A stretch of 64,000 bases of DNA from Mollicutes bacterium Phil14 (GTDB lineage: Bacteria; Bacillota_I; Bacilli_A; ML615J-28; CAG-698), in the NCBI GenBank assembly GCA_001940985.1, contig MSHB01000017.1:57410-121409 (forward strand), written 5' to 3'. A model generated the notes under the pieces. That model was not told where the DNA came from and made no database searches. It saw only the letters and a program-made list of their open reading frames with translations. Positions 1 through 64,000 of this stretch are shown in pieces. Every line of letters starts with the position of its first letter. The stretch's first letter is position 1. The position numbers and the translations under genes are program-made.

Positions 1-1
1 A

Positions 2-436
2 GAGTTCTTTGATAAAATTCCTAATATTAAAAACAAATTACAAACATTGAAAAATGTTGGACTTGGATATGTGAAACTTGGTCAAAGTGCTACGACTTTG
101 TCTGGTGGAGAAGCACAAAGAGTCAAATTAGCTAGCGAATTATATAGAAAAATAACACCTAATACAATATACTTGTTAGATGAGCCTACAACAGGACTAC
201 ATTCTGATGATGTAAAAAGATTACTTGAAGTTATACAATATATAGTTGATCAAGGGGCAACTGTAATTATAATTGAACATAATCTTGATGTGATAAAAGT
301 TGCCGATTACATTATTGACTTAGGACCAGAAGGTGGAGATGGCGGTGGCGAGGTTGTTGCAACTGGAACACCAGAAGAAGTGGCAGAATGTGAGAAATCA
401 TATACTGGACAATTCTTGAAAAAAGTATTAAATTAA
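2..436 (+). CDS. uvrA: Excinuclease ABC subunit A, C-terminal part (truncated by window start)
   Basis: Frame open from base 2 ([47 protein letters not shown]...DEPTTGLH...[10 protein letters not shown]), typical UvrA C-terminal ABC signature and D-loop. Confidence 0.95.
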
Positions 437-451
437 AAGGATGTTAGACGG

Positions 452-1003
452 ATGTTTGTTAAAAAAGGTTTTTCTGCTTTATGTATATTAGTTTTAATTG
501 TTATATTTTTTGTAATGACTAAAAAATTAATTATTAGATTTGATATTTTCTTAAATGGTGTAGAATACTATTTGACAATCGCTTTTGGAGCTTTTATAGT
601 TTTATTTTACCTGAAAAAATATAGGCTATCAGTTTGCTTTTATATGGTTATGTTGTGTATATTTTTAACATTTCGGGAAAAAGTTGAAAAGTCATACAGT
701 TTTGATTTATATTTAGGAAAATGGTTAAAAGTGATATTTACCAATCAAACTGTATTTATTAATATAATTGGCAATCTTATTTTGTTTACTCCTATAACCA
801 TTGTTATGTTATTAGGTAATAATAATTATGTAAAAACTTTTCTATATGTTTTTTTGTTAATTGTCTTTTTAGAGGTTATTCAATTTGTTACTAAGACAGG
901 TGTATTTGATATAATTGATATATTTTTGAATACTATTGGAATATTGTTAGGATTTCTTTTTTATAGTATACCTTTTCAATTTAAAAAAATATCGAAAAAT
1001 TAG
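452..1003 (+). CDS. VanZ-like family membrane protein
   Basis: Hydrophobic, with NLILFTP...EVIQFVTKTGVFDIIDIFLNTIG pattern of VanZ-like proteins. Confidence 0.7.
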   Translation: MFVKKGFSALCILVLIVIFFVMTKKLIIRFDIFLNGVEYYLTIAFGAFIVLFYLKKYRLSVCFYMVMLCIFLTFREKVEKSYSFDLYLGKWLKVIFTNQTVFINIIGNLILFTPITIVMLLGNNNYVKTFLYVFLLIVFLEVIQFVTKTGVFDIIDIFLNTIGILLGFLFYSIPFQFKKISKN

Positions 1004-1011
1004 GAGAGAAT

Positions 1012-1650
1012 ATGATATTATTATTTGATTTAGATGGTACAATTTTAGATACATATGCCTTAATTAGAGAAACTTTTATAGAGTTATTTAAGCGATTTTT
1101 ACCTAGTTATGAGTATACAGAAGATGATTTGAGAAGCTTTTTTGGACCATCTTTATATGATACATTTAAAAGAATTGGCTGCAATGAAGAAAAAAGTAAA
1201 GAACTTTTTATCAAGTATCGTAAGATTAATAAGACTCTTCAAAGTAAATATTTAAAATTGTTTCCTAATACTGAATGCTTTTTAGAAGATTTGAAATCTA
1301 AAGGATATAAAATGGCAATTTTTTCTAACAAAGTTCATGAAGCAATTATGTCAGGATTAATAGAAAAAGGAATAGATAAATACTTTTTGTATGTATTAGG
1401 TGTCGATGAAGTCAACTATCCAAAGCCAAATCCTCAAGGTATAGAAATAGTCAAAAATAGATTTAAAGATGAATGCATATATATAGGAGATACAAAAAGC
1501 GATATGTTAACAGCAAAAAATGCTGGTGTATTAGCAATTGGCACAACACAAGCAGGTTCAAAAAAAGAAGACTTGATTGATGGTGGCGCTGATTATGTGA
1601 TTGAAAAAATTAGCGACTTGCCAAAACTTTTGGAGGTATTAAAGATATGA
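1012..1650 (+). CDS. HAD-family hydrolase (phosphoglycolate phosphatase-like)
   Basis: N-terminal LFDLDGTILDT, IFSNK, YIGDTKSDMLTAKNAG motifs. Confidence 0.85.
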   Translation: MILLFDLDGTILDTYALIRETFIELFKRFLPSYEYTEDDLRSFFGPSLYDTFKRIGCNEEKSKELFIKYRKINKTLQSKYLKLFPNTECFLEDLKSKGYKMAIFSNKVHEAIMSGLIEKGIDKYFLYVLGVDEVNYPKPNPQGIEIVKNRFKDECIYIGDTKSDMLTAKNAGVLAIGTTQAGSKKEDLIDGGADYVIEKISDLPKLLEVLKI

Positions 1651-2552
1651 TATATGATATGTTAATTATTGGAAGTGGCCCTGCTGGAATGACAAGTGCA
1701 ATTTATGGTTTGAGAGCAAATTTAAAGGTAGCTTTATTTGAAAAAAGCGCCCCTGGTGGAGCCATGATTAACACAGCCAAAATTGAAAATTATCCAGGAT
1801 ATAAAAGTATAGATGGTGTTAGTCTATCAATGAATATGTACCAACAAGTTATTGATTTAGGAGTAGATTATTATTCGCGTGAAATAGAAAAAATCGAAAA
1901 AGGTGATGATAAATTTAAAGTTTTTTCTGATGGGGAAATATTTTATTCAAAAACAGTGATTATTGCTACTGGAACTAAGAATAAAAAACTTTCAGTTGAA
2001 AATGAAGAAAAATTTAGTGGACGTGGTATTTCTTGGTGTGCTATTTGTGATGGCAATTTCTTTAAAAATAAGATTGTTGCAGTTGTTGGCGGAGGAAATT
2101 CTGCTTTGGAAGAAGGTATGTATTTATCTGGCTTAGCTAAAAAGGTATATATAATACACAGAAGAGATGAATTTAGAGCTAGTAAAAGAATTGTTGAAGA
2201 AGCAATGGAAAAAGAAAACATTGAATTTGTTTATAACACAATAGTTACTGGATTTTTTGGAAGTGATAAACTAGAAGGACTAATATTAAAAAAATTAACA
2301 AGTGGAAATGAAACAATTCTTAATGTTGATGGCTGTTTTGAATATATTGGTCAAGAACCTAATTCTAATTTTGTAAAGGGACTAAATATAACAAATGAAA
2401 AAGGCTACATAATGGTTGATAATAATTTTGAAACTAAAATAAAAGGCCTATTTGCGTCTGGTGATATTATTAATAAGGAGTTTCGACAAATTGCAACAGC
2501 AGTTAATGATGGAGCAATTGCAGCACTAAGTGCTAGTCGATATTGTAAATAA
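1647..2552 (+). CDS. trxB: Thioredoxin-disulfide reductase
   Basis: GSGPAGMTSAIY, CAICDG redox motif, VVGGGNSALEE, C-terminal ASGDI...ATAVNDGAIAA. Confidence 0.93.
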   Translation: MIYDMLIIGSGPAGMTSAIYGLRANLKVALFEKSAPGGAMINTAKIENYPGYKSIDGVSLSMNMYQQVIDLGVDYYSREIEKIEKGDDKFKVFSDGEIFYSKTVIIATGTKNKKLSVENEEKFSGRGISWCAICDGNFFKNKIVAVVGGGNSALEEGMYLSGLAKKVYIIHRRDEFRASKRIVEEAMEKENIEFVYNTIVTGFFGSDKLEGLILKKLTSGNETILNVDGCFEYIGQEPNSNFVKGLNITNEKGYIMVDNNFETKIKGLFASGDIINKEFRQIATAVNDGAIAALSASRYCK

Positions 2553-2554
2553 TT

Positions 2555-3496
2555 ATGTCTTTTTCTAGTGATGTAAAAAAAGAACTATCAAATATTGATG
2601 TTGATATTTGTTGTATGAAAGCAGAATTATATACAATAATTAAATTTCGTTCTACAATTTTGATTTCAAGAGGTAATCTCGAAGTAGAAATTGTTACAAC
2701 ATTAAATTCAACTGCTAGAAGGATAGTGAATTTATTTAAAAAGATTTATAATGTCAATTTGGAAATACTTGCTTTTTATAAAGAGAAACTTGATTATAAA
2801 GTAAGATATAATTTGAAGTTGCAAGAAAATGGAACATATATTTTAAAAGACCTTGGAATAATCGATGAAAATTATAGAATAATAGAAGATATAAATTATA
2901 GTCTTTTTGAAAAAGAATGTTGCAAAATCAGTGCTATTAGAGGAGCTTTCTTAATTCAAGGATCTATTAATGATCCTGCTAAAAATGAGTATCATTTGGA
3001 AATAGTAGGGGCAAATTTGAGCGATGCTACATTTTTAAAAAATATTTTAGAAGAAGTAAACATCTTTTCAAAAATCATTGAAAGAAAAAAAGGCTACGTA
3101 CTATATATTAAAAAAGCTGAACAGATAGCTGATTTCCTTCGCTTTACTGGTGCAGTAAATAGTTTATTTTATTTCGAAGACAAAAGAATAAAAAGAGATT
3201 ATAATAACTATGCTAATAGAATGATAAATTGTGATATAGCTAATGAAGAAAAAGCTTTGCGAACTGCCGCAAAACAATTAGAAGATATCGCTTATTTGGA
3301 CAAAAATTATGGTCTGATTAATCTTAAAGAAAGATTAATAGATGCAATTGTTTTAAGAAATACTTATCCAGATGACTCTTTGTCTCAATTGAGTGAAAAA
3401 TCTGAAGAATTATTAGGTAGATATATAAGTAAATCAGGTTTAAGTCATTGTTATAGAGATATTAGTCAAATGGTTAATGAACTAAAAAAAAAGTAG
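2555..3496 (+). CDS. whiA: DNA-binding protein WhiA
   Basis: MSFSSDVKKELSNI start, RGAFLIQGSINDP, NRMINCDIANEEK, C-terminal LSELSE-type HTH. Confidence 0.92.
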   Translation: MSFSSDVKKELSNIDVDICCMKAELYTIIKFRSTILISRGNLEVEIVTTLNSTARRIVNLFKKIYNVNLEILAFYKEKLDYKVRYNLKLQENGTYILKDLGIIDENYRIIEDINYSLFEKECCKISAIRGAFLIQGSINDPAKNEYHLEIVGANLSDATFLKNILEEVNIFSKIIERKKGYVLYIKKAEQIADFLRFTGAVNSLFYFEDKRIKRDYNNYANRMINCDIANEEKALRTAAKQLEDIAYLDKNYGLINLKERLIDAIVLRNTYPDDSLSQLSEKSEELLGRYISKSGLSHCYRDISQMVNELKKK

Positions 3497-3545
3497 AGAG
3501 CAAGATTCTTAATAGAAAATGTCTCTACTTTTATTATATTTGTTA

Positions 3546-3806
3546 CTAGTGTACATCATGATCAGTAGTAAATAAAGAAGATATTGAAATTAAACCTGCT
3601 ATACCTACTAATGAATAAATAATTCTTGTAACTACTGTGCTTAAATTGTCAAAGATAAATGCAACTAAATCGAATTTGAAAATACCAACCAAACCCCAAT
3701 TAAGTGCACCGATAATAACTAGAACTAAAGCAATTTTTTGCAAAATATTCATAAATTTACCTCCTAATTTATAATTATTATTCCCCAAAAAAATACTAAT
3801 ATTCAT
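3546..3806 (-). CDS. DUF378 family small membrane protein
   Basis: LVIIGALNWGLVGIFKFDLVAFIF...RIIYSLVGIAGL, typical of DUF378; likely start is the internal Met (MNILQKIALV). Confidence 0.85.
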   Translation of the reverse strand: MNISIFLGNNNYKLGGKFMNILQKIALVLVIIGALNWGLVGIFKFDLVAFIFDNLSTVVTRIIYSLVGIAGLISISSLFTTDHDVH

Positions 3807-3851
3807 TTTTCAAAAATAAGCATAAAATTTCATTATTAATCATAGGATTAA

Positions 3852-4886
3852 ATGAAAAATAGGGGTGTAAATAATATAATGAAAAAAAGTTTAATGTTTA
3901 TTTTAGTAATGGTTTTATGTTTTTTATTTGTAGGTTGCAAATTTAAAAAAGAAAAGGAAACACAAAAAGAGTTTATGCAAATGGTTACTAATGCTAGTTC
4001 ATATTGTGTGGAAGGCATAATGGAATCATATTATCAAGATGGTAGAAAGCAAAATGAGTTTACTGTAAAGTATAAGAGCCCTGATTTTATTAAGGTTACA
4101 ATAAAAGATGCTGAACAAAATGATAAACAAATTATTTTGAAAAATTCAGAAGGAGTTTATGTGTTAATACCATCTGTTAATAAGAATTTCAAAATAAAGA
4201 GCACTTGGCCAACAAATTCAAGTTATCCATATTTATTACAAAGTATTTCTAAAGATTTAGCTAATGAAAAAGAACCAATAATTACTGAGCAAGATGATAC
4301 TTATACTGTGGAAACTAAAACATCTCTTCATAATGATGCTTTAGCTGTTAAGCAAAAGATAATTTTTGATAAAAAAACAGCTTTACCTAAAGAAGTGCTA
4401 GTTTATGATGAAAATTCTGATTTATATATTAGAGTGGTATTTACAAAAGTTGATTTTGAAGCAAAGGTTAGTGATGATGAGTTTTCAGTAGAAAAAAGTA
4501 TGGAAACTATAAGACTTGAATATGGTGAAAAAGGAATAGAATATGATAGAGTAGTAAGCTATCCAATAATTTTTCCAAAAGGATCTAATTTGATTGGTGA
4601 GGATACAATAAAAAGCACAGATGGTAATGACGTAAGAACAATAATGAAATTTTCTGGAGATGTTGGATTCACAATTATTCAAGAATTTATTCGTGATAGA
4701 GATGTTACTGTTTTCCAACAAGAAACTGGGGAAATAACTACAGTTTTAGGAAATGTTGCAATTATTAAATCTAATGGTGTACAAATGTTCTACCAAGGAG
4801 TTGAGTACACGATTGGTTCAAATGACTTAGCTGTAATGCAAATGTTAGATATATTAGCTGGTTATATGACAAATCCATCAAAATAA
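3852..4886 (+). CDS. LolA-like fold lipoprotein (GerS/YdcC-like)
   Basis: Lipobox FVGC; LolA-like pattern (SYCVEGIMES... SPDFIKVTI); likely start ATG 3879. Confidence 0.55.
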   Translation: MKNRGVNNIMKKSLMFILVMVLCFLFVGCKFKKEKETQKEFMQMVTNASSYCVEGIMESYYQDGRKQNEFTVKYKSPDFIKVTIKDAEQNDKQIILKNSEGVYVLIPSVNKNFKIKSTWPTNSSYPYLLQSISKDLANEKEPIITEQDDTYTVETKTSLHNDALAVKQKIIFDKKTALPKEVLVYDENSDLYIRVVFTKVDFEAKVSDDEFSVEKSMETIRLEYGEKGIEYDRVVSYPIIFPKGSNLIGEDTIKSTDGNDVRTIMKFSGDVGFTIIQEFIRDRDVTVFQQETGEITTVLGNVAIIKSNGVQMFYQGVEYTIGSNDLAVMQMLDILAGYMTNPSK

Positions 4887-4967
4887 TTAAAATAAAAACT
4901 AAAAGTTCTTGATAAAAGAACTTTTTTTTAGTATAATATATAAGTACAGAAATTTAGGAGTGTAATT

Positions 4968-5507
4968 ATGAATAAAAAATATGGACAACAACAAAAAACT
5001 AGTTATAAATCAATTATCTTTTGGGGATTGATTGCTTTAATAACACTTATATTTATAATTGTTATAATTGTTAGATTTGCTCAATCAAGAACAGTTAATA
5101 GTTATGATTCATTGAAACAACTTCAAGGAGAAGAAATATTAGAACAAAGTGATAAGTATTTAGTATTTGTTTATAATTCTACTACAGAAAAATCAAGTGA
5201 AATTGATAACTTTGATAAAGTTGTTTTCAACTACATTTCTTTTGCTAAGAGAAATAAATCTAATGAGTCAGTTTTCAAAATTTTTGGTTTTGATATCGTA
5301 AATCCTGATAATAAAAAAGTTGTTATAAGTTCAGATAGTGGTAAAACTGCTAATATTTCTAATGTTGAAGATTTTAGTGAGTTATTAATTAAGTCTGGCG
5401 ATATTCCAATGTTACTTATAATTAGTGGTAACAAAATAATTGATTATAAAGATTCTGATAATGCAATTAGTGAATATTTACAAAATATTATTGATGAAAA
5501 TAAGTAA
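4968..5507 (+). CDS. Single-TM anchored protein, possible thioredoxin-like fold
   Basis: One N-terminal TM helix then soluble domain; ORF with RBS-like AGGAGTG upstream. Confidence 0.5.
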   Translation: MNKKYGQQQKTSYKSIIFWGLIALITLIFIIVIIVRFAQSRTVNSYDSLKQLQGEEILEQSDKYLVFVYNSTTEKSSEIDNFDKVVFNYISFAKRNKSNESVFKIFGFDIVNPDNKKVVISSDSGKTANISNVEDFSELLIKSGDIPMLLIISGNKIIDYKDSDNAISEYLQNIIDENK

Positions 5508-5576
5508 AGATTAAAGGTAAAATAAAAAAAACTTGACAAACCATAAAAAATTTAGTATTATGGTATGGCAAGGTAT

Positions 5577-5667
5577 GGAGTAGTACTCAAGTGGCTGAAG
5601 AGGTGCCCCTGCTAAGGGTATAGATCGGGAAACTGGTGCGAGGGTTCAAATCCCTCCTACTCCGCCA
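5577..5667 (+). tRNA. tRNA-Ser (GCT)
   Basis: GGAGTAG/CTACTCC acceptor stem, long variable arm, anticodon GCT, encoded GCCA end. Confidence 0.95.
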
Positions 5668-5674
5668 TTATTAA

Positions 5675-5751
5675 GGCCTTTTGGAGAAGCGGTTTAACTC
5701 ATATGCCTTTCACGCATACACTCACGGGTTCGAATCCCGTAAAGGTCACCA
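5675..5751 (+). tRNA. tRNA-Glu (TTC)
   Basis: GGCCTTT/AAAGGTC acceptor stem, anticodon TTC, encoded CCA. Confidence 0.92.
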
Positions 5752-5955
5752 TTTGAATGTATCTGTAAGATATATATATGATTTCGTTTTTGAAGTTAAA
5801 AAAATATGCATCTTTTTAGGTGTATTTTTTATTACTTGTTAAATACTTTTATAAAAAATTCAGACAACTTAAATTAACACATTTACAGTAAAAAAATCAT
5901 TTAGTTAATGTGTATGATTAGTTATATAATAAGATATGAGAAAGAGGGAATTAAA

Positions 5956-6624
5956 ATGTTTGATAAATAATTAATTGAAAGAATATGTAATTTGACGTGT
6001 AGTGATGAAGATGTTTTTAAGGATAATACTTTAATAAAATATGATGTAGATTATCCATTTAAAAAATACTATAATGCTAATACAATTATAAACGCAATTA
6101 AAAAATATGCTTCACACGAATGGAGCGATAAAAAATTGGCTCATTGGGCGTGTATCTATTTTTGGATTTTGGCGGGTGGAAATGACCAAAATTTGAAAGA
6201 GGACTTGAATAGTTTTGAAGAATTTTATGCTCAACGCATAATAGAATCTTTAGATTCATTGTCTTTTTTTGAGTCTACAGATTTAGAGAAAAGTGAGATT
6301 CAAGAGTGGTTAGAATATAATATAGAATACTATACTGATTTAAATCATATATGGGAAACTAGAGAGAAATGGCAAATATATTATTATTTAACTAACGAAT
6401 TTGTTTGCTTTGATGATGAGGATGATTGTAAAAGCACTTATACTATTTTAGTAAATAATGAAACTAAAGAATTTGCGATATTATATGCAGATTGTTTTTG
6501 TGATTTTCTAGAAGAAAAAACATTTACTTGTTTAGAAAAGAATAAAATTTATGATTTAGTTGAAGAACTTAAGAGAAAAGAATATCAAGAATTGAGTTGT
6601 TCAACTGAACTTTCTGATGACTAA
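5956..6624 (+). pseudogene. Uncharacterised acidic protein; natural ATG followed by an in-frame TAA at codon 5
   Basis: RBS-like GAGGGA then ATG TTT GAT AAA TAA TTA ATT GAA AGA..., same frame as ORF 5992..6624. Confidence 0.55.
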
Positions 6625-6664
6625 ATATTTGATTTTTATGTATTGACGAGATAGAGGTGAAAAT

Positions 6665-7204
6665 ATGTATATTTGGGGAGCGATTGATGTTGAAAGCCAA
6701 TTAAAAGAACAAAAGGAAAAAGTAATGCTAATTGAAAATGATATTTCTTTCTTACAATCTAATATTTGTTCGTTGCCTTTACATATTTCACTAAAAATAT
6801 CATCAGAAGTGCCAAAAAAATATGAAGATTATGTTAGAAAAGAAATTCTTGAACTATTTCAGTTGACTAAACCATTTTATGTTGAAATTGATAAAATTGA
6901 ACTTAATAAATCAATTGTTTGGATTAAAATGAAAGAAAATGGAGAGTTAAAGAAACTACATAATGATTTATGTTTTATTTTTACTAAATATAAAGTTGCA
7001 TTACATGAGTATGATAGTTACTTTATATATCATTCAACACTATTTTTAGATAGTGATGAGGATAAGATAAAAGAAGCGTTTGAAAGGATTAAATCAATAG
7101 AACTTCCAACTAAATTAGTTGCTAATAAATTTATTATTGGCTCATCACATAATGGAGAAGTTGGCACATATAAAGTTGATTCAATAGTTGAACATCCTTT
7201 TTAA
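6665..7204 (+). CDS. 2H phosphoesterase / 2'-5' RNA ligase-like protein
   Basis: Two spaced HxS/T motifs (LHISLK and YHSTLFLD). Confidence 0.6.
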   Translation: MYIWGAIDVESQLKEQKEKVMLIENDISFLQSNICSLPLHISLKISSEVPKKYEDYVRKEILELFQLTKPFYVEIDKIELNKSIVWIKMKENGELKKLHNDLCFIFTKYKVALHEYDSYFIYHSTLFLDSDEDKIKEAFERIKSIELPTKLVANKFIIGSSHNGEVGTYKVDSIVEHPF

Positions 7205-7368
7205 ATAGTAATATATATAGAATTTATGAAATTTGGAATTGTTGACTTTTTTAGTCAATTATTATAAAATATTTATATCTATTGTAAATTACAAATGGGG
7301 CATTTTTAGATTATTTATAGTAGAGGATAATAATTAGATAAAATACTAAAAAGCAAAAAGGAGGAAAT

Positions 7369-8031
7369 ATGGAATTAAGAGAGGCTATGATTTATCGTCA
7401 TACAGTTAGAAAGTATAAAAGGAAAAAATTAGAAGCAGATATTGTTGAAAAAATCAATGATAGAATAGATCTTAATAATCTTATTTATAACCTTAATATG
7501 AAGCTTATGACTCAAAAAAAGGATGCTGTTAAAGGATTATTTAAAACTTTTTGTACTAAAAATGTTAAGAATTATATTATTCTTTCTTGCGATGATTCTA
7601 AAGATTTATTAGAAAAAATAGGTTATTGCAGTGCTGATATTATGTTGTATGCACAAACTCTAGGATTAAATACTTGGTTTATTGGAGAAACTTATAATAA
7701 AAAAATAGAAACATATGCAGATGGTAAAAAAGTTTTTGGTGTAATAGTACTTGGTTATGGAAAAACAAAAGGAAAAAAACACAAATCTAAAAAAGTAGAA
7801 GAAGTATCTTTTTATGATGGAATAACGCCAGGATGGTTTGCTGAAGGTGTTAAAGCAAGCTTGCTTGCTCCAACAGCTTTAAATAAACAAGCATTTTTTA
7901 TAACTGGAAAAGGAACTGATGTAACTGCTATTTGCAACAACGGAAAATACACTAATATTGATTTAGGAATAATTAAGTATTATTTTGAATTGGGTGCTGG
8001 TAAAGATAATTTTTCTTGGCGTGCGGTGTGA
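7369..8031 (+). CDS. Nitroreductase-family protein
   Basis: MELREAMIYRHTVRKYKRKKLE start; GYCSADIMLYAQTLGLNTWFIG; PTALNKQ. Confidence 0.8.
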   Translation: MELREAMIYRHTVRKYKRKKLEADIVEKINDRIDLNNLIYNLNMKLMTQKKDAVKGLFKTFCTKNVKNYIILSCDDSKDLLEKIGYCSADIMLYAQTLGLNTWFIGETYNKKIETYADGKKVFGVIVLGYGKTKGKKHKSKKVEEVSFYDGITPGWFAEGVKASLLAPTALNKQAFFITGKGTDVTAICNNGKYTNIDLGIIKYYFELGAGKDNFSWRAV

Positions 8032-8207
8032 TTATAATGGCAGATATTATTGAAAATAAATGGAGTACTTGCTATTGAAATAAAAAAATATTAAAATGTC
8101 GAGGTTCAACTATGCAGTTGTTGCCTCGTTTTTTATTTAATTCTTTAGTACATAATAGCAACAATTAGTTGCTTGTAATTATAATTTTATGGTAGTAAAA
8201 TATTGCT

Positions 8208-10037
8208 ATGAAAAAGGTGAGTTATATGAAAAAATATGGATTATTTAATATAATAATAAGAGAATTAAGAACAGTTAAGAAAAGAAAAACTATTTTGTTT
8301 TATATATTATTGTTTGTTTTAACAATATGTAGTGGTCTTATACCATTTGTTGGAATTGTTTTAAGTAAAATTGTTATTGAAAATTTGGTGGCTGGCACTT
8401 TAACAATGGATATTATAAAAACAGTTATTATTATATGTGGTTTTGGATTAGCATTAGAAATTGTAACTACAATTATTAATAATAGATTTGATATTTGGTT
8501 CTTAGATACAAGAATGATTGAATTTTATTCTGTTAATAATATGTATTTGAATATTGATTATGAAAATATTGAAGATAATAAATTTAGAGATGAATTTGAA
8601 GTTGCTACTAGGGCTTTAAGTGGTGATGGAATAGGTTTCCAACATATTCTAAAACTTGTTGCTATAATATTGCCATTACTTTTTTCTCTTATTCTTTATT
8701 GTATAGTTATAGCCGCTTTTAATATTTATATATTAATAGCATGTATAATAAGTTCGATATTTATTATTTTTGTTAATAAAAAAATAGCTTTATATATAAG
8801 TTCAAAAAAGGAAAGTTTAGCTAAAGCTAATAGACAGACTAATTATTTTACAAATATAGCATATTCATTTGAATATGGAAAAGATATAAGAGTATATTCT
8901 TTGCAGGACAAGTTGATTAGTGATTATAGGAAAAAAGCTGATGAATCTATTTCTATTAATAGAAATATTGCTAATAAAAGTTTTAAACTTGGTTTGTTAG
9001 AGATTTTGTTTTTGGTTATAGAAGATGCAGTGGCATATTTTTTCATTATTAAGTCTTATTTAGAAGGTGCTATTTCCCTTGGTGAAGTTACTATGTATGT
9101 TGGTGTTGTAATATCACTTAGTTTAACGCTTCGTCAAATAACGAATAATGTAACATGCTTATTGAAAGATTCAAAATACGTTGAAACATATTATGAATTT
9201 ATGGATAATTCAGCTTTATATAGAAGAAGTGGTAATCATAAAGCAGTTCCAAATAATGAAACATTAGAAATAGAATTTAAAAATGTATCGTTTAAATATC
9301 CACGTTCTGATAAATGGATATTAAAGAATTTTAATTTCAAGATTAAAAAAGGCGAAAAGTTAGCGATTGTTGGAACAAATGGGGCTGGAAAAACTACTAT
9401 TGTAAAACTAATGACGGGTTTATTTTTTCCAAATGAAGGTGAGATATTAATAAATGGTGTAGAAATAAGAAAATATGATAAGAATGAATTAAACAAAATG
9501 TTTTCAGTTGTTTATCAAGATGTGAATATATTTGCCGCAAGTGTTTTAGAGAACATCGTTGGTTTAGACACTGATGAACTTTCAAAAAAGAAAGCGATAG
9601 ATGCAATAGAAAGAGTTGGGTTAAAAGAAAAGATTGAATCTTTGCCTAATTCATATAATAATCAATTATTAAAGATTATAGAAAATGATGGCGTAGAATT
9701 ATCTGGAGGTCAAAATCAAAAATTAGCTATTGCTAGAGCTCTATATAAAAATGGTAATATGGTAATTTTGGATGAACCAACTAGTGCACTTGATGCTTTA
9801 GCTGAGGCTGAGATATATAAATCATTTGATGATTTAGTTGGTCATAAAACTGCGGTTTATATTTCACACAGATTGAGTTCAACAAAATTCTGTGACAAGA
9901 TAGCTTTGTTTACAACTGATGGATTAAAAGAATATGGTTCACATGAAGAACTTATGTCACTAAAGGGAGAATATTATAATATGTTTGAAACTCAAGGAAA
10001 ATATTATAAAGAAGGAGTTGAAAATAATGAAAAATAA
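8208..10037 (+). CDS. ABC transporter, fused permease/ATP-binding
   Basis: TM domain plus GTNGAGKTT, LSGGQNQKLAIARAL, VILDEPTSALD. Confidence 0.9.
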   Translation: MKKVSYMKKYGLFNIIIRELRTVKKRKTILFYILLFVLTICSGLIPFVGIVLSKIVIENLVAGTLTMDIIKTVIIICGFGLALEIVTTIINNRFDIWFLDTRMIEFYSVNNMYLNIDYENIEDNKFRDEFEVATRALSGDGIGFQHILKLVAIILPLLFSLILYCIVIAAFNIYILIACIISSIFIIFVNKKIALYISSKKESLAKANRQTNYFTNIAYSFEYGKDIRVYSLQDKLISDYRKKADESISINRNIANKSFKLGLLEILFLVIEDAVAYFFIIKSYLEGAISLGEVTMYVGVVISLSLTLRQITNNVTCLLKDSKYVETYYEFMDNSALYRRSGNHKAVPNNETLEIEFKNVSFKYPRSDKWILKNFNFKIKKGEKLAIVGTNGAGKTTIVKLMTGLFFPNEGEILINGVEIRKYDKNELNKMFSVVYQDVNIFAASVLENIVGLDTDELSKKKAIDAIERVGLKEKIESLPNSYNNQLLKIIENDGVELSGGQNQKLAIARALYKNGNMVILDEPTSALDALAEAEIYKSFDDLVGHKTAVYISHRLSSTKFCDKIALFTTDGLKEYGSHEELMSLKGEYYNMFETQGKYYKEGVENNEK

Positions 10038-11796
10038 TATTAAATTTCCACTTTTCAAGTTTATTGTTTTTTCGTATAAGTGCTATAAAAGTTATTTTTT
10101 AGTAGTAATATTATGTTGCTTATTTAAAGCAGGAGAATTAGTGTATAATGCATATTCATTGTCTATACTTATTTCATATCTAGAAAAAGGCAATTATAAA
10201 ACTAGTATGCTTTGTGGGCTAATAATTGTTTTAATAAATCTTTTATTCTATTTTTTAAATAAACTTGCAAGTAGGCTCGTTGAAGTTGGTCTTAATAAAT
10301 TGGAAAAACGCATAGATGAAGTTATTTCTAGGAAATTAATGAATATGCCATTTCAAAATCTAGAAGATCCTGATTGTTTGGATTTAAAAGAACGTGCTAG
10401 AATGGGGTTATATAATTTTGATACTATAAATAGTATTGTTACTAATTTATTTAATATAATTCAAAATGCTATTGTAATAATATCACTAGGCGTTGTAATT
10501 GTTTCTTTTGATTATAGATTAGTGATAGTCTTGATTGTTACAGTAGTATTTAATGTGTTATTTATTTTATTATCAATAAATGCTTCAATGAAATTTTTTA
10601 TGGATTTAATACCACTTAATAGAAAATTTTCATATTACATTGACACTATTTTTGATGATAAAAAAGGTAAGGATTATAGAATGTATAAAAATATTGGTGA
10701 AATGTTAGAAAAACAATATATATCATATGAAAAGCAAACATTAAGTCAATTTAATAAATTATTTAATAAAACTTGTTTTTCAAAATTAGGTCAAAAAATA
10801 GTTAATTATATTGAACTTGCCTTAATATATATAATTATAATAGTTAGGGTTTCAAAAGGCGGAGTCAGTATTGCATCTTTTAGTTTATATGTGTCTAGTG
10901 CAATAGCAATAACAAAGGCAATAATTGATTTGATTAATGGAAATATTGATTTATCTAGATGTAGTCAATATATTATTCCTTTATTGCAATTATTAGATTT
11001 TAGTATTGAAGATGGAAAGGATGGTACTATTAAGCTTAATGATTCTATATATTCTCTTGAATTTAAAAATGTTTTTTTTAAGTACCCTAAATCTAAGAAT
11101 TTGATATTGGATAATGTATCTTTTAAGATTAATAAAGGAGAAAAGATTTCAATTGTTGGATTAAATGGAGCTGGTAAAACTACAATAGTAAAATTGATTG
11201 CTAGATTGTATAAACCAATTTCTGGAGGAATTCTTATTAATGGAATTAATATTAACGATTATGAGTATAAATCATATATAAAGCAAATAAGTGCTGTTTT
11301 TCAAGATTTTAAACTATTTGCTTATACGTTAAAAGAGAATATATTAAATGGTGATGGTAGTGAAAAAGATGCATATGATGTTATAAAACTTGTTGGTTTA
11401 AAAGAAAAGGTTGATTCATTACCAAAAGGAATAAACACTTTATATACTAAGTCATATGATGATGATGGAGTTGAATTGTCTGGTGGTGAAGCTCAAAAAA
11501 TAGCAATTGCTAGAGCCTTGTATGCTAATTCTAGTTTAGTAATATTAGATGAGCCTACTAGTGCTTTAGATCCATTAGCTGAAGCTGATATATATCAGAA
11601 TTTTAATAAATTAGTTAAAAATAAAACGGCTATATATATTTCGCATAGAATGTCATCAAGTATATTTTGTGATAAGATATTAGTTTTAAATGGCGGAAAA
11701 GTAGAATCATATGATACTCACTTGAATTTAATGAAAGATAAAGATAGTTTATATTATAAATTGTTTAATGCTCAAGCTATAAATTACGCTGAATAA
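10027..11796 (+). CDS. ABC transporter, fused permease/ATP-binding (partner)
   Basis: [27 protein letters not shown] 10027 follows AAGGAG and overlaps the upstream stop, so preferred over 9985. Confidence 0.9.
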   Translation: MKNNIKFPLFKFIVFSYKCYKSYFLVVILCCLFKAGELVYNAYSLSILISYLEKGNYKTSMLCGLIIVLINLLFYFLNKLASRLVEVGLNKLEKRIDEVISRKLMNMPFQNLEDPDCLDLKERARMGLYNFDTINSIVTNLFNIIQNAIVIISLGVVIVSFDYRLVIVLIVTVVFNVLFILLSINASMKFFMDLIPLNRKFSYYIDTIFDDKKGKDYRMYKNIGEMLEKQYISYEKQTLSQFNKLFNKTCFSKLGQKIVNYIELALIYIIIIVRVSKGGVSIASFSLYVSSAIAITKAIIDLINGNIDLSRCSQYIIPLLQLLDFSIEDGKDGTIKLNDSIYSLEFKNVFFKYPKSKNLILDNVSFKINKGEKISIVGLNGAGKTTIVKLIARLYKPISGGILINGININDYEYKSYIKQISAVFQDFKLFAYTLKENILNGDGSEKDAYDVIKLVGLKEKVDSLPKGINTLYTKSYDDDGVELSGGEAQKIAIARALYANSSLVILDEPTSALDPLAEADIYQNFNKLVKNKTAIYISHRMSSSIFCDKILVLNGGKVESYDTHLNLMKDKDSLYYKLFNAQAINYAE

Positions 11797-11924
11797 AAAT
11801 CTGGTATATCCAGATTTTTTTATTATAAAAAAGAAAACGTATTTTGTAAAAAAAACTTTAAAAATATTAGTGAATATGCTATAATAATATATGTAAAATT
11901 GCAATAATCAAAGGAGAAGTAAAA

Positions 11925-12617
11925 ATGGAATACACAAATGAAGTAAAAAATATGTGTAAAGTAACTTGTGGTGCAAGCCATGGTTGTGCTCCAATTCCTC
12001 AAGAAGGTAAATGGACATATTCACGCGAAATTAAAGACATCAATGGTTTTACACATGGTATTGGTTGGTGTGCTCCTCAACAAGGTGCATGTAAATTATC
12101 ATTAAATGTTAAGGGCGGAATCATTATGGAAGCATTGATTGAAACAATCGGTTGCTCTGGTATGACTCACTCTGCTGCAATGGCATCTGAAGCTATCGTT
12201 GGTAAGACTTTACTTGAAGCAGTTAATACTGACTTAGTATGTGATGCAATTAATACAGCAATGAGAGAATTGTTCTTACAAATAGTTTACGGACGTACAC
12301 AATCTGCATTTAGTGAAAATGGTTTACCAGTTGGTGCAGGACTTGAGGATTTAGGTAAAGGTTTAAGAAGCCAAGTTGGTACTTGCTATGCAACTTTAGA
12401 AAAAGGACCAAGATATTTGGAACTTGCTGAAGGTTATATTACTAAAATAGCATTAGATAGCAATAATGAAATTATTGGTTACCAATATTTAAGTTTAGGT
12501 AAATTTACTGATTTTATGAAAAAAGGTCTTTCTGCTGAAGAAGCATTAGAAAAGGCTAAAGGTCAATATGGACGTTTTGCTGAAGGCGTTAAATTCATTG
12601 ACCCACGTCAAGAATAG
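11925..12617 (+). CDS. Iron-sulfur cluster assembly scaffold-like protein (partner of GGGtGRT protein)
   Basis: Cys-rich N-terminus, GGIIMEALIETIGCSGMTHSAAMASEAIVGKT NifU-like region; adjacent to GGGtGRT gene. Confidence 0.75.
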   Translation: MEYTNEVKNMCKVTCGASHGCAPIPQEGKWTYSREIKDINGFTHGIGWCAPQQGACKLSLNVKGGIIMEALIETIGCSGMTHSAAMASEAIVGKTLLEAVNTDLVCDAINTAMRELFLQIVYGRTQSAFSENGLPVGAGLEDLGKGLRSQVGTCYATLEKGPRYLELAEGYITKIALDSNNEIIGYQYLSLGKFTDFMKKGLSAEEALEKAKGQYGRFAEGVKFIDPRQE

Positions 12618-12629
12618 GAGGTATCTATA

Positions 12630-13631
12630 ATGGCATTATTTGAAAGTTATGAAAGAAGAATAGATCAAATTAATAAAACACTTAAGGAATATGGAATTGC
12701 TTCAATCGAAGAAGCAAAAGAAATTTGCGATAAATATGGAATTAACGTTTATGATTTAGTTAAATCAATTCAACCAATTTGTTTTGAAAATGCTTGTTGG
12801 GCATACACTGTTGGTGCTGCTATTGCTTTAAAACAAAATGCTAAAAGTGCTGCTGAAGCTTCAAAATTAATCGGTGTTGGTTTACAATCATTCTGTATTC
12901 CAGGATCAGTTGCTGATGATCGTAAAGTAGGTTTAGGCCATGGTAACTTAGGAGCTATGCTTTTAAGTGAAGAAACTAAATGCTTTGCTTTCCTTGCAGG
13001 TCATGAATCATTTGCTGCTGCTGAAGGAGCAATTGGTATTGCTAAGACTGCTAATAAAGTTAGAAAAGAACCTTTAAGAGTTATTTTAAATGGTTTAGGA
13101 AAAGATGCTGCTAAGATTATTTCAAGAGTAAATGGATTTACTCATGTTGAAACATCATTTGATTATAAGACAGGTAAAGTTAGTATCGTTAAAGAAACTA
13201 AATACTCTGAAGGAGATCGTGGTAAAGTTAGATGTTATGGTGCTGACGACGTTAGAGAAGGTGTTGCAATCATGCATTTAGAAGGTGTAGATGTATCTAT
13301 TACTGGTAACTCTACAAATCCTACACGTTTCCAACATCCAGTTGCTGGTACATATAAGAAAGAGTGCAATGAATTAGGTAAGAAATACTTCTCAGTTGCA
13401 TCAGGTGGTGGTACAGGTCGTACACTTCACCCAGATAATATGGCTGCAGGTCCTGCATCATATGGTATGACAGATACAATGGGAAGAATGCACAGTGATG
13501 CACAATTCGCTGGTTCATCTTCAGTTCCTGCTCACGTTGAAATGATGGGATTAATCGGTATGGGTAATAACCCTATGGTTGGTGCTACAGTAGCAGTTGC
13601 AGTAGCAGTAAGCCAAGCACTTACTAAATAA
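12630..13631 (+). CDS. GGGtGRT protein
   Basis: Diagnostic ASGGGTGRTLHPDNMAAGPASYGMTDTMGRMHSDAQFAG. Confidence 0.92.
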   Translation: MALFESYERRIDQINKTLKEYGIASIEEAKEICDKYGINVYDLVKSIQPICFENACWAYTVGAAIALKQNAKSAAEASKLIGVGLQSFCIPGSVADDRKVGLGHGNLGAMLLSEETKCFAFLAGHESFAAAEGAIGIAKTANKVRKEPLRVILNGLGKDAAKIISRVNGFTHVETSFDYKTGKVSIVKETKYSEGDRGKVRCYGADDVREGVAIMHLEGVDVSITGNSTNPTRFQHPVAGTYKKECNELGKKYFSVASGGGTGRTLHPDNMAAGPASYGMTDTMGRMHSDAQFAGSSSVPAHVEMMGLIGMGNNPMVGATVAVAVAVSQALTK

Positions 13632-13645
13632 AATAATTGATAATG

Positions 13646-13679
13646 AAGTGTGAATATCTTTGATATTCACACTTTTTTA
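13646..13679 (+). terminator. Rho-independent terminator
   Basis: AAGTGTGAATATC-TTT-GATATTCACACTT followed by T run. Confidence 0.9.
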
Positions 13680-13720
13680 TTTGTAAAAAGAATAAGATTT
13701 ATTAATTAAAGAAATACTTA

Positions 13721-13785
13721 TTGACATTTTTCATTTTAGTGATATAATATGTACGGTTTAATTTTACTAAACTTTGAGTTTAGTA
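13721..13785 (+). promoter_or_regulatory. Promoter plus operator-like inverted repeat upstream of XRE-cupin regulator
   Basis: TTGACA 13721, 16-bp spacer, TATAAT 13743; perfect IR TACTAAAC-TTTGA-GTTTAGTA 13765..13785. Confidence 0.7.
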
Positions 13786-13835
13786 TGTTTAGAAAGATAA
13801 AACTAGAAGTTTAATAATGTTAAGAAGAGGAAAAT

Positions 13836-14369
13836 ATGAGTATTGGAACAAAAATAAAACAATTAAGAGTTATGTGTCAGCTCACCCAAGAAGAATTAGC
13901 GGATAGATGTGAATTGACTAAAGGTTACATTTCACAAATTGAAAATGATTTAACCAGTCCATCTATTTCTACCTTAACCGATATTTTAGTAGCTTTGGGA
14001 ACAAACTTAAAAGATTTCTTTTCAGAAGATGCTGATGAGAAAATAGTATTTACTGATGATGATTATTTTGTTAAAGAAAATGAAAATCATACAATTACAT
14101 GGTTAGTTCCTAATAGCCAAAAAAACGAAATGGAGCCAATTTTATTATGTTTAGATGGTAATAGTGAAACTACTATTGATATGCCCCATGAAGGTCAAGA
14201 ATTTGGTTATGTGTTAGAAGGCGAAATAGTAATTCATTTAGGAAATAAAAGTTATGTTTGTAAAAAGGGAGAAACTTTTTATTACACAACAAATAAAAAT
14301 CATTATATAAAAAATATTAAAGATGAAGAAGCTAAAGTCATTTGGGTATCTAGCCCACCAAACTTTTAA
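13836..14369 (+). CDS. XRE-family HTH plus cupin transcriptional regulator
   Basis: HTH IKQLRVMCQLTQEELADRCELTKGYISQIEND; C-terminal cupin; precedes pot genes. Confidence 0.9.
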   Translation: MSIGTKIKQLRVMCQLTQEELADRCELTKGYISQIENDLTSPSISTLTDILVALGTNLKDFFSEDADEKIVFTDDDYFVKENENHTITWLVPNSQKNEMEPILLCLDGNSETTIDMPHEGQEFGYVLEGEIVIHLGNKSYVCKKGETFYYTTNKNHYIKNIKDEEAKVIWVSSPPNF

Positions 14370-14389
14370 ATTAAAGGAGTATCATTAAA

Positions 14390-15901
14390 ATGAAAAAAGG
14401 AAATATAATTATCGAGTTAACAAACATTTCTAAAGAATTTGATGGCAATTTAGTTGTTGAAGATTTTAATTTATATGTTCGTAAAGGTGAATTTATAACA
14501 TTTTTAGGTCCTAGTGGTTGTGGAAAGACAACTACTCTTAGAATGATAGCTGGATTTGAAATGCCAACTCAAGGTAGTATTATGCTTAATGGTGAAGATA
14601 TTACTAATCTCCCACCATACAAAAGACCAATAAATACAGTTTTTCAAAGATATGCATTATTCCCACATTTAGATGTATATGATAATGTTGCTTTTGGTTT
14701 GAAACTTAAAAAAGTAAAAGATATTGTCAAAAAAAATGGAGAGATTAAAGAAATAGAAAGAAAACTTACTGTTAAGGAAATTGATGAAAAAGTAATGAAG
14801 GCATTAAAAATTGTTGACTTAGAAGAATTTGAAACGAGAGATATTTCTACTTTATCTGGTGGTCAACAACAACGTGTTGCTATTGCTCGTGCAATTGTTA
14901 ATGAACCAGAAATATTGCTTTTAGATGAACCACTTGGTGCCCTTGACTTAAAGATGAGAAAAGATATGCAACTTGAATTAAAAGAAATGCATAAGAAATT
15001 GGGTATAACTTTCATTTATGTTACTCATGATCAAGAAGAAGCACTTACTATGTCAGATACAATTGTAGTTATGAAAGATGGTATAATTCAGCAAATTGGT
15101 ACTCCAACAGATATATACAATGAACCTAAGAATGCGTTTGTTGCTGACTTTATTGGCGAAAGTAATATTTATAATGGAACAATAACTGGTAATAAAGAAG
15201 TATTATTCTTAAACCATGTATTTGAATGCGTTGATGATTTTCCAAAGAACGAAAAAGTTGATGTTGTAATTAGACCTGAAGATATTTTCTTAATGGACGA
15301 AGACAAGGGCATGGTAAAGGGTAAATTAGTAAGCAAGACTTTTAAAGGCGTTTACTATGAATACGTATTAATGGTAGGAAAAAATGAAGTAGTTATTCAT
15401 GATACAAAAGAATATGATATTGATCAAATAATGAGTATATATATTAAACCTTTCGACATTCATATTATGAAAAAAGAATTTGTAAGTAATGTATACGAAG
15501 GTTACATTAATAAAAACAATGATGTATGCTTTGCTGAAGGAGAATTTGAATGTGATGTAACACAATTAATACCTAATAGTCATGTTGATGAAGAAGGCTA
15601 CTTAGTTGATGAAAAGGGCATTAAATATGATTTGACTGATGCTGATGTTAAAGTAGAAATAGGATTAAAAGATATAGAAATCATTGATAATGAAGAAGAT
15701 GGAAATGTTAGTGGTGAAATCGTATCAATTATTTATAAAGGCGACCACTATCAAGTAATAATACGTACTGAAGAATATGATGATTTTGTTGTAGACACTG
15801 AATATACTTGGAATGAATTTGATAAGGTTAGTGTAAAAGTGCCTAAAGAATGTATTAAGATTACACTAAAACATGAGGTAAAGAATTATGTCAAAGATTA
15901 A
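14390..15901 (+). CDS. potA: Spermidine/putrescine ABC transporter ATP-binding protein, extended C-terminus
   Basis: GPSGCGKTT, LSGGQQQRVAIARAI, THDQEEALTMSD; pot context; 503 aa. Confidence 0.92.
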   Translation: MKKGNIIIELTNISKEFDGNLVVEDFNLYVRKGEFITFLGPSGCGKTTTLRMIAGFEMPTQGSIMLNGEDITNLPPYKRPINTVFQRYALFPHLDVYDNVAFGLKLKKVKDIVKKNGEIKEIERKLTVKEIDEKVMKALKIVDLEEFETRDISTLSGGQQQRVAIARAIVNEPEILLLDEPLGALDLKMRKDMQLELKEMHKKLGITFIYVTHDQEEALTMSDTIVVMKDGIIQQIGTPTDIYNEPKNAFVADFIGESNIYNGTITGNKEVLFLNHVFECVDDFPKNEKVDVVIRPEDIFLMDEDKGMVKGKLVSKTFKGVYYEYVLMVGKNEVVIHDTKEYDIDQIMSIYIKPFDIHIMKKEFVSNVYEGYINKNNDVCFAEGEFECDVTQLIPNSHVDEEGYLVDEKGIKYDLTDADVKVEIGLKDIEIIDNEEDGNVSGEIVSIIYKGDHYQVIIRTEEYDDFVVDTEYTWNEFDKVSVKVPKECIKITLKHEVKNYVKD

Positions 15902-16685
15902 GTTTCAGAGAAAACATCTTTCTATACCATATGCAGCATTTTTGCTTTTGTTTGTTGTATTACCATTGATTTTAATAGTTTATTATGCACTAACTGATGT
16001 TAATGGAACTATATCACTTAAGAACTTTATAAATTTCTTTAAAGATAAAAATAAATTGGGATTATTATCATTTAGTGTTATTATCGGTGTTGCTAATACA
16101 GTGCTTTGTTTATTGATAGGTTATCCTATTGCTATGATATTAAGTAATAGAAAATATAATAAAAGTATGGTTATGGTATTATTATTTGTAATGCCAATGT
16201 GGATAAACTTTGTTTTGAGAACTGCAGCTACACGTGATTTACTATATTGGTTAGGAATTAATGGTGGTGAAAATCCATATTTAGCTACAATGATTGGTAT
16301 GGTATACAATTATTTACCATTTACTATTTTACCACTATATACAACAATGTTGAAAATGGATAAAAGCTTAATTGAAGCATCATATGATTTAGGAGCAAAA
16401 CCATATCAAACATTTTATAAAACTATTATTCCAATGACAATGCCTGGAATTGTTAGTGCTGCAACAATGGTTTTTATGCCTACTATGTCTTCATTTGTTA
16501 TTAGTGACATAATGGGTGAAAGAAAAATATCATTGATTGGTAATGCAATTCAATTTAATTTTGATCAAAGTCGTTGGCATGATGGAAGTTTAATAGCCTT
16601 GATTATGCTATTAATTATTGGTATCATTACTTTACTTACTAAAAATATTCAAAAAGAAGAAAATGTTAGAGGTGGGTTATGGTAA
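15888..16685 (+). CDS. potB: Spermidine/putrescine ABC transporter permease
   Basis: Permease loop EASYDLGAKPYQTFYKTIIPMTMPG; operon position. Confidence 0.9.
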   Translation: MSKIKFQRKHLSIPYAAFLLLFVVLPLILIVYYALTDVNGTISLKNFINFFKDKNKLGLLSFSVIIGVANTVLCLLIGYPIAMILSNRKYNKSMVMVLLFVMPMWINFVLRTAATRDLLYWLGINGGENPYLATMIGMVYNYLPFTILPLYTTMLKMDKSLIEASYDLGAKPYQTFYKTIIPMTMPGIVSAATMVFMPTMSSFVISDIMGERKISLIGNAIQFNFDQSRWHDGSLIALIMLLIIGIITLLTKNIQKEENVRGGLW

Positions 16686-17479
16686 AAAAAGTATTTGCAA
16701 AAAGTTATGTATGGTTAATGCTATTAATTATGTATGCCCCTATTCTAACACTTATAGTATTTAGTTTTACTGAATCTAAAAATATAGGTAGTTGGACTGG
16801 CTTTTCATTTAAACTATATCGTGATATGTTTAAAAATGAAGAAATTGTAACTGCTTTAGTTAATACTATTATTGTGGCTGTTTCTGCTGGTATCGTTTCA
16901 ACAATTCTTGGAACTTTGGGGGCAATTGGTATTTATTACTGCACACCAAAAGCAAAAAGAATTATGAATGGTTTATCACAAATTCCAGTTATGAATGCTG
17001 AAATAGTTACTGCTATCTCACTTACAATTTTGTTTGTATCATTTGGTGTGAAATTTAATTTCTTTACTTTACTTGTTGGACATGTAGTTTTAACTGTTCC
17101 ATTTGTAGTCTTGAGTGTAATGCCAAAATTAAAACAAATGGATCCAAATATATATGAGGCAGCCCTAGATCTTGGAGCTACACCAAAAAAAGCTTTGTGG
17201 AGTGTTGTTATACCTGAGATATTGCCAGGAATATTTTCTGGTTTTATGTTAACTATAACATTATCACTTGATGATTACATTATTACTGCTTTCACAAGAG
17301 ATAATTCATTCTCAACACTATCAACATATGTTTATGGTGCTACAGCTAAAAAAGGTGCTCTTCCTCCAACACTAAGAGCCTTGACAACAGTTATAACATT
17401 AATAGTTTTAGGTATTTTAATAATTATAAATGTTAAAACAAAAAACAAAAAAGTAGTTAATAGAAGAGGTAGAATATAA
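16679..17479 (+). CDS. potC: Spermidine/putrescine ABC transporter permease
   Basis: EAALDLGATPKKALWSVVIPEILPGIFSG, LDDYIITAF; operon position. Confidence 0.9.
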   Translation: MVKKVFAKSYVWLMLLIMYAPILTLIVFSFTESKNIGSWTGFSFKLYRDMFKNEEIVTALVNTIIVAVSAGIVSTILGTLGAIGIYYCTPKAKRIMNGLSQIPVMNAEIVTAISLTILFVSFGVKFNFFTLLVGHVVLTVPFVVLSVMPKLKQMDPNIYEAALDLGATPKKALWSVVIPEILPGIFSGFMLTITLSLDDYIITAFTRDNSFSTLSTYVYGATAKKGALPPTLRALTTVITLIVLGILIIINVKTKNKKVVNRRGRI

Positions 17480-18915
17480 TGAAAATAAAAAAAATTGTAT
17501 CTTTTTTATTGTTAATGTTTATTTTGATTTTGGTCGGTTGTAAAAAAGAAGGAAATAACCTTGTTTTAAGAGTATATAATTGGCAAGATTATATTGAAGA
17601 TGGCAAAGATGATGAAGGAAATAAAGTATCTAATTCTGTAATTGAAGATTGGATATTAGATTACAAAGAAAGAACTGGAAAAGATGTTTCGGTGGTATAT
17701 GATACATTTGAAACACCAGAAATAATGCTTAATAATATTAAGACTGGAAAAACTACTTATGATTTAGCATGCCCAAGTGAATATATGATTCAAAAAATGA
17801 TTCGTGAAGGTATGGTTGAAAAATATGATTATGATGGAAAACTTATAAATGTTCCTAACTTTAATGAATATGGTTCACCATATATACAAAGAATCTTTTT
17901 AGAAAGTAATTTGAGTGAATATGCTGTTCCTTATATGTGGGGAACAATGGGCTTAATTTATAATCCTCAACTTGTTGATGAAGAAGATATTGATTCATGG
18001 TCAATAATGTGGAATGAAAAATACAAAAATATGGCTTCAGCAAAAGACAGTGTTCGTGATACTTATGTTGTTGGAGTAATGTATTTAAACAAAGACAAAT
18101 TATTGAAAATAAAATTGGATTATGAAAGTGGTTTGTTAACTGATGCTGAATATAATAGAGAAATTTCTTTAATAATGAATGATACTAGTGATATTGCTGG
18201 TGTTGAAAGAGTATTGAAAAAAATGAAAAAAAATATTTTTGGCTTTGAAGTAGATAACGGAAAAAATGATATTGTTACTGGAAAAATCGCTATAAATGTT
18301 GCTTGGAGTGGAGATGCTGTTTATTCAATGGATGTAGCTGAAGAAGAGGAAGAAGTGTATTTGAATTATAGTGTTCCTAAAGAAGGAAGCAACATTTGGT
18401 TTGATGGTTGGATTATGCCTAAAGGAGCTAATAAAGAATTAGCTCAAGACTTCGTTAACTTTTTATGCCAACCTGAAATAGCCGCAAGAAATATGGATTA
18501 TATAGGATATACTACATCAATTGCTGGTGATGAAGTTTTTGATTTAGTTAAAGAATGGTACGCTGTGAGTGAAGAGGAAGAAGGCGAATATGCTGATTTA
18601 ACATATTTTTTTGGTGATACTATTTCTCCTGAATCTAAAATTGATGGAAAAGCTTTGGTGAAAGTTGATGTAAGAGGCAGACAATTCGATGCTCAATTTC
18701 CTAGTGAAGAAGTAATAAATCGTTGTGCCGTAATGGAAGATTTCAAAGAAATGAATGATGATGTTTTGGCAATGTGGGAAAATGTGAAACTTGGAGATTT
18801 CTCTATTTGGCTTAGCCTTGGTGTTGTTGCTGGTATAATAGTTATTATTGGTGGCATATATTATATTAAATTTTTGCGTGAGAGTCGCAAGAAAAAGAAA
18901 AAACTTAATTGGTAG
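17479..18915 (+). CDS. potD: Spermidine/putrescine-binding lipoprotein with C-terminal TM helix
   Basis: Lipobox LVGC, RVYNWQDYIEDG, DLACPSEYMIQKM; C-terminal LSLGVVAGIIVIIGGIYYIKFLRESRKKKKK. Confidence 0.9.
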   Translation: MKIKKIVSFLLLMFILILVGCKKEGNNLVLRVYNWQDYIEDGKDDEGNKVSNSVIEDWILDYKERTGKDVSVVYDTFETPEIMLNNIKTGKTTYDLACPSEYMIQKMIREGMVEKYDYDGKLINVPNFNEYGSPYIQRIFLESNLSEYAVPYMWGTMGLIYNPQLVDEEDIDSWSIMWNEKYKNMASAKDSVRDTYVVGVMYLNKDKLLKIKLDYESGLLTDAEYNREISLIMNDTSDIAGVERVLKKMKKNIFGFEVDNGKNDIVTGKIAINVAWSGDAVYSMDVAEEEEEVYLNYSVPKEGSNIWFDGWIMPKGANKELAQDFVNFLCQPEIAARNMDYIGYTTSIAGDEVFDLVKEWYAVSEEEEGEYADLTYFFGDTISPESKIDGKALVKVDVRGRQFDAQFPSEEVINRCAVMEDFKEMNDDVLAMWENVKLGDFSIWLSLGVVAGIIVIIGGIYYIKFLRESRKKKKKLNW

Positions 18916-18979
18916 GCAGTACTTGTGTATTGCCTTTTTTTAATGCAAAAAAGAAAAAGATGTGATATAATAAATTGAG

Positions 18980-19702
18980 GTGAAGAAAATGTTAGAAATT
19001 ATCAATTTGACAAAATCATATGATAATAACAAAAAAGCTGTTGATGACTTATCACTTACTATAAATGATGGAGAAATATTCGGTTTTATCGGACATAATG
19101 GTGCTGGTAAAACAACAACTATTAAATGCTGTGTTGGAATATTGACATATGAAAAAGGTGAGATATTAATAGATGGATTATCACTTATAAATAACCCAGT
19201 TGAATGTAAGAAAAAAATAGCATATATTCCAGATAATCCAGATTTGTATGAACAATTAACAGGAATACAATATTTAAATTTTATATCTGATATATATGAA
19301 ATTGAAAAAGAAGTGCGTAGAGAACGTATAGAAAAATATAGCACTATTTTTGAAATGAATAATAGGTTGAATGAAATCATTTCTTCATATTCTCATGGTA
19401 TGAAACAAAAATTAGCATTAATTTCTGCCTTTATTAGAAAACCAAGATTATTGATATTAGATGAACCATTCGTTGGCTTGGATCCTAAATCATCATACGA
19501 GGTCAAAAAGATTATGAAAGAATTGTGTGAAGAAAAATGTAGCATTTTCTTTTCAACTCATGTTTTAGAAGTTGCAGAAAAACTTTGTGATAAAGTTGCA
19601 ATAATAAAATCTGGGAAATTAGTAGCAAGTGGAACAATGGATGAAGTGAAAGGAAATCAATCATTAGAGGATGTTTTTTTGGAGTTAATTAATCATGAAT
19701 AA
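18980..19702 (+). CDS. ABC transporter ATP-binding protein
   Basis: GHNGAGKTTTIK, SYSHGMKQKLALISA, LDEPFVGLDP. Confidence 0.92.
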   Translation: MKKMLEIINLTKSYDNNKKAVDDLSLTINDGEIFGFIGHNGAGKTTTIKCCVGILTYEKGEILIDGLSLINNPVECKKKIAYIPDNPDLYEQLTGIQYLNFISDIYEIEKEVRRERIEKYSTIFEMNNRLNEIISSYSHGMKQKLALISAFIRKPRLLILDEPFVGLDPKSSYEVKKIMKELCEEKCSIFFSTHVLEVAEKLCDKVAIIKSGKLVASGTMDEVKGNQSLEDVFLELINHE

Positions 19703-21317
19703 ATTGATAATATTACTTAAAAATAATTTTATTAATTCGTTTGGTATTAATAAATTATTTAAAGATAAAAAAGGGCATAATTTACCATTATTACTTACAA
19801 TTCTAGTGATGATTGCAGGTATAATAATATTTTTCCTTTTTGGATTATATATGTACTTCTATGGTGGAATGTTTGTTAAAGCTGGTAAAAGTGATGGAGT
19901 GTTATTATTAGGAATAACTTTTGGTTGTTTAATAATTGCGATTAGTTCTATTTCAAAAACAAATTCATATTTGTTTGCATCCAAAGACTTCGATATGTTG
20001 ATGGCACTTCCTATTAAAACAAAGATAATCTTTTTGAGTAAAGTTATTAATCTGTTGGCCGTTAATTATGTTATGTTTATGTACTTTTATATTCCTTCAG
20101 TTATAGCTTATGCAATATTTAATACTACTAATTTTTTGTTTTGGTTATTTGCCATCATAGGTTTCTTTATTATACCATTACCAATTATTTCAGTTTTTGG
20201 TTTTATTTCTTGTCAAATAGGTAAAATAAAAATAAGCCAAAATGCCAAAAAAGTTTTGTCTATTATTTTATATTTATGTTTAACGATTGCTATTGTCTTT
20301 TTAGCAATGCAAACTACAAATGGTACAGATGATGAAAAAGTCTTTTTTGAAAACATGTATAATTCATTGAAAAACGGCAATTATTTAGGTTATTTATTGG
20401 CTTTAGGAATTAGAGGTGAAACTACTAATTTTGTTGCTATTTGTAGTGGGAGCCTAATAATATTCTTATTGTTCTTTTATTATACAAGTAAAAATTATTT
20501 ATTTGTTAATAGTAATCAAAAAAGCAATTTAAATAAACAAAAGAAATATGAATATAAGGATTCTATTTCTCGTGGCAAAAGTTCAGTTAAATTAGCTCTA
20601 TTACGAAAAGAGATATACGGTTATTTTAGTGTCCCAATATATGTAGTAAATACAATAATTGGACCGATATTATCTTTAGTATTTACTTATTTTTTGATTT
20701 CTCAAAGCAAAGCAGAATATTTGAAAATTGGTGAAAAGTATATTGAAATGCAAATGATCTTGCCACCATTAGTTATTTTATTAATGGTATTTTCCATTTC
20801 TCTTTCTTCAACTACTTCATCTTCAATTTCTTTGGAAGGAAAAAGATTATGGATTTTAAAAACTCTTCCAGTTAAAGAAAAGGATGTTTTTAATGCTAAA
20901 GTTTTAGTTAATTTATTGATTACTATTCCTTTTATTATAATTAATAATATTATATTTTTATTAATGAAGGATTTTTACTTAAATGTTTTTCAAGTTGTAT
21001 CTTCATTTATATTACCAATTTTGATAGTGTTAATTATTAGTAAAGTTGGTTTATATATAAATATTTTATTACCTAAATTAGAATATGAACAACCAGCACA
21101 AGTTGTAAAGCAAAGTTTAAGTGTTCTTGTTACTATGCTAGTTGCTACTTTATTAGTTTTAATAATATTGGGTAGTGCATTGATTACATATGCATTAACC
21201 AAAAATATGACTACAACATATATAGCAACTTATGTTGTTTGTTTATTAATGTATATAATAATAAGTTTAATTCTTCAAACTAGTGGGAAGAAGAACTATA
21301 ACAAAATAATATGTTAA
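19695..21317 (+). CDS. ABC transporter permease (exporter)
   Basis: Multi-TM protein overlapping the ATPase gene. Confidence 0.8.
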   Translation: MNKLIILLKNNFINSFGINKLFKDKKGHNLPLLLTILVMIAGIIIFFLFGLYMYFYGGMFVKAGKSDGVLLLGITFGCLIIAISSISKTNSYLFASKDFDMLMALPIKTKIIFLSKVINLLAVNYVMFMYFYIPSVIAYAIFNTTNFLFWLFAIIGFFIIPLPIISVFGFISCQIGKIKISQNAKKVLSIILYLCLTIAIVFLAMQTTNGTDDEKVFFENMYNSLKNGNYLGYLLALGIRGETTNFVAICSGSLIIFLLFFYYTSKNYLFVNSNQKSNLNKQKKYEYKDSISRGKSSVKLALLRKEIYGYFSVPIYVVNTIIGPILSLVFTYFLISQSKAEYLKIGEKYIEMQMILPPLVILLMVFSISLSSTTSSSISLEGKRLWILKTLPVKEKDVFNAKVLVNLLITIPFIIINNIIFLLMKDFYLNVFQVVSSFILPILIVLIISKVGLYINILLPKLEYEQPAQVVKQSLSVLVTMLVATLLVLIILGSALITYALTKNMTTTYIATYVVCLLMYIIISLILQTSGKKNYNKIIC

Positions 21318-21341
21318 CAAGTATCAATATTCTAAAAACTA

Positions 21342-21426
21342 TTGACATTAGTAATAAGATAATATATACTATTGGTAGTGGTCTTTACCACCTTGGAGGT
21401 CGCCAACAAGCACCTCCGCTTTTTTA
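21342..21426 (+). ncRNA. Candidate short stand-alone RNA (promoter, two hairpins, terminator)
   Basis: TTGACA 21342, 17-bp spacer, TATACT 21365; hairpin GTGGT-CTTT-ACCAC; GGAGGT(N11)ACCTCC then T run. Confidence 0.5.
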
Positions 21427-21536
21427 TAGAATTATAACTATTATGCATTTAGACGTAAAATGCTATAGATAAAAAATAAAAAAGATGTTGCTTTTTTAAT
21501 ATTTTTTTGGTATAATATACAAGCAGTGAAATATAT

Positions 21537-21610
21537 AGGGGTATAGTTCAATGGTAGAGCAGCGGTCTCCAAAACCGTAGATGAGGGTTCGAATCCTTCT
21601 ACCCCTGCCA
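21537..21610 (+). tRNA. tRNA-Trp (CCA)
   Basis: AGGGGTA/TACCCCT stem, anticodon CCA, GCCA end. Confidence 0.95.
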
Positions 21611-21617
21611 GAATAAT

Positions 21618-21694
21618 GGCGAACTTGGCGAAGTGGTTAACGCTCCGGATTGTGGCTCCGGCATTCGTGGGTTCGATTCCCATAGTTCGCCCCA
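21618..21694 (+). tRNA. tRNA-His (GTG)
   Basis: Encoded extra 5' G opposite discriminator C; anticodon GTG; CCA end. Confidence 0.94.
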
Positions 21695-21701
21695 TTTTCT
21701 G

Positions 21702-21748
21702 AAATTGATTAGTCTTCTAATAAGAAGGCTAATTTTTAATTTGTTATA
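21702..21748 (+). repeat. 47-bp direct repeat, copy 1 (contains a terminator hairpin)
   Basis: aaattgattagtcttctaataagaaggctaatttttaatttgttata, identical at 22711..22757; TTAGTCTTC/GAAGGCTAA plus T run. Confidence 0.95.
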
Positions 21749-21853
21749 TAATCTTATGGAAAATACTAAATATCATATTAGTTATATTTTAATTAATACT
21801 TTTGAATATATTATAGATTATAGAAAATCTATAAAGGTTTCAAAAGAAATTTG

Positions 21854-21990
21854 TTTACATTTATGGTGATATTTGTTATAATACTTGTGTGGGGAAAAAC
21901 TCATACTCTAAGATAGTTTATAGTTTTATTAATTACCTTAAAGTATTTGTAAGAATTATTTAACTCTCTTAGAAAAAGGGAGTTTTTTAT
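21854..21990 (+). ncRNA. Candidate sRNA or attenuated leader upstream of 22095 gene
   Basis: TTTACA-17-TATAAT promoter; long imperfect hairpin; terminator AACTCTC...GGGAGTT plus T6. Confidence 0.5.
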
Positions 21991-22094
21991 TTATATACCA
22001 TAGAATAATATTAAAAATTATCATTAAATTGTTATATGTCAAGATGATTTGATGATAAAAATAGTTTTCAATTTTAGGAGGATGTAGTATAAAA

Positions 22095-22661
22095 GTGTTA
22101 ATAACTGTTTTAATATTCATATGTATTATTATATGTTTTTTTAAATTTAAAAATAAAGAAAAAAAGAGTTATATTATAATTCCATTATTATTCATTATTT
22201 TAATTATATATATAATATCAACTTTCGGTATCTCATTTGCTTCTAAAACAACATATAATTTGGCAAATCCATTTTCAAATTATGAATATAAAGAATGCTT
22301 TATGATTGATAAAAATCTTGTATTAGTTGTTTCAGAAAAGAAATCAGATGATGAAATAGATTATAGTTTGTCAATACAAAATAAATTTATGTGGTTATAC
22401 TTTGATAATGATAAAAAATATACCCAAGGAATAATGGTTACTGGTGATGATAAATTAGATGTTAATTATATACTATATAATAACAAATATTATTATTATT
22501 TTAATAATTACAAAGGAATCGAAAAAATTTGTATAGATAATGAATCATACGATATATCAGATCTAAAGACATATATTTATATTTCAGATAAGAAAATTAA
22601 AACTTTGGAAATTAATTTTCAAACTTATTTTCCATATTATGTAGAAGCAGAATTTAATTAA
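22095..22661 (+). CDS. Hypothetical membrane-anchored protein (GTG start)
   Basis: RBS AGGAGG ahead of GTG; two N-terminal hydrophobic segments. Confidence 0.55.
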   Translation: MLITVLIFICIIICFFKFKNKEKKSYIIIPLLFIILIIYIISTFGISFASKTTYNLANPFSNYEYKECFMIDKNLVLVVSEKKSDDEIDYSLSIQNKFMWLYFDNDKKYTQGIMVTGDDKLDVNYILYNNKYYYYFNNYKGIEKICIDNESYDISDLKTYIYISDKKIKTLEINFQTYFPYYVEAEFN

Positions 22662-22710
22662 AATACTTGCTAGATTAAAAACTGCATTTAGTAATGCGAT
22701 ACATTTCCTA

Positions 22711-22757
22711 AAATTGATTAGTCTTCTAATAAGAAGGCTAATTTTTAATTTGTTATA
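22711..22757 (+). repeat. 47-bp direct repeat, copy 2
   Basis: Identical to 21702..21748. Confidence 0.95.
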
Positions 22758-22890
22758 AGATTTATAAAAGATGACGTGACAAAAAAAGTTGTTTTAAATA
22801 TAATAAATAGTGTAAAAAAGCAAAAAAATTGACTTAAATGGCAATGTGTATTATAATTGTTTTATATAATATAATTGGAGGTGTAGTTAT

Positions 22891-23730
22891 ATGAAGCAAA
22901 TAAAAGATGAAGTTCTGACTGGCGAAAGAGCCGCGTATGCTTCAAAAGACACTGAGTTTATCAACTGTATATTTGAAGATGGAGAATCTCCAATAAAGGA
23001 AAGTACCAATATAAAAGTTATAAATTGTGATTTTAAATGGAAATATCCTTTATGGTATTGTAAAAATGTTGAAGTAATAGGATCCACTTGGCATCTTATG
23101 GGAAGGTCAGGAATATGGTATACTGATGGCATCACAATAAAAGATTCTTTAATTGATTCTCCTAAGCAATTTAGACGTAGCAAAAACATTGTTATAAAAG
23201 ATACAAAAATTCCAGAAGCTTTGGAAACCATGTGGAAGTGTGAAAATATTGAATTAGAAAATGTTTATATAAAAGGTGACTATTTTGGAATGAATAGTTC
23301 GGACATTAAACTTAACAATGTTGTTATTGATGGAAACTATTGCTTTGATGGTGCAAAGAATATTGTTGCTAACAATTGCATTTTTAATAGCAAAGATTCA
23401 TTTTGGAATTGTGAGAATGTTACTATTAATGATTCTAAAATAATAGGTGAGTATTTAAGCTGGAATAGTAAAAATATAACTTTTATTAATTGTGAACTTG
23501 AGTCTGAACAAGGATTGTGTTATATGGAAAATGTTAAACTAGTTAATTGTAAAGTTAACAATACTAATTTGGCTTTTGAATTCTGTAAAAATATTGCTGC
23601 TGATATAACTACTAAAATAGATAGCATTAAAAATCCTATAAGTGGTATTATTTGTTGTAAGGGATATGATGAATTAATTATGGATGAAAAATTTATTAAT
23701 CCAAATGATACAAAGATTGAGGTAAAATAA
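22891..23730 (+). CDS. DUF3737 family protein (right-handed beta-helix)
   Basis: Repeated N-C-x/F-I-N-C beta-helix rungs; SGIWYTDGITIKDSLIDSPKQFRRS; precedes PatB-like gene. Confidence 0.8.
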   Translation: MKQIKDEVLTGERAAYASKDTEFINCIFEDGESPIKESTNIKVINCDFKWKYPLWYCKNVEVIGSTWHLMGRSGIWYTDGITIKDSLIDSPKQFRRSKNIVIKDTKIPEALETMWKCENIELENVYIKGDYFGMNSSDIKLNNVVIDGNYCFDGAKNIVANNCIFNSKDSFWNCENVTINDSKIIGEYLSWNSKNITFINCELESEQGLCYMENVKLVNCKVNNTNLAFEFCKNIAADITTKIDSIKNPISGIICCKGYDELIMDEKFINPNDTKIEVK

Positions 23731-24897
23731 ATGTATAATTTTGATAGAATAATAAACAGAAGTGGAACTAATTCTTTGAAATGGGATATAAAAAAAGAAG
23801 AACTTCCAATGTGGGTCGCTGATATGGATTTTGAAGTGTCAGATGAAATTGTAAAAGCATTAGAAGAAAGAGTAAAAAATCATATATATGGTTACAATAT
23901 TGTTCCTGATGAATGGTATGAAAGTTATATCGCTTGGTGGAAAAACAGACATCAATATGAAATTAAAAAAGAATGGTTAATATTTTCTACTGGTGTAGTA
24001 CCTTCTATTTCTAGTGTAGTACGTAGAGTAACTTCTCCAGGAGAGAAAGTTTTAGTTCAAACACCAGTATATAATATTTTCTTTAATTCTATTTGTAATA
24101 ACGGAAGATATGTTTTAGAAAGTCAACTTGTATATAAAGATGGAAAATATAGTATTGATTTTTCTGATCTAGAAAAGAAACTTTCTGATCCACAAACAAC
24201 TTTAATGATTTTATGTAATCCACATAATCCTATAGGAAAAATTTGGGATAAGGATACTCTATCAAAGATTGGTGATCTATGTTATAAGCACAATGTGTTA
24301 GTGCTATCTGATGAAATACATTGTGATTTAACAAAACCAGGTTGTGATTATGTGCCTTTCCAAAGTGTTTCTGATGTTTGCAAGTATAATAGTATTGCTT
24401 GTTTAGCCCCAACAAAGACATTTAATATTGCTGGTCTACAAACATCAGCTGTGTGCATTCCTAATAAAAAAATCTATGATAAGGTTTATAGAGGAATTAA
24501 TAATGATGAAATAGCAGAACCAAACACTTTTGCCATTCAAGCAGCAATAGCAGCTTTTACAAAAGGTGGTATTTGGTTAGATGAGTTAAGAGAGTATATT
24601 GAAAAAAATAAATTGATTGTAAAAGAATATATCTCTCGTGAACTTCCAATGCTTCATTTGGTAGATAGCGATGCTACATATTTATTATGGATTGATTGTG
24701 GAAAGGTAACTAATAATTCAATCGAGTTAACTGATTTTATTCGCAAACAAACAGGATTGTTTTTGTCTAATGGTAGTCAATATGGTGATAGTGGTAAAAA
24801 ATTCATTAGAATGAATATTGCATGTCCAAAAGAAATACTTATTGATGGATTAAATAGGTTTAAACTTGGAATAACTTCATATGAAAAGAGAAGATAA
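23731..24897 (+). CDS. MalY/PatB-type PLP aminotransferase / C-S lyase
   Basis: MWVADMDFEV, LCNPHNPIGKIW, LSDEIHCDL, APTKTFNIAGLQ. Confidence 0.9.
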   Translation: MYNFDRIINRSGTNSLKWDIKKEELPMWVADMDFEVSDEIVKALEERVKNHIYGYNIVPDEWYESYIAWWKNRHQYEIKKEWLIFSTGVVPSISSVVRRVTSPGEKVLVQTPVYNIFFNSICNNGRYVLESQLVYKDGKYSIDFSDLEKKLSDPQTTLMILCNPHNPIGKIWDKDTLSKIGDLCYKHNVLVLSDEIHCDLTKPGCDYVPFQSVSDVCKYNSIACLAPTKTFNIAGLQTSAVCIPNKKIYDKVYRGINNDEIAEPNTFAIQAAIAAFTKGGIWLDELREYIEKNKLIVKEYISRELPMLHLVDSDATYLLWIDCGKVTNNSIELTDFIRKQTGLFLSNGSQYGDSGKKFIRMNIACPKEILIDGLNRFKLGITSYEKRR

Positions 24898-24920
24898 CTT
24901 GACTTTATAGTCAAGTTTTT
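24896..24920 (+). terminator. Rho-independent terminator
   Basis: AACTTGACT-TTAT-AGTCAAGTT plus T run. Confidence 0.85.
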
Positions 24921-24951
24921 TATTTTATTTTTAAAAAAATATTTTTTTATC

Positions 24952-25000
24952 TTGACATTATAAACAAAAAATAGTATTATTGTATTAGTCAAGTAATACA
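24952..25000 (+). promoter_or_regulatory. Promoter with operator-like IR for YtrA-type GntR regulator
   Basis: TTGACA 24952, 17-bp spacer, TATTAT 24975; IR TGTATTA-GTCAAG-TAATACA 24981..25000. Confidence 0.65.
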
Positions 25001-25011
25001 GTGAAAGGTAA

Positions 25012-25377
25012 ATGAATATGGAGTTTGTATTTGAAAATGATAGGCCTATATATATACAGATTGTAGAATATTTAAGAATTGAAATAATATCGGGAAGCTT
25101 TAAGATGGGAGAAAAAATTCCATCTGTACGTGATTTGTCAACAATAGTTAAAGTTAATCCAAACACAATGCAAAAAGCATTGTTAGAATTAGAAAGAGAA
25201 GGACTAATTTATACAGAAAGAACAAATGGAAAATTTGTGACAAATGATAAAAGTTTAATAGAGAAAGTAAAGGAAGAAATAATTAAAGAAAAATTAGATA
25301 CGTTTTTTAATGATATGAAAAAAATTGGTATTACTGATGAAGAAATTAAAAAATATCTTGAAAAGGAAAAGAGGTAA
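25012..25377 (+). CDS. GntR-family regulator (YtrA-like)
   Basis: IYIQIVEYLRIEIISGSFKMGEKIPSVRDLSTIVKVNPNTMQKALLELEREGLI. Confidence 0.92.
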   Translation: MNMEFVFENDRPIYIQIVEYLRIEIISGSFKMGEKIPSVRDLSTIVKVNPNTMQKALLELEREGLIYTERTNGKFVTNDKSLIEKVKEEIIKEKLDTFFNDMKKIGITDEEIKKYLEKEKR

Positions 25378-25382
25378 ACTGC

Positions 25383-26078
25383 ATGATGTTGTTAGAATGC
25401 AAAAATCTTTGTAAAGATTTTGATGGCAAGAAGGTTTTAAAGAATATTAATTTATCTATTGGCAGAGGAAAAATAGTAGGTATATTAGGTAAAAATGGAA
25501 TGGGAAAAACAACTTTAATCAAACTTATTAATGATTTACTTACTCCAACAAGCGGTGAAGTTTTGATTAATGGAAAGAAACCAGGTGTTGAAAGCAAAAA
25601 AGCAATTTCTTTTTTGCCTGAAAGAACATATTTGGATAAAGGTATGACAATTAATGAAGTGTTAAAGTTCTTTGTTGAATTTTATGATAACTTTAATTTA
25701 GAAAGAGCATATAAACTTTTAGAAGATTTGAGCTTGGATAAAGAACAAAAAATAATTAAAATGTCAAAAGGTATGCAAGAAAAATTGCAACTTGTTTTAG
25801 TTATGAGTAGAGATGCTGATTTATATATCCTTGATGAACCTTTAGGAGGAGTAGATCCAGCTACTAGAGATTATATATTAGATACAATTTTATCTAATTT
25901 TAGAGAAGGAGCTAGTATAATAATTACTACACATTTGATTGCTGATATTGAGAGAATACTAGATGAGGTTGTTTTTATAGATAAAGGAGAAATAGCGTTA
26001 GTTTCATCAGCTGATGAGTTAAGGGATAAAACTAAATTATCAATTGATGAAGAATTTAGGAGGTTATTCAAATGCTAA
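25383..26078 (+). CDS. ABC transporter ATP-binding protein
   Basis: GKNGMGKTTLIK, MSKGMQEKLQLVL, LDEPLGGVDP. Confidence 0.92.
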   Translation: MMLLECKNLCKDFDGKKVLKNINLSIGRGKIVGILGKNGMGKTTLIKLINDLLTPTSGEVLINGKKPGVESKKAISFLPERTYLDKGMTINEVLKFFVEFYDNFNLERAYKLLEDLSLDKEQKIIKMSKGMQEKLQLVLVMSRDADLYILDEPLGGVDPATRDYILDTILSNFREGASIIITTHLIADIERILDEVVFIDKGEIALVSSADELRDKTKLSIDEEFRRLFKC

Positions 26079-26824
26079 AGAAGTTATTAAAATATGATTT
26101 AAGATGGGTTGGAAAAATTATTATTGTTTTTTATTCATTGGGTTTAATATTCTCTTTGTTTGCACTTGCTTTTGCTAATATAAATGAATCGTTTTTCATT
26201 CAACTAATTAGTAAAATTTGTGCTGGAATAGCAATGAGTATGGTAATAAGTGCTTTGTTTAATTCGGTATTACGATCTTGGGTAAGATTTATACAAAATA
26301 TATATAAAGATGAATCTTATTTGACACATACATTGCCTGTTGAAAAAAACACAATCTTTTTATCAAAGTTTTTGTCAGCAATCATTACTTGCTTAGTTAG
26401 TTTGATTGTAATAGCAGTATGTGTACTTATTTCGTATTATTCAGTTGATATGGTAAACTTTTTCAAAATGGCTATAACTGAATATTATTCATTAATAATT
26501 ATAGCTTTATTAGAAATAATATTTATGATACAAGTTGGATATTTAGGAATAGTGTTTGGTTATAAACAAAATCAAAACAAATTATTGAAGTCAATTATTT
26601 CATCTTTCGTCATTTATATCGTTTTGAGTGGTTTGTCACTACTACTTGTATATATTTACAGTTTGATTTTTCATAGTGGAAATAATATCTTTAATCAAGC
26701 CAATATTTCTTTAGCCAATGCAAAAGATTATTTATATTTCGCATTAGGCGTATATGTTGTTTATAATGTTGGTTTGTATTTCGCTTGTATAAAATTGTTT
26801 AATACAGGCGTTGATGTGGACTAA
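26072..26824 (+). CDS. ABC transporter permease
   Basis: Six-TM-type protein overlapping the ATPase gene. Confidence 0.75.
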   Translation: MLKKLLKYDLRWVGKIIIVFYSLGLIFSLFALAFANINESFFIQLISKICAGIAMSMVISALFNSVLRSWVRFIQNIYKDESYLTHTLPVEKNTIFLSKFLSAIITCLVSLIVIAVCVLISYYSVDMVNFFKMAITEYYSLIIIALLEIIFMIQVGYLGIVFGYKQNQNKLLKSIISSFVIYIVLSGLSLLLVYIYSLIFHSGNNIFNQANISLANAKDYLYFALGVYVVYNVGLYFACIKLFNTGVDVD

Positions 26825-26919
26825 TAATATAAAAAAACATTTTTATTAGAGAAATTTAAATTGTAAAAAGAAAATATTTATCATATAATATTATCATAAA
26901 TAATATTAAGGAGTTTTTT

Positions 26920-27171
26920 ATGATAGATTTTAGATATGATACCCAATTATTAATTGAAGGGAAAAATTTGAGTGAAGATGATATAAATGATTATATCACA
27001 AAGAATTTTGAAGGAGATTGCCTTTTAGCAGTTGGAGATGATGAATTAATTAAAATTCATTATCATACAAATGAACCATGGAAAGTATTAGAATATTGCC
27101 GTACACTTGGTGAAATATATGATATCGTGATAGAAGATATGGATAGACAATCTAGAGGTTTAAAAGGGTAA
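26920..27171 (+). CDS. Stand-alone FakA/DAK-associated domain protein
   Basis: RYDTQLLIEGKNLSEDDINDYI...GDCLLAVGDDELIKIHYHTNEPWKVLEYCRTLGEIYDIVIEDM. Confidence 0.75.
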   Translation: MIDFRYDTQLLIEGKNLSEDDINDYITKNFEGDCLLAVGDDELIKIHYHTNEPWKVLEYCRTLGEIYDIVIEDMDRQSRGLKG

Positions 27172-27287
27172 AATAAAATACGAAAACTCAAAAAAACTGC
27201 CGTTTTCAAGTAAATAAATCGTTTACATTTTAAAATAATTGACTTTGGGCTTATATGAGTATATAATTTATGTAATATAAGTAAATG

Positions 27288-27524
27288 CGATGAGTGGAAA
27301 AGAGTAATATTATATTTATTTCAAGAGAGCTGTTAATTGGTGCAAAACAGTAATAGAATAATATGAAAATCATTCTGCTAGTAGTCTTCTGAAAGTTTGT
27401 TAAACGATTAAGATAGAACGGTTAGTATTCGTTAAAATACTGGTGATGTGATAGCATTATCAAAGAGTGGTACGATTAATATAACACTTTCGTCTTTTTG
27501 ATAGAGATGAAGGTGTTTTTTTAA
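27288..27524 (+). promoter_or_regulatory. T-box leader, probable Ile specifier (ATC)
   Basis: GCGATGAGTGG start, AGAGAG and GGTG stem I elements, GAAA-ATC-ATTC specifier region (27369..27371), AGAGTGGTAC T-box sequence, terminator AACACTTTCGTC...GATGAAGGTGTTTTTTT; upstream of liv genes. Confidence 0.8.
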
Positions 27525-27568
27525 TAACACAAATAGCATGACTTATAAAAAAAGATAGGAGAATGATT

Positions 27569-28708
27569 ATGAAAAAGTTTTTGAGTTTATTTATGCTTTT
27601 AGTATGTTTATGCTGTTTTTATGGTTGCAAAAATGAAAAAAATGATGATGAAATAGTGTTTGGTGTAGTAGGACCATTTACTGGATCACTATCAACTTAT
27701 GGTGATTCTGTTAGAAGAGGTGTCGAACTTGCTGTTAAAGATTTGAATGAAAACGGTGGTTTATTAGGAAAGAAGATACGATGCCTAATGGAAGATGATC
27801 AAGGTGATTCTGGACAAGTTTTATCAGCTTATAATAAATTGATTGATGATGTTGATTTTTTGTTTGGCGAAGTTACTAGTGGTAATAGTGAAATATTAGT
27901 TGCTCAAGCTAATAGTGATAAAGTACTTACTATTGCTCCATGTGCAACAGCAGATGGTATCACAAAAGGTAGAGAATATATATTTAGAACATGTTTTTTA
28001 GATAATTCTCAAGGTAAAGCAATGGCTGAATTTGCTAAAGATGGATTAAATATAAAGAAAGTTTCGATAGCTTATGATGAAGCAGATGATTACTCAAAAG
28101 GTGTTGCCAAAGCGTTTAAAGAAAGAGCAACTGAACTTGGTATAGAAGTTGATTTCTTTGATGGTGGCCTAAAAGCAAAGGATAACGATCAAAGAGCAAG
28201 TATAGTTCAAAAATTGGTTGATAAAAATAGTGATGCGATTTTCGCACCTATATATTATGAAGATGCTGCTGCTTTAGCAAAAGAGTTAAGATCAGCAGAA
28301 TATAAAAAGCCTTTATTAGGTGCAGATGGATATGATGGAATACTTAATCAATTAGAAGGCGCAGGAGATTTTACTCCAGCTAATAATGTATTCTTCTCAA
28401 ATCATTATTGTGCTACTGAAGATAATATAGTTGAATTTGCAAATAAATTCAATAAAGCTTATGGTTCAAATCCAACATCATTTGCTGCTTTAGCATATGA
28501 TTCAGTTATGCTTGTGGCCAAGGCAATTGAAAATGCTAACTCTATTGATACAGAAAAAGTGAAAGAAGCACTAGCCTCTATTAAATTTGATGGTGGTTTG
28601 ACTGGAGATATTTCCTTTGATAAAGAAGGAGACCCAATAAAAACTATTTGTATATGTGAATATGTAGATGGATCAATTAGATTAAAAACAAAGATTAAAC
28701 AAAAATAA
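27569..28708 (+). CDS. livK: Branched-chain amino acid ABC transporter substrate-binding lipoprotein
   Basis: Lipobox FYGC; GVVGPFTGSLSTYGDSVRRGVELAVKDLNENGG. Confidence 0.9.
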   Translation: MKKFLSLFMLLVCLCCFYGCKNEKNDDEIVFGVVGPFTGSLSTYGDSVRRGVELAVKDLNENGGLLGKKIRCLMEDDQGDSGQVLSAYNKLIDDVDFLFGEVTSGNSEILVAQANSDKVLTIAPCATADGITKGREYIFRTCFLDNSQGKAMAEFAKDGLNIKKVSIAYDEADDYSKGVAKAFKERATELGIEVDFFDGGLKAKDNDQRASIVQKLVDKNSDAIFAPIYYEDAAALAKELRSAEYKKPLLGADGYDGILNQLEGAGDFTPANNVFFSNHYCATEDNIVEFANKFNKAYGSNPTSFAALAYDSVMLVAKAIENANSIDTEKVKEALASIKFDGGLTGDISFDKEGDPIKTICICEYVDGSIRLKTKIKQK

Positions 28709-28771
28709 TTTAAATAATAGGAATCATGATGATTCCTATTTATATAATTAATTTAAAAGAGAGGATACAAT

Positions 28772-29659
28772 ATGAGTGAGATAGTCAATCAGATAATTAT
28801 TGGAATTCAGATGGGAAGTATTTATGCACTAGTAGCTTTAGGATATACAATGGTGTATGGAATAATAAAATTAATAAATTTTGCTCATGGTGATTTTATA
28901 ATGGTAGCATGCTTTATGCTGTATACTTTTATAATTATTTTGAAATTACCAGCAATCTTAGGTTTGATTTTAGCAATATTAATTACAATTATTATTGGTG
29001 TATTAACAGAAAGAGTGGCATATAGGCCTTTAAGAAAAAAGAAGTCCCCAACTATTACAGCATTAATAACTGCGATTGCTGTAAGCTTGATTTTAGAAAA
29101 TTTGTTTCAATTATTATTTGGAAGTGACTCAAAGATGTATCCTGATTTAATTAAACAAACAACTATTAACATAGGGAAAATTTCAGTTAGTAATATATCA
29201 TTAATAACAATTATTGTTTCAATAGTAACAATGATTTTGCTTACTTTGTTTATTAAAAAAACGAAAGTAGGAAAGGCTATGCGAGCTGTTAGTGAAAATA
29301 GCGATGCTGCTCAACTTATGGGAATTAATGTTGATAGAACTATTTCAATAACTTTTATAATAGGTACATTTTTAGCTGGTATTGCTGCAATCATGTATTA
29401 TATGAAATATCTAAAAATTGAACCATTTTTGGGGTCAAATTTGGGATTGTATGCATTTGTAGCTGCAGTTGTTGGTGGAATTGGCAGTATCCCTGGAGCT
29501 TGTGTTGGAGGATTTTTGATTGGCATCATTAAAGTTTTACCAAATATAATGAGTATAAATAGTTCATATGCAGATATATTTTTGTTTGGTTTATTAATAA
29601 TAATTTTAATATTTAAGCCAACGGGAATATTTGGAAAAAATATTGGAGAGAAGGTGTGA
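28772..29659 (+). CDS. livH: Branched-chain amino acid ABC transporter permease
   Basis: GSIYALVALGYTMVYGIIKLINFAHGD. Confidence 0.93.
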   Translation: MSEIVNQIIIGIQMGSIYALVALGYTMVYGIIKLINFAHGDFIMVACFMLYTFIIILKLPAILGLILAILITIIIGVLTERVAYRPLRKKKSPTITALITAIAVSLILENLFQLLFGSDSKMYPDLIKQTTINIGKISVSNISLITIIVSIVTMILLTLFIKKTKVGKAMRAVSENSDAAQLMGINVDRTISITFIIGTFLAGIAAIMYYMKYLKIEPFLGSNLGLYAFVAAVVGGIGSIPGACVGGFLIGIIKVLPNIMSINSSYADIFLFGLLIIILIFKPTGIFGKNIGEKV

Positions 29660-29661
29660 TT

Positions 29662-30789
29662 ATGCAAAGAAGTAATAATTCATTAGTACCTCTTTATTCG
29701 AGAAAAAAACCATATCTTATTAATTTAATCTCTTGTGTTTTATTGCTAGTTTTGGTATGGATTACTTTAGGTGCAGATTTTTCAAAAAGTATATATGTAA
29801 ATATATTAGGACTTAATTTTAGACAAATGGAAGGACTTGCCTTTATTATTTGTTATACAATTATTTTAGCTGTTTCCCTAAATCTTTCTACTGGTTGCTT
29901 GGGAGAATTAGTTTTAGGACATGCCGGCTTTATGGCAATTGGTGGTTATGCTGGAGCAATATTTTTAAAAGCTGTATCTAGTAGTATAACAAGCGAAGCA
30001 ATAAACAACCTTTATACTGTAATTGCTCTATTAATTGGATTTGTTTTCGCAGGAATTGCTGGATTTTTAGTAGGTATACCTGCTTTAAGACTTCGTGGAG
30101 ATTATTTAGCTATCATTACTTTAGGATTTGGGCAAATAATTGTAAAATTATTGGAATTGTTTAAATTTACTGGTGGTGCTAGTGGACTTACAAAAATCCC
30201 TAAAAATCAAAATATTGTATTATACGTATTAATAGTTATTATAGTAGTTCTAATTATTTTTACTTTAATGAGATCAAGATTTGGTAGAATGATTTTAGCA
30301 ATTAGAGATGATAATATAGCATCAGAAGCTTGTGGAATACCTGTAACAAAATGTAAAATTGCTACATTTGCTCTTTCAGCAGCGCTTGCAGGAATCGGTG
30401 GTGTATTGTTTGCTCAATATAATGGAGTGCTATTACCAAGTAAATTCTCTTTCAATTATTCTATAGATTTGCTAGTGATAGTTGTTCTTGGTGGATTAGG
30501 ATCATTTACTGGTTCTATTGTTTCCGCCACAATCTTAACAATTATTCCTGAATCATTAAGATTTTTTAGTGATTATAGAATAATAGTTTATTCAGTTATA
30601 TTAATTATAATAATGATCACAAGACCAAGTGGATTATTAGGAAGATATGAATTCTCAATGACAAGATTTATTAAGATGTTGCCAAAAAGAGTTAAAAACA
30701 TATCAAAGAAAATTGCTATGTTTATTAAAGGCATTTTCAAAAGAAAATCAAGTAACAACTCCAAAAATGGAGGTAATGAATATGAATGA
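29662..30789 (+). CDS. livM: Branched-chain amino acid ABC transporter permease
   Basis: LSTGCLGELVLGHAGFMAIGGY; GIPALRLRGDYLAIITLGFGQI; start ATG 29662 preferred. Confidence 0.92.
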   Translation: MQRSNNSLVPLYSRKKPYLINLISCVLLLVLVWITLGADFSKSIYVNILGLNFRQMEGLAFIICYTIILAVSLNLSTGCLGELVLGHAGFMAIGGYAGAIFLKAVSSSITSEAINNLYTVIALLIGFVFAGIAGFLVGIPALRLRGDYLAIITLGFGQIIVKLLELFKFTGGASGLTKIPKNQNIVLYVLIVIIVVLIIFTLMRSRFGRMILAIRDDNIASEACGIPVTKCKIATFALSAALAGIGGVLFAQYNGVLLPSKFSFNYSIDLLVIVVLGGLGSFTGSIVSATILTIIPESLRFFSDYRIIVYSVILIIIMITRPSGLLGRYEFSMTRFIKMLPKRVKNISKKIAMFIKGIFKRKSSNNSKNGGNEYE

Positions 30790-31564
30790 TTTAAACAACC
30801 AAAATAAAGTTATTTTAGATGCTAAAAACATCAGTATAGTATTTGGTGGATTAAAAGCCGTAACTGATTTCAATATAACAATAAGAGAAAATGAATTAGT
30901 TGGATTAATTGGTCCTAATGGAGCTGGAAAAACTACAGTTTTTAATATGTTAACAGGCGTATATAAACCTACATCAGGAAAGATAACTTTATGTGGTGAG
31001 GATGTTACTTATTTATCTCCACATGTTAGAGTAGAAAAAGGAATAAGTAGAACTTTTCAAAATATACGATTGTTTAAGAAACTATCTGTTTCTGATAATA
31101 TAAAAGCTGCTTTTAATACAAGGAAGAATTATACAGTTTTTGATGCAATCTTTAGAACAAAAAGATTTTGGAAAGAAGAAAAACTAATCGATGAAAAAAC
31201 TAATGAGATTTTGGATATTTTAGGATTATCTGATTGTAGTGAAGAAATAGCCAATAATCTTCCTTATGGAAAGCAAAGAAAATTAGAAATAGCTAGAGCT
31301 TTAGCTACTTCTCCAAAATTAATATTATTAGATGAACCTGCAGCTGGTATGAATCCTATTGAGACAAGTGAACTTATGGAAACAATAAAAACTGTTAGAG
31401 AAAAATTTAATACAACAATTTTGCTTATTGAACATGATATGAAATTAGTTATGGGAATATGTGAAAAAATTACAGTTTTAAGTTTTGGTGAAATTATTGC
31501 TAGTGGTTCACCAGAAGAAATAAAAAATAATCCTGATGTAATATCAGCATATTTAGGAGAATAG
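30782..31564 (+). CDS. livG: Branched-chain amino acid ABC transporter ATP-binding protein
   Basis: GPNGAGKTTVFNMLTGVYKP, GISRTFQNIRLF; start ATG 30782 (RBS GGAGG) preferred over 30713. Confidence 0.92.
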   Translation: MNDLNNQNKVILDAKNISIVFGGLKAVTDFNITIRENELVGLIGPNGAGKTTVFNMLTGVYKPTSGKITLCGEDVTYLSPHVRVEKGISRTFQNIRLFKKLSVSDNIKAAFNTRKNYTVFDAIFRTKRFWKEEKLIDEKTNEILDILGLSDCSEEIANNLPYGKQRKLEIARALATSPKLILLDEPAAGMNPIETSELMETIKTVREKFNTTILLIEHDMKLVMGICEKITVLSFGEIIASGSPEEIKNNPDVISAYLGE

Positions 31565-31568
31565 GTTT

Positions 31569-32486
31569 ATGCTTAAAGTTAATGATTTAAAAGTTGTATA
31601 TAACGGTAATATTAAAGCTTTAAAAGGCGTAAATTTAGAGGTTAATAAAGGTGAGATAGTAGTTTTGATTGGAGCAAATGGAGCTGGTAAAACTACTTTA
31701 CTTAGAGCACTAACAGGTCTTACTAAAGCCGAGAGCGAAAGCAGTGCTATTTTGGATTTAAGTGAACTTACAGATAAAAGAACACTTAATAGATTAGCAG
31801 GTCCAAAATTAACTGATAAATTATTAAAGACTTATGGTGAAAGTGATATAGTTTTTGATAAAATTAGAAGTGAAGAAAATATTGAAACAGAAGTTTTTGG
31901 AAAAACAACATTCATTAATAGAAAAAGAATTAATGGTTTAAGAAAGAAATATAATGAATATATTAAAACAGATTTACTGAAATTGCCAGCTTACAGGGCA
32001 GTGGATTATGGAGTTGCTCATGTGCCTGAAGGAAGACAAATATTTGTTGGTATGACTGTTCAGGAAAACCTAGAAATGGGAGCTTATAAAAGACACAACA
32101 TTATTAAGATCAAAAAGGATTTAGAAGAAATATATAAATTGTTTCCACGACTAGAAGAAAGAAAAAAACAAAAAGCTGGAACTTTATCAGGTGGTGAACA
32201 ACAAATGCTAGCAATGGCTAGAGCTATGATTAGTAAACCAAAAATCTTGTTGTTAGATGAACCGTCAATGGGATTGTCACCAATATTTGTAAGTGAAATA
32301 TTTTCTATTATTAAAGCCTTAAATAAAAATGGAACAACTATTTTACTAGTAGAACAAAATGCCAAAGCCGCTTTGAGTATTGCTGATAGAGGATATGTAA
32401 TTGAAACTGGTAACATTGTCTTAGAAGGAACTGGAAAAGAGTTGCTAGAAAATGATAAAGTTAAGGATGCATATTTAGGAGCTTAA
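31569..32486 (+). CDS. livF: Branched-chain amino acid ABC transporter ATP-binding protein with internal insertion
   Basis: GANGAGKTTLLRALTGL; GVAHVPEGRQIFVGMTVQENLEMGAY; LSGGEQQMLAMARAM; 305 aa. Confidence 0.9.
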   Translation: MLKVNDLKVVYNGNIKALKGVNLEVNKGEIVVLIGANGAGKTTLLRALTGLTKAESESSAILDLSELTDKRTLNRLAGPKLTDKLLKTYGESDIVFDKIRSEENIETEVFGKTTFINRKRINGLRKKYNEYIKTDLLKLPAYRAVDYGVAHVPEGRQIFVGMTVQENLEMGAYKRHNIIKIKKDLEEIYKLFPRLEERKKQKAGTLSGGEQQMLAMARAMISKPKILLLDEPSMGLSPIFVSEIFSIIKALNKNGTTILLVEQNAKAALSIADRGYVIETGNIVLEGTGKELLENDKVKDAYLGA

Positions 32487-32494
32487 CAATAGAT

Positions 32495-33166
32495 ATGAGT
32501 ATAAGATTAGATTATTTACCAAATAATGAAAATGTAAAATTGTATCAAGATGATGAAATGTTTTGCATAAATACTGATACTATGGCTTTAGGAGAATTTT
32601 TAGAAGTATATCGCAATGATATTGTTTTAGATATTGGGACTAATACAGGTGCTTTATTATTATACGCTTCTAGATTTAATCCTAAGAAATTAATAGGTAT
32701 TGATATTAATGAAAAGGCAATTGCACTTGCAAAAAAGAACATGGAATTAAACAATGTTGAAAATTGTACTTTATTAGTCGCTGATGGGAACACATATAAA
32801 TGTAGTGAAGAAGCAGATGTAATTATATTTAATCCTCCATATTTTAAAACACCATCATTAGATATGGGAAGTAATAAATATTTAGCCCTAGCTAAACATG
32901 AAGATAACTTTCCATTAGAAAATATGATAAATTGTATAAATAGGAATCTTAAAAATAATGGTAAACTTTATTTTTTGTTTCTTACTTCCCGTCTTAATGA
33001 GGTTATGCTTCTTCTAAACAAAAAAAATATTATTGTTAAAGAAATGAAATTTGTTTACGATGTTAATAAAGAGTTTTCTAATGTTGTTTTAATAAAAGCT
33101 GTTAAAGGTGCAAAAGAAGGCTTAAGAGTTTTAAAACCTCTTATAATTGAAAGAAAAAGTAAATGA
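32495..33166 (+). CDS. tRNA1(Val) (adenine-N6)-methyltransferase-like
   Basis: VLDIGTNTGALLLY and NPPYF N6-methyltransferase motifs. Confidence 0.8.
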   Translation: MSIRLDYLPNNENVKLYQDDEMFCINTDTMALGEFLEVYRNDIVLDIGTNTGALLLYASRFNPKKLIGIDINEKAIALAKKNMELNNVENCTLLVADGNTYKCSEEADVIIFNPPYFKTPSLDMGSNKYLALAKHEDNFPLENMINCINRNLKNNGKLYFLFLTSRLNEVMLLLNKKNIIVKEMKFVYDVNKEFSNVVLIKAVKGAKEGLRVLKPLIIERKSK

Positions 33167-33316
33167 TTTAGTGAAAGTGTTAGTAAAAAAATATGCTAAC
33201 ACTTTTTATTTTAGCTATTACATTATTAAAAACAAATTGACAACAATTATTATAGATGGTAAAATGTCAAGTGTGGTATAGTTTTAATATATGGATATAA
33301 AAAAGGAAAATAGGTT

Positions 33317-34066
33317 ATGGTTATAGATACAATAGGAAAATCAGATGCAAAAGTATTGATTGATGAAAATGAAGTTTTAAAAATTGAGACAACATCATTA
33401 ATTTCAAATAATGAATATCATATGCTAAAGTTGTTAAATGGCAAATTGCCAGTTCCAAAGGTTATGGATTTTTATCAAAAAAATGGTGAAAATTATTTGC
33501 GTATGAGTAAAATAAAAGGAAAAATGCTTTGCGATAAAGAAATAATAGAAGAACCATATAAAGTAGTTAAACTTGCCGCGAGCTCCCTAAAGAAATTATG
33601 GGAAATAAACATAGATGATTGTAAAGAGAAATTTATTATTAACATTGATAAAAAACTAGAAATAGCACGTTTTAGAGTTGAAAACGGATTAGTCGAGACA
33701 AGTATGTGCGAAGATGAAACATTTAATGGTAATGAGTTTTCCAATCCATTAGAGCTATTAGTATGGTTAGAAAATAATAAACCAAAATGTGATAAGTTAG
33801 TTTTATCACATGGTGATTTTTGTTTGCCAAATATTTTTGCTAATGGAGAAAATATTTCTGGATATATTGATTTAGGACTATGTGGTTTAGATGATATATA
33901 TCAAGATATTGCTATTTGTTATCGCAGTCTTAGAGACAATATTATCGGAAGATATTCAAATGGAAAAAATCAAAATTTTGATATTGAATTAATTTTTTCA
34001 GAATTAGGTATTGTTCCTGATTACAATAAAATTAGATATTATCTCTTGCTTGATGAATTATTTTAG
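33317..34066 (+). CDS. Aminoglycoside phosphotransferase-family kinase-like protein
   Basis: LVLSHGDFCLPNIFANGENISGYIDLGLCGLDDIYQDIAICYRSL (HGDxxxxN and IDxG). Confidence 0.88.
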   Translation: MVIDTIGKSDAKVLIDENEVLKIETTSLISNNEYHMLKLLNGKLPVPKVMDFYQKNGENYLRMSKIKGKMLCDKEIIEEPYKVVKLAASSLKKLWEINIDDCKEKFIINIDKKLEIARFRVENGLVETSMCEDETFNGNEFSNPLELLVWLENNKPKCDKLVLSHGDFCLPNIFANGENISGYIDLGLCGLDDIYQDIAICYRSLRDNIIGRYSNGKNQNFDIELIFSELGIVPDYNKIRYYLLLDELF

Positions 34067-34075
34067 GAGAAGTTT

Positions 34076-34888
34076 ATGGAAATTTGGGACGTATATGATA
34101 AAGATTTAAAAAAAGCCGGTTTTGATATAGCAAGAGGGGAAAAAATTCCAACAGGGTATTACCACTTAGCATGTGATGTCGTTGTAAGACATAGTGACGG
34201 GACATATTTAGTTATGCAAAGGGATTATGAAAAAGATGTATATCCTGGGTTTTATGAAGTCAGTGCTGGTGGAAGTGCTTTAAAAGGCGAAGATAAATAT
34301 GATTGTGTAAAACGAGAATTAAAAGAAGAAACAGGAATAGTTGCTGAAGAGTTTACTGAAATTGGATTTGAGTTAAACGATGATAGACAATATATTTGTT
34401 ATGATTTTTTATGTGTGGTTGATTGTGATAAAGATAGTATAGTTTTTCAGAAAGGTGAAACTGTTTCTTACAAATGGCAAAATAAAGATGAGTTAATTGA
34501 ACTAAAAAAAACAGGAAAAATTGTTCCTTCATTTACTGGAAGAATGAGTAAATATTTTGAGGTTTTAAACGTTGGAAAAAAATTCAAGGTGACAGTGGAT
34601 AGAAAACTAGGTTCACGTCATCCAAAGCATAAAGAAATTATATATCCTATTAATTATGGTTATATTGAAGGACTAATTGGAAAAGATGGAGAATTTCAAG
34701 ATGCATATATTTTAGATGCTGATGTTCCACTTGATGAATATGAAGGTCTTTTAATTGGAGTAATTATTAGACTATATGATGAAGAAACTAAATGGATAAT
34801 AGCAAATAGAAGGGATTATACAGATCAAGAAATTAATGAAGCAATAGAATTTCAGGAAAAGTTTTTCCATTCAGTATTAGTGAGGTAA
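34076..34888 (+). CDS. NUDIX hydrolase fused to inorganic pyrophosphatase-like domain
   Basis: Nudix box GSALKGEDKYDCVKRELKEETGI; C-terminal VTVDRKLGSRHPKHKEIIYPINYGYIEG...QDAYILDAD. Confidence 0.8.
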   Translation: MEIWDVYDKDLKKAGFDIARGEKIPTGYYHLACDVVVRHSDGTYLVMQRDYEKDVYPGFYEVSAGGSALKGEDKYDCVKRELKEETGIVAEEFTEIGFELNDDRQYICYDFLCVVDCDKDSIVFQKGETVSYKWQNKDELIELKKTGKIVPSFTGRMSKYFEVLNVGKKFKVTVDRKLGSRHPKHKEIIYPINYGYIEGLIGKDGEFQDAYILDADVPLDEYEGLLIGVIIRLYDEETKWIIANRRDYTDQEINEAIEFQEKFFHSVLVR

Positions 34889-34890
34889 CA

Positions 34891-35733
34891 ATGGATAGGA
34901 TATTGATAGTAGATGGTCATAATTTATTATTTCAAATGTTTTTTGGAATGCCCAATGTAATAATAAATAAAGATGGCAAAATGATTCAAGGAACATTAGG
35001 GTTTGTTGGGGCTCTTTTAAAAATTATAGATATGGTAACTCCTACTCATATATTAGTACTTTTTGATAGCGAAAAAAGAGAAGTAAGAAGTGATATATAT
35101 AGTAATTACAAAGCTAATCGCATAGACTTTAGTGAAGCGAAAGAGGAAGATAATCCATTCTCACAACTTAATGATATATATAAAGCTCTTGACTATTTAA
35201 AAATAAAACATACTGAAGTTGTTAAATACGAAGTTGATGATGTTATTGCAACATATTGCTTAAAGTATGGTGATTTTAATGAGATATTCATTTCCTCATT
35301 TGATTCAGATTTTTTTCAACTTATTAGTGAAAATGTAAAAGTGTTAAGATATAGAGGCAAAAACACAATTATTTGTGATGAAAATTATTTAAAAGAAAAA
35401 TATGAAATCACTCCTAATATGTATGTGGCATTTAAGTCATTAGTTGGTGATAGTGCGGATAATATTAAAGGAATTTGTAAAATCGGCCCGAAAACGGCTT
35501 CGAAATTATTAAACGAATATGAAAATTTGCAAAATTTGATTGCAAATATTGAAAAGATAGAGAAATTGCATATTAAAAATGCTCTAATAAATGGGCTAGA
35601 AGATTTGAAAAGAAACTACAAATTAGTAAAACTAACAGATGAAGCTCCAATTCCTTATGAAAAAGAACTATTAAAATATTCAAAAAGTTCTCTTAGAACT
35701 AATGACGTATTAATTGGAATAGGAGTGAAGTGA
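34891..35733 (+). CDS. 5'-3' exonuclease (stand-alone PolA N-terminal-like)
   Basis: LIVDGHNLLFQMFFG, EVDDVIATY, SFDSDFFQL, GDSADNIKGICKIGPKTASKLL. Confidence 0.88.
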   Translation: MDRILIVDGHNLLFQMFFGMPNVIINKDGKMIQGTLGFVGALLKIIDMVTPTHILVLFDSEKREVRSDIYSNYKANRIDFSEAKEEDNPFSQLNDIYKALDYLKIKHTEVVKYEVDDVIATYCLKYGDFNEIFISSFDSDFFQLISENVKVLRYRGKNTIICDENYLKEKYEITPNMYVAFKSLVGDSADNIKGICKIGPKTASKLLNEYENLQNLIANIEKIEKLHIKNALINGLEDLKRNYKLVKLTDEAPIPYEKELLKYSKSSLRTNDVLIGIGVK

Positions 35734-35746
35734 GGATAAAATAGAT

Positions 35747-37513
35747 ATGGAAAAAACAAAAGAAATTATTCTAATAAATAATTTTAAAACAGATTATCAC
35801 ATATGCAGTGGAAAAGACAGTGATAGTTGTACTAGGTTTGCTGCAAAGCAATTGCAAAAGTACTTATATGAAAGTAGTGATTGCTGCATCCCAGTATTTT
35901 CTGATAAATGCCCAAGAAGAAGTAAAGAAATATTAGTTGGGCTTAATGTAAGAAATACTAAAAAAGATGCAAGATTAAATAGTGCTAGTAGTGAAGCTTA
36001 TGTGATTAAAATTGAAGATGGAGATATTATAATTCATGGTAACAGTCCTAGAGGAACATTATATGGCGTTTATAGGTTTTTAGAGGAAGTTGTTGGTTTT
36101 AGATGTTTTACTAGTGATTGCGAAAAGGTAGATAAACATAATAGTATTATTTTAAAAGATATTGATATTTTTCAAGATTTCACTTTTGAATATCGTGAGG
36201 TATATTTTACTGATGCTTTTAATGGCGATTTTGCTTCAAAGAATATGTTAAATAGTAATCTCGCTGATATATCTGCTGATAAAGGTGGTAAAACAAAATG
36301 GTTTAACTTTCATCATTCATTTTCTGATTTAATTAGTCCAGATGATTATTTTGATAGTCATCCAGAATATTTTTCTGAGATTGATGGTGTTAGACGTAAA
36401 GAACATACTGAATTATGCTTATCTAATGCTGATGTTTTTAAACTAGCACTAAAAAAAGTAGAAACTTGGATAAAGGAAAATCCTGATTGTAAAATATTCA
36501 GTGTTGCTCAAGATGAATGGATGGGGCATTTTATAAAAATGGCCTGTGAATGCGACAAGTGTAAAAAGATTGATGAAGAAAATGAAAGCCAAAGTGGTTC
36601 AGTAATAACTTTTGTTAATAAAATAGCTAAAGCAATTAGTGAAAAGTATCCAGATATTTTAATCCATACTTTTGCTTATCAATATTCAAGAAAACCTCCA
36701 AAGAATGTTAAGCCACTTGATAATGTGATAGTTAGACTTACAAATATCGAATGTTCATGGGGAAATTCGATTGAAGAAACAGCCAAAAGAGATAAAGAAG
36801 GCAATTGCGCAAAATTTTTAAATGATTTAATAGGCTGGAGTAAAATTACTAATCGTTTATATATTTGGGACTATTGTGTGAATTTTAGAAATTATTTGTT
36901 GCCTTTCCCTAATTTTAGAACAATGGAAAAAAATATTGAATTATATAGGAAAAGTAATATCAAAGGTGTTTTAATGCAAGGCAATTTCTCTTATGGCGGT
37001 GGTGGATATATGGATGAGATGAAAAGTTATGTTATCAGTCATTTGTTAAGAGATGACCATAGCGATGTAAAAACTTTAATAAAAGAGTTTTGTGATAACT
37101 ACTATGGTGAAGCTAGTCCATATATTCAAGAATATATTTATCTTTGGGAAGATGAAGTGAATGGTAAAGAGTTATGGTTATATGATGATGCTGATTCAAA
37201 TTTGTTCAATTCTTCTAACATTGAAAAAGCTAGTAAACTTATTAATAAAGCATTAACTTATAAAACTGAGAAAACTCAAAAAAGAATAGAAAAAGTTGCA
37301 TTAGGCCTAGAGTATTTGAAATTAGTTAGACTTCCTTTAGACTATGAAAGAAGAAATGAAAAAATCGAAGAATTTTATGAAAAGGTAAGAAGTCAAAGAA
37401 TAACAGAATTATTTGAAAGAACTGCCTTAGAGTATTCAATTGATATAATGAAAAAGAGTAGATATTGTAAAGAAAGAAACAATTGGTATTCGCTTTACTA
37501 TATTATGCGATAA
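35747..37513 (+). CDS. DUF4838 domain-containing protein (glycoside hydrolase-like)
   Basis: N-terminal hexosaminidase-like region (GNSPRGTLYGVYRFLEEVVGFRCF) and VAQDEW, CECDKCK, TFAYQYS...PLDNVIVRLTNIECSW. Confidence 0.8.
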   Translation: MEKTKEIILINNFKTDYHICSGKDSDSCTRFAAKQLQKYLYESSDCCIPVFSDKCPRRSKEILVGLNVRNTKKDARLNSASSEAYVIKIEDGDIIIHGNSPRGTLYGVYRFLEEVVGFRCFTSDCEKVDKHNSIILKDIDIFQDFTFEYREVYFTDAFNGDFASKNMLNSNLADISADKGGKTKWFNFHHSFSDLISPDDYFDSHPEYFSEIDGVRRKEHTELCLSNADVFKLALKKVETWIKENPDCKIFSVAQDEWMGHFIKMACECDKCKKIDEENESQSGSVITFVNKIAKAISEKYPDILIHTFAYQYSRKPPKNVKPLDNVIVRLTNIECSWGNSIEETAKRDKEGNCAKFLNDLIGWSKITNRLYIWDYCVNFRNYLLPFPNFRTMEKNIELYRKSNIKGVLMQGNFSYGGGGYMDEMKSYVISHLLRDDHSDVKTLIKEFCDNYYGEASPYIQEYIYLWEDEVNGKELWLYDDADSNLFNSSNIEKASKLINKALTYKTEKTQKRIEKVALGLEYLKLVRLPLDYERRNEKIEEFYEKVRSQRITELFERTALEYSIDIMKKSRYCKERNNWYSLYYIMR

Positions 37514-37568
37514 ATCTTGCTATATCATTAAAAAAATGATATAATAATTCTATTAAGGGAGGAAAAAT

Positions 37569-38369
37569 ATGACAAATTCAGAAATTAAAATGGAAGCAAA
37601 AGAACTTGTTAGAGGAAATCGTGGAGTTTTTATTCTTGGACTTTTAATAATAGGAGCGTTGAGCTCATTAAGCACATTACCATATATTGGTTATGTTGGT
37701 TCAATTATAGATTTAATTCTTAGCGGACCACTTATGCTTGGAATGGCTAGCGTTGCTTTAGTAGTAGCGACTGGAGGTAAAGCAAAAGCTGAAGAACTAT
37801 TTTCTGGTTTTAAAAACTTTGTGACAGCATTTGTTGCTGGTTTATTACAAAGCATTTATTTAGCTTTGTGGGCACTACTAATAATTCCTATTTTTATTAA
37901 ACCTTTCTCATATGCACTTACTTTCTATATTTTGAGAGATAATCCTGAAATGAGTGGTAATGAGGCAATCACAAGAAGCCGTGAAATGATGGACGGAAAT
38001 AAATGGAAATTATTCTGCTTACATTTTAGCTTTATTGGTTGGTATTTATTAGGAATTCTTACTCTAGGAATTTTATACTTCTGGTTGATGCCATATGTAA
38101 AAACTGCTGAAGCTAGATTCTACTTAGATGTTAAAGAAAGATATGAAGAATATTATGGCGAAGAAAAAGTAGAAAAAAGCAATAAATGCCCTATTTGTGG
38201 AACTGTAAATGAAGCAGGAAACAAATATTGTGAAAAATGTGGTGAAGAATTAGGAGCTAAAGAAGAAGTTGTTGCTGAAAAGACAACTATTACATGTCCT
38301 ACTTGCGGAACAGAAAACGAAGCTGAGAGTAAGTATTGTTCACATTGTGGTGAAGAATTGAAAAAATAA
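37569..38369 (+). CDS. DUF975 family membrane protein with two C-terminal zinc ribbons
   Basis: DUF975-like membrane core (SREMMDGNKWKLFCLHFSFIGWYLLGILTLGI) plus CPICGTVNEAGNKYCEKCGEEL and CPTCGTENEAESKYCSHCGEEL. Confidence 0.82.
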   Translation: MTNSEIKMEAKELVRGNRGVFILGLLIIGALSSLSTLPYIGYVGSIIDLILSGPLMLGMASVALVVATGGKAKAEELFSGFKNFVTAFVAGLLQSIYLALWALLIIPIFIKPFSYALTFYILRDNPEMSGNEAITRSREMMDGNKWKLFCLHFSFIGWYLLGILTLGILYFWLMPYVKTAEARFYLDVKERYEEYYGEEKVEKSNKCPICGTVNEAGNKYCEKCGEELGAKEEVVAEKTTITCPTCGTENEAESKYCSHCGEELKK

Positions 38370-38489
38370 CATTTAAATGCAGATGTAAATTCATCTGCAT
38401 TTTTTAAATAATTACAAAAGCCAAAAAAAAATAAAAAAAATATTGCTAAATGATTTTAAAAGTGGTATAATAATTAAGCGTTAGGAAAT

Positions 38490-38565
38490 GGTCTCATGGT
38501 GTAGTGGTTAACATGTCAGTCTGTCACACTGAAGATCGCGGGTTCAAGTCCCGTTGAGACCGCCA
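38490..38565 (+). tRNA. tRNA-Asp (GTC)
   Basis: GGTCTCA/TGAGACC stem, anticodon GTC, GCCA end. Confidence 0.95.
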
Positions 38566-38584
38566 TTTAAAATTATTATTATTT

Positions 38585-38661
<77 letters not shown>

Positions 38662-38733
38662 TTTTTGTAAAAAAGCAAAAATAACTTGACAATTATGTTC
38701 ATATGTAATATAATGTATGAGCGTTAAAATGAA

Positions 38734-38810
38734 CGGGATTTAGCTCAGTTTGGTAGAGCACTTGGTTTGGGACCAAGGGGTCACAGGTTCGAATCCTGCA
38801 ATCCCGACCA
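38734..38810 (+). tRNA. tRNA-Pro (TGG)
   Basis: CGGGATT/AATCCCG stem, anticodon TGG, ACCA end. Confidence 0.95.
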
Positions 38811-38817
38811 TTTATAT

Positions 38818-38891
38818 GCAGGTATAGTTTAATGGTAGAACTACAGCCTTCCAAGCTGTTCGTGCGAGTTCGATTCTCGTTACCTGCTCCA
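38818..38891 (+). tRNA. tRNA-Gly (TCC)
   Basis: GCAGGTA/TACCTGC stem, anticodon TCC, TCCA end. Confidence 0.95.
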
Positions 38892-38904
38892 TAAGAAAAG
38901 CAAT

Positions 38905-38936
38905 GGTTTGATACGAAAAGTGTCAGACCTTTTTTC
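38905..38936 (+). terminator. Terminator after tRNA cluster
   Basis: GGTTTGATAC-GAAAA-GTGTCAGACC (10 bp with G-U pairs) plus T6. Confidence 0.8.
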
Positions 38937-39030
38937 TTTGCAGAAAGGGAATTTTACCCTATCTGCCAAGTTATAAGTTAGCCTTGTAGAGATGCAAATA
39001 GGTGTTTTTGCAGGGCTTTTTTATTTTTGG

Positions 39031-39110
39031 GATATAACTACGGAACGATAGATATCACTACGGAACGAAAGCCTTATCAACGGAACGAAAGGTAGTACTG
39101 CGGAACGAAA
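39031..39110 (+). repeat. Four tandem 20-bp units with invariant CGGAACGA(A/T)A core
   Basis: Cores at 39041, 39061, 39081, 39101, exact 20-bp periodicity. Confidence 0.95.
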
Positions 39111-39241
39111 GGTATGTTGGTAAAAATTATTTGAGAAAAATATGGAAATATTGTGGATTAATATTGTCGAATAATAGACAATTTGAGAAAAAAGTGATAT
39201 AATTTAGATAAGTTTTTGATGTTCCTATAGGAGGTCAATTT

Positions 39242-39433
39242 ATGGATTACAAAGTAATGATTAAAAAACTAAGGAATAAAATGCTTTTAACACAGTCAGA
39301 ATTTGCAAAAGAATTAGGTGTTTCTATCGCTTCCGTAGCAAGATGGGAAACTGGTGAAAACGAGCCAACTATGAAAGTTAAAAGAAAATTAGCACTATTA
39401 TTCAAAAAATACGGAATAGAGGTAGATGATTGA
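39242..39433 (+). CDS. Small XRE-family HTH regulator
   Basis: IKKLRNKMLLTQSEFAKELGVSIASVARWETGENEPT. Confidence 0.9.
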   Translation: MDYKVMIKKLRNKMLLTQSEFAKELGVSIASVARWETGENEPTMKVKRKLALLFKKYGIEVDD

Positions 39434-40266
39434 TGGAAATTGCTAATTTAATAATATCAATTCTTTCTTTGGCAGCGACCATAGCTATTTCCTTTGTTAT
39501 CTATTTTTTGGAAAGGCACAACCAAAAAATCACCAAAGAAAAAGAAATCAAGGAAACCGCCAAGAGATTCATCATTGATAACGCTGATGAAATCGATTAT
39601 TTGACTTGGGCAACTATAGCAGTAGGTTTCTTCCCTCAAAATAAACATCTCAGAAGAATATATAATGCTTTTTCTTATTTAGATGACGAAACAAAGAAAG
39701 AGGTTCTTAGACAAAGAAAACTTGATTGCGATTTGATTGAGGATGATTCATGGCTTCAAGACAAGATTTCCTTAATTGTTGAAGCAATTCATAAGCTAGA
39801 GTTAGGGGGCGATTTTCTTTATGATGGAGGCAAATATTTAACAAGATCATATGATTATAAGAAACAAAAAGTCGATGAATTGGAGCATTTGAAATATACC
39901 AAAGATAGTTATGACGATGTTTTCAATCTAGGAAGAATGTTTTTGGAACATAAAGGAAAGCTTACATATACTCAGTATTTGGAAGATTATCTTTATTGCA
40001 AATATGATAAGCCTGAGCTGATGCCTAAAGACAAAGAAATCATTCTCCCTAACGACTATTTGATTGAAGAGGAACAGTTGAGGGGATGCCACGAGGATTA
40101 CCTTTGCTTCTGGATGATGGTGATGGCTGATGAAGTTATGTGCTATGCCATTAGGTATTTACATTGGAAAGAAAAAGAGCATTCAACAACGGATGCATTT
40201 GCTGAAACATACGAAGACAAATACTTTTCTGTATTGTATGAATTATATTATTTAACGAAAGAATAG
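39433..40266 (+). CDS. Uncharacterised protein with N-terminal TM anchor, higher-GC accessory gene
   Basis: ATG overlaps XRE stop (TGATG); LIISILSLAATIAISFVIYFLE then charged soluble domain. Confidence 0.65.
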   Translation: MEIANLIISILSLAATIAISFVIYFLERHNQKITKEKEIKETAKRFIIDNADEIDYLTWATIAVGFFPQNKHLRRIYNAFSYLDDETKKEVLRQRKLDCDLIEDDSWLQDKISLIVEAIHKLELGGDFLYDGGKYLTRSYDYKKQKVDELEHLKYTKDSYDDVFNLGRMFLEHKGKLTYTQYLEDYLYCKYDKPELMPKDKEIILPNDYLIEEEQLRGCHEDYLCFWMMVMADEVMCYAIRYLHWKEKEHSTTDAFAETYEDKYFSVLYELYYLTKE

Positions 40267-40277
40267 AGGATAAAACT

Positions 40278-40484
40278 ATGACTGATATTAGAGAAAAAAT
40301 AGATATGCTTTGGGATGAAGACCCCGTTGATGTTGCTGCAGAAGCCAATTTCATTTGGAGCATCGCAAATAAATTAAGAGGAACATACATGCCAGACAAA
40401 TATGGTGATGTAATTATTCCTATGACAATTCTTAGGAGGTTTGAATGTGCTCTTTCTTTTAACGAGCAAAAGGCACGACGCTAA
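40278..40484 (+). pseudogene. hsdM: Type I restriction-modification methylase N-terminal remnant
   Basis: FIWSIANKLRGTYMPDKYGDVIIPMTILRRFECAL then abrupt divergence SFNEQKARR stop; no downstream hsdM/S/R sequence. Confidence 0.8.
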
Positions 40485-40675
40485 ACTCGGGCACCCCATA
40501 ACATTGAGTCGCTTGGAAGAATTCTAGTCTATACTAAAATTTGTCGAGTGGAAAATTTTAAAGAAGCACAACCAAAAGAGACTTTTTAGAAGAGACTGTT
40601 TTGAACTATATCATATAAATAAATGCAGATTGCTTATTTAGAAAAAGTGGAGAGTGTTTTGAAAAATTATGTGAG

Positions 40676-40813
40676 ATGTTCATAAAATATTTATTAGATG
40701 AAAAAAATGATATAAAAGTTTCTAGAGATATTTTGCTTAATATTGTTGATCTTGAGTATCATGCCTATGAATTAATAAACAAAGGAATAAAAGAGATATA
40801 TAAAACTGGTTAA
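40676..40813 (+). pseudogene. Short orphan ORF (MFIKYLLDEKNDIKVSRDILLNIVDLEYHAYELINKGIKEIYKTG), probable remnant
   Basis: Frame is open further upstream to a TAA at 40616 without a good start. Confidence 0.35.
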
Positions 40814-40828
40814 AAAAAGGAGTATAAA

Positions 40829-41125
40829 ATGACAAGTACAATAGTTTATAAAGACTTTGTTTTGGAACAATTAAATTTATTAGACAATATCACTTTTAAA
40901 AAAATGATGGGAGAATATCTATTATATTATAATGGAATATTGTTTGGTGGAGTATATGATAATAGATTGCTTGTTAAAAAGGTAGAAAGTAATGGAAAAT
41001 ATAATATGGAAGAATCTATTCCTTATGAAGGTGGTAGACCTATGTATCTAGTAGAAGAATTAGATAATAAAGAAGTATTAAAAAATATTGTGGTAGATAC
41101 TTGTAAGGTTTTATTAATAAAATGA
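40829..41125 (+). CDS. TfoX N-terminal domain protein
   Basis: FVLEQLNLLDNITFKKMMGEYLLYYNGILFGGVYDNRLLVKK. Confidence 0.85.
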   Translation: MTSTIVYKDFVLEQLNLLDNITFKKMMGEYLLYYNGILFGGVYDNRLLVKKVESNGKYNMEESIPYEGGRPMYLVEELDNKEVLKNIVVDTCKVLLIK

Positions 41126-41171
41126 ATAAAAAAAGCGTCTAATCTTTTTGACTAGACGCTTTTTTTAAGTA

Positions 41172-41786
41172 TTATTTAAAAATATCTTGTAAATAATCAT
41201 AAATAGCTTCGGCTACTTTTTTAATATCAGCATTTGATGTGTTTACAAGTAAATCGTAGTTTTCTTTTGAACCCCATTTTTGATCACTGAAAAATTCATA
41301 GTATTTTGCTCGGTTACGATCGATTTCTGTTATCTTTTTCTTTATTTGTGATTCTGTTAAATTTTCACCTTCTGTTTTTCTTTCTATACAGCGTTTAATT
41401 TTGCTTTCTGCATCTGCATAAACAAAAATGCGGAATGGATTTGAATCTTGCAAAATATAATCTGCACAACGGCCAACGATAATACAATCTGATTTTTCAG
41501 CTAACTCTTTTAAAAGTTTGTGTTGCTCAGAATAAATTGTAATACATTGTTGGAAAACAGGATTAGGAACTGAATAAAAAGTATGTCTAATGTGAATAGG
41601 GAACGATGCTGTAGGGTTGCTTTCTGTAATTTGTCGTACGTATTCCTCTGACATCTTTGTCCTTTTTGCGATTTCTGTGATGATTTCTTGATCATAATAG
41701 GCAATATGTAGTTTTTCTGAAAGACGTCTACCAAGTTCACGTCCACCACTTCCAAATTCTCGCCCGATAGTAATGATTCGTTTCAT
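41172..41786 (-). CDS. Cytidylate kinase-like family protein
   Basis: MKRIITIGREFGSGGRELGRRLSEKL; SDCIIVGRCADYIL; QKWGSKENYDLLVNTS. Confidence 0.88.
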   Translation of the reverse strand: MKRIITIGREFGSGGRELGRRLSEKLHIAYYDQEIITEIAKRTKMSEEYVRQITESNPTASFPIHIRHTFYSVPNPVFQQCITIYSEQHKLLKELAEKSDCIIVGRCADYILQDSNPFRIFVYADAESKIKRCIERKTEGENLTESQIKKKITEIDRNRAKYYEFFSDQKWGSKENYDLLVNTSNADIKKVAEAIYDYLQDIFK

Positions 41787-41849
41787 AATTTTCTCCTTTC
41801 TATATATAAATTAATTATAGCCAAAATATGTGAAGTTACGTTTAACTAG

Positions 41850-42055
41850 TTATTGATTATTTCCATCGTTTTTAGAAAAATACATAACAGTTAAAACAAT
41901 GCCAACTAAATTGCAAGCAATTGATAAGCCTAATAAAATGCCACTAGTAAAATCTTTAAAGTTACTAGTTTCGCCATTTTTTAAAAAAATAGACGCAAAA
42001 AATTTAGCACATTGCCTAAAACAATTAGTGAAATACCAGCTTTTAGTTTTTTAAT
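41850..42055 (-). pseudogene. Frameshifted small membrane protein
   Basis: Two frames join into IKKLKAGISLIVLGNVLNFFASIFLKNGETSNFKDFTSGILLGLSIACNLVGIVLTVMYFSKNDGNNQ if one T is added to a 6-T run (AAAAAA at 41997..42002 on plus). Confidence 0.6.
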
Positions 42056-42231
42056 GCTTACTCTCCTCTTTATATTTGCTTTATTTATAAACTTATATGT
42101 TATATAAATTATACCATCATTTTTGGCTTGTTTCTATATTTTATTTTAAAATATTTTATTTTTTATTTGCTATTGAAAAAAAGCGGTTTTTGTTATATAA
42201 TTTATAGACTTTTATTTAGGAGAAAAATACT

Positions 42232-42801
42232 ATGGGAATAATATCATTAATAGTACTTGCTATTGGTCTTTCCATGGATGCTTTTGCAGTTGCTATTTGT
42301 AAAGGCTTAGGAATGGAAAAAGTAACCTTTAAGAAAATGATGATTGTTGGCGCATGGTTTGGAATTTTTCAAGCAATAATGCCTTTTCTTGGGTATTTGT
42401 TAGGAAAGAATTTCCAAAGTTTAATAGAAAAATATGATCATTGGATTGCTTTTACTTTATTGGTTTTATTAGGAATAAATATGATAAAAGAATCTTTTTC
42501 AAAAGAAGAAACTAATGCCAATGGCTCTTTATCTTTTAAAAGTATGCTTGTTTTAGCAATAGCAACTAGTATTGATGCCTTAGCCGCAGGAATAACTTTT
42601 GGTGTTTTAGAGACAAATATTTATGTTGCTATTTCACTTATCAGTGTAATAACTTTTATTATTTCAAGCATAGGAGTTAAAATCGGAAATGTTTTTGGAT
42701 TGAAGTATAAAAGTAAAGCTGAGATTGCTGGAGGGATAATTCTCATTTTATTAGGAATAAAAATACTACTAGAACATATGTTCTCAATTATACTATTTTA
42801 A
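42232..42801 (+). CDS. mntP: Manganese efflux pump MntP-like
   Basis: [17 protein letters not shown] and [14 protein letters not shown] paired DUF204-type motifs. Confidence 0.88.
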
Positions 42802-42834
42802 AAATGACCATATGGTCCTTTTAAGTTTAAATGA

Positions 42835-43254
42835 TTAGTCTAGAGATTTTACTTTTTTGTAACAATACTGAATAATATCTTTTCTTGTTATTATTCCAAT
42901 AAATTTATTATAATCATCTATAACAGGTACAAAGTTTTGATTAATAGCTTTTGATATTAAATCATCCATTTCATTATATATGTATATTGGCTTGATGTCG
43001 CGATTTCTTTTTATATCAGAGATTAGGATGTTTTCGGCATCTTTGATATCAAAATGCTCTTTGTCTTTAATTGACCATAATAGATCACCTTCGGTTATTG
43101 TTCCAATATATTCTCCAGTTTTATTTAAAATTGGTATTGCTGAGTAATGATGAAAACTCATTTTTTCGATTACTTGTCTCATTGTAAAGTCGTCATAGAC
43201 AAAATCGATTTTATTTTTCGGTGTAAGAAAAAAAAGTATATTCATATCTATCAT
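42835..43254 (-). CDS. CBS-domain-pair protein
   Basis: HYSAIPILNKTGEYIGTITEGDLLW and NFVPVIDDYNKFIGIITRKDII. Confidence 0.88.
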   Translation of the reverse strand: MIDMNILFFLTPKNKIDFVYDDFTMRQVIEKMSFHHYSAIPILNKTGEYIGTITEGDLLWSIKDKEHFDIKDAENILISDIKRNRDIKPIYIYNEMDDLISKAINQNFVPVIDDYNKFIGIITRKDIIQYCYKKVKSLD

Positions 43255-43348
43255 CCTCCGTATATGATATTATATATTATATTGTTGATTAAGTCAAATA
43301 TTACAAAAATAAAAAGCAAATTTGAAAATATATAAGTAGGTGAGAAAA

Positions 43349-45082
43349 ATGAGAGATGTATTTAAACATCTGGGTTGGTTTTTTAAACAAAATAGTAAGA
43401 CGTATATTATGGCTGGAGTTGCTCTTGTAGTGCTTTCCTCGACTTCGGTTTTACCAGCAAAGCTTTTGGGTTTAGCAATTGAGGCAATCGCAAATAGAAC
43501 TATTAACGTTAAAAGTTTAATATTTTATTGCCTTTCACTTTTGCTAATACCAGTAGCAAGATATTTAGTAAACATAGTTTATCATTATACTGTTAATAAA
43601 TTGGGTCAAAAGTTGTCTTTTCAATTAAGAGAAAAATATATTGAACATTTATTTGAATTAGATGCAGTTACATATTCGAAATACACTAAGGGGGATTTAA
43701 TATCCCGTGCTACTAACGATTTGCAAGTGCTAACGGTTGTTGCCACAAGTTTTTTACAAACAGTTGTTTTTAATAGCGGAATAGTAATTTTTGCTATTTT
43801 AATAATGGTGTTTACAATCGATCCGATTTTAACTTTAGTTTCAATATTAGTAATGCCAATAGCAATATTTATTTTAAATAAAGTTAGAATGAATAAGAGA
43901 AAGTATTATCGTAAGCACCATGAGATTTATGCAGATATGACAGAAAAAGTACTTGAATCAATAGAAGGTGTAAAAACAGTTAGGGCATATTGCCAAGAAG
44001 AAAATGATTTTAAAAAGACTAAACAAGCTATTGATAATGATGTAAATTCTTGGAGAAAAATATTAAAGTTTGAATCAGCTTTTACTCCACTGTTTGAATT
44101 TATATATATTTTTACATATTTTTGTGCTTTTGCTTTCGGTAGTTATATGGTAATAACATCTAGAATAAGCACTGGAGATTTAATTTCATTTATAATGTAT
44201 GTTGGAATGTTATATGGGCCTTTAATTTCATTAAGTAGTGTATTAAATACTGTTAACAATGCTACAATATCTGATACTAGATATAATGAGATAATGAATA
44301 TTGTTCCTGAGGTTAAAAATGATGAGGCAAGTATTCCAGTTCTTGATTTTAAAAAGATTGAGTTTAAAAACGTTAGTTTTAAATATCCTTTTGATGATGT
44401 AGAAGTAATAAAAAATATTAACCTTGAAATAAATAAAGGAGAAACTATAGGAATCGTTGGTCCAACTGGTTCTGGTAAGAGTACTCTTATTAGACAACTT
44501 TTAAGAGAATTCAATGTTACAAGCGGACAAATTTTAATAGATGGTGTAGATATAAAAAACTATAAAATAGAAGATGTACACAATTTAGTTGGTTATGTTC
44601 CGCAATCACATATTTTATTTAGAAAAACTGTTGATGAGAACATTTTAGTTGGTAATCCTAATGCAAGTTATCAACTTATGAATCAAGCTATAATGTTATC
44701 TGATTTTGAAAAAGATATAAAAGAATTGGCTTATGGTAGAGAAACTATCGTTGGTGAACTTGGAAATAGTTTAAGCGGTGGTCAACGTCAAAGACTTTCA
44801 ATTGCTAGAGCTTTGGTTAAAGAACCACAAATTCTTATTTTGGATGACTCATTAAGTGCAGTTGATGCATTAACGGAGAGTAATATAATAAAGAATTTGC
44901 AAATATCTAGGAAAGACAAAACTAATATAATTGTTGCTCATAGATTTTCAGCCATTTATAAAGCTGATAAAATTATAGTTTTACAAAATGGTAAAATAAC
45001 TGATGTTGGTACTCATGATGAATTAATTAAACATGAGAACTGGTATAAGATGCAATACATCGAGCAACTTTCTAATAAGTAG
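43349..45082 (+). CDS. ABC transporter, fused permease/ATP-binding
   Basis: GPTGSGKSTLIRQLLREF, LSGGQRQRLSIARALV; ATG 43349 after AGGTGAG. Confidence 0.92.
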   Translation: MRDVFKHLGWFFKQNSKTYIMAGVALVVLSSTSVLPAKLLGLAIEAIANRTINVKSLIFYCLSLLLIPVARYLVNIVYHYTVNKLGQKLSFQLREKYIEHLFELDAVTYSKYTKGDLISRATNDLQVLTVVATSFLQTVVFNSGIVIFAILIMVFTIDPILTLVSILVMPIAIFILNKVRMNKRKYYRKHHEIYADMTEKVLESIEGVKTVRAYCQEENDFKKTKQAIDNDVNSWRKILKFESAFTPLFEFIYIFTYFCAFAFGSYMVITSRISTGDLISFIMYVGMLYGPLISLSSVLNTVNNATISDTRYNEIMNIVPEVKNDEASIPVLDFKKIEFKNVSFKYPFDDVEVIKNINLEINKGETIGIVGPTGSGKSTLIRQLLREFNVTSGQILIDGVDIKNYKIEDVHNLVGYVPQSHILFRKTVDENILVGNPNASYQLMNQAIMLSDFEKDIKELAYGRETIVGELGNSLSGGQRQRLSIARALVKEPQILILDDSLSAVDALTESNIIKNLQISRKDKTNIIVAHRFSAIYKADKIIVLQNGKITDVGTHDELIKHENWYKMQYIEQLSNK

Positions 45083-45090
45083 GTGAGAAA

Positions 45091-47106
45091 ATGAAAAATT
45101 TGAAAAGAACATTTAAATTTACAAAAGGTAATATTAGATTTGTTGTTGTAAGTGTTTTGATGATAATTCTTGTTCAAGTACTAAACTTTTTATCACCACT
45201 AATCGTTAAAAATATTTTAGATGATTGTATTTTAGGAATTGAATATGACTGGGTTGAAGTTAAAGAAACTATAGATTCTAAAAAGACCGTAAATTATGAT
45301 GGTAGATTTTTCAAACAAGCACGTTTTCTTACTGAAAGTGATGAAGTAATCAAAGATATGAGTTTAATAGTATATAAAGATGGCTATTATTTATGTGAAG
45401 AGAAAATTGCTTCTGGAAATAAGAGTGTTGATAAAAATATACTAACAGTAGTTGATGCAGAGGGAAACACTAGTCAATATGATGTAGTACGATTATCTAA
45501 AAGTGAAGTTGTAGATTTTTATCGACCAATCTTTTTCACTTTAATTGTTTTATTAATACTATTGTTTTCAAGAAGTGCTTTATCTGTTTTAGCGTCATTT
45601 ATTGGTACAAGGGCAACTAATGTTGTTATTAGTGATATTGCTCAAAGAGGTAGAACAGAAGCAATGAGAAGTGTTGAAAGATTACCGATTAGTTATTTTG
45701 AAGAAGAACCAGCAGGAAAAATGGCTGCTAGAATTCAATCTGATGTTGATGGTATGATTGGTTTATATCGTCTTAGTATTAATGTTTTACTAAACGCTGT
45801 TTTAAGTTTTGTTTTAGCATATGTTGGAATGTTTTATTTGGATAAAAAACTAGCATTGCTTAGTTTCTTAGCATATCCATTAGCATATATTTGGATAAAA
45901 TTCTTCTTAGTTAAACTTAAAAAGATAGCTGAAAAAGTTAATGAATTAAGTTCTTTATTAACTGCTAAAATAAATGAGATAATAAATGGAATTAATATTT
46001 TACAAATATTTAATTATAAAAAGCAAACTATTGATGAATTTAATGACCTTAATAGAAAATATATGAAAGAACAACTTGATGAAGTGAAACTACATATAGT
46101 AGCTGGTTGGAATATGATTTCAATTGTTAGAGGATTAGTAACTTTATTAATAGTTGTTTATTTCGGTCTTCAAAGATTAAGTGTTTCTGAGACGGTTATT
46201 ACGGCAGGATTGATTTATGCATATAATGAATATTTATTAAAGATAGTTGAACCTGTAAATATTATTTTTAATCAAGTTGGAGAATTACAACACTCTTTAG
46301 TAAGAACTGAACGTATACATAAACTTATAGAAGGTAGGCAAGAAGATATTACTAAAGAAACAATTGCTAGATATAATGGTGATATTGATTTTGATGATGT
46401 TTGGTTTGCATATGAAAATGATGACTATGTATTAAAAGGAATAAGTTTTCATATAGAAAAGGGCACATCAGTTGGCTTGGTTGGACATACTGGTAGTGGA
46501 AAATCTTCTCTTATGAATTTGCTTTTACGCTTTTATGATTTGAAACCAGGAAAAGGTTGCATAAGAGTAGATGGTAATGACATTAGAGAACATTCTAAGA
46601 GAAGTTATCGTGAACATATTGGAATAGTTTTACAAGAGCCTGTTTTGTTTAAAGGAACAATAGCTTCTAACATTCGTTTTGGTAAAGAAAATGTAAGTGA
46701 TGAAGAAATAATTAATATTTTAACATCTATTGGAGGAAAGAAAATAATAGATAAATTTGAAAAAGGTATTAATCAAGAAATTAATAGAACTGGAGCTAAT
46801 ATGTCTTGTGGAGAAAAACAAATAATTGCTCTAGCTAGAGTATTGGTTCATAATCCATCTATTTTAATTATGGATGAAGCAACATCACATATAGATACTG
46901 AGACAGAAGTTATGATAAAAAAAGCATTGGAAGTTGTTGCTAAGGGTAGAACTATGATTATTATTGCTCACCGTTTGTCAACTGTACAGAACTCTGATAA
47001 GATTATAGTATTAGATCATGGCTTAAAAGTAGAAGAAGGAACTCATAAAGAGTTACTTGCTAATAATGGGGTATATGCAAATATTTATCGTGCCCAAGTA
47101 GGATGA
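45091..47106 (+). CDS. ABC transporter, fused permease/ATP-binding (partner)
   Basis: GHTGSGKSSLMNLLLRFYD, MSCGEKQIIALARVLV, MDEATSHIDTETE. Confidence 0.92.
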   Translation: MKNLKRTFKFTKGNIRFVVVSVLMIILVQVLNFLSPLIVKNILDDCILGIEYDWVEVKETIDSKKTVNYDGRFFKQARFLTESDEVIKDMSLIVYKDGYYLCEEKIASGNKSVDKNILTVVDAEGNTSQYDVVRLSKSEVVDFYRPIFFTLIVLLILLFSRSALSVLASFIGTRATNVVISDIAQRGRTEAMRSVERLPISYFEEEPAGKMAARIQSDVDGMIGLYRLSINVLLNAVLSFVLAYVGMFYLDKKLALLSFLAYPLAYIWIKFFLVKLKKIAEKVNELSSLLTAKINEIINGINILQIFNYKKQTIDEFNDLNRKYMKEQLDEVKLHIVAGWNMISIVRGLVTLLIVVYFGLQRLSVSETVITAGLIYAYNEYLLKIVEPVNIIFNQVGELQHSLVRTERIHKLIEGRQEDITKETIARYNGDIDFDDVWFAYENDDYVLKGISFHIEKGTSVGLVGHTGSGKSSLMNLLLRFYDLKPGKGCIRVDGNDIREHSKRSYREHIGIVLQEPVLFKGTIASNIRFGKENVSDEEIINILTSIGGKKIIDKFEKGINQEINRTGANMSCGEKQIIALARVLVHNPSILIMDEATSHIDTETEVMIKKALEVVAKGRTMIIIAHRLSTVQNSDKIIVLDHGLKVEEGTHKELLANNGVYANIYRAQVG

Positions 47107-47217
47107 AATAAAGTTCAAGTGAAATAAATTCATTTGAACTTTTTTATATAAAATAGAATATTTATCCATTTTCAAAGTGAAAAATATGTGGTATAATGTG
47201 GATGAGGTGAAGTGCAA

Positions 47218-49512
47218 ATGAAATTAATACTAAAGAAAAGAATAGTGTGGTTAATGATTCTTTGCTTTTTGATGCTTACGTTTTTTGGATGTGGTGTGCA
47301 AAAAGAACAAAATTTTTCTTTTATTGAAGAGAAAATTATTATTTCTGAAGAAACTAAATTGCCATATACTTTGGAAAATATAAAAATAAACGATGTTGAA
47401 ATAATTAGTGACAATGAAAATGTGGCTTGGATTAATGGCGATTGCATCGTTCCATATTTTCCTGGTAGAGCAACTATAACAGCAACATTTAATGGAAAAA
47501 TAGTGACGCTAGAAGTTATTGTTCTGCCTAAAATAGATATAAAAGAAAATGCTGAATATGGTGAAAAAATAAATTATACCATTGAAACTGGTAATAAAGA
47601 CGACTATGACATAAGCTTTTCTAATGATTTGTTAAAACTTAAAAATGGTGAAATTTATGCTTGCGGAATAGGCGAGACAGAAATTACTTTTAAATTAAAA
47701 AGTGATGAAGAAATATGTGTTAAGAAGAAAATAACAATTTCTGCAATCACTCCTATTTTAAAAGCTGATGCATATGAGGTTGAAATAGATGAGTTTGTTG
47801 AATTTTCAATTGAAAATTATGATACACTTGACATGTTTAATCTATATAGTAGCGATGAAAGTATATTAGAAATAGATAGTGAAAATTTAGGATATTCACT
47901 TAAGCCTGGTAAAGTTACTGTTACAGCAAGACTAAAAACTGATGAAAATGTATTTGCTAGTATTGAAATAATCGTTAAATATGAAGAGATAAAATACAAT
48001 ATATCTAAAGCAAAATTGTTAGAAGATGATGAATTTACGATAGATTTTTATAATTATTCTGGTGATGATTGTTTTGATATAAGTATCAGTGATGAAGGAA
48101 TAATTAAAAAAATTGGTGAAGAAACTTATCATGCTATAAGAGAAGGGAAAGTATCTGTTACCGCAATACTAAAAGTTGACCCTCGAATTTCTATAACTAT
48201 TTGGTTAGACGTTTATAGAAAAGAACCAATTATTGATTTATATGCTAACCAAATTATGGTCGGAAGTAGCATGAAATTGATGCTTGTTAATTATTTAAAT
48301 GCGGAAGATTTCATTTGGCAAATTAATGATGAAAGCTTGGCTGATTTTGAAAATCGTTTGATTGTAGCCAAAAAAACAGGAACATTAGTAGTTACAGTTA
48401 CTAAAAAAGATAACCCTGAATTGACTTCAAAAGTTAATATTGAGATTATTCCTATACAAGCAAATCTTTTAGTTACTTCAAGTAACTTAGTTATTGGTGG
48501 AAGTGCTCGATTATTCATTGGCAATATTTCTGAACTTGAAACTAAAGATTTTGATAAGTTTGATGTTATTGTTGAAGATGAGACAATCATAAAATATGAA
48601 AATGAAATGATAACTGCTCTTAAGTTAGGTAAAACTATTGTAAAAGTAGTATCTAAAGAAAATAAAGATATTAAAGGTGAAACTGAAATTAACGTTATTA
48701 AAACTAGTGAAATCGTTGATGAAAAAGGCGAAGTAGCTGATGGAGTTTTAGTGCTATATTCAAATGATCCTAAAAATTTAGTGCCAGCTGGAGAGTTTTT
48801 CCAATTGTACATAGATAGAGCAAAAAATAATGAAAACTATAAATGGGTAAGTACTGACACATCAATAGCTACTGTTAATGAAACTGGAAGAATAATTGGT
48901 GTTAAAGCAGGTACTACACAAATTGCAGCTATCTCTAAAACAAATAGTAGTGTCAAAGGATTAATTTATATTACTGTTTATGGCGAACCAAATGTAGACT
49001 ATGCCGCAAGGTTAGTAAAAATTGCCACAGAAGAACTTGGCTATCGTGAAGGACCTAATAATGATACTAAGTATGGAAAATGGTATAATCTAAATTATGA
49101 ACCATGGTGTGCAATGTTTGTTTCTTGGTGTGCTAACCAAGCAGGAATCGGAACTGATATTATTCCTAAGTACTGTGGCTGTACAGCAGGAAGAAAATGG
49201 TTTATGGAAAGAGGACTATATCAAGCAAGAGAAAGTGATTATTTACCGAAAGCTGGAGATGTAGTATTTTTCCGTGATACTACTGAAACAGCTGATATTT
49301 CAACTCATACGGGAATAGTATATGCTTGCGATGGCGTAAAAGTATATACTATCGAAGGTAATACATCTGATATGTGCGCTAAAAGATCATATTATTTAAA
49401 GACCGCATATATCTTAGGTTATGGTACTCCTAAGTATCCTGATTTTGATGGTGAACCTGGAAAATTTGAACCAGGGAATCCTGAATCTGGTGAATATTTG
49501 CCTACAGTTTAA
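47218..49512 (+). CDS. Lipoprotein with multiple Big2-type Ig domains and C-terminal CHAP domain
   Basis: Lipobox FFGC; repeated Ig-like units (KPGKVTVTARLK, GVKAGTTQIAAIS); PWCAMFVSWCANQAG...GDVVFF...HTGIVY. Confidence 0.82.
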   Translation: MKLILKKRIVWLMILCFLMLTFFGCGVQKEQNFSFIEEKIIISEETKLPYTLENIKINDVEIISDNENVAWINGDCIVPYFPGRATITATFNGKIVTLEVIVLPKIDIKENAEYGEKINYTIETGNKDDYDISFSNDLLKLKNGEIYACGIGETEITFKLKSDEEICVKKKITISAITPILKADAYEVEIDEFVEFSIENYDTLDMFNLYSSDESILEIDSENLGYSLKPGKVTVTARLKTDENVFASIEIIVKYEEIKYNISKAKLLEDDEFTIDFYNYSGDDCFDISISDEGIIKKIGEETYHAIREGKVSVTAILKVDPRISITIWLDVYRKEPIIDLYANQIMVGSSMKLMLVNYLNAEDFIWQINDESLADFENRLIVAKKTGTLVVTVTKKDNPELTSKVNIEIIPIQANLLVTSSNLVIGGSARLFIGNISELETKDFDKFDVIVEDETIIKYENEMITALKLGKTIVKVVSKENKDIKGETEINVIKTSEIVDEKGEVADGVLVLYSNDPKNLVPAGEFFQLYIDRAKNNENYKWVSTDTSIATVNETGRIIGVKAGTTQIAAISKTNSSVKGLIYITVYGEPNVDYAARLVKIATEELGYREGPNNDTKYGKWYNLNYEPWCAMFVSWCANQAGIGTDIIPKYCGCTAGRKWFMERGLYQARESDYLPKAGDVVFFRDTTETADISTHTGIVYACDGVKVYTIEGNTSDMCAKRSYYLKTAYILGYGTPKYPDFDGEPGKFEPGNPESGEYLPTV

Positions 49513-49560
49513 TGGTATACTTTTAAATGTGAATGAAACTTTAAATAATTTGATTGATTT

Positions 49561-49582
49561 TTAAACGTTTTCATATTATAAT
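49561..49582 (+). promoter_or_regulatory. cre-like palindrome within promoter
   Basis: TTAAACGTTTTCAT (reverse ATGAAAACGTTTAA) immediately 5' of TATAAT 49577. Confidence 0.5.
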
Positions 49583-49615
49583 ATAGGTGAAAAAATATAG
49601 AAAGGTATTGTAAAA

Positions 49616-50974
49616 ATGAAAAAGATTTTTAGTTTATTGTTTATTTTTGTTATTGCATTCTTGGTAGTTGGCTGCGGTGATAAACCAGATCCAACACCAG
49701 AAAAAAAAGAATATACTGTTGAATTTGTTGTTGATGGAAAAGTTATTGATACTCAAAAAGTAGAAGAAGGAAAATCTGCTACTGCACCTAGTGATCCTAA
49801 AAAAGATGGCTATGAATTTAAAGGTTGGGACAAAGATTTTACTAATGTTGCAAGTGATTTGAAAGTAAATGCTAAGTTTGAAAAAACAACTGTTGAAACA
49901 AAAAAATATACAGTTAAATTTCTTGTTGATGGAAAAGTTATTGATACTCAAGAAGTAGAAGAAGGAAAGTCTGCTACTGCTCCTAGTGATCCTAAAAAAG
50001 ATGGCTATGAATTTAAAGGTTGGGACAAAGATTTTACTAATGTTACAAGTGATTTAGAGACAAATGCTGTTTTTGAAGAAGCAAAAGTTTATCATACTGT
50101 TGAATTCTTAGTAGAAGGTAAGACTTATGCAACTGTCAAAGTTGAACACGGAAAAGCTGCTGAACTTCCTGAACAACCTACTCTTGAAGGCAAATACTTT
50201 GCTGGTTGGTTAAAAGATACTAGCAATGTAACTGAAGATATGAGAGTTCGTGCAAAATTTGTTGAAGTTAATTTAGAACCAAAAGAAGTTAAAGATTTCC
50301 CACTTCAAATTGGTAAAGCTCCGATTACTAGATATATTTCTACTGGTACTGGATATGATACTAATTCATCTCTTTATACTACTAGAGTTTTCTTAATCCC
50401 TGGTAAAGGTAATGGTAATATTTATTGGTATAGAATTTTTATTAAAAATGAAGGCGGATACAATAGAGTTGTTGAGGTTGCTCCTCGTGGTGCTTCTCAA
50501 AAAACAGAAACTTGTGATTGGACAATTCTTTGCTACACAGATGCTTTAGCTGAAGTGTTAGCCAATACTGGTGTTAAAGAAGGAGACATTATCAATTTCT
50601 CTAAACATCCTACAGCTTTCACTGAAACTACTGATTGTAATGAATTCTTCACTGTATCAAGATTGACTGATATGGAAGCATATTTGCTTGATAGCGATAC
50701 TGCTCATACAGTAGTTGCTCTACACAAAATTAAAAAATATTTTGAAAGTTTAGGTCAAATCATATCTCTAGATAAGATAGATTTACCAACATTTGATGGT
50801 GAAACTTCTGCTAATATCACTTGGACTATTGACAAAGCAGAAATTATTGCTCCAGATGGTACAATTAATTTACCAGATGATGTTACTGAAATTACTTTAA
50901 CAGCTATTGCTGTTTATGAAACATCTACTTATAAACAAACATATGTATTAAAAGTTGGAAAAGTATCAGGATGA
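49616..50974 (+). CDS. Surface lipoprotein with InlB B-repeat-like units
   Basis: Lipobox VVGC; GYEFKGWDKDFTNV repeats. Confidence 0.8.
   Translation: MKKIFSLLFIFVIAFLVVGCGDKPDPTPEKKEYTVEFVVDGKVIDTQKVEEGKSATAPSDPKKDGYEFKGWDKDFTNVASDLKVNAKFEKTTVETKKYTVKFLVDGKVIDTQEVEEGKSATAPSDPKKDGYEFKGWDKDFTNVTSDLETNAVFEEAKVYHTVEFLVEGKTYATVKVEHGKAAELPEQPTLEGKYFAGWLKDTSNVTEDMRVRAKFVEVNLEPKEVKDFPLQIGKAPITRYISTGTGYDTNSSLYTTRVFLIPGKGNGNIYWYRIFIKNEGGYNRVVEVAPRGASQKTETCDWTILCYTDALAEVLANTGVKEGDIINFSKHPTAFTETTDCNEFFTVSRLTDMEAYLLDSDTAHTVVALHKIKKYFESLGQIISLDKIDLPTFDGETSANITWTIDKAEIIAPDGTINLPDDVTEITLTAIAVYETSTYKQTYVLKVGKVSG
49712..50098 (+). repeat. Two near-identical tandem 195-bp coding repeats
   Basis: Protein units starting Y33 and Y98, sharing DGKVIDTQ(K/E)VEEGKSATAPSDPKKDGYEFKGWDKDFTNV. 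Confidence 0.92.
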
Positions 50975-51046
50975 AAATCCTGATATTTTATTTTAAAAAG
51001 ATGAAGTATGTGATATAATATTTATAATGATAAAAAGAGGTGTATT

Positions 51047-52282
51047 ATGATAACAAATGAATTATTAAAAAAATATGCTTGCCTAGCAGTAAAAATTGGA
51101 ATTAATATTCAAAAAGATCAAATGCTAGTTGTAAATAGCCCTATTGAATGCAAAGAACTTGCTAGAGAAATAACTGAGGCTGCTTATAAAGCTGGCGCAA
51201 AAAGAGTTATAATAAGATGGAGTGATGAAATTGTTAATAAGCTATTTTATACATATGCAAATGATGAGACTTTACAAGAGGTTCCTGACTATCTTGTGGA
51301 TCAATTGAAATATATTGTTGAAAAAAATGCTGCAGTTATTTCTATATCTGCACCAACACCAGGTTTGTTTAAAGATATTGATGGAAGAAAAATGTCTTTA
51401 GCTGGCAAGGCTATGAGTGAAAAAACTAATTTTTATAGAAAACATATGATGGCAGATGGAGCTCAATGGTTAGTAATAGCTGCACCAACATACGCTTGGG
51501 CAAATAAAGTTTTCCCTGATTTAAAGAAAGAAGAAGCTTTTGATAAATTGTGGGAAGCAATTTTAAAAGCTTGTAGAGTCACAGAAGATGGTGATGCCGT
51601 AAAAGAATGGGAAGACCACATGGAAAAAATCGCCAGATACAATCGCGTTTTGAATGAATATAATTTTACTACCTTGGAATTTAAAAACAGCCTAGGGACA
51701 AATTTGAGCGTAAAATTAGTTAAAAACCATATATGGGGTGGTGGCGGAGAGAAAGCGCAAAATGGTGTGTTCTTTGCTCCAAATATTCCTACTGAGGAAA
51801 CTTTTACAATGCCAGACAGAAATGGTGTTAATGGAAAAGTTGTTGCTACAATGCCACTAAACTATATGGGCAAATTAATTGAAAATTTTTCTTTGGAATT
51901 TGAAAATGGAAAAGTTGTTGCATATAAAGCAGAAAAAGAAGAAAGCACATTGAAAAAATTATTAGAAACCGATGAAGGAAGCAATAGATTAGGAGAGGTA
52001 GCCTTAATTTCTCACAATTCACCAATATCAAATATGAATATTTTATTTTATAACACATTATTTGATGAGAATGCTTCTTGTCATTTAGCTTTAGGAAATG
52101 CTTATACTATGAATATCAAAGATGGCAACACATTAAGCGAAGAAGAACTAATTAAACGTGGTTATAATAAGTCATGTGAACATGTTGACTTTATGTTTGG
52201 TAGTAGTGATATGGAAATAGTGGGAATAAAAGAAAATGGAGAAAAAGTACAAATCTTTAAGAATGGTAATTTTGTATTTTAG
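51047..52282 (+). CDS. Aminopeptidase, M29 family
   Basis: LGTNLSVKLVKNHIWGGGGEKAQNGVFFAPNIPTEETFTMPDRNGVNGKV; LGEVALISHNSPIS; HLALGNAY. Confidence 0.92.
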   Translation: MITNELLKKYACLAVKIGINIQKDQMLVVNSPIECKELAREITEAAYKAGAKRVIIRWSDEIVNKLFYTYANDETLQEVPDYLVDQLKYIVEKNAAVISISAPTPGLFKDIDGRKMSLAGKAMSEKTNFYRKHMMADGAQWLVIAAPTYAWANKVFPDLKKEEAFDKLWEAILKACRVTEDGDAVKEWEDHMEKIARYNRVLNEYNFTTLEFKNSLGTNLSVKLVKNHIWGGGGEKAQNGVFFAPNIPTEETFTMPDRNGVNGKVVATMPLNYMGKLIENFSLEFENGKVVAYKAEKEESTLKKLLETDEGSNRLGEVALISHNSPISNMNILFYNTLFDENASCHLALGNAYTMNIKDGNTLSEEELIKRGYNKSCEHVDFMFGSSDMEIVGIKENGEKVQIFKNGNFVF

Positions 52283-52291
52283 GAATTTGGT

Positions 52292-53008
52292 ATGAAATTA
52301 AATAAACAATGGATTATAGCTCATCGTGGTGCAAGTGGATTAGTTGAACATGAAAACACAATTGAATCTTTTGAAAAGGCATACGAAGTTGGAGCTGATA
52401 GTGTTGAACTTGATGTAAGAAAAACTAAAGATGGAAAAATAATAGTAGTCCATAATCCTGATTATGAAGGAAAATTAATAAAGGATTACACATATCTAGA
52501 ACTTTGTGAAACTACTAAAACAAATGGATTTATTATGCCGACTTTAGAAGAAGCGCTTATTTATTGCAAAAATAAAATTTTTATGGATATTGAAATAAAA
52601 GAAGATGGCTATGAAAAAGATATATTAACAATTATTTTAAAATATCTAACTGTTGATGAATTTTTTATAAGATCATTTCTAAAACAAAGCATACGAAAAA
52701 TAAAGAAGATTAATAAGCGAGTTAAAACAGTCTTATTATTAGGAGTTGAATTTCCAAAATTTGGTTTTTTAACAAGAATAGCAGAATTATTCCCACTAGC
52801 TAAAGTTATTAGCAGTAAATGTGATATGGTTTCTCCTCATTATTTATTAGTAAGACTTGGCTTCCACTTTAGAATGAAACTAATAGGAAAACCTGTTTTA
52901 GTTTGGACAGTTAATGATGAAAAGATGATGGACAAACTATTAAATAAAATAAAAGTTGAAGGAATTATAACAAACTTTCCAGATAAAGCATTAAAATTGA
53001 GACGATAG
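52292..53008 (+). CDS. Glycerophosphodiester phosphodiesterase family
   Basis: WIIAHRGASGLVEHENTIESFEKAYEVGADSVELDVRKTKDGKIIVVHN. Confidence 0.92.
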   Translation: MKLNKQWIIAHRGASGLVEHENTIESFEKAYEVGADSVELDVRKTKDGKIIVVHNPDYEGKLIKDYTYLELCETTKTNGFIMPTLEEALIYCKNKIFMDIEIKEDGYEKDILTIILKYLTVDEFFIRSFLKQSIRKIKKINKRVKTVLLLGVEFPKFGFLTRIAELFPLAKVISSKCDMVSPHYLLVRLGFHFRMKLIGKPVLVWTVNDEKMMDKLLNKIKVEGIITNFPDKALKLRR

Positions 53009-53034
53009 AAATCGTCTCTTTTTTATGAAAAAAA

Positions 53035-53069
53035 TGTGCACGTTTTCATGAAAATGGAAACTGTTTTCA
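53035..53069 (+). promoter_or_regulatory. Clustered palindromic operator-like sites
   Basis: TGTGCACGTTTTCA, TTTTCATGAAAA, TGGAAACTGTTTTCA in 35 bp upstream of a -10-like TATAAT. Confidence 0.45.
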
Positions 53070-53129
53070 TATTTTCTTTTTAAAAAATAAGTATATAATA
53101 TAAAATGTAAGAAGAAAGGAGTGGATAAA

Positions 53130-53303
53130 ATGTTAGTAACATTAGTATTAATTATGTTGATGGTATTGGTATTTACATCAATATTGCTTGCCCTTACAAG
53201 CATCTTGAAATTACACTTCGATAATTACAGTTATTGTAGGAACGAGCTAAATGCTAGGTGTAATTCTGAGGATTATAAGTATTGTGCTACAATCAAGAGA
53301 TAA
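53130..53303 (+). CDS. Small single-TM protein (57 aa)
   Basis: AAAGGAG 8 nt before ATG 53130; hydrophobic N-terminal half. Confidence 0.5.
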   Translation: MLVTLVLIMLMVLVFTSILLALTSILKLHFDNYSYCRNELNARCNSEDYKYCATIKR

Positions 53304-53357
53304 TACTTATACCATAAGTGAAATCAATAAAAAAACATATAAAAAAAATCAAAAATA

Positions 53358-53502
53358 TTGATTTATTTTTAAAAATATGATACAATTAGGCGAGTACTTT
53401 TGGTAAAAAAACAAAAGTAATGTTGCTTTAACGATATGTATATTTACAAGAATATGATCAGATTTAAATGCAAATGTACATATTGTACTTTTGCATTTTT
53501 TT
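53358..53502 (+). promoter_or_regulatory. oad operon leader: promoter, 5' hairpin, terminator, candidate attenuator
   Basis: TTGATT-17-TACAAT; hairpin TACTTTTG/CAAAAGTA; terminator AAATGCAAATGTAC-ATATT-GTACTTTTGCATTT plus T run; both contain GTACTTTTG. Confidence 0.65.
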
Positions 53503-53545
53503 GTTGTTAAAAAGGTATTAAAAATAAGATAAAAGGAGTAAAAAA

Positions 53546-54940
53546 ATGGGTGTAAAAATCGTTGACACATGTTTAAGAGATGGACATCAATCATTGTTTG
53601 CAACTCGTATGACTACTGATGAAGTATTATGTGCTTTATCTGAACTTGATAAGGCTGGATATTATGCATTAGAAGTTTGGGGTGGAGCTACATTTGATTC
53701 ATGTTTGAGATTTTTAAACGAAGATCCATGGGAAAGATTACGTAAGGTTCGTGCTATATGTAAAAACACAAAATTACAAATGTTGTTCCGTGGTCAAAAC
53801 ATCCTAGGCTATAAGCACTATGCTGATGATGTTGTTGACAAATTTGTTCAAAAGTCTTTAGAGAATGGTATTGATATCATTCGTGTATTTGATGCTTTAA
53901 ATGATATTAGAAATTTGAAGCAAGCTGTTGATTCTACTAATAAATATGGTGGACATTGTCAAATAGCTTTGAGTTATACAACAAGTCCAGTTCATACAGT
54001 TGATTACTATGTTAATCTAGCTAAAGAAGTTGAAAAAATGGGAGCACACTCTTTATGTATTAAAGATATGGCTGGTGTTTTACTTCCAGAAGATGCATAT
54101 GAATTATTCTCTAAATTAAAGGCTAATACAAAATTGCCACTTGAACTTCATACACATTGTACTGGTGGAATTGCTGAAATGACAGTTATGAAGGCTATTG
54201 AAGCTGGTTGCGATATCGTTGATACTGCTTTATCTCCTCTTGCTGGTGGAACAAGTCAACCTTGTACTGAATCATTACAATATGCTTTACAAGGCACAAA
54301 GTATGATCCAAAATTAGATGTTAAGATGTTAGAAGCTGCAGCAGTAAAATTATCTAAAGTTAGAGAAAAATATTTAGCTAATGGATTATTAAATCCTAAA
54401 GCATTAGGTATAAATCCTAATATTTTAAAATATCAAGTTCCTGGTGGAATGCTTTCAAATTTAATGAATCAATTAAAGAGCCAAGGCGCTATGGATAAAT
54501 ACGAAGAAGTTTTAAAAGAAGTTCCACGTGTTAGAAAAGATTTAGGATATCCTCCACTAGTAACTCCACTTTCACAAATGGTTGGTACTCAAGCAGTTAT
54601 GAATATACTTTCTGGCGAAAGATATAAGATAGTTCCTAAAGAGATTAATGAATATGTTAGAGGTTTATACGGGAAATCTCCTGCTCCAATTGATGAAGCA
54701 GTTAAAAAGAAGATTTTAGGTGATGGCGATGTTAAGATTATTACTCATCGTCCAGCTGATGATTTAGAACCTCAATTTGAAGCTTATAAAGAAAAATATA
54801 AAGATTTAGTAAAGAGCGATGAAGATGTTTTATCTTGTGCTTTGTTTGAACAAGTTGCTGTCAAATTCTTAGAGAATAGAGACAAAAAAGTATCCGAAGA
54901 CAAAGATGAAGTTATCGAAGTTAATCTTTATATAGGATAA
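53546..54940 (+). CDS. oadA: Oxaloacetate decarboxylase alpha / carboxyltransferase subunit
   Basis: VDTCLRDGHQSLFATRMTTDE; LCIKDMAGVL; LELHTHCTGG; no biotin domain. Confidence 0.9.
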   Translation: MGVKIVDTCLRDGHQSLFATRMTTDEVLCALSELDKAGYYALEVWGGATFDSCLRFLNEDPWERLRKVRAICKNTKLQMLFRGQNILGYKHYADDVVDKFVQKSLENGIDIIRVFDALNDIRNLKQAVDSTNKYGGHCQIALSYTTSPVHTVDYYVNLAKEVEKMGAHSLCIKDMAGVLLPEDAYELFSKLKANTKLPLELHTHCTGGIAEMTVMKAIEAGCDIVDTALSPLAGGTSQPCTESLQYALQGTKYDPKLDVKMLEAAAVKLSKVREKYLANGLLNPKALGINPNILKYQVPGGMLSNLMNQLKSQGAMDKYEEVLKEVPRVRKDLGYPPLVTPLSQMVGTQAVMNILSGERYKIVPKEINEYVRGLYGKSPAPIDEAVKKKILGDGDVKIITHRPADDLEPQFEAYKEKYKDLVKSDEDVLSCALFEQVAVKFLENRDKKVSEDKDEVIEVNLYIG

Positions 54941-54960
54941 AATAAGGAGAATAAGAAAAA

Positions 54961-55302
54961 ATGTTTTTAGCTATTTATGAAGATTTAGAAGTTTTCAAAG
55001 GCCTTGACGGTTTTTTGAAGGGTTTAGTTATTTCTGTTATTGCAATGGCAATAGTATTTGCAATACTTCTAATAATTTGCTTATTAGTTAAAGTATTAAA
55101 GTTAATAGGCAATGTGGCAGGAAAAAATAAAAAAGAAGAAAAGAGTGAGAAATTCATTCCTGCGACTAACGAGAAAAAAGCATTCAGTGCTGAAGATATT
55201 AAAGATGATGATATGATGGCTGCAATATTAGTAGCTACAATTGATTATGTTAGTGAAACAAAAGAAGACGCAAGAGTTGTGTCTGCAAAACAAATAGGAT
55301 AA
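54961..55302 (+). CDS. OadG-like gamma subunit
   Basis: Short protein with one TM helix between alpha and biotin-carrier genes. Confidence 0.75.
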   Translation: MFLAIYEDLEVFKGLDGFLKGLVISVIAMAIVFAILLIICLLVKVLKLIGNVAGKNKKEEKSEKFIPATNEKKAFSAEDIKDDDMMAAILVATIDYVSETKEDARVVSAKQIG

Positions 55303-55320
55303 AAATTTAGGAGTGTAAAA

Positions 55321-55677
55321 ATGAAAGTTTATAAAGTTAAAGTTAATGGTAAAGTTTATGAAGTTGAATTAGAAAGCGTTACTGAAAAAGCAGGAAATAT
55401 TGCTGCTAGCCCTAAACAAGAAGTTAAAGAAGAAGTTAAAGCTGCTCCAGTTGCTAGTGGTGCAGGTGTTGAGTTAAAAGCTCCAATGCAAGGTACTATT
55501 ATTAAAATCAATGTTGAAGTTGGTTCACAAGTTAAAAAAGGTCAATGCGTATTACTTCTTGAAGCAATGAAACTTGAAAACGAAATCGTTGCTACTGCTG
55601 ATGGCACTATTAAACAAATCCTTGTAACAAAAGGTCAAACTGTAAATAGTCAACAAGTATTATTAATAATTGGGTAA
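55321..55677 (+). CDS. Biotin carboxyl carrier protein
   Basis: LKAPMQGTIIKINVEVGSQVKKGQCVLLLEAMKLENEIVA. Confidence 0.93.
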   Translation: MKVYKVKVNGKVYEVELESVTEKAGNIAASPKQEVKEEVKAAPVASGAGVELKAPMQGTIIKINVEVGSQVKKGQCVLLLEAMKLENEIVATADGTIKQILVTKGQTVNSQQVLLIIG

Positions 55678-55682
55678 TTACT

Positions 55683-56858
55683 ATGAATGAAGTTGTAAAT
55701 ATTTTAAAGGAGATAGCTTTAGAATCAGGTATATACAAACTATTCATTGGTGATGGATGGAAAAATGCTGTTATGCTTGGTGTTGGTATTATTCTTTTAT
55801 ACCTAGCTATTTTTAGAGATTTCGAACCTTATTTACTAATTCCAATTGGTTTTGGTATATTAATTGCAAATTTCCCTGGTGATACTGATATTTTTATTAA
55901 AACTGTAATTGATGAGACTACAGGTGAAGCAAAATATTCTGGGCTTTTAGGTTTCTTATATACAGGTGTTAAAACAGGTATATATCCGTGCTTAATATTC
56001 TTAGGAATTGGTGCTACTACTGACTTTGGTCCACTAATTGCTAACCCTAAGAGTATGTTATTAGGTGCTGCTGCTCAATTAGGTATTTTCATTACTTTCT
56101 TAGTAGCAATAGCTTTACCTCAATTTGATGCAAAAGAAGCAGCTTCAATTGGTATTATTGGTGGTGCTGATGGTCCAACTGCAATCTTAGTTACTACTAA
56201 ACTTGCTCCTCACCTATTAGCTTCTATTTCTGTAGCTGCATATTCTTATATGGCTTTAGTTCCTGTAATTCAACCTCCAATTATTCGTTTATTAACAACT
56301 AAAAAAGAACGTTTAATCAAGATGAAACAATTACGTGAAGTAAGTAAATTGGAAAAAATATTATTCCCAATTTTCGTTACAATCGTTGTAGTTTTACTTA
56401 TCCCTTCATGTGCTCCATTAATTGGCTGCTTAATGTTAGGTAACTTAATAAAAGAATGTGGTGTTGTTCCTAAATTATTAGAAAATGCTTCTAATGCAAT
56501 GCTTTACATCGTAACAATTTTACTAGGATTATGTGTTGGTGCAACTGCAACTGGTACAACATTCTTAAAGGTACAAACATTATTAATCTTCGGATTAGGT
56601 ATCATTGCTTTCAGTTTTGCTACTGCAGGTGGTGTATTATTTGGTAAGATTATGTGTGCTGCAACTCATGGTAAAGTTAACCCAATGATCGGTGCTGCTG
56701 GTGTAAGTGCTGTTCCAATGGCAGCTAGAGTTGTTCATAAAGAAGGTATGAAAGAAGATCCAACTAACTTCTTATTAATGCATGCTATGGGCCCTAATGT
56801 TGCTGGTGTAATTGGTTCTGCAATCGCTGCTGGTATTTTATTGATTTTATTCAAATAA
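55683..56858 (+). CDS. oadB: Sodium ion-translocating decarboxylase beta subunit
   Basis: LFLGIGATTDFGPLIANPK; IGIIGGADGPTAI; GKIMCAATHGKVNPMIGAAGVSAVPMAARVV. Confidence 0.95.
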   Translation: MNEVVNILKEIALESGIYKLFIGDGWKNAVMLGVGIILLYLAIFRDFEPYLLIPIGFGILIANFPGDTDIFIKTVIDETTGEAKYSGLLGFLYTGVKTGIYPCLIFLGIGATTDFGPLIANPKSMLLGAAAQLGIFITFLVAIALPQFDAKEAASIGIIGGADGPTAILVTTKLAPHLLASISVAAYSYMALVPVIQPPIIRLLTTKKERLIKMKQLREVSKLEKILFPIFVTIVVVLLIPSCAPLIGCLMLGNLIKECGVVPKLLENASNAMLYIVTILLGLCVGATATGTTFLKVQTLLIFGLGIIAFSFATAGGVLFGKIMCAATHGKVNPMIGAAGVSAVPMAARVVHKEGMKEDPTNFLLMHAMGPNVAGVIGSAIAAGILLILFK

Positions 56859-56876
56859 GATAGGTTAAATTGATAA

Positions 56877-57446
56877 ATGAACAAAAGAATTAAAAATTTA
56901 ATTATTGATTCTATCTTGCTAGCTGTTTTAATAATAGCTAGCAAGATTTCTATTTATACTAGTTTTGTACCATTTACATTACAAATATTAATAGTACTTA
57001 TCATATCTTTACTTTTGAATTATAAAGAATCTTTGATTGTTATAGGTATTTATATTTTGATGGGAATAATTGGTATACCGGTTTTTTCATCTAGTGTTGC
57101 AGGTGTGGCTTCGTTTGTTACTCCATCATTTGGATTCATCATTGGTTTTTTAGCTATGAGCTTTTTTGTGCCTTTCACAAAGAAAAAGTTAGCAAATAGA
57201 ATTAATAATAAATTTTTAGTAAATTTATTAGCATCACTAATAGGATTATTTATTGACTATTTCTTTGGCTTTTGCTATGCTGTAGTTTTATACAAGGTAT
57301 TGATGGTTCTAGAAACACAGATGAGTACTTTTAAATTGTTGTTTAATTTTGTAATAGTTTTTATTCCTTTTGATATTGTGAAATGTTTATTAGCTTCAAC
57401 TATTGTTAAAAGACTAGAAAATAGTAAATTAATAGAGGAAGAATAA
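56877..57446 (+). CDS. bioY: Biotin transporter BioY
   Basis: Small multi-TM protein with VPFTLQILIVLI and GIIGIPVFSSSVAGVASFVTPSFGFIIGF. Confidence 0.9.
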   Translation: MNKRIKNLIIDSILLAVLIIASKISIYTSFVPFTLQILIVLIISLLLNYKESLIVIGIYILMGIIGIPVFSSSVAGVASFVTPSFGFIIGFLAMSFFVPFTKKKLANRINNKFLVNLLASLIGLFIDYFFGFCYAVVLYKVLMVLETQMSTFKLLFNFVIVFIPFDIVKCLLASTIVKRLENSKLIEEE

Positions 57447-58193
57447 ATGAGTAGTTTGGAAAAAATAAAATTTGTTGAAAGCATTTCTTCAACAAACACT
57501 TATTTAAAAGAAAATTATTTTCATTTAGAGAATATGTTCTCTATTTGCTCTAAACATCAAACAAATGGAAAAGGCAGATTAGGTAGAACATGGAATGATG
57601 ATGATGATTTATTAATGTCAATTCTATTAAAAGATGAATTGCAGTTAGAAAAAATTGAAGAGATTAGTCTTTTAATATGTGCTTCAATTTTCAAAGCTCT
57701 AAGTGAAAAAATAAGTGGCCTTAAAATTAAATGGCCTAATGATATTTTATTAAATGGTAAAAAAATTTGTGGTATTTTACTTGAAAGTGTGGTATCAGAT
57801 AAGCTTGAATGTTTAGTTATTGGTTTTGGAATAAATGTCAATACTAAAAAATTCCCTGATGATTTGAAAAATAAGGCTACATCTCTACTTTTAGAAACTA
57901 ATCACTCTTATAATATAAAAGAACTAGCAGAAAAAATATATTCACAATTTACTTTTGATTATGAAGACTACAAAAAAGGAAAAAAAGATTATTTGAAAGT
58001 TTGTAAAGAAAATTCATGTTTATTAGACAAAGAAATAACATATTTAAACCAAGGTGTTTTAGTTAATGCTAAGGTTATAGATATTTTGAGTAATGGTCAT
58101 ATTCTCCTTGAAAGTGACGGGAAGCAATATGAAAAAAGTAGTGGAGAAATAACACTTCATTATAGCTATTATTCAAATATACAAAATGACTAG
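57447..58193 (+). CDS. birA: Biotin--[acetyl-CoA-carboxylase] ligase
   Basis: SISSTNTYLKE, TNGKGRLGRTWNDD, KIKWPNDILLNGKKICGILLE. Confidence 0.93.
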   Translation: MSSLEKIKFVESISSTNTYLKENYFHLENMFSICSKHQTNGKGRLGRTWNDDDDLLMSILLKDELQLEKIEEISLLICASIFKALSEKISGLKIKWPNDILLNGKKICGILLESVVSDKLECLVIGFGINVNTKKFPDDLKNKATSLLLETNHSYNIKELAEKIYSQFTFDYEDYKKGKKDYLKVCKENSCLLDKEITYLNQGVLVNAKVIDILSNGHILLESDGKQYEKSSGEITLHYSYYSNIQND

Positions 58194-58220
58194 AAATGGT
58201 CATTTTTTTATTATATTTTT

Positions 58221-58260
58221 TTAGCACTCTACTTGACAAAGTGCTAAAAAGTAGTATAAT
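58221..58260 (+). promoter_or_regulatory. CIRCE-like operator overlapping htpG promoter
   Basis: TTAGCACTC-N9-AAGTGCTAA (8 of 9 in second arm); contains TTGACA, TATAAT at 58255. Confidence 0.9.
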
Positions 58261-58287
58261 ACTAATGAAATATGGAGGTATTTAAAG

Positions 58288-60216
58288 ATGAGTGAAATTA
58301 GAGAGTTTAAAACAGAATCAAAAAGATTGTTAGAGTTAATGATTAACTCAATTTATACTAACAAAGAAATTTTCTTGAGAGAATTAATATCAAACGCATC
58401 AGATGCAATAGATAAATATCATTACTTATCTTTAACAGATGATAAATTAGATAGAAGCAGGGAGTATGAAATCAATATTAGTATTGATAAAGATTCGCGA
58501 ACACTTAGTATAAAAGATAATGGTATTGGTATGACCAAGGAAGAATTAATTGATAGTTTAGGTACAATTGCTAAAAGTGGTTCATTAGAATTTATGGAAA
58601 AAATGAAGGATGCTGAGGCTAGTGAACAATCTAAATTAGAAATAATTGGTCAATTTGGTGTAGGTTTCTATTCAGCATATATGGTTGCAAGTAAAGTTGA
58701 AGTAACAACTAAGTCACCATATTCTGATAAAGCATATCGTTTTACTTCAAATGGTACTGACAGTTATGAAATTGAGGAATTAGAACCAACATTTGAAGGG
58801 TCTGAAGTAAAATTATACTTGAGAAAAGACGAAGGCGAAGAAAATGAGTATGATAGATATTTAGATCAATATGAAATTAGTGATTTAGTAAAGAAATATT
58901 CTGATTATATTCGTTATCCTATAAAAATGGAATTTGAAGTTGAAAAACAAAAGAAGGACGAAGAGGGAAATAATATTGAAAACGAATATGAAAAGGTATT
59001 AGAAGTTAGAACATTAAATTCAATGACTCCTATTTGGAAAAAGAAGAAAAATGAAGTGACTGATGAGGAATTGAATAATTTTTATAAACAAAAATATTAT
59101 GATTATCAAGATCCATTAGCTAATATCTTTATTAATATTGAAGGTGCTTTGAATTATACGGCATTAATATTTATTCCTAAAAAAGCACCATACGATTTGT
59201 ATTCTGATAAATATGAAAAAGGTTTACAATTATATTCAAAAGGCGTATTTATAATGGACAAGTGCAAAGATTTAGTTCCTGACTACTTGCGTTTTATAAG
59301 AGGATTAGTTGATTCAAATGATTTGTCATTAAATATTAGTCGTGAACTTCTTCAACAATCAAAGGAATTAGCTGATATAAGTAAAAATGTTGAGAAGAAA
59401 ATAGTTTCTAAACTAGAAAGCATGTTGAAGAATGAACGTGAATTGTATAAAGAATTCTTTAATAATTATGGTATTAACATTAAATATGGTATTTATGATA
59501 AGTATGGTTTGAAAAAAGATTTATTAAAAGATTTAATTTTATATCATACAGTTAATCAAGAAGATTATGTTACATTAAAAGAATATGTTGAATCTATGAA
59601 AGAAGGACAAGAATTTATCTATTATGCTTCAGGAAAAACTAAAGAAGCTATATTAGCTCTTCCTCAAATGGATTTGATTAAGAAACAAGGTTATGATGTT
59701 TTAGTTCTAACTGATGAAGTTGATGAATTTATGATTAATGTAATGCAAGAGTATGAAGGTAAAAAGTTCAAATCAATAAATCAAGGTGACCTAAATTTAA
59801 TTAGTGATGAAGATAAAGAAAAAATCAAACAACAAAGTGAAGATAAAAAATCTTTATTAGAAAAACTAAAAGAAATATTAGCTGATGATGTAAAAGATGT
59901 TGTTTTATCAGAAAGACTTGAAACTTCACCTGTTTGTTTAGTTAGTGAAGATGGATTATCATTTGAAATGGAGAAAGTTATTTCTCAAATGCCAAATAGT
60001 AAGGATATAAAAGCTACAAGAATATTAGAAATAAATCCAAAACACAAATTATTTGAAGCAATAGAGAACTTATACAATGATAATGATCCAATGTTAGAAA
60101 CATATGCTAAATTATTATATGACCAAGCCTTATTGATAGAAGGTATTGCTATTAAGGACCCAGTAGCATTCTCAAATATGATGTGTGAGTTAATGGTAAA
60201 ACAAGCTAAATATTAA
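58288..60216 (+). CDS. htpG: Molecular chaperone HtpG (Hsp90)
   Basis: ETKRLL-type start, YTNKEIFLRELISNASDAIDK, IKDNGIGMTKEELID, IGQFGVGFYSAYMVA. Confidence 0.96.
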   Translation: MSEIREFKTESKRLLELMINSIYTNKEIFLRELISNASDAIDKYHYLSLTDDKLDRSREYEINISIDKDSRTLSIKDNGIGMTKEELIDSLGTIAKSGSLEFMEKMKDAEASEQSKLEIIGQFGVGFYSAYMVASKVEVTTKSPYSDKAYRFTSNGTDSYEIEELEPTFEGSEVKLYLRKDEGEENEYDRYLDQYEISDLVKKYSDYIRYPIKMEFEVEKQKKDEEGNNIENEYEKVLEVRTLNSMTPIWKKKKNEVTDEELNNFYKQKYYDYQDPLANIFINIEGALNYTALIFIPKKAPYDLYSDKYEKGLQLYSKGVFIMDKCKDLVPDYLRFIRGLVDSNDLSLNISRELLQQSKELADISKNVEKKIVSKLESMLKNERELYKEFFNNYGINIKYGIYDKYGLKKDLLKDLILYHTVNQEDYVTLKEYVESMKEGQEFIYYASGKTKEAILALPQMDLIKKQGYDVLVLTDEVDEFMINVMQEYEGKKFKSINQGDLNLISDEDKEKIKQQSEDKKSLLEKLKEILADDVKDVVLSERLETSPVCLVSEDGLSFEMEKVISQMPNSKDIKATRILEINPKHKLFEAIENLYNDNDPMLETYAKLLYDQALLIEGIAIKDPVAFSNMMCELMVKQAKY

Positions 60217-60222
60217 AAATAT

Positions 60223-60262
60223 AATCAAGTTTAAATTTAAATCATTTAAACTTGATTTTTTA
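60223..60262 (+). terminator. Rho-independent terminator
   Basis: AATCAAGTTTAAAT...ATTTAAACTTGATT plus T run. Confidence 0.88.
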
Positions 60263-60312
60263 TTTAACTTTTGAAGTGAATTTTGGTATAATGTATAGGT
60301 GAGGTAATAATT

Positions 60313-61734
60313 ATGAAAGCAAATTATGATGTTATTATTGTTGGGGCTGGTCCAACTGGAATTTTTACTGCATATGAATTAATGTTAAAGTGTCCTAAAA
60401 AAAGTGTATTATTAATAGATAAGGGACATGATATTAATGACCGTAATTGTCCGATTTTGAATAAAAAAATTAAACAATGTCCAAAAGATACTGAAGGACA
60501 TAGTGGTTGCAAACCAAGTTGCTCAATGACAGCTGGATTTGGTGGTAGTGGAGCATATTCTGATGGTAAATTTAACATTACTAATGAATTTGGTGGTTGG
60601 ATGAGTGAATATTTAGATGTTGACGAAGTTTTAGATTTGATAAAATATGTCGATTCAATAAATTTAAAACATGGTGCACCTAAAGAGTTAACTGACCCAA
60701 CAACAAAAGAAGTATATGAAATTGAAAAACAAGGTATAAGCGTAGGTTTAAAACTTTTAAAAGGAGAAGTTCGCCATTTAGGAACAGAAGTTAATCTTGA
60801 AGTTTTAAGAAGCATAAATGAAACCTTAAAAAAACATATTGACTGTTTATTTAAAACTGCTGTTAGTGATTTAATTGTTAAAGATGGTAAAATTTGTGGC
60901 GTTGTTCTTGAAAGCGGTGAAAAAATAGAGTCAGAATATGTGGTTTTAGGAGTTGGTCGTGGTGGAAGTGACTGGCTAACAAAAGTTTTATCAAAATATG
61001 GAATAAAGTTCAGAAACAACAAAGTTGATATTGGAGTAAGAGTTGAAACTAATGATATCATAATGGATAATATTAATAAAAATCTTTATGAAGGAAAATT
61101 CATTTATAACACTAGTGTAGGTACGCAAGTAAGAACATTTTGTTCAAATCCAAGTGGACATGTAGTTGTTGAAAACCATGAAGGAATTATGGTTTGTAAT
61201 GGACATTCTTTTCATGACACAAAATTAGGTTCTAAAAATACTAATTTTGCTTTGCTCGTTTCCCATGAGTTTGATGATCCGTTCCGTGATCCTAATGAAT
61301 ATGCTAAATCAATAGCTCATTTAGCTAATAAACTTAGTGGTGGCGGAGTAATTGTTCAAAAATATGGAGATATTTTAAAAGGACGTCGTTCAACTAAAAA
61401 ACGAATCGAAGAGGGATTCGTAAAACCAACTTTAAAAGAGGCAGTTCCTGGAGATTTGGGATTAATACTTCCATATAATACAATGAAATCATTAATTGAG
61501 ATGATTGAAGCTCTTAATTATATAACACCAGGTATTGCTAGTGACCATACATTATTTTATGGTGTAGAAGCAAAATTTTATTCTGATAGAGTTGAAGTTG
61601 ATAGTAATTTTGAAACTTCAATTAATAATTTATATGTTGGTGGCGATGGAGCAGGCATTACCAGAGGACTTGCTCAAGCTGGAGCGAATGGAGTTAAAAT
61701 TGCGCGTGCAATTGCTGAAAAATGTCAAAAATAG
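60313..61734 (+). CDS. FAD-dependent oxidoreductase-like protein
   Basis: DVIIVGAGPTGIFTAYEL; GFGGSGAYSDGKFN; LYVGGDGAGITRGLAQAGANGVKIARAI. Confidence 0.88.
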   Translation: MKANYDVIIVGAGPTGIFTAYELMLKCPKKSVLLIDKGHDINDRNCPILNKKIKQCPKDTEGHSGCKPSCSMTAGFGGSGAYSDGKFNITNEFGGWMSEYLDVDEVLDLIKYVDSINLKHGAPKELTDPTTKEVYEIEKQGISVGLKLLKGEVRHLGTEVNLEVLRSINETLKKHIDCLFKTAVSDLIVKDGKICGVVLESGEKIESEYVVLGVGRGGSDWLTKVLSKYGIKFRNNKVDIGVRVETNDIIMDNINKNLYEGKFIYNTSVGTQVRTFCSNPSGHVVVENHEGIMVCNGHSFHDTKLGSKNTNFALLVSHEFDDPFRDPNEYAKSIAHLANKLSGGGVIVQKYGDILKGRRSTKKRIEEGFVKPTLKEAVPGDLGLILPYNTMKSLIEMIEALNYITPGIASDHTLFYGVEAKFYSDRVEVDSNFETSINNLYVGGDGAGITRGLAQAGANGVKIARAIAEKCQK

Positions 61735-61893
61735 GGTCAAAATCGCCCTATTTTCTTTTTTTTATTTCTTTTCAACAAACTATAGCAATGTGTGGAAAAA
61801 AGCCCTCAAACTTAAAAAAAATCTTTTCTTTTTTTAAAAATATGGTATAATATTTTTGTCAAATAAATATAAAATAAGGAGGAATATTTTATT

Positions 61894-62379
61894 ATGGCAA
61901 AAAGAAAAACTAATGATAAATTGGTTGGTTTTGTTGTTTTCTGTTTAGGTTTACTTGCAACATTAACAATTTTTCTAGCTGCTCTTTATAAAGGTAGCGA
62001 AGATAACAAAACTTATTACACTGGTTTGGAAGTTGCATTTGGAAAATCTGGTTTAGATTGGGGCACATTAGTAAAAGCGTATATTCCATTTAACATTTTA
62101 GCAACACTTGCTTACATTTTACCTGTTATTGGTGGCGTTTTAATGTTATTAGCTGGAAAAAAAGATATGCTATTAAAAGTTCTTGCATGTGTTATGTTCT
62201 TAGGCGCAGCAGTATTATTATTCTTGCTTCCTCAATATATTAAAGTCGTTACTGAAAGCGGTCTTGTAGGATCAAAATCAACAGTTAATCTTGGTGGAAG
62301 TTTAGCTTATGGTGCTATTATTGGGGCTTCTTTATCAATTTTGGGTTGTTTAGGCAGCGCTTATAAAATTGTTAAATAA
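61894..62379 (+). CDS. Hypothetical four-TM protein
   Basis: Good RBS (AAGGAGG), four hydrophobic segments. Confidence 0.55.
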   Translation: MAKRKTNDKLVGFVVFCLGLLATLTIFLAALYKGSEDNKTYYTGLEVAFGKSGLDWGTLVKAYIPFNILATLAYILPVIGGVLMLLAGKKDMLLKVLACVMFLGAAVLLFLLPQYIKVVTESGLVGSKSTVNLGGSLAYGAIIGASLSILGCLGSAYKIVK

Positions 62380-62408
62380 TTTCTAATTAAATAAAAAAAG
62401 ATGCATTA

Positions 62409-62488
62409 GATAAAGTAATATTACTTGTACTCTAATGCTCTTTTTGTTTTAAAAAAGAGTTAACTTATATAAAAGTTAACTCTTGATA
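62409..62488. terminator. Two consecutive hairpins between convergent genes
   Basis: ATGCATTAGA/TCTAATGC-type hairpin with inner AAGTAATATTACTT, then AAGAGTTAACTT/AAGTTAACTCTT. Confidence 0.85.
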
Positions 62489-62490
62489 TT

Positions 62491-63831
62491 TTATTTTTGT
62501 GATTCGCTTGTTTGAGAAACTTCAGTTGTTTCTAGCGCAACAGTATTTGCATCATTATTACTTTCATTTAAAGCACCTTTTACAATATCGCCTGTTCTTT
62601 CAAAACCGATTTTTGCAAGGATTGGTCCGAATAATTCGTAGATGAAAATTCCCGCAAGTACGATTGTTTGAATCATCTTTCCAACATCACCACATTCATT
62701 AGCTACAGTTATTACCATACCTATGGCAACACCACCTTGAGGAAGAAGTGTTAAACCGATGTGATTACGTACCTCTTTAGGCGAACCACCAATTAAGCAT
62801 CCAATATATGAACCAACATATTTACCAATGATTCTTGCTAATATATAAATGATGCCAACCAAACCAGCATTTACTAAAATTTTAAAATCTAACTCGGCAC
62901 CGGCTAAAGTGAAGAAAGCAATCATTAGCGGTGGAGTGAATTTATCAATAACTCTAGTTTGAGTTTTAAAAGTATCTTTATCAATCATATTAGTTACTGT
63001 CATACCAATAACCATTGGTACTAAGATAGGTGATAAACTAAAGTAATGAGCAGCTGTAACACTTAAGAATACACAAATAATCGCTAATGATAAGTAAGTA
63101 TCATTCTTATCATGTTTTGCAAAGTTTTTTATTACTTTATTAGATAAAACTCCTACAATCAATCCAACAACAACACCTAAAAGTATAGACAATCCTAATT
63201 CTTTTAAAGGCGTTAATATGATTTTGAAAATATTAATATTTTCTCCACCATTATTTATCAAAGCTTTAGCAACGGCTAAATTAACACCAAAGATGATAAT
63301 ACCAACACCATCATCTAATCCAACAACAGGTAAAACCGTATCAGTTAATCTACCTTTTGCTTTATAACGTTTAATTATCATCATTAATGGTGCAGGAGCT
63401 GTAGCACAGGCAATCGCTGATAGAAGAAGTGCTACTGCAACACTTTGTTTAAAAACTAAAAGGGCAAAAAATACGATAACTGTTGTCATAATAGCTTGAA
63501 CAAAAGTTAGGATTAATATTTCTTTTGCAGAGTTTTTATATTTTGGAAGCCACAATTCCATTCCTATTGAATAAGCAATAAAACCAATGGCAATGTTTGA
63601 AATAATTTTCAAACCACCTGTTACTTCTTCAGTAACAAGATGAAGAACTGGTCCAACAAGTATTCCCGCGACAATATATCCAGTAACAGCAGGTATACTT
63701 AATTTTTCAGCAAGTTTTCCTAATAGGATACCTAAAACTATTAGTACACATAACATCATTAATTCATAGTAAATATCAAAATCTAAATTACCAAAAACAT
63801 TTAAAAAAAACATATTCATAATAATACCCAT
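62491..63831 (-). CDS. Cation:proton antiporter (CPA2-like)
   Basis: LAEKLSIPAVTGYIVAGILVGPVLH; ATAPAPLMMIIKRYKAKG; LTLLPQGGVAIGM. Confidence 0.9.
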   Translation of the reverse strand: MGIIMNMFFLNVFGNLDFDIYYELMMLCVLIVLGILLGKLAEKLSIPAVTGYIVAGILVGPVLHLVTEEVTGGLKIISNIAIGFIAYSIGMELWLPKYKNSAKEILILTFVQAIMTTVIVFFALLVFKQSVAVALLLSAIACATAPAPLMMIIKRYKAKGRLTDTVLPVVGLDDGVGIIIFGVNLAVAKALINNGGENINIFKIILTPLKELGLSILLGVVVGLIVGVLSNKVIKNFAKHDKNDTYLSLAIICVFLSVTAAHYFSLSPILVPMVIGMTVTNMIDKDTFKTQTRVIDKFTPPLMIAFFTLAGAELDFKILVNAGLVGIIYILARIIGKYVGSYIGCLIGGSPKEVRNHIGLTLLPQGGVAIGMVITVANECGDVGKMIQTIVLAGIFIYELFGPILAKIGFERTGDIVKGALNESNNDANTVALETTEVSQTSESQK

Positions 63832-63977
63832 CTTCTTTCACGTAGATATTATATTACTATTAAGATAAAAAGCAATAAAAAATGTGTGAAAACGTTTCTT
63901 TTTTTTTGATATTATGATATAATTATAATATAGTGAAAGGGCTTTCCAAGGCTCAAGAAAGGTAAGGAGAAAGTACA

Positions 63978-64000
63978 ATGAAAAAATGGATATCATTTAT
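63978..64000 (+). CDS. Start of a further CDS, truncated by window end
   Basis: RBS AAGGAG then ATGAAAAAATGGATATCATTTAT. Confidence 0.5.

Follow-up and report, generated by a model that had tools for sequence, protein, structure and literature searches.

The 5′ leader of an operon for a Na+-pumping oxaloacetate decarboxylase (oad) is probably a transcription attenuator, in which one shared strand (B) pairs either with a strand upstream of it (A), forming an antiterminator, or with a strand downstream of it (C), forming an intrinsic terminator. The choice between A:B and B:C is supported by covariation among homologous leaders, from which we infer its action in the cell. Because the leader matches no Rfam family and no attenuator has been described for Na+-pumping oxaloacetate decarboxylase operons in the open-access literature, it is a new attenuator family within a known kind of regulator. 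It was found in the window, i.e. the whole 64,000-nucleotide stretch of DNA that was analyzed, which comes from G000, the 1.69 Mb genome of an uncultured Bacilli bacterium; 43 genomes represented its order in the analysis. The leader spans positions ~53393 to 53545, and its parts and surroundings are the following.

53130-53303, + strand: frame for a small membrane protein (57 aa, ending in ...NSEDYKYCATIKR), upstream of the oad leader
53358..53386, + strand: promoter TTGATT-17-TACAAT with an extended -10 (TATGATACAAT), of the same form before the homologous leaders
53394..53419, + strand: P1, a hairpin at the transcript 5′ end (TACTTTTG / CAAAAGTA, 8 bp)
53421-53432, + strand: frame ATG TTG CTT TAA
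53431..53445, + strand: strand A, 5′ half of the putative antiterminator, ACGATATGTATATTT; MFE partner of B, with A:B covariation
53466..53479, + strand: terminator 5′ arm, AAATGCAAATGTAC
53472..53486, + strand: strand B, shared, AAATGTACATATTGT; 3′ half of the putative antiterminator
53485..53498, + strand: strand C, the terminator 3′ arm, GTACTTTTGCATTT
53496..53502, + strand: T run of the intrinsic terminator, kept in 11 of 11 leaders
53533..53538, + strand: Shine-Dalgarno sequence AAGGAG of oadA
53546..54940, + strand: oadA, oxaloacetate decarboxylase alpha subunit (464 aa, lacking a biotin domain)
54961..58193, + strand: remainder of the operon, i.e. oadG, biotin carrier, oadB, bioY and birA
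57447-58193, + strand: birA, adjoining bioY and encoding the catalytic domain only

TTGATT begins at 53358 and TACAAT occupies 53381-53386, with a spacing of 17; a promoter scan by itself did not rise above chance (11 found, 12.2 expected), and the extended -10 promoter is kept in the homologous leaders. The terminator (53466-53479/53485-53498) comprises 9 bp, a T:T mismatch and 4 bp, and strand B overlaps its 5′ arm, its loop and the first bases of its 3′ arm. When the leader was folded (z=-3.2, with 3 of 200 shuffles equally good), the result was a long A:B hairpin that destroys the terminator. Downstream, the oadA product carries HMGL-like and PYC_OADA domains (Pfam) and is identified as the oxaloacetate decarboxylase alpha subunit by NCBIfam NF008985, with a score above the cut-off, while the biotin carrier is encoded by a separate gene of the operon. 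The birA product of this operon lacks the N-terminal DNA-binding domain and is therefore unlikely to be the usual biotin repressor. The genus has three other genomes, and each of them encodes, upstream of oad, a homologue of the 57-aa membrane protein whose end is similar and also contains Cys.

Homologous leaders were recovered from 11 genomes, which belong to four genera (g1, g3, g17 and g19) in two families of one order, and they precede either oadA or a divergent PEP-carboxykinase gene (pckA′) that is followed by oadA. They share the element order promoter, 5′ hairpin, A, loop, B, C and T run; A-B-C always stands between the promoter and the first gene, where each of the 11 has a terminator hairpin with a T run, and in all 11 a transcript cut before C has the A:B hairpin as its MFE structure. 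An alignment of the 11 leaders (A1), made with MAFFT from the sequences alone and not fitted to structure, contains conserved blocks at strand A, the GCA of B, the TTTGC of C and the T run. On this alignment 88.7% of the A:B cells are paired, and two-sided changes occur in 4 of the 10 pairs. The covariation score of A:B, a structure first derived from folds of leaders in this very set, is 0.302 versus 0.184 in shuffles, and none of 500 shuffles reached it, a test that is inflated by relatedness within a small sample of 11 leaders and four genera, all from draft assemblies. Sliding the partner strand by 1-3 columns reduced A:B pairing to 14-60%. B:C is 98% paired, with two two-sided pairs in g1 and g3 and one in g17 and g19. 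In the comparison of the source species with its nearest relative, G003, whose oadA is 92% identical, a C-to-U change in B is matched by a G-to-A change in A and by another in C, which is the signature of a strand obliged to pair with both A and C, the register of A in G003 being ambiguous because this strand is a TA repeat.

The folding energies are more modest, in that A:B differed from shuffled upstream sequence at p<0.05 in only 4 of the 11 leaders. The two states have similar energies in g1, whereas in g19 the terminator (-18 to -20 kcal/mol) is far more stable than the antiterminator (-10 to -13 kcal/mol), and the set point is thus not the same in all species. The attenuator is also not universal in the window's own genus, two of whose four genomes (G001 and G002) have oad leaders that lack it.

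P1 appears to be a separate element. A TTTTGG-type segment opens the majority of oad and pckA leaders in the order, whether or not an attenuator is present; this segment often precedes a T run and can fold back near the transcript start. The first 40 nt gave a mean z of -1.3 in 29 oad or pckA′-oad leaders versus -0.46 at 14 promoter-like sites of the window, most of which lie close to genes and one of which is the oad promoter itself. A clear 5′ hairpin is missing from some leaders (g17, g21_G032, g5 and g16). The hairpin that the preliminary description had made one state of the switch is thus present, but apparently as a separate element that also occurs in oad and pckA leaders without a terminator, and it perhaps serves in mRNA-end protection or factor binding. 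A search of the order for the promoter plus TTTGG.TTTTT returned 13 matches, 6 of which are oad or pckA′-oad leaders; two of those outside oad stand at plausible promoters, before a P-type ATPase-like gene in G001 and a gene of unknown function in G014. The former (L256:1500-1545) has the same promoter and a TTTGGATTTTT start, and is possibly a second gene carrying the 5′ element. The generic pattern TADAAT..TTTGG was uninformative in the source genome.

The A-B-C element follows the operon, whichever gene comes first in it. A covariance model built on A-B-C and run against the order and against 397 genomes of the class found its own source leaders once per genome, except that G003 was lost to the fast filter, and no other convincing match was seen in either set; weaker matches, as inspected, were ordinary terminators or intragenic. 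Within g19 the first gene varies, the element standing before pckA′ in G030, G033 and G037 and directly before oadA in G035 and G036, which indicates that it goes with the operon. The g19 operons have neither bioY nor birA next to oad, and those of g3 have birA without bioY. The divergent PEP carboxykinase-like protein (~545 aa, e.g. L173:1207-2835) is encoded directly upstream of oadA in many relatives, and homologues were seen in G005, G008, G012, G014, G019, G023, G030, G033, G034 and G037. It scores far below the curated cut-offs of all NCBIfam PEPCK models, and its position suggests a PEP-oxaloacetate-pyruvate Na+-pumping module. Where the oad operon is free-standing, the species mostly has a canonical pckA instead, and the source genome gave no PEPCK match at all.

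The leader had been put forward as a candidate riboswitch or attenuator unlike any named class, and an Rfam 15 covariance-model search (T-box included), at gathering and lax thresholds, indeed gave no leader match near the gathering score. The attenuator part of that proposal is supported, while the riboswitch label is unproven, the leader having neither a visible conserved unpaired core nor a match to a known aptamer. If it were a riboswitch, a metabolite or ion (Na+, oxaloacetate, PEP, pyruvate or citrate) would bind in a pocket made of P1 and the A:B hairpin and so set the balance between A:B and B:C; the single copy of the leader, its operon specificity and its terminator and antiterminator speak for this reading. 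The closest functional precedent is the Na+-I riboswitch (DUF1646 motif, RF03071), because it uses a terminator to control genes for oxaloacetate decarboxylase: it can precede such genes in other organisms, where either its aptamer stem or an intrinsic terminator forms (PMC9337991). The leader described here shares that gene association and the terminator-based choice, but not the conserved aptamer; RF03071 matched neither the leader (E<=10) nor any of the 43 genomes of the order, while a Lactococcus lactis control was positive. Moreover, A1 lacks invariant columns beyond the switching strands, the GCA and the T run, spacers and loops range from ~10 to 60 nt in length, and no conserved pocket-like loop is visible outside A, B and C in the 11 members, with P1 keeping its TTTTGG-type motif. 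We therefore consider a riboswitch of this kind rather unlikely.

It is likewise doubtful that the element is a partial terminator that is fixed and unregulated, or that the leader promoter makes a small stand-alone RNA whose 3′ end the element forms, with A as a folding feature only. Sister species that lack the terminator get by on a short, bare leader, and no sensor was identified, both of which are in keeping with a fixed terminator; an unregulated terminator, however, has no need of A, which covaries with B, and the element stays at the operon's head even where a different gene comes first.

The preliminary description had assigned the switch to other strands, CAAAAGTA pairing either with the 5′ copy of TACTTTTG or with the terminator 3′ arm. 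Its landmarks are all in place, including the promoter, TACTTTTG at 53395-53402 and again at 53486-53493, CAAAAGTA at 53412-53419, the terminator with its T run, the ATG TTG CTT TAA frame and the downstream oad operon, and the 8 bp complementarity is exact in the source species. A comparable match, AAGTATGT:ACATACTT, was found in g17 (p=0.002). Nevertheless, the duplicated 9-mer GTACTTTTG is near chance, since a direct repeat of at least 9 occurs in 8-26% of shuffled leaders (p 0.08-0.26), and the pairing of the 5′ hairpin region with the 3′ arm of the terminator does not exceed shuffled sequence in the source species (p=0.17), is not kept in the sister species G003, and has no homologous counterpart there or in g19. 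Outside g17 only marginal, scattered matches were seen, and P1 also stands in leaders that have no terminator. At chance level and unconserved, this pairing was rejected as the conserved switch, and it is very unlikely to operate as one. Examination of covariation in the oad leaders of relatives, which had been suggested as a check, thus upheld a terminator/antiterminator switch, but one built on a helix that had been missed, ACGATATGTATATTT (53431-53445) with AAATGTACATATTGT (53472-53486), and not on the duplicated CAAAAGTA/TACTTTTG elements.

Leader-peptide attenuation through the ATG TTG CTT TAA frame is highly improbable, as the frame, which does exist at 53421-53432, was found on inspection to have no Shine-Dalgarno sequence before it and no run of regulatory codons, and to be absent from the other ten leaders. 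In BglG/LicT/SacY systems, the antiterminator hairpin overlaps the terminator 5′ arm, and the RAT is ~30 nt. The oad leader has the same mutual exclusion of antiterminator and terminator by overlap at the 5′ arm, but its A:B hairpin is ~45-90 nt with a variable loop, and binding of this hairpin by a PRD/CAT-RBD protein can practically be dismissed, because CAT_RBD (PF03123) matched none of the 43 genomes of the order while positive controls worked. With the leader attenuators of Bacillota at large (pyr, trp, T-box and riboswitch platforms) the element shares a three-strand logic and a 5′ leader of ~110-180 nt, but it matches none of the Rfam families of the T-box or riboswitch platforms, and Rfam contains neither its sequence family nor its gene association. 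The layout also recurs, with unrelated sequence, in a single Izemoplasmatales oad leader (L037:700-840), which combines a 5′ hairpin of its own (GTTTTTAT/ATAAAAAC) with a terminator 5′ arm that can pair upstream (ATCGAGTTTAG:CTGATTCGAT) as a possible alternative of the A:B type.

We propose that transcription of the oad operon starts ~7 nt after TACAAT, and that P1 would be made first, followed by A and then B. Once B emerges, A:B would form and occupy the terminator's 5′ arm and loop, permitting read-through into oadA. Conversely, when A is not available, B would pair with C, the terminator would form before the T run, and transcription would stop ~40 nt before oadA. Hiding of A, or weakening of A:B, should thus lead to termination. 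As to what tips the switch, we tentatively rank highest a trans-acting factor, either a protein or an RNA, that acts on the P1-A region; a directly bound metabolite or ion is a weaker candidate, and so is the absence of any signal, with the element functioning as a fixed partial terminator. The lack of a conserved unpaired core in the 11 leaders favors a trans-acting factor or no signal over a classical aptamer, though it is compatible with a small one. Because the element stays with oadA or pckA′-oadA while bioY and birA come and go, any signal should come from the PEP/oxaloacetate/pyruvate node or from Na+ rather than from biotin, which is made less likely by the attenuator-bearing g19 operons that lack bioY and birA next to oad.

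Our analysis adds, for uncultured Bacilli, an attenuator family that is specific to one operon and has a defined switching strand, and, because the strands to be mutated are named exactly, a short synthetic template allows tests of the mechanism as well as of the signal. A more speculative possibility is that the leader represents a new riboswitch class, or the target of a new RNA-binding regulator, with Na+ or a metabolite of the PEP/oxaloacetate/pyruvate node as the signal sensed. Such a sensor, of which P1 would be a part shared with pckA leaders, would control the Na+-pumping decarboxylase and pckA′-oad operons of an order of gut and rumen Bacilli that has been little studied.
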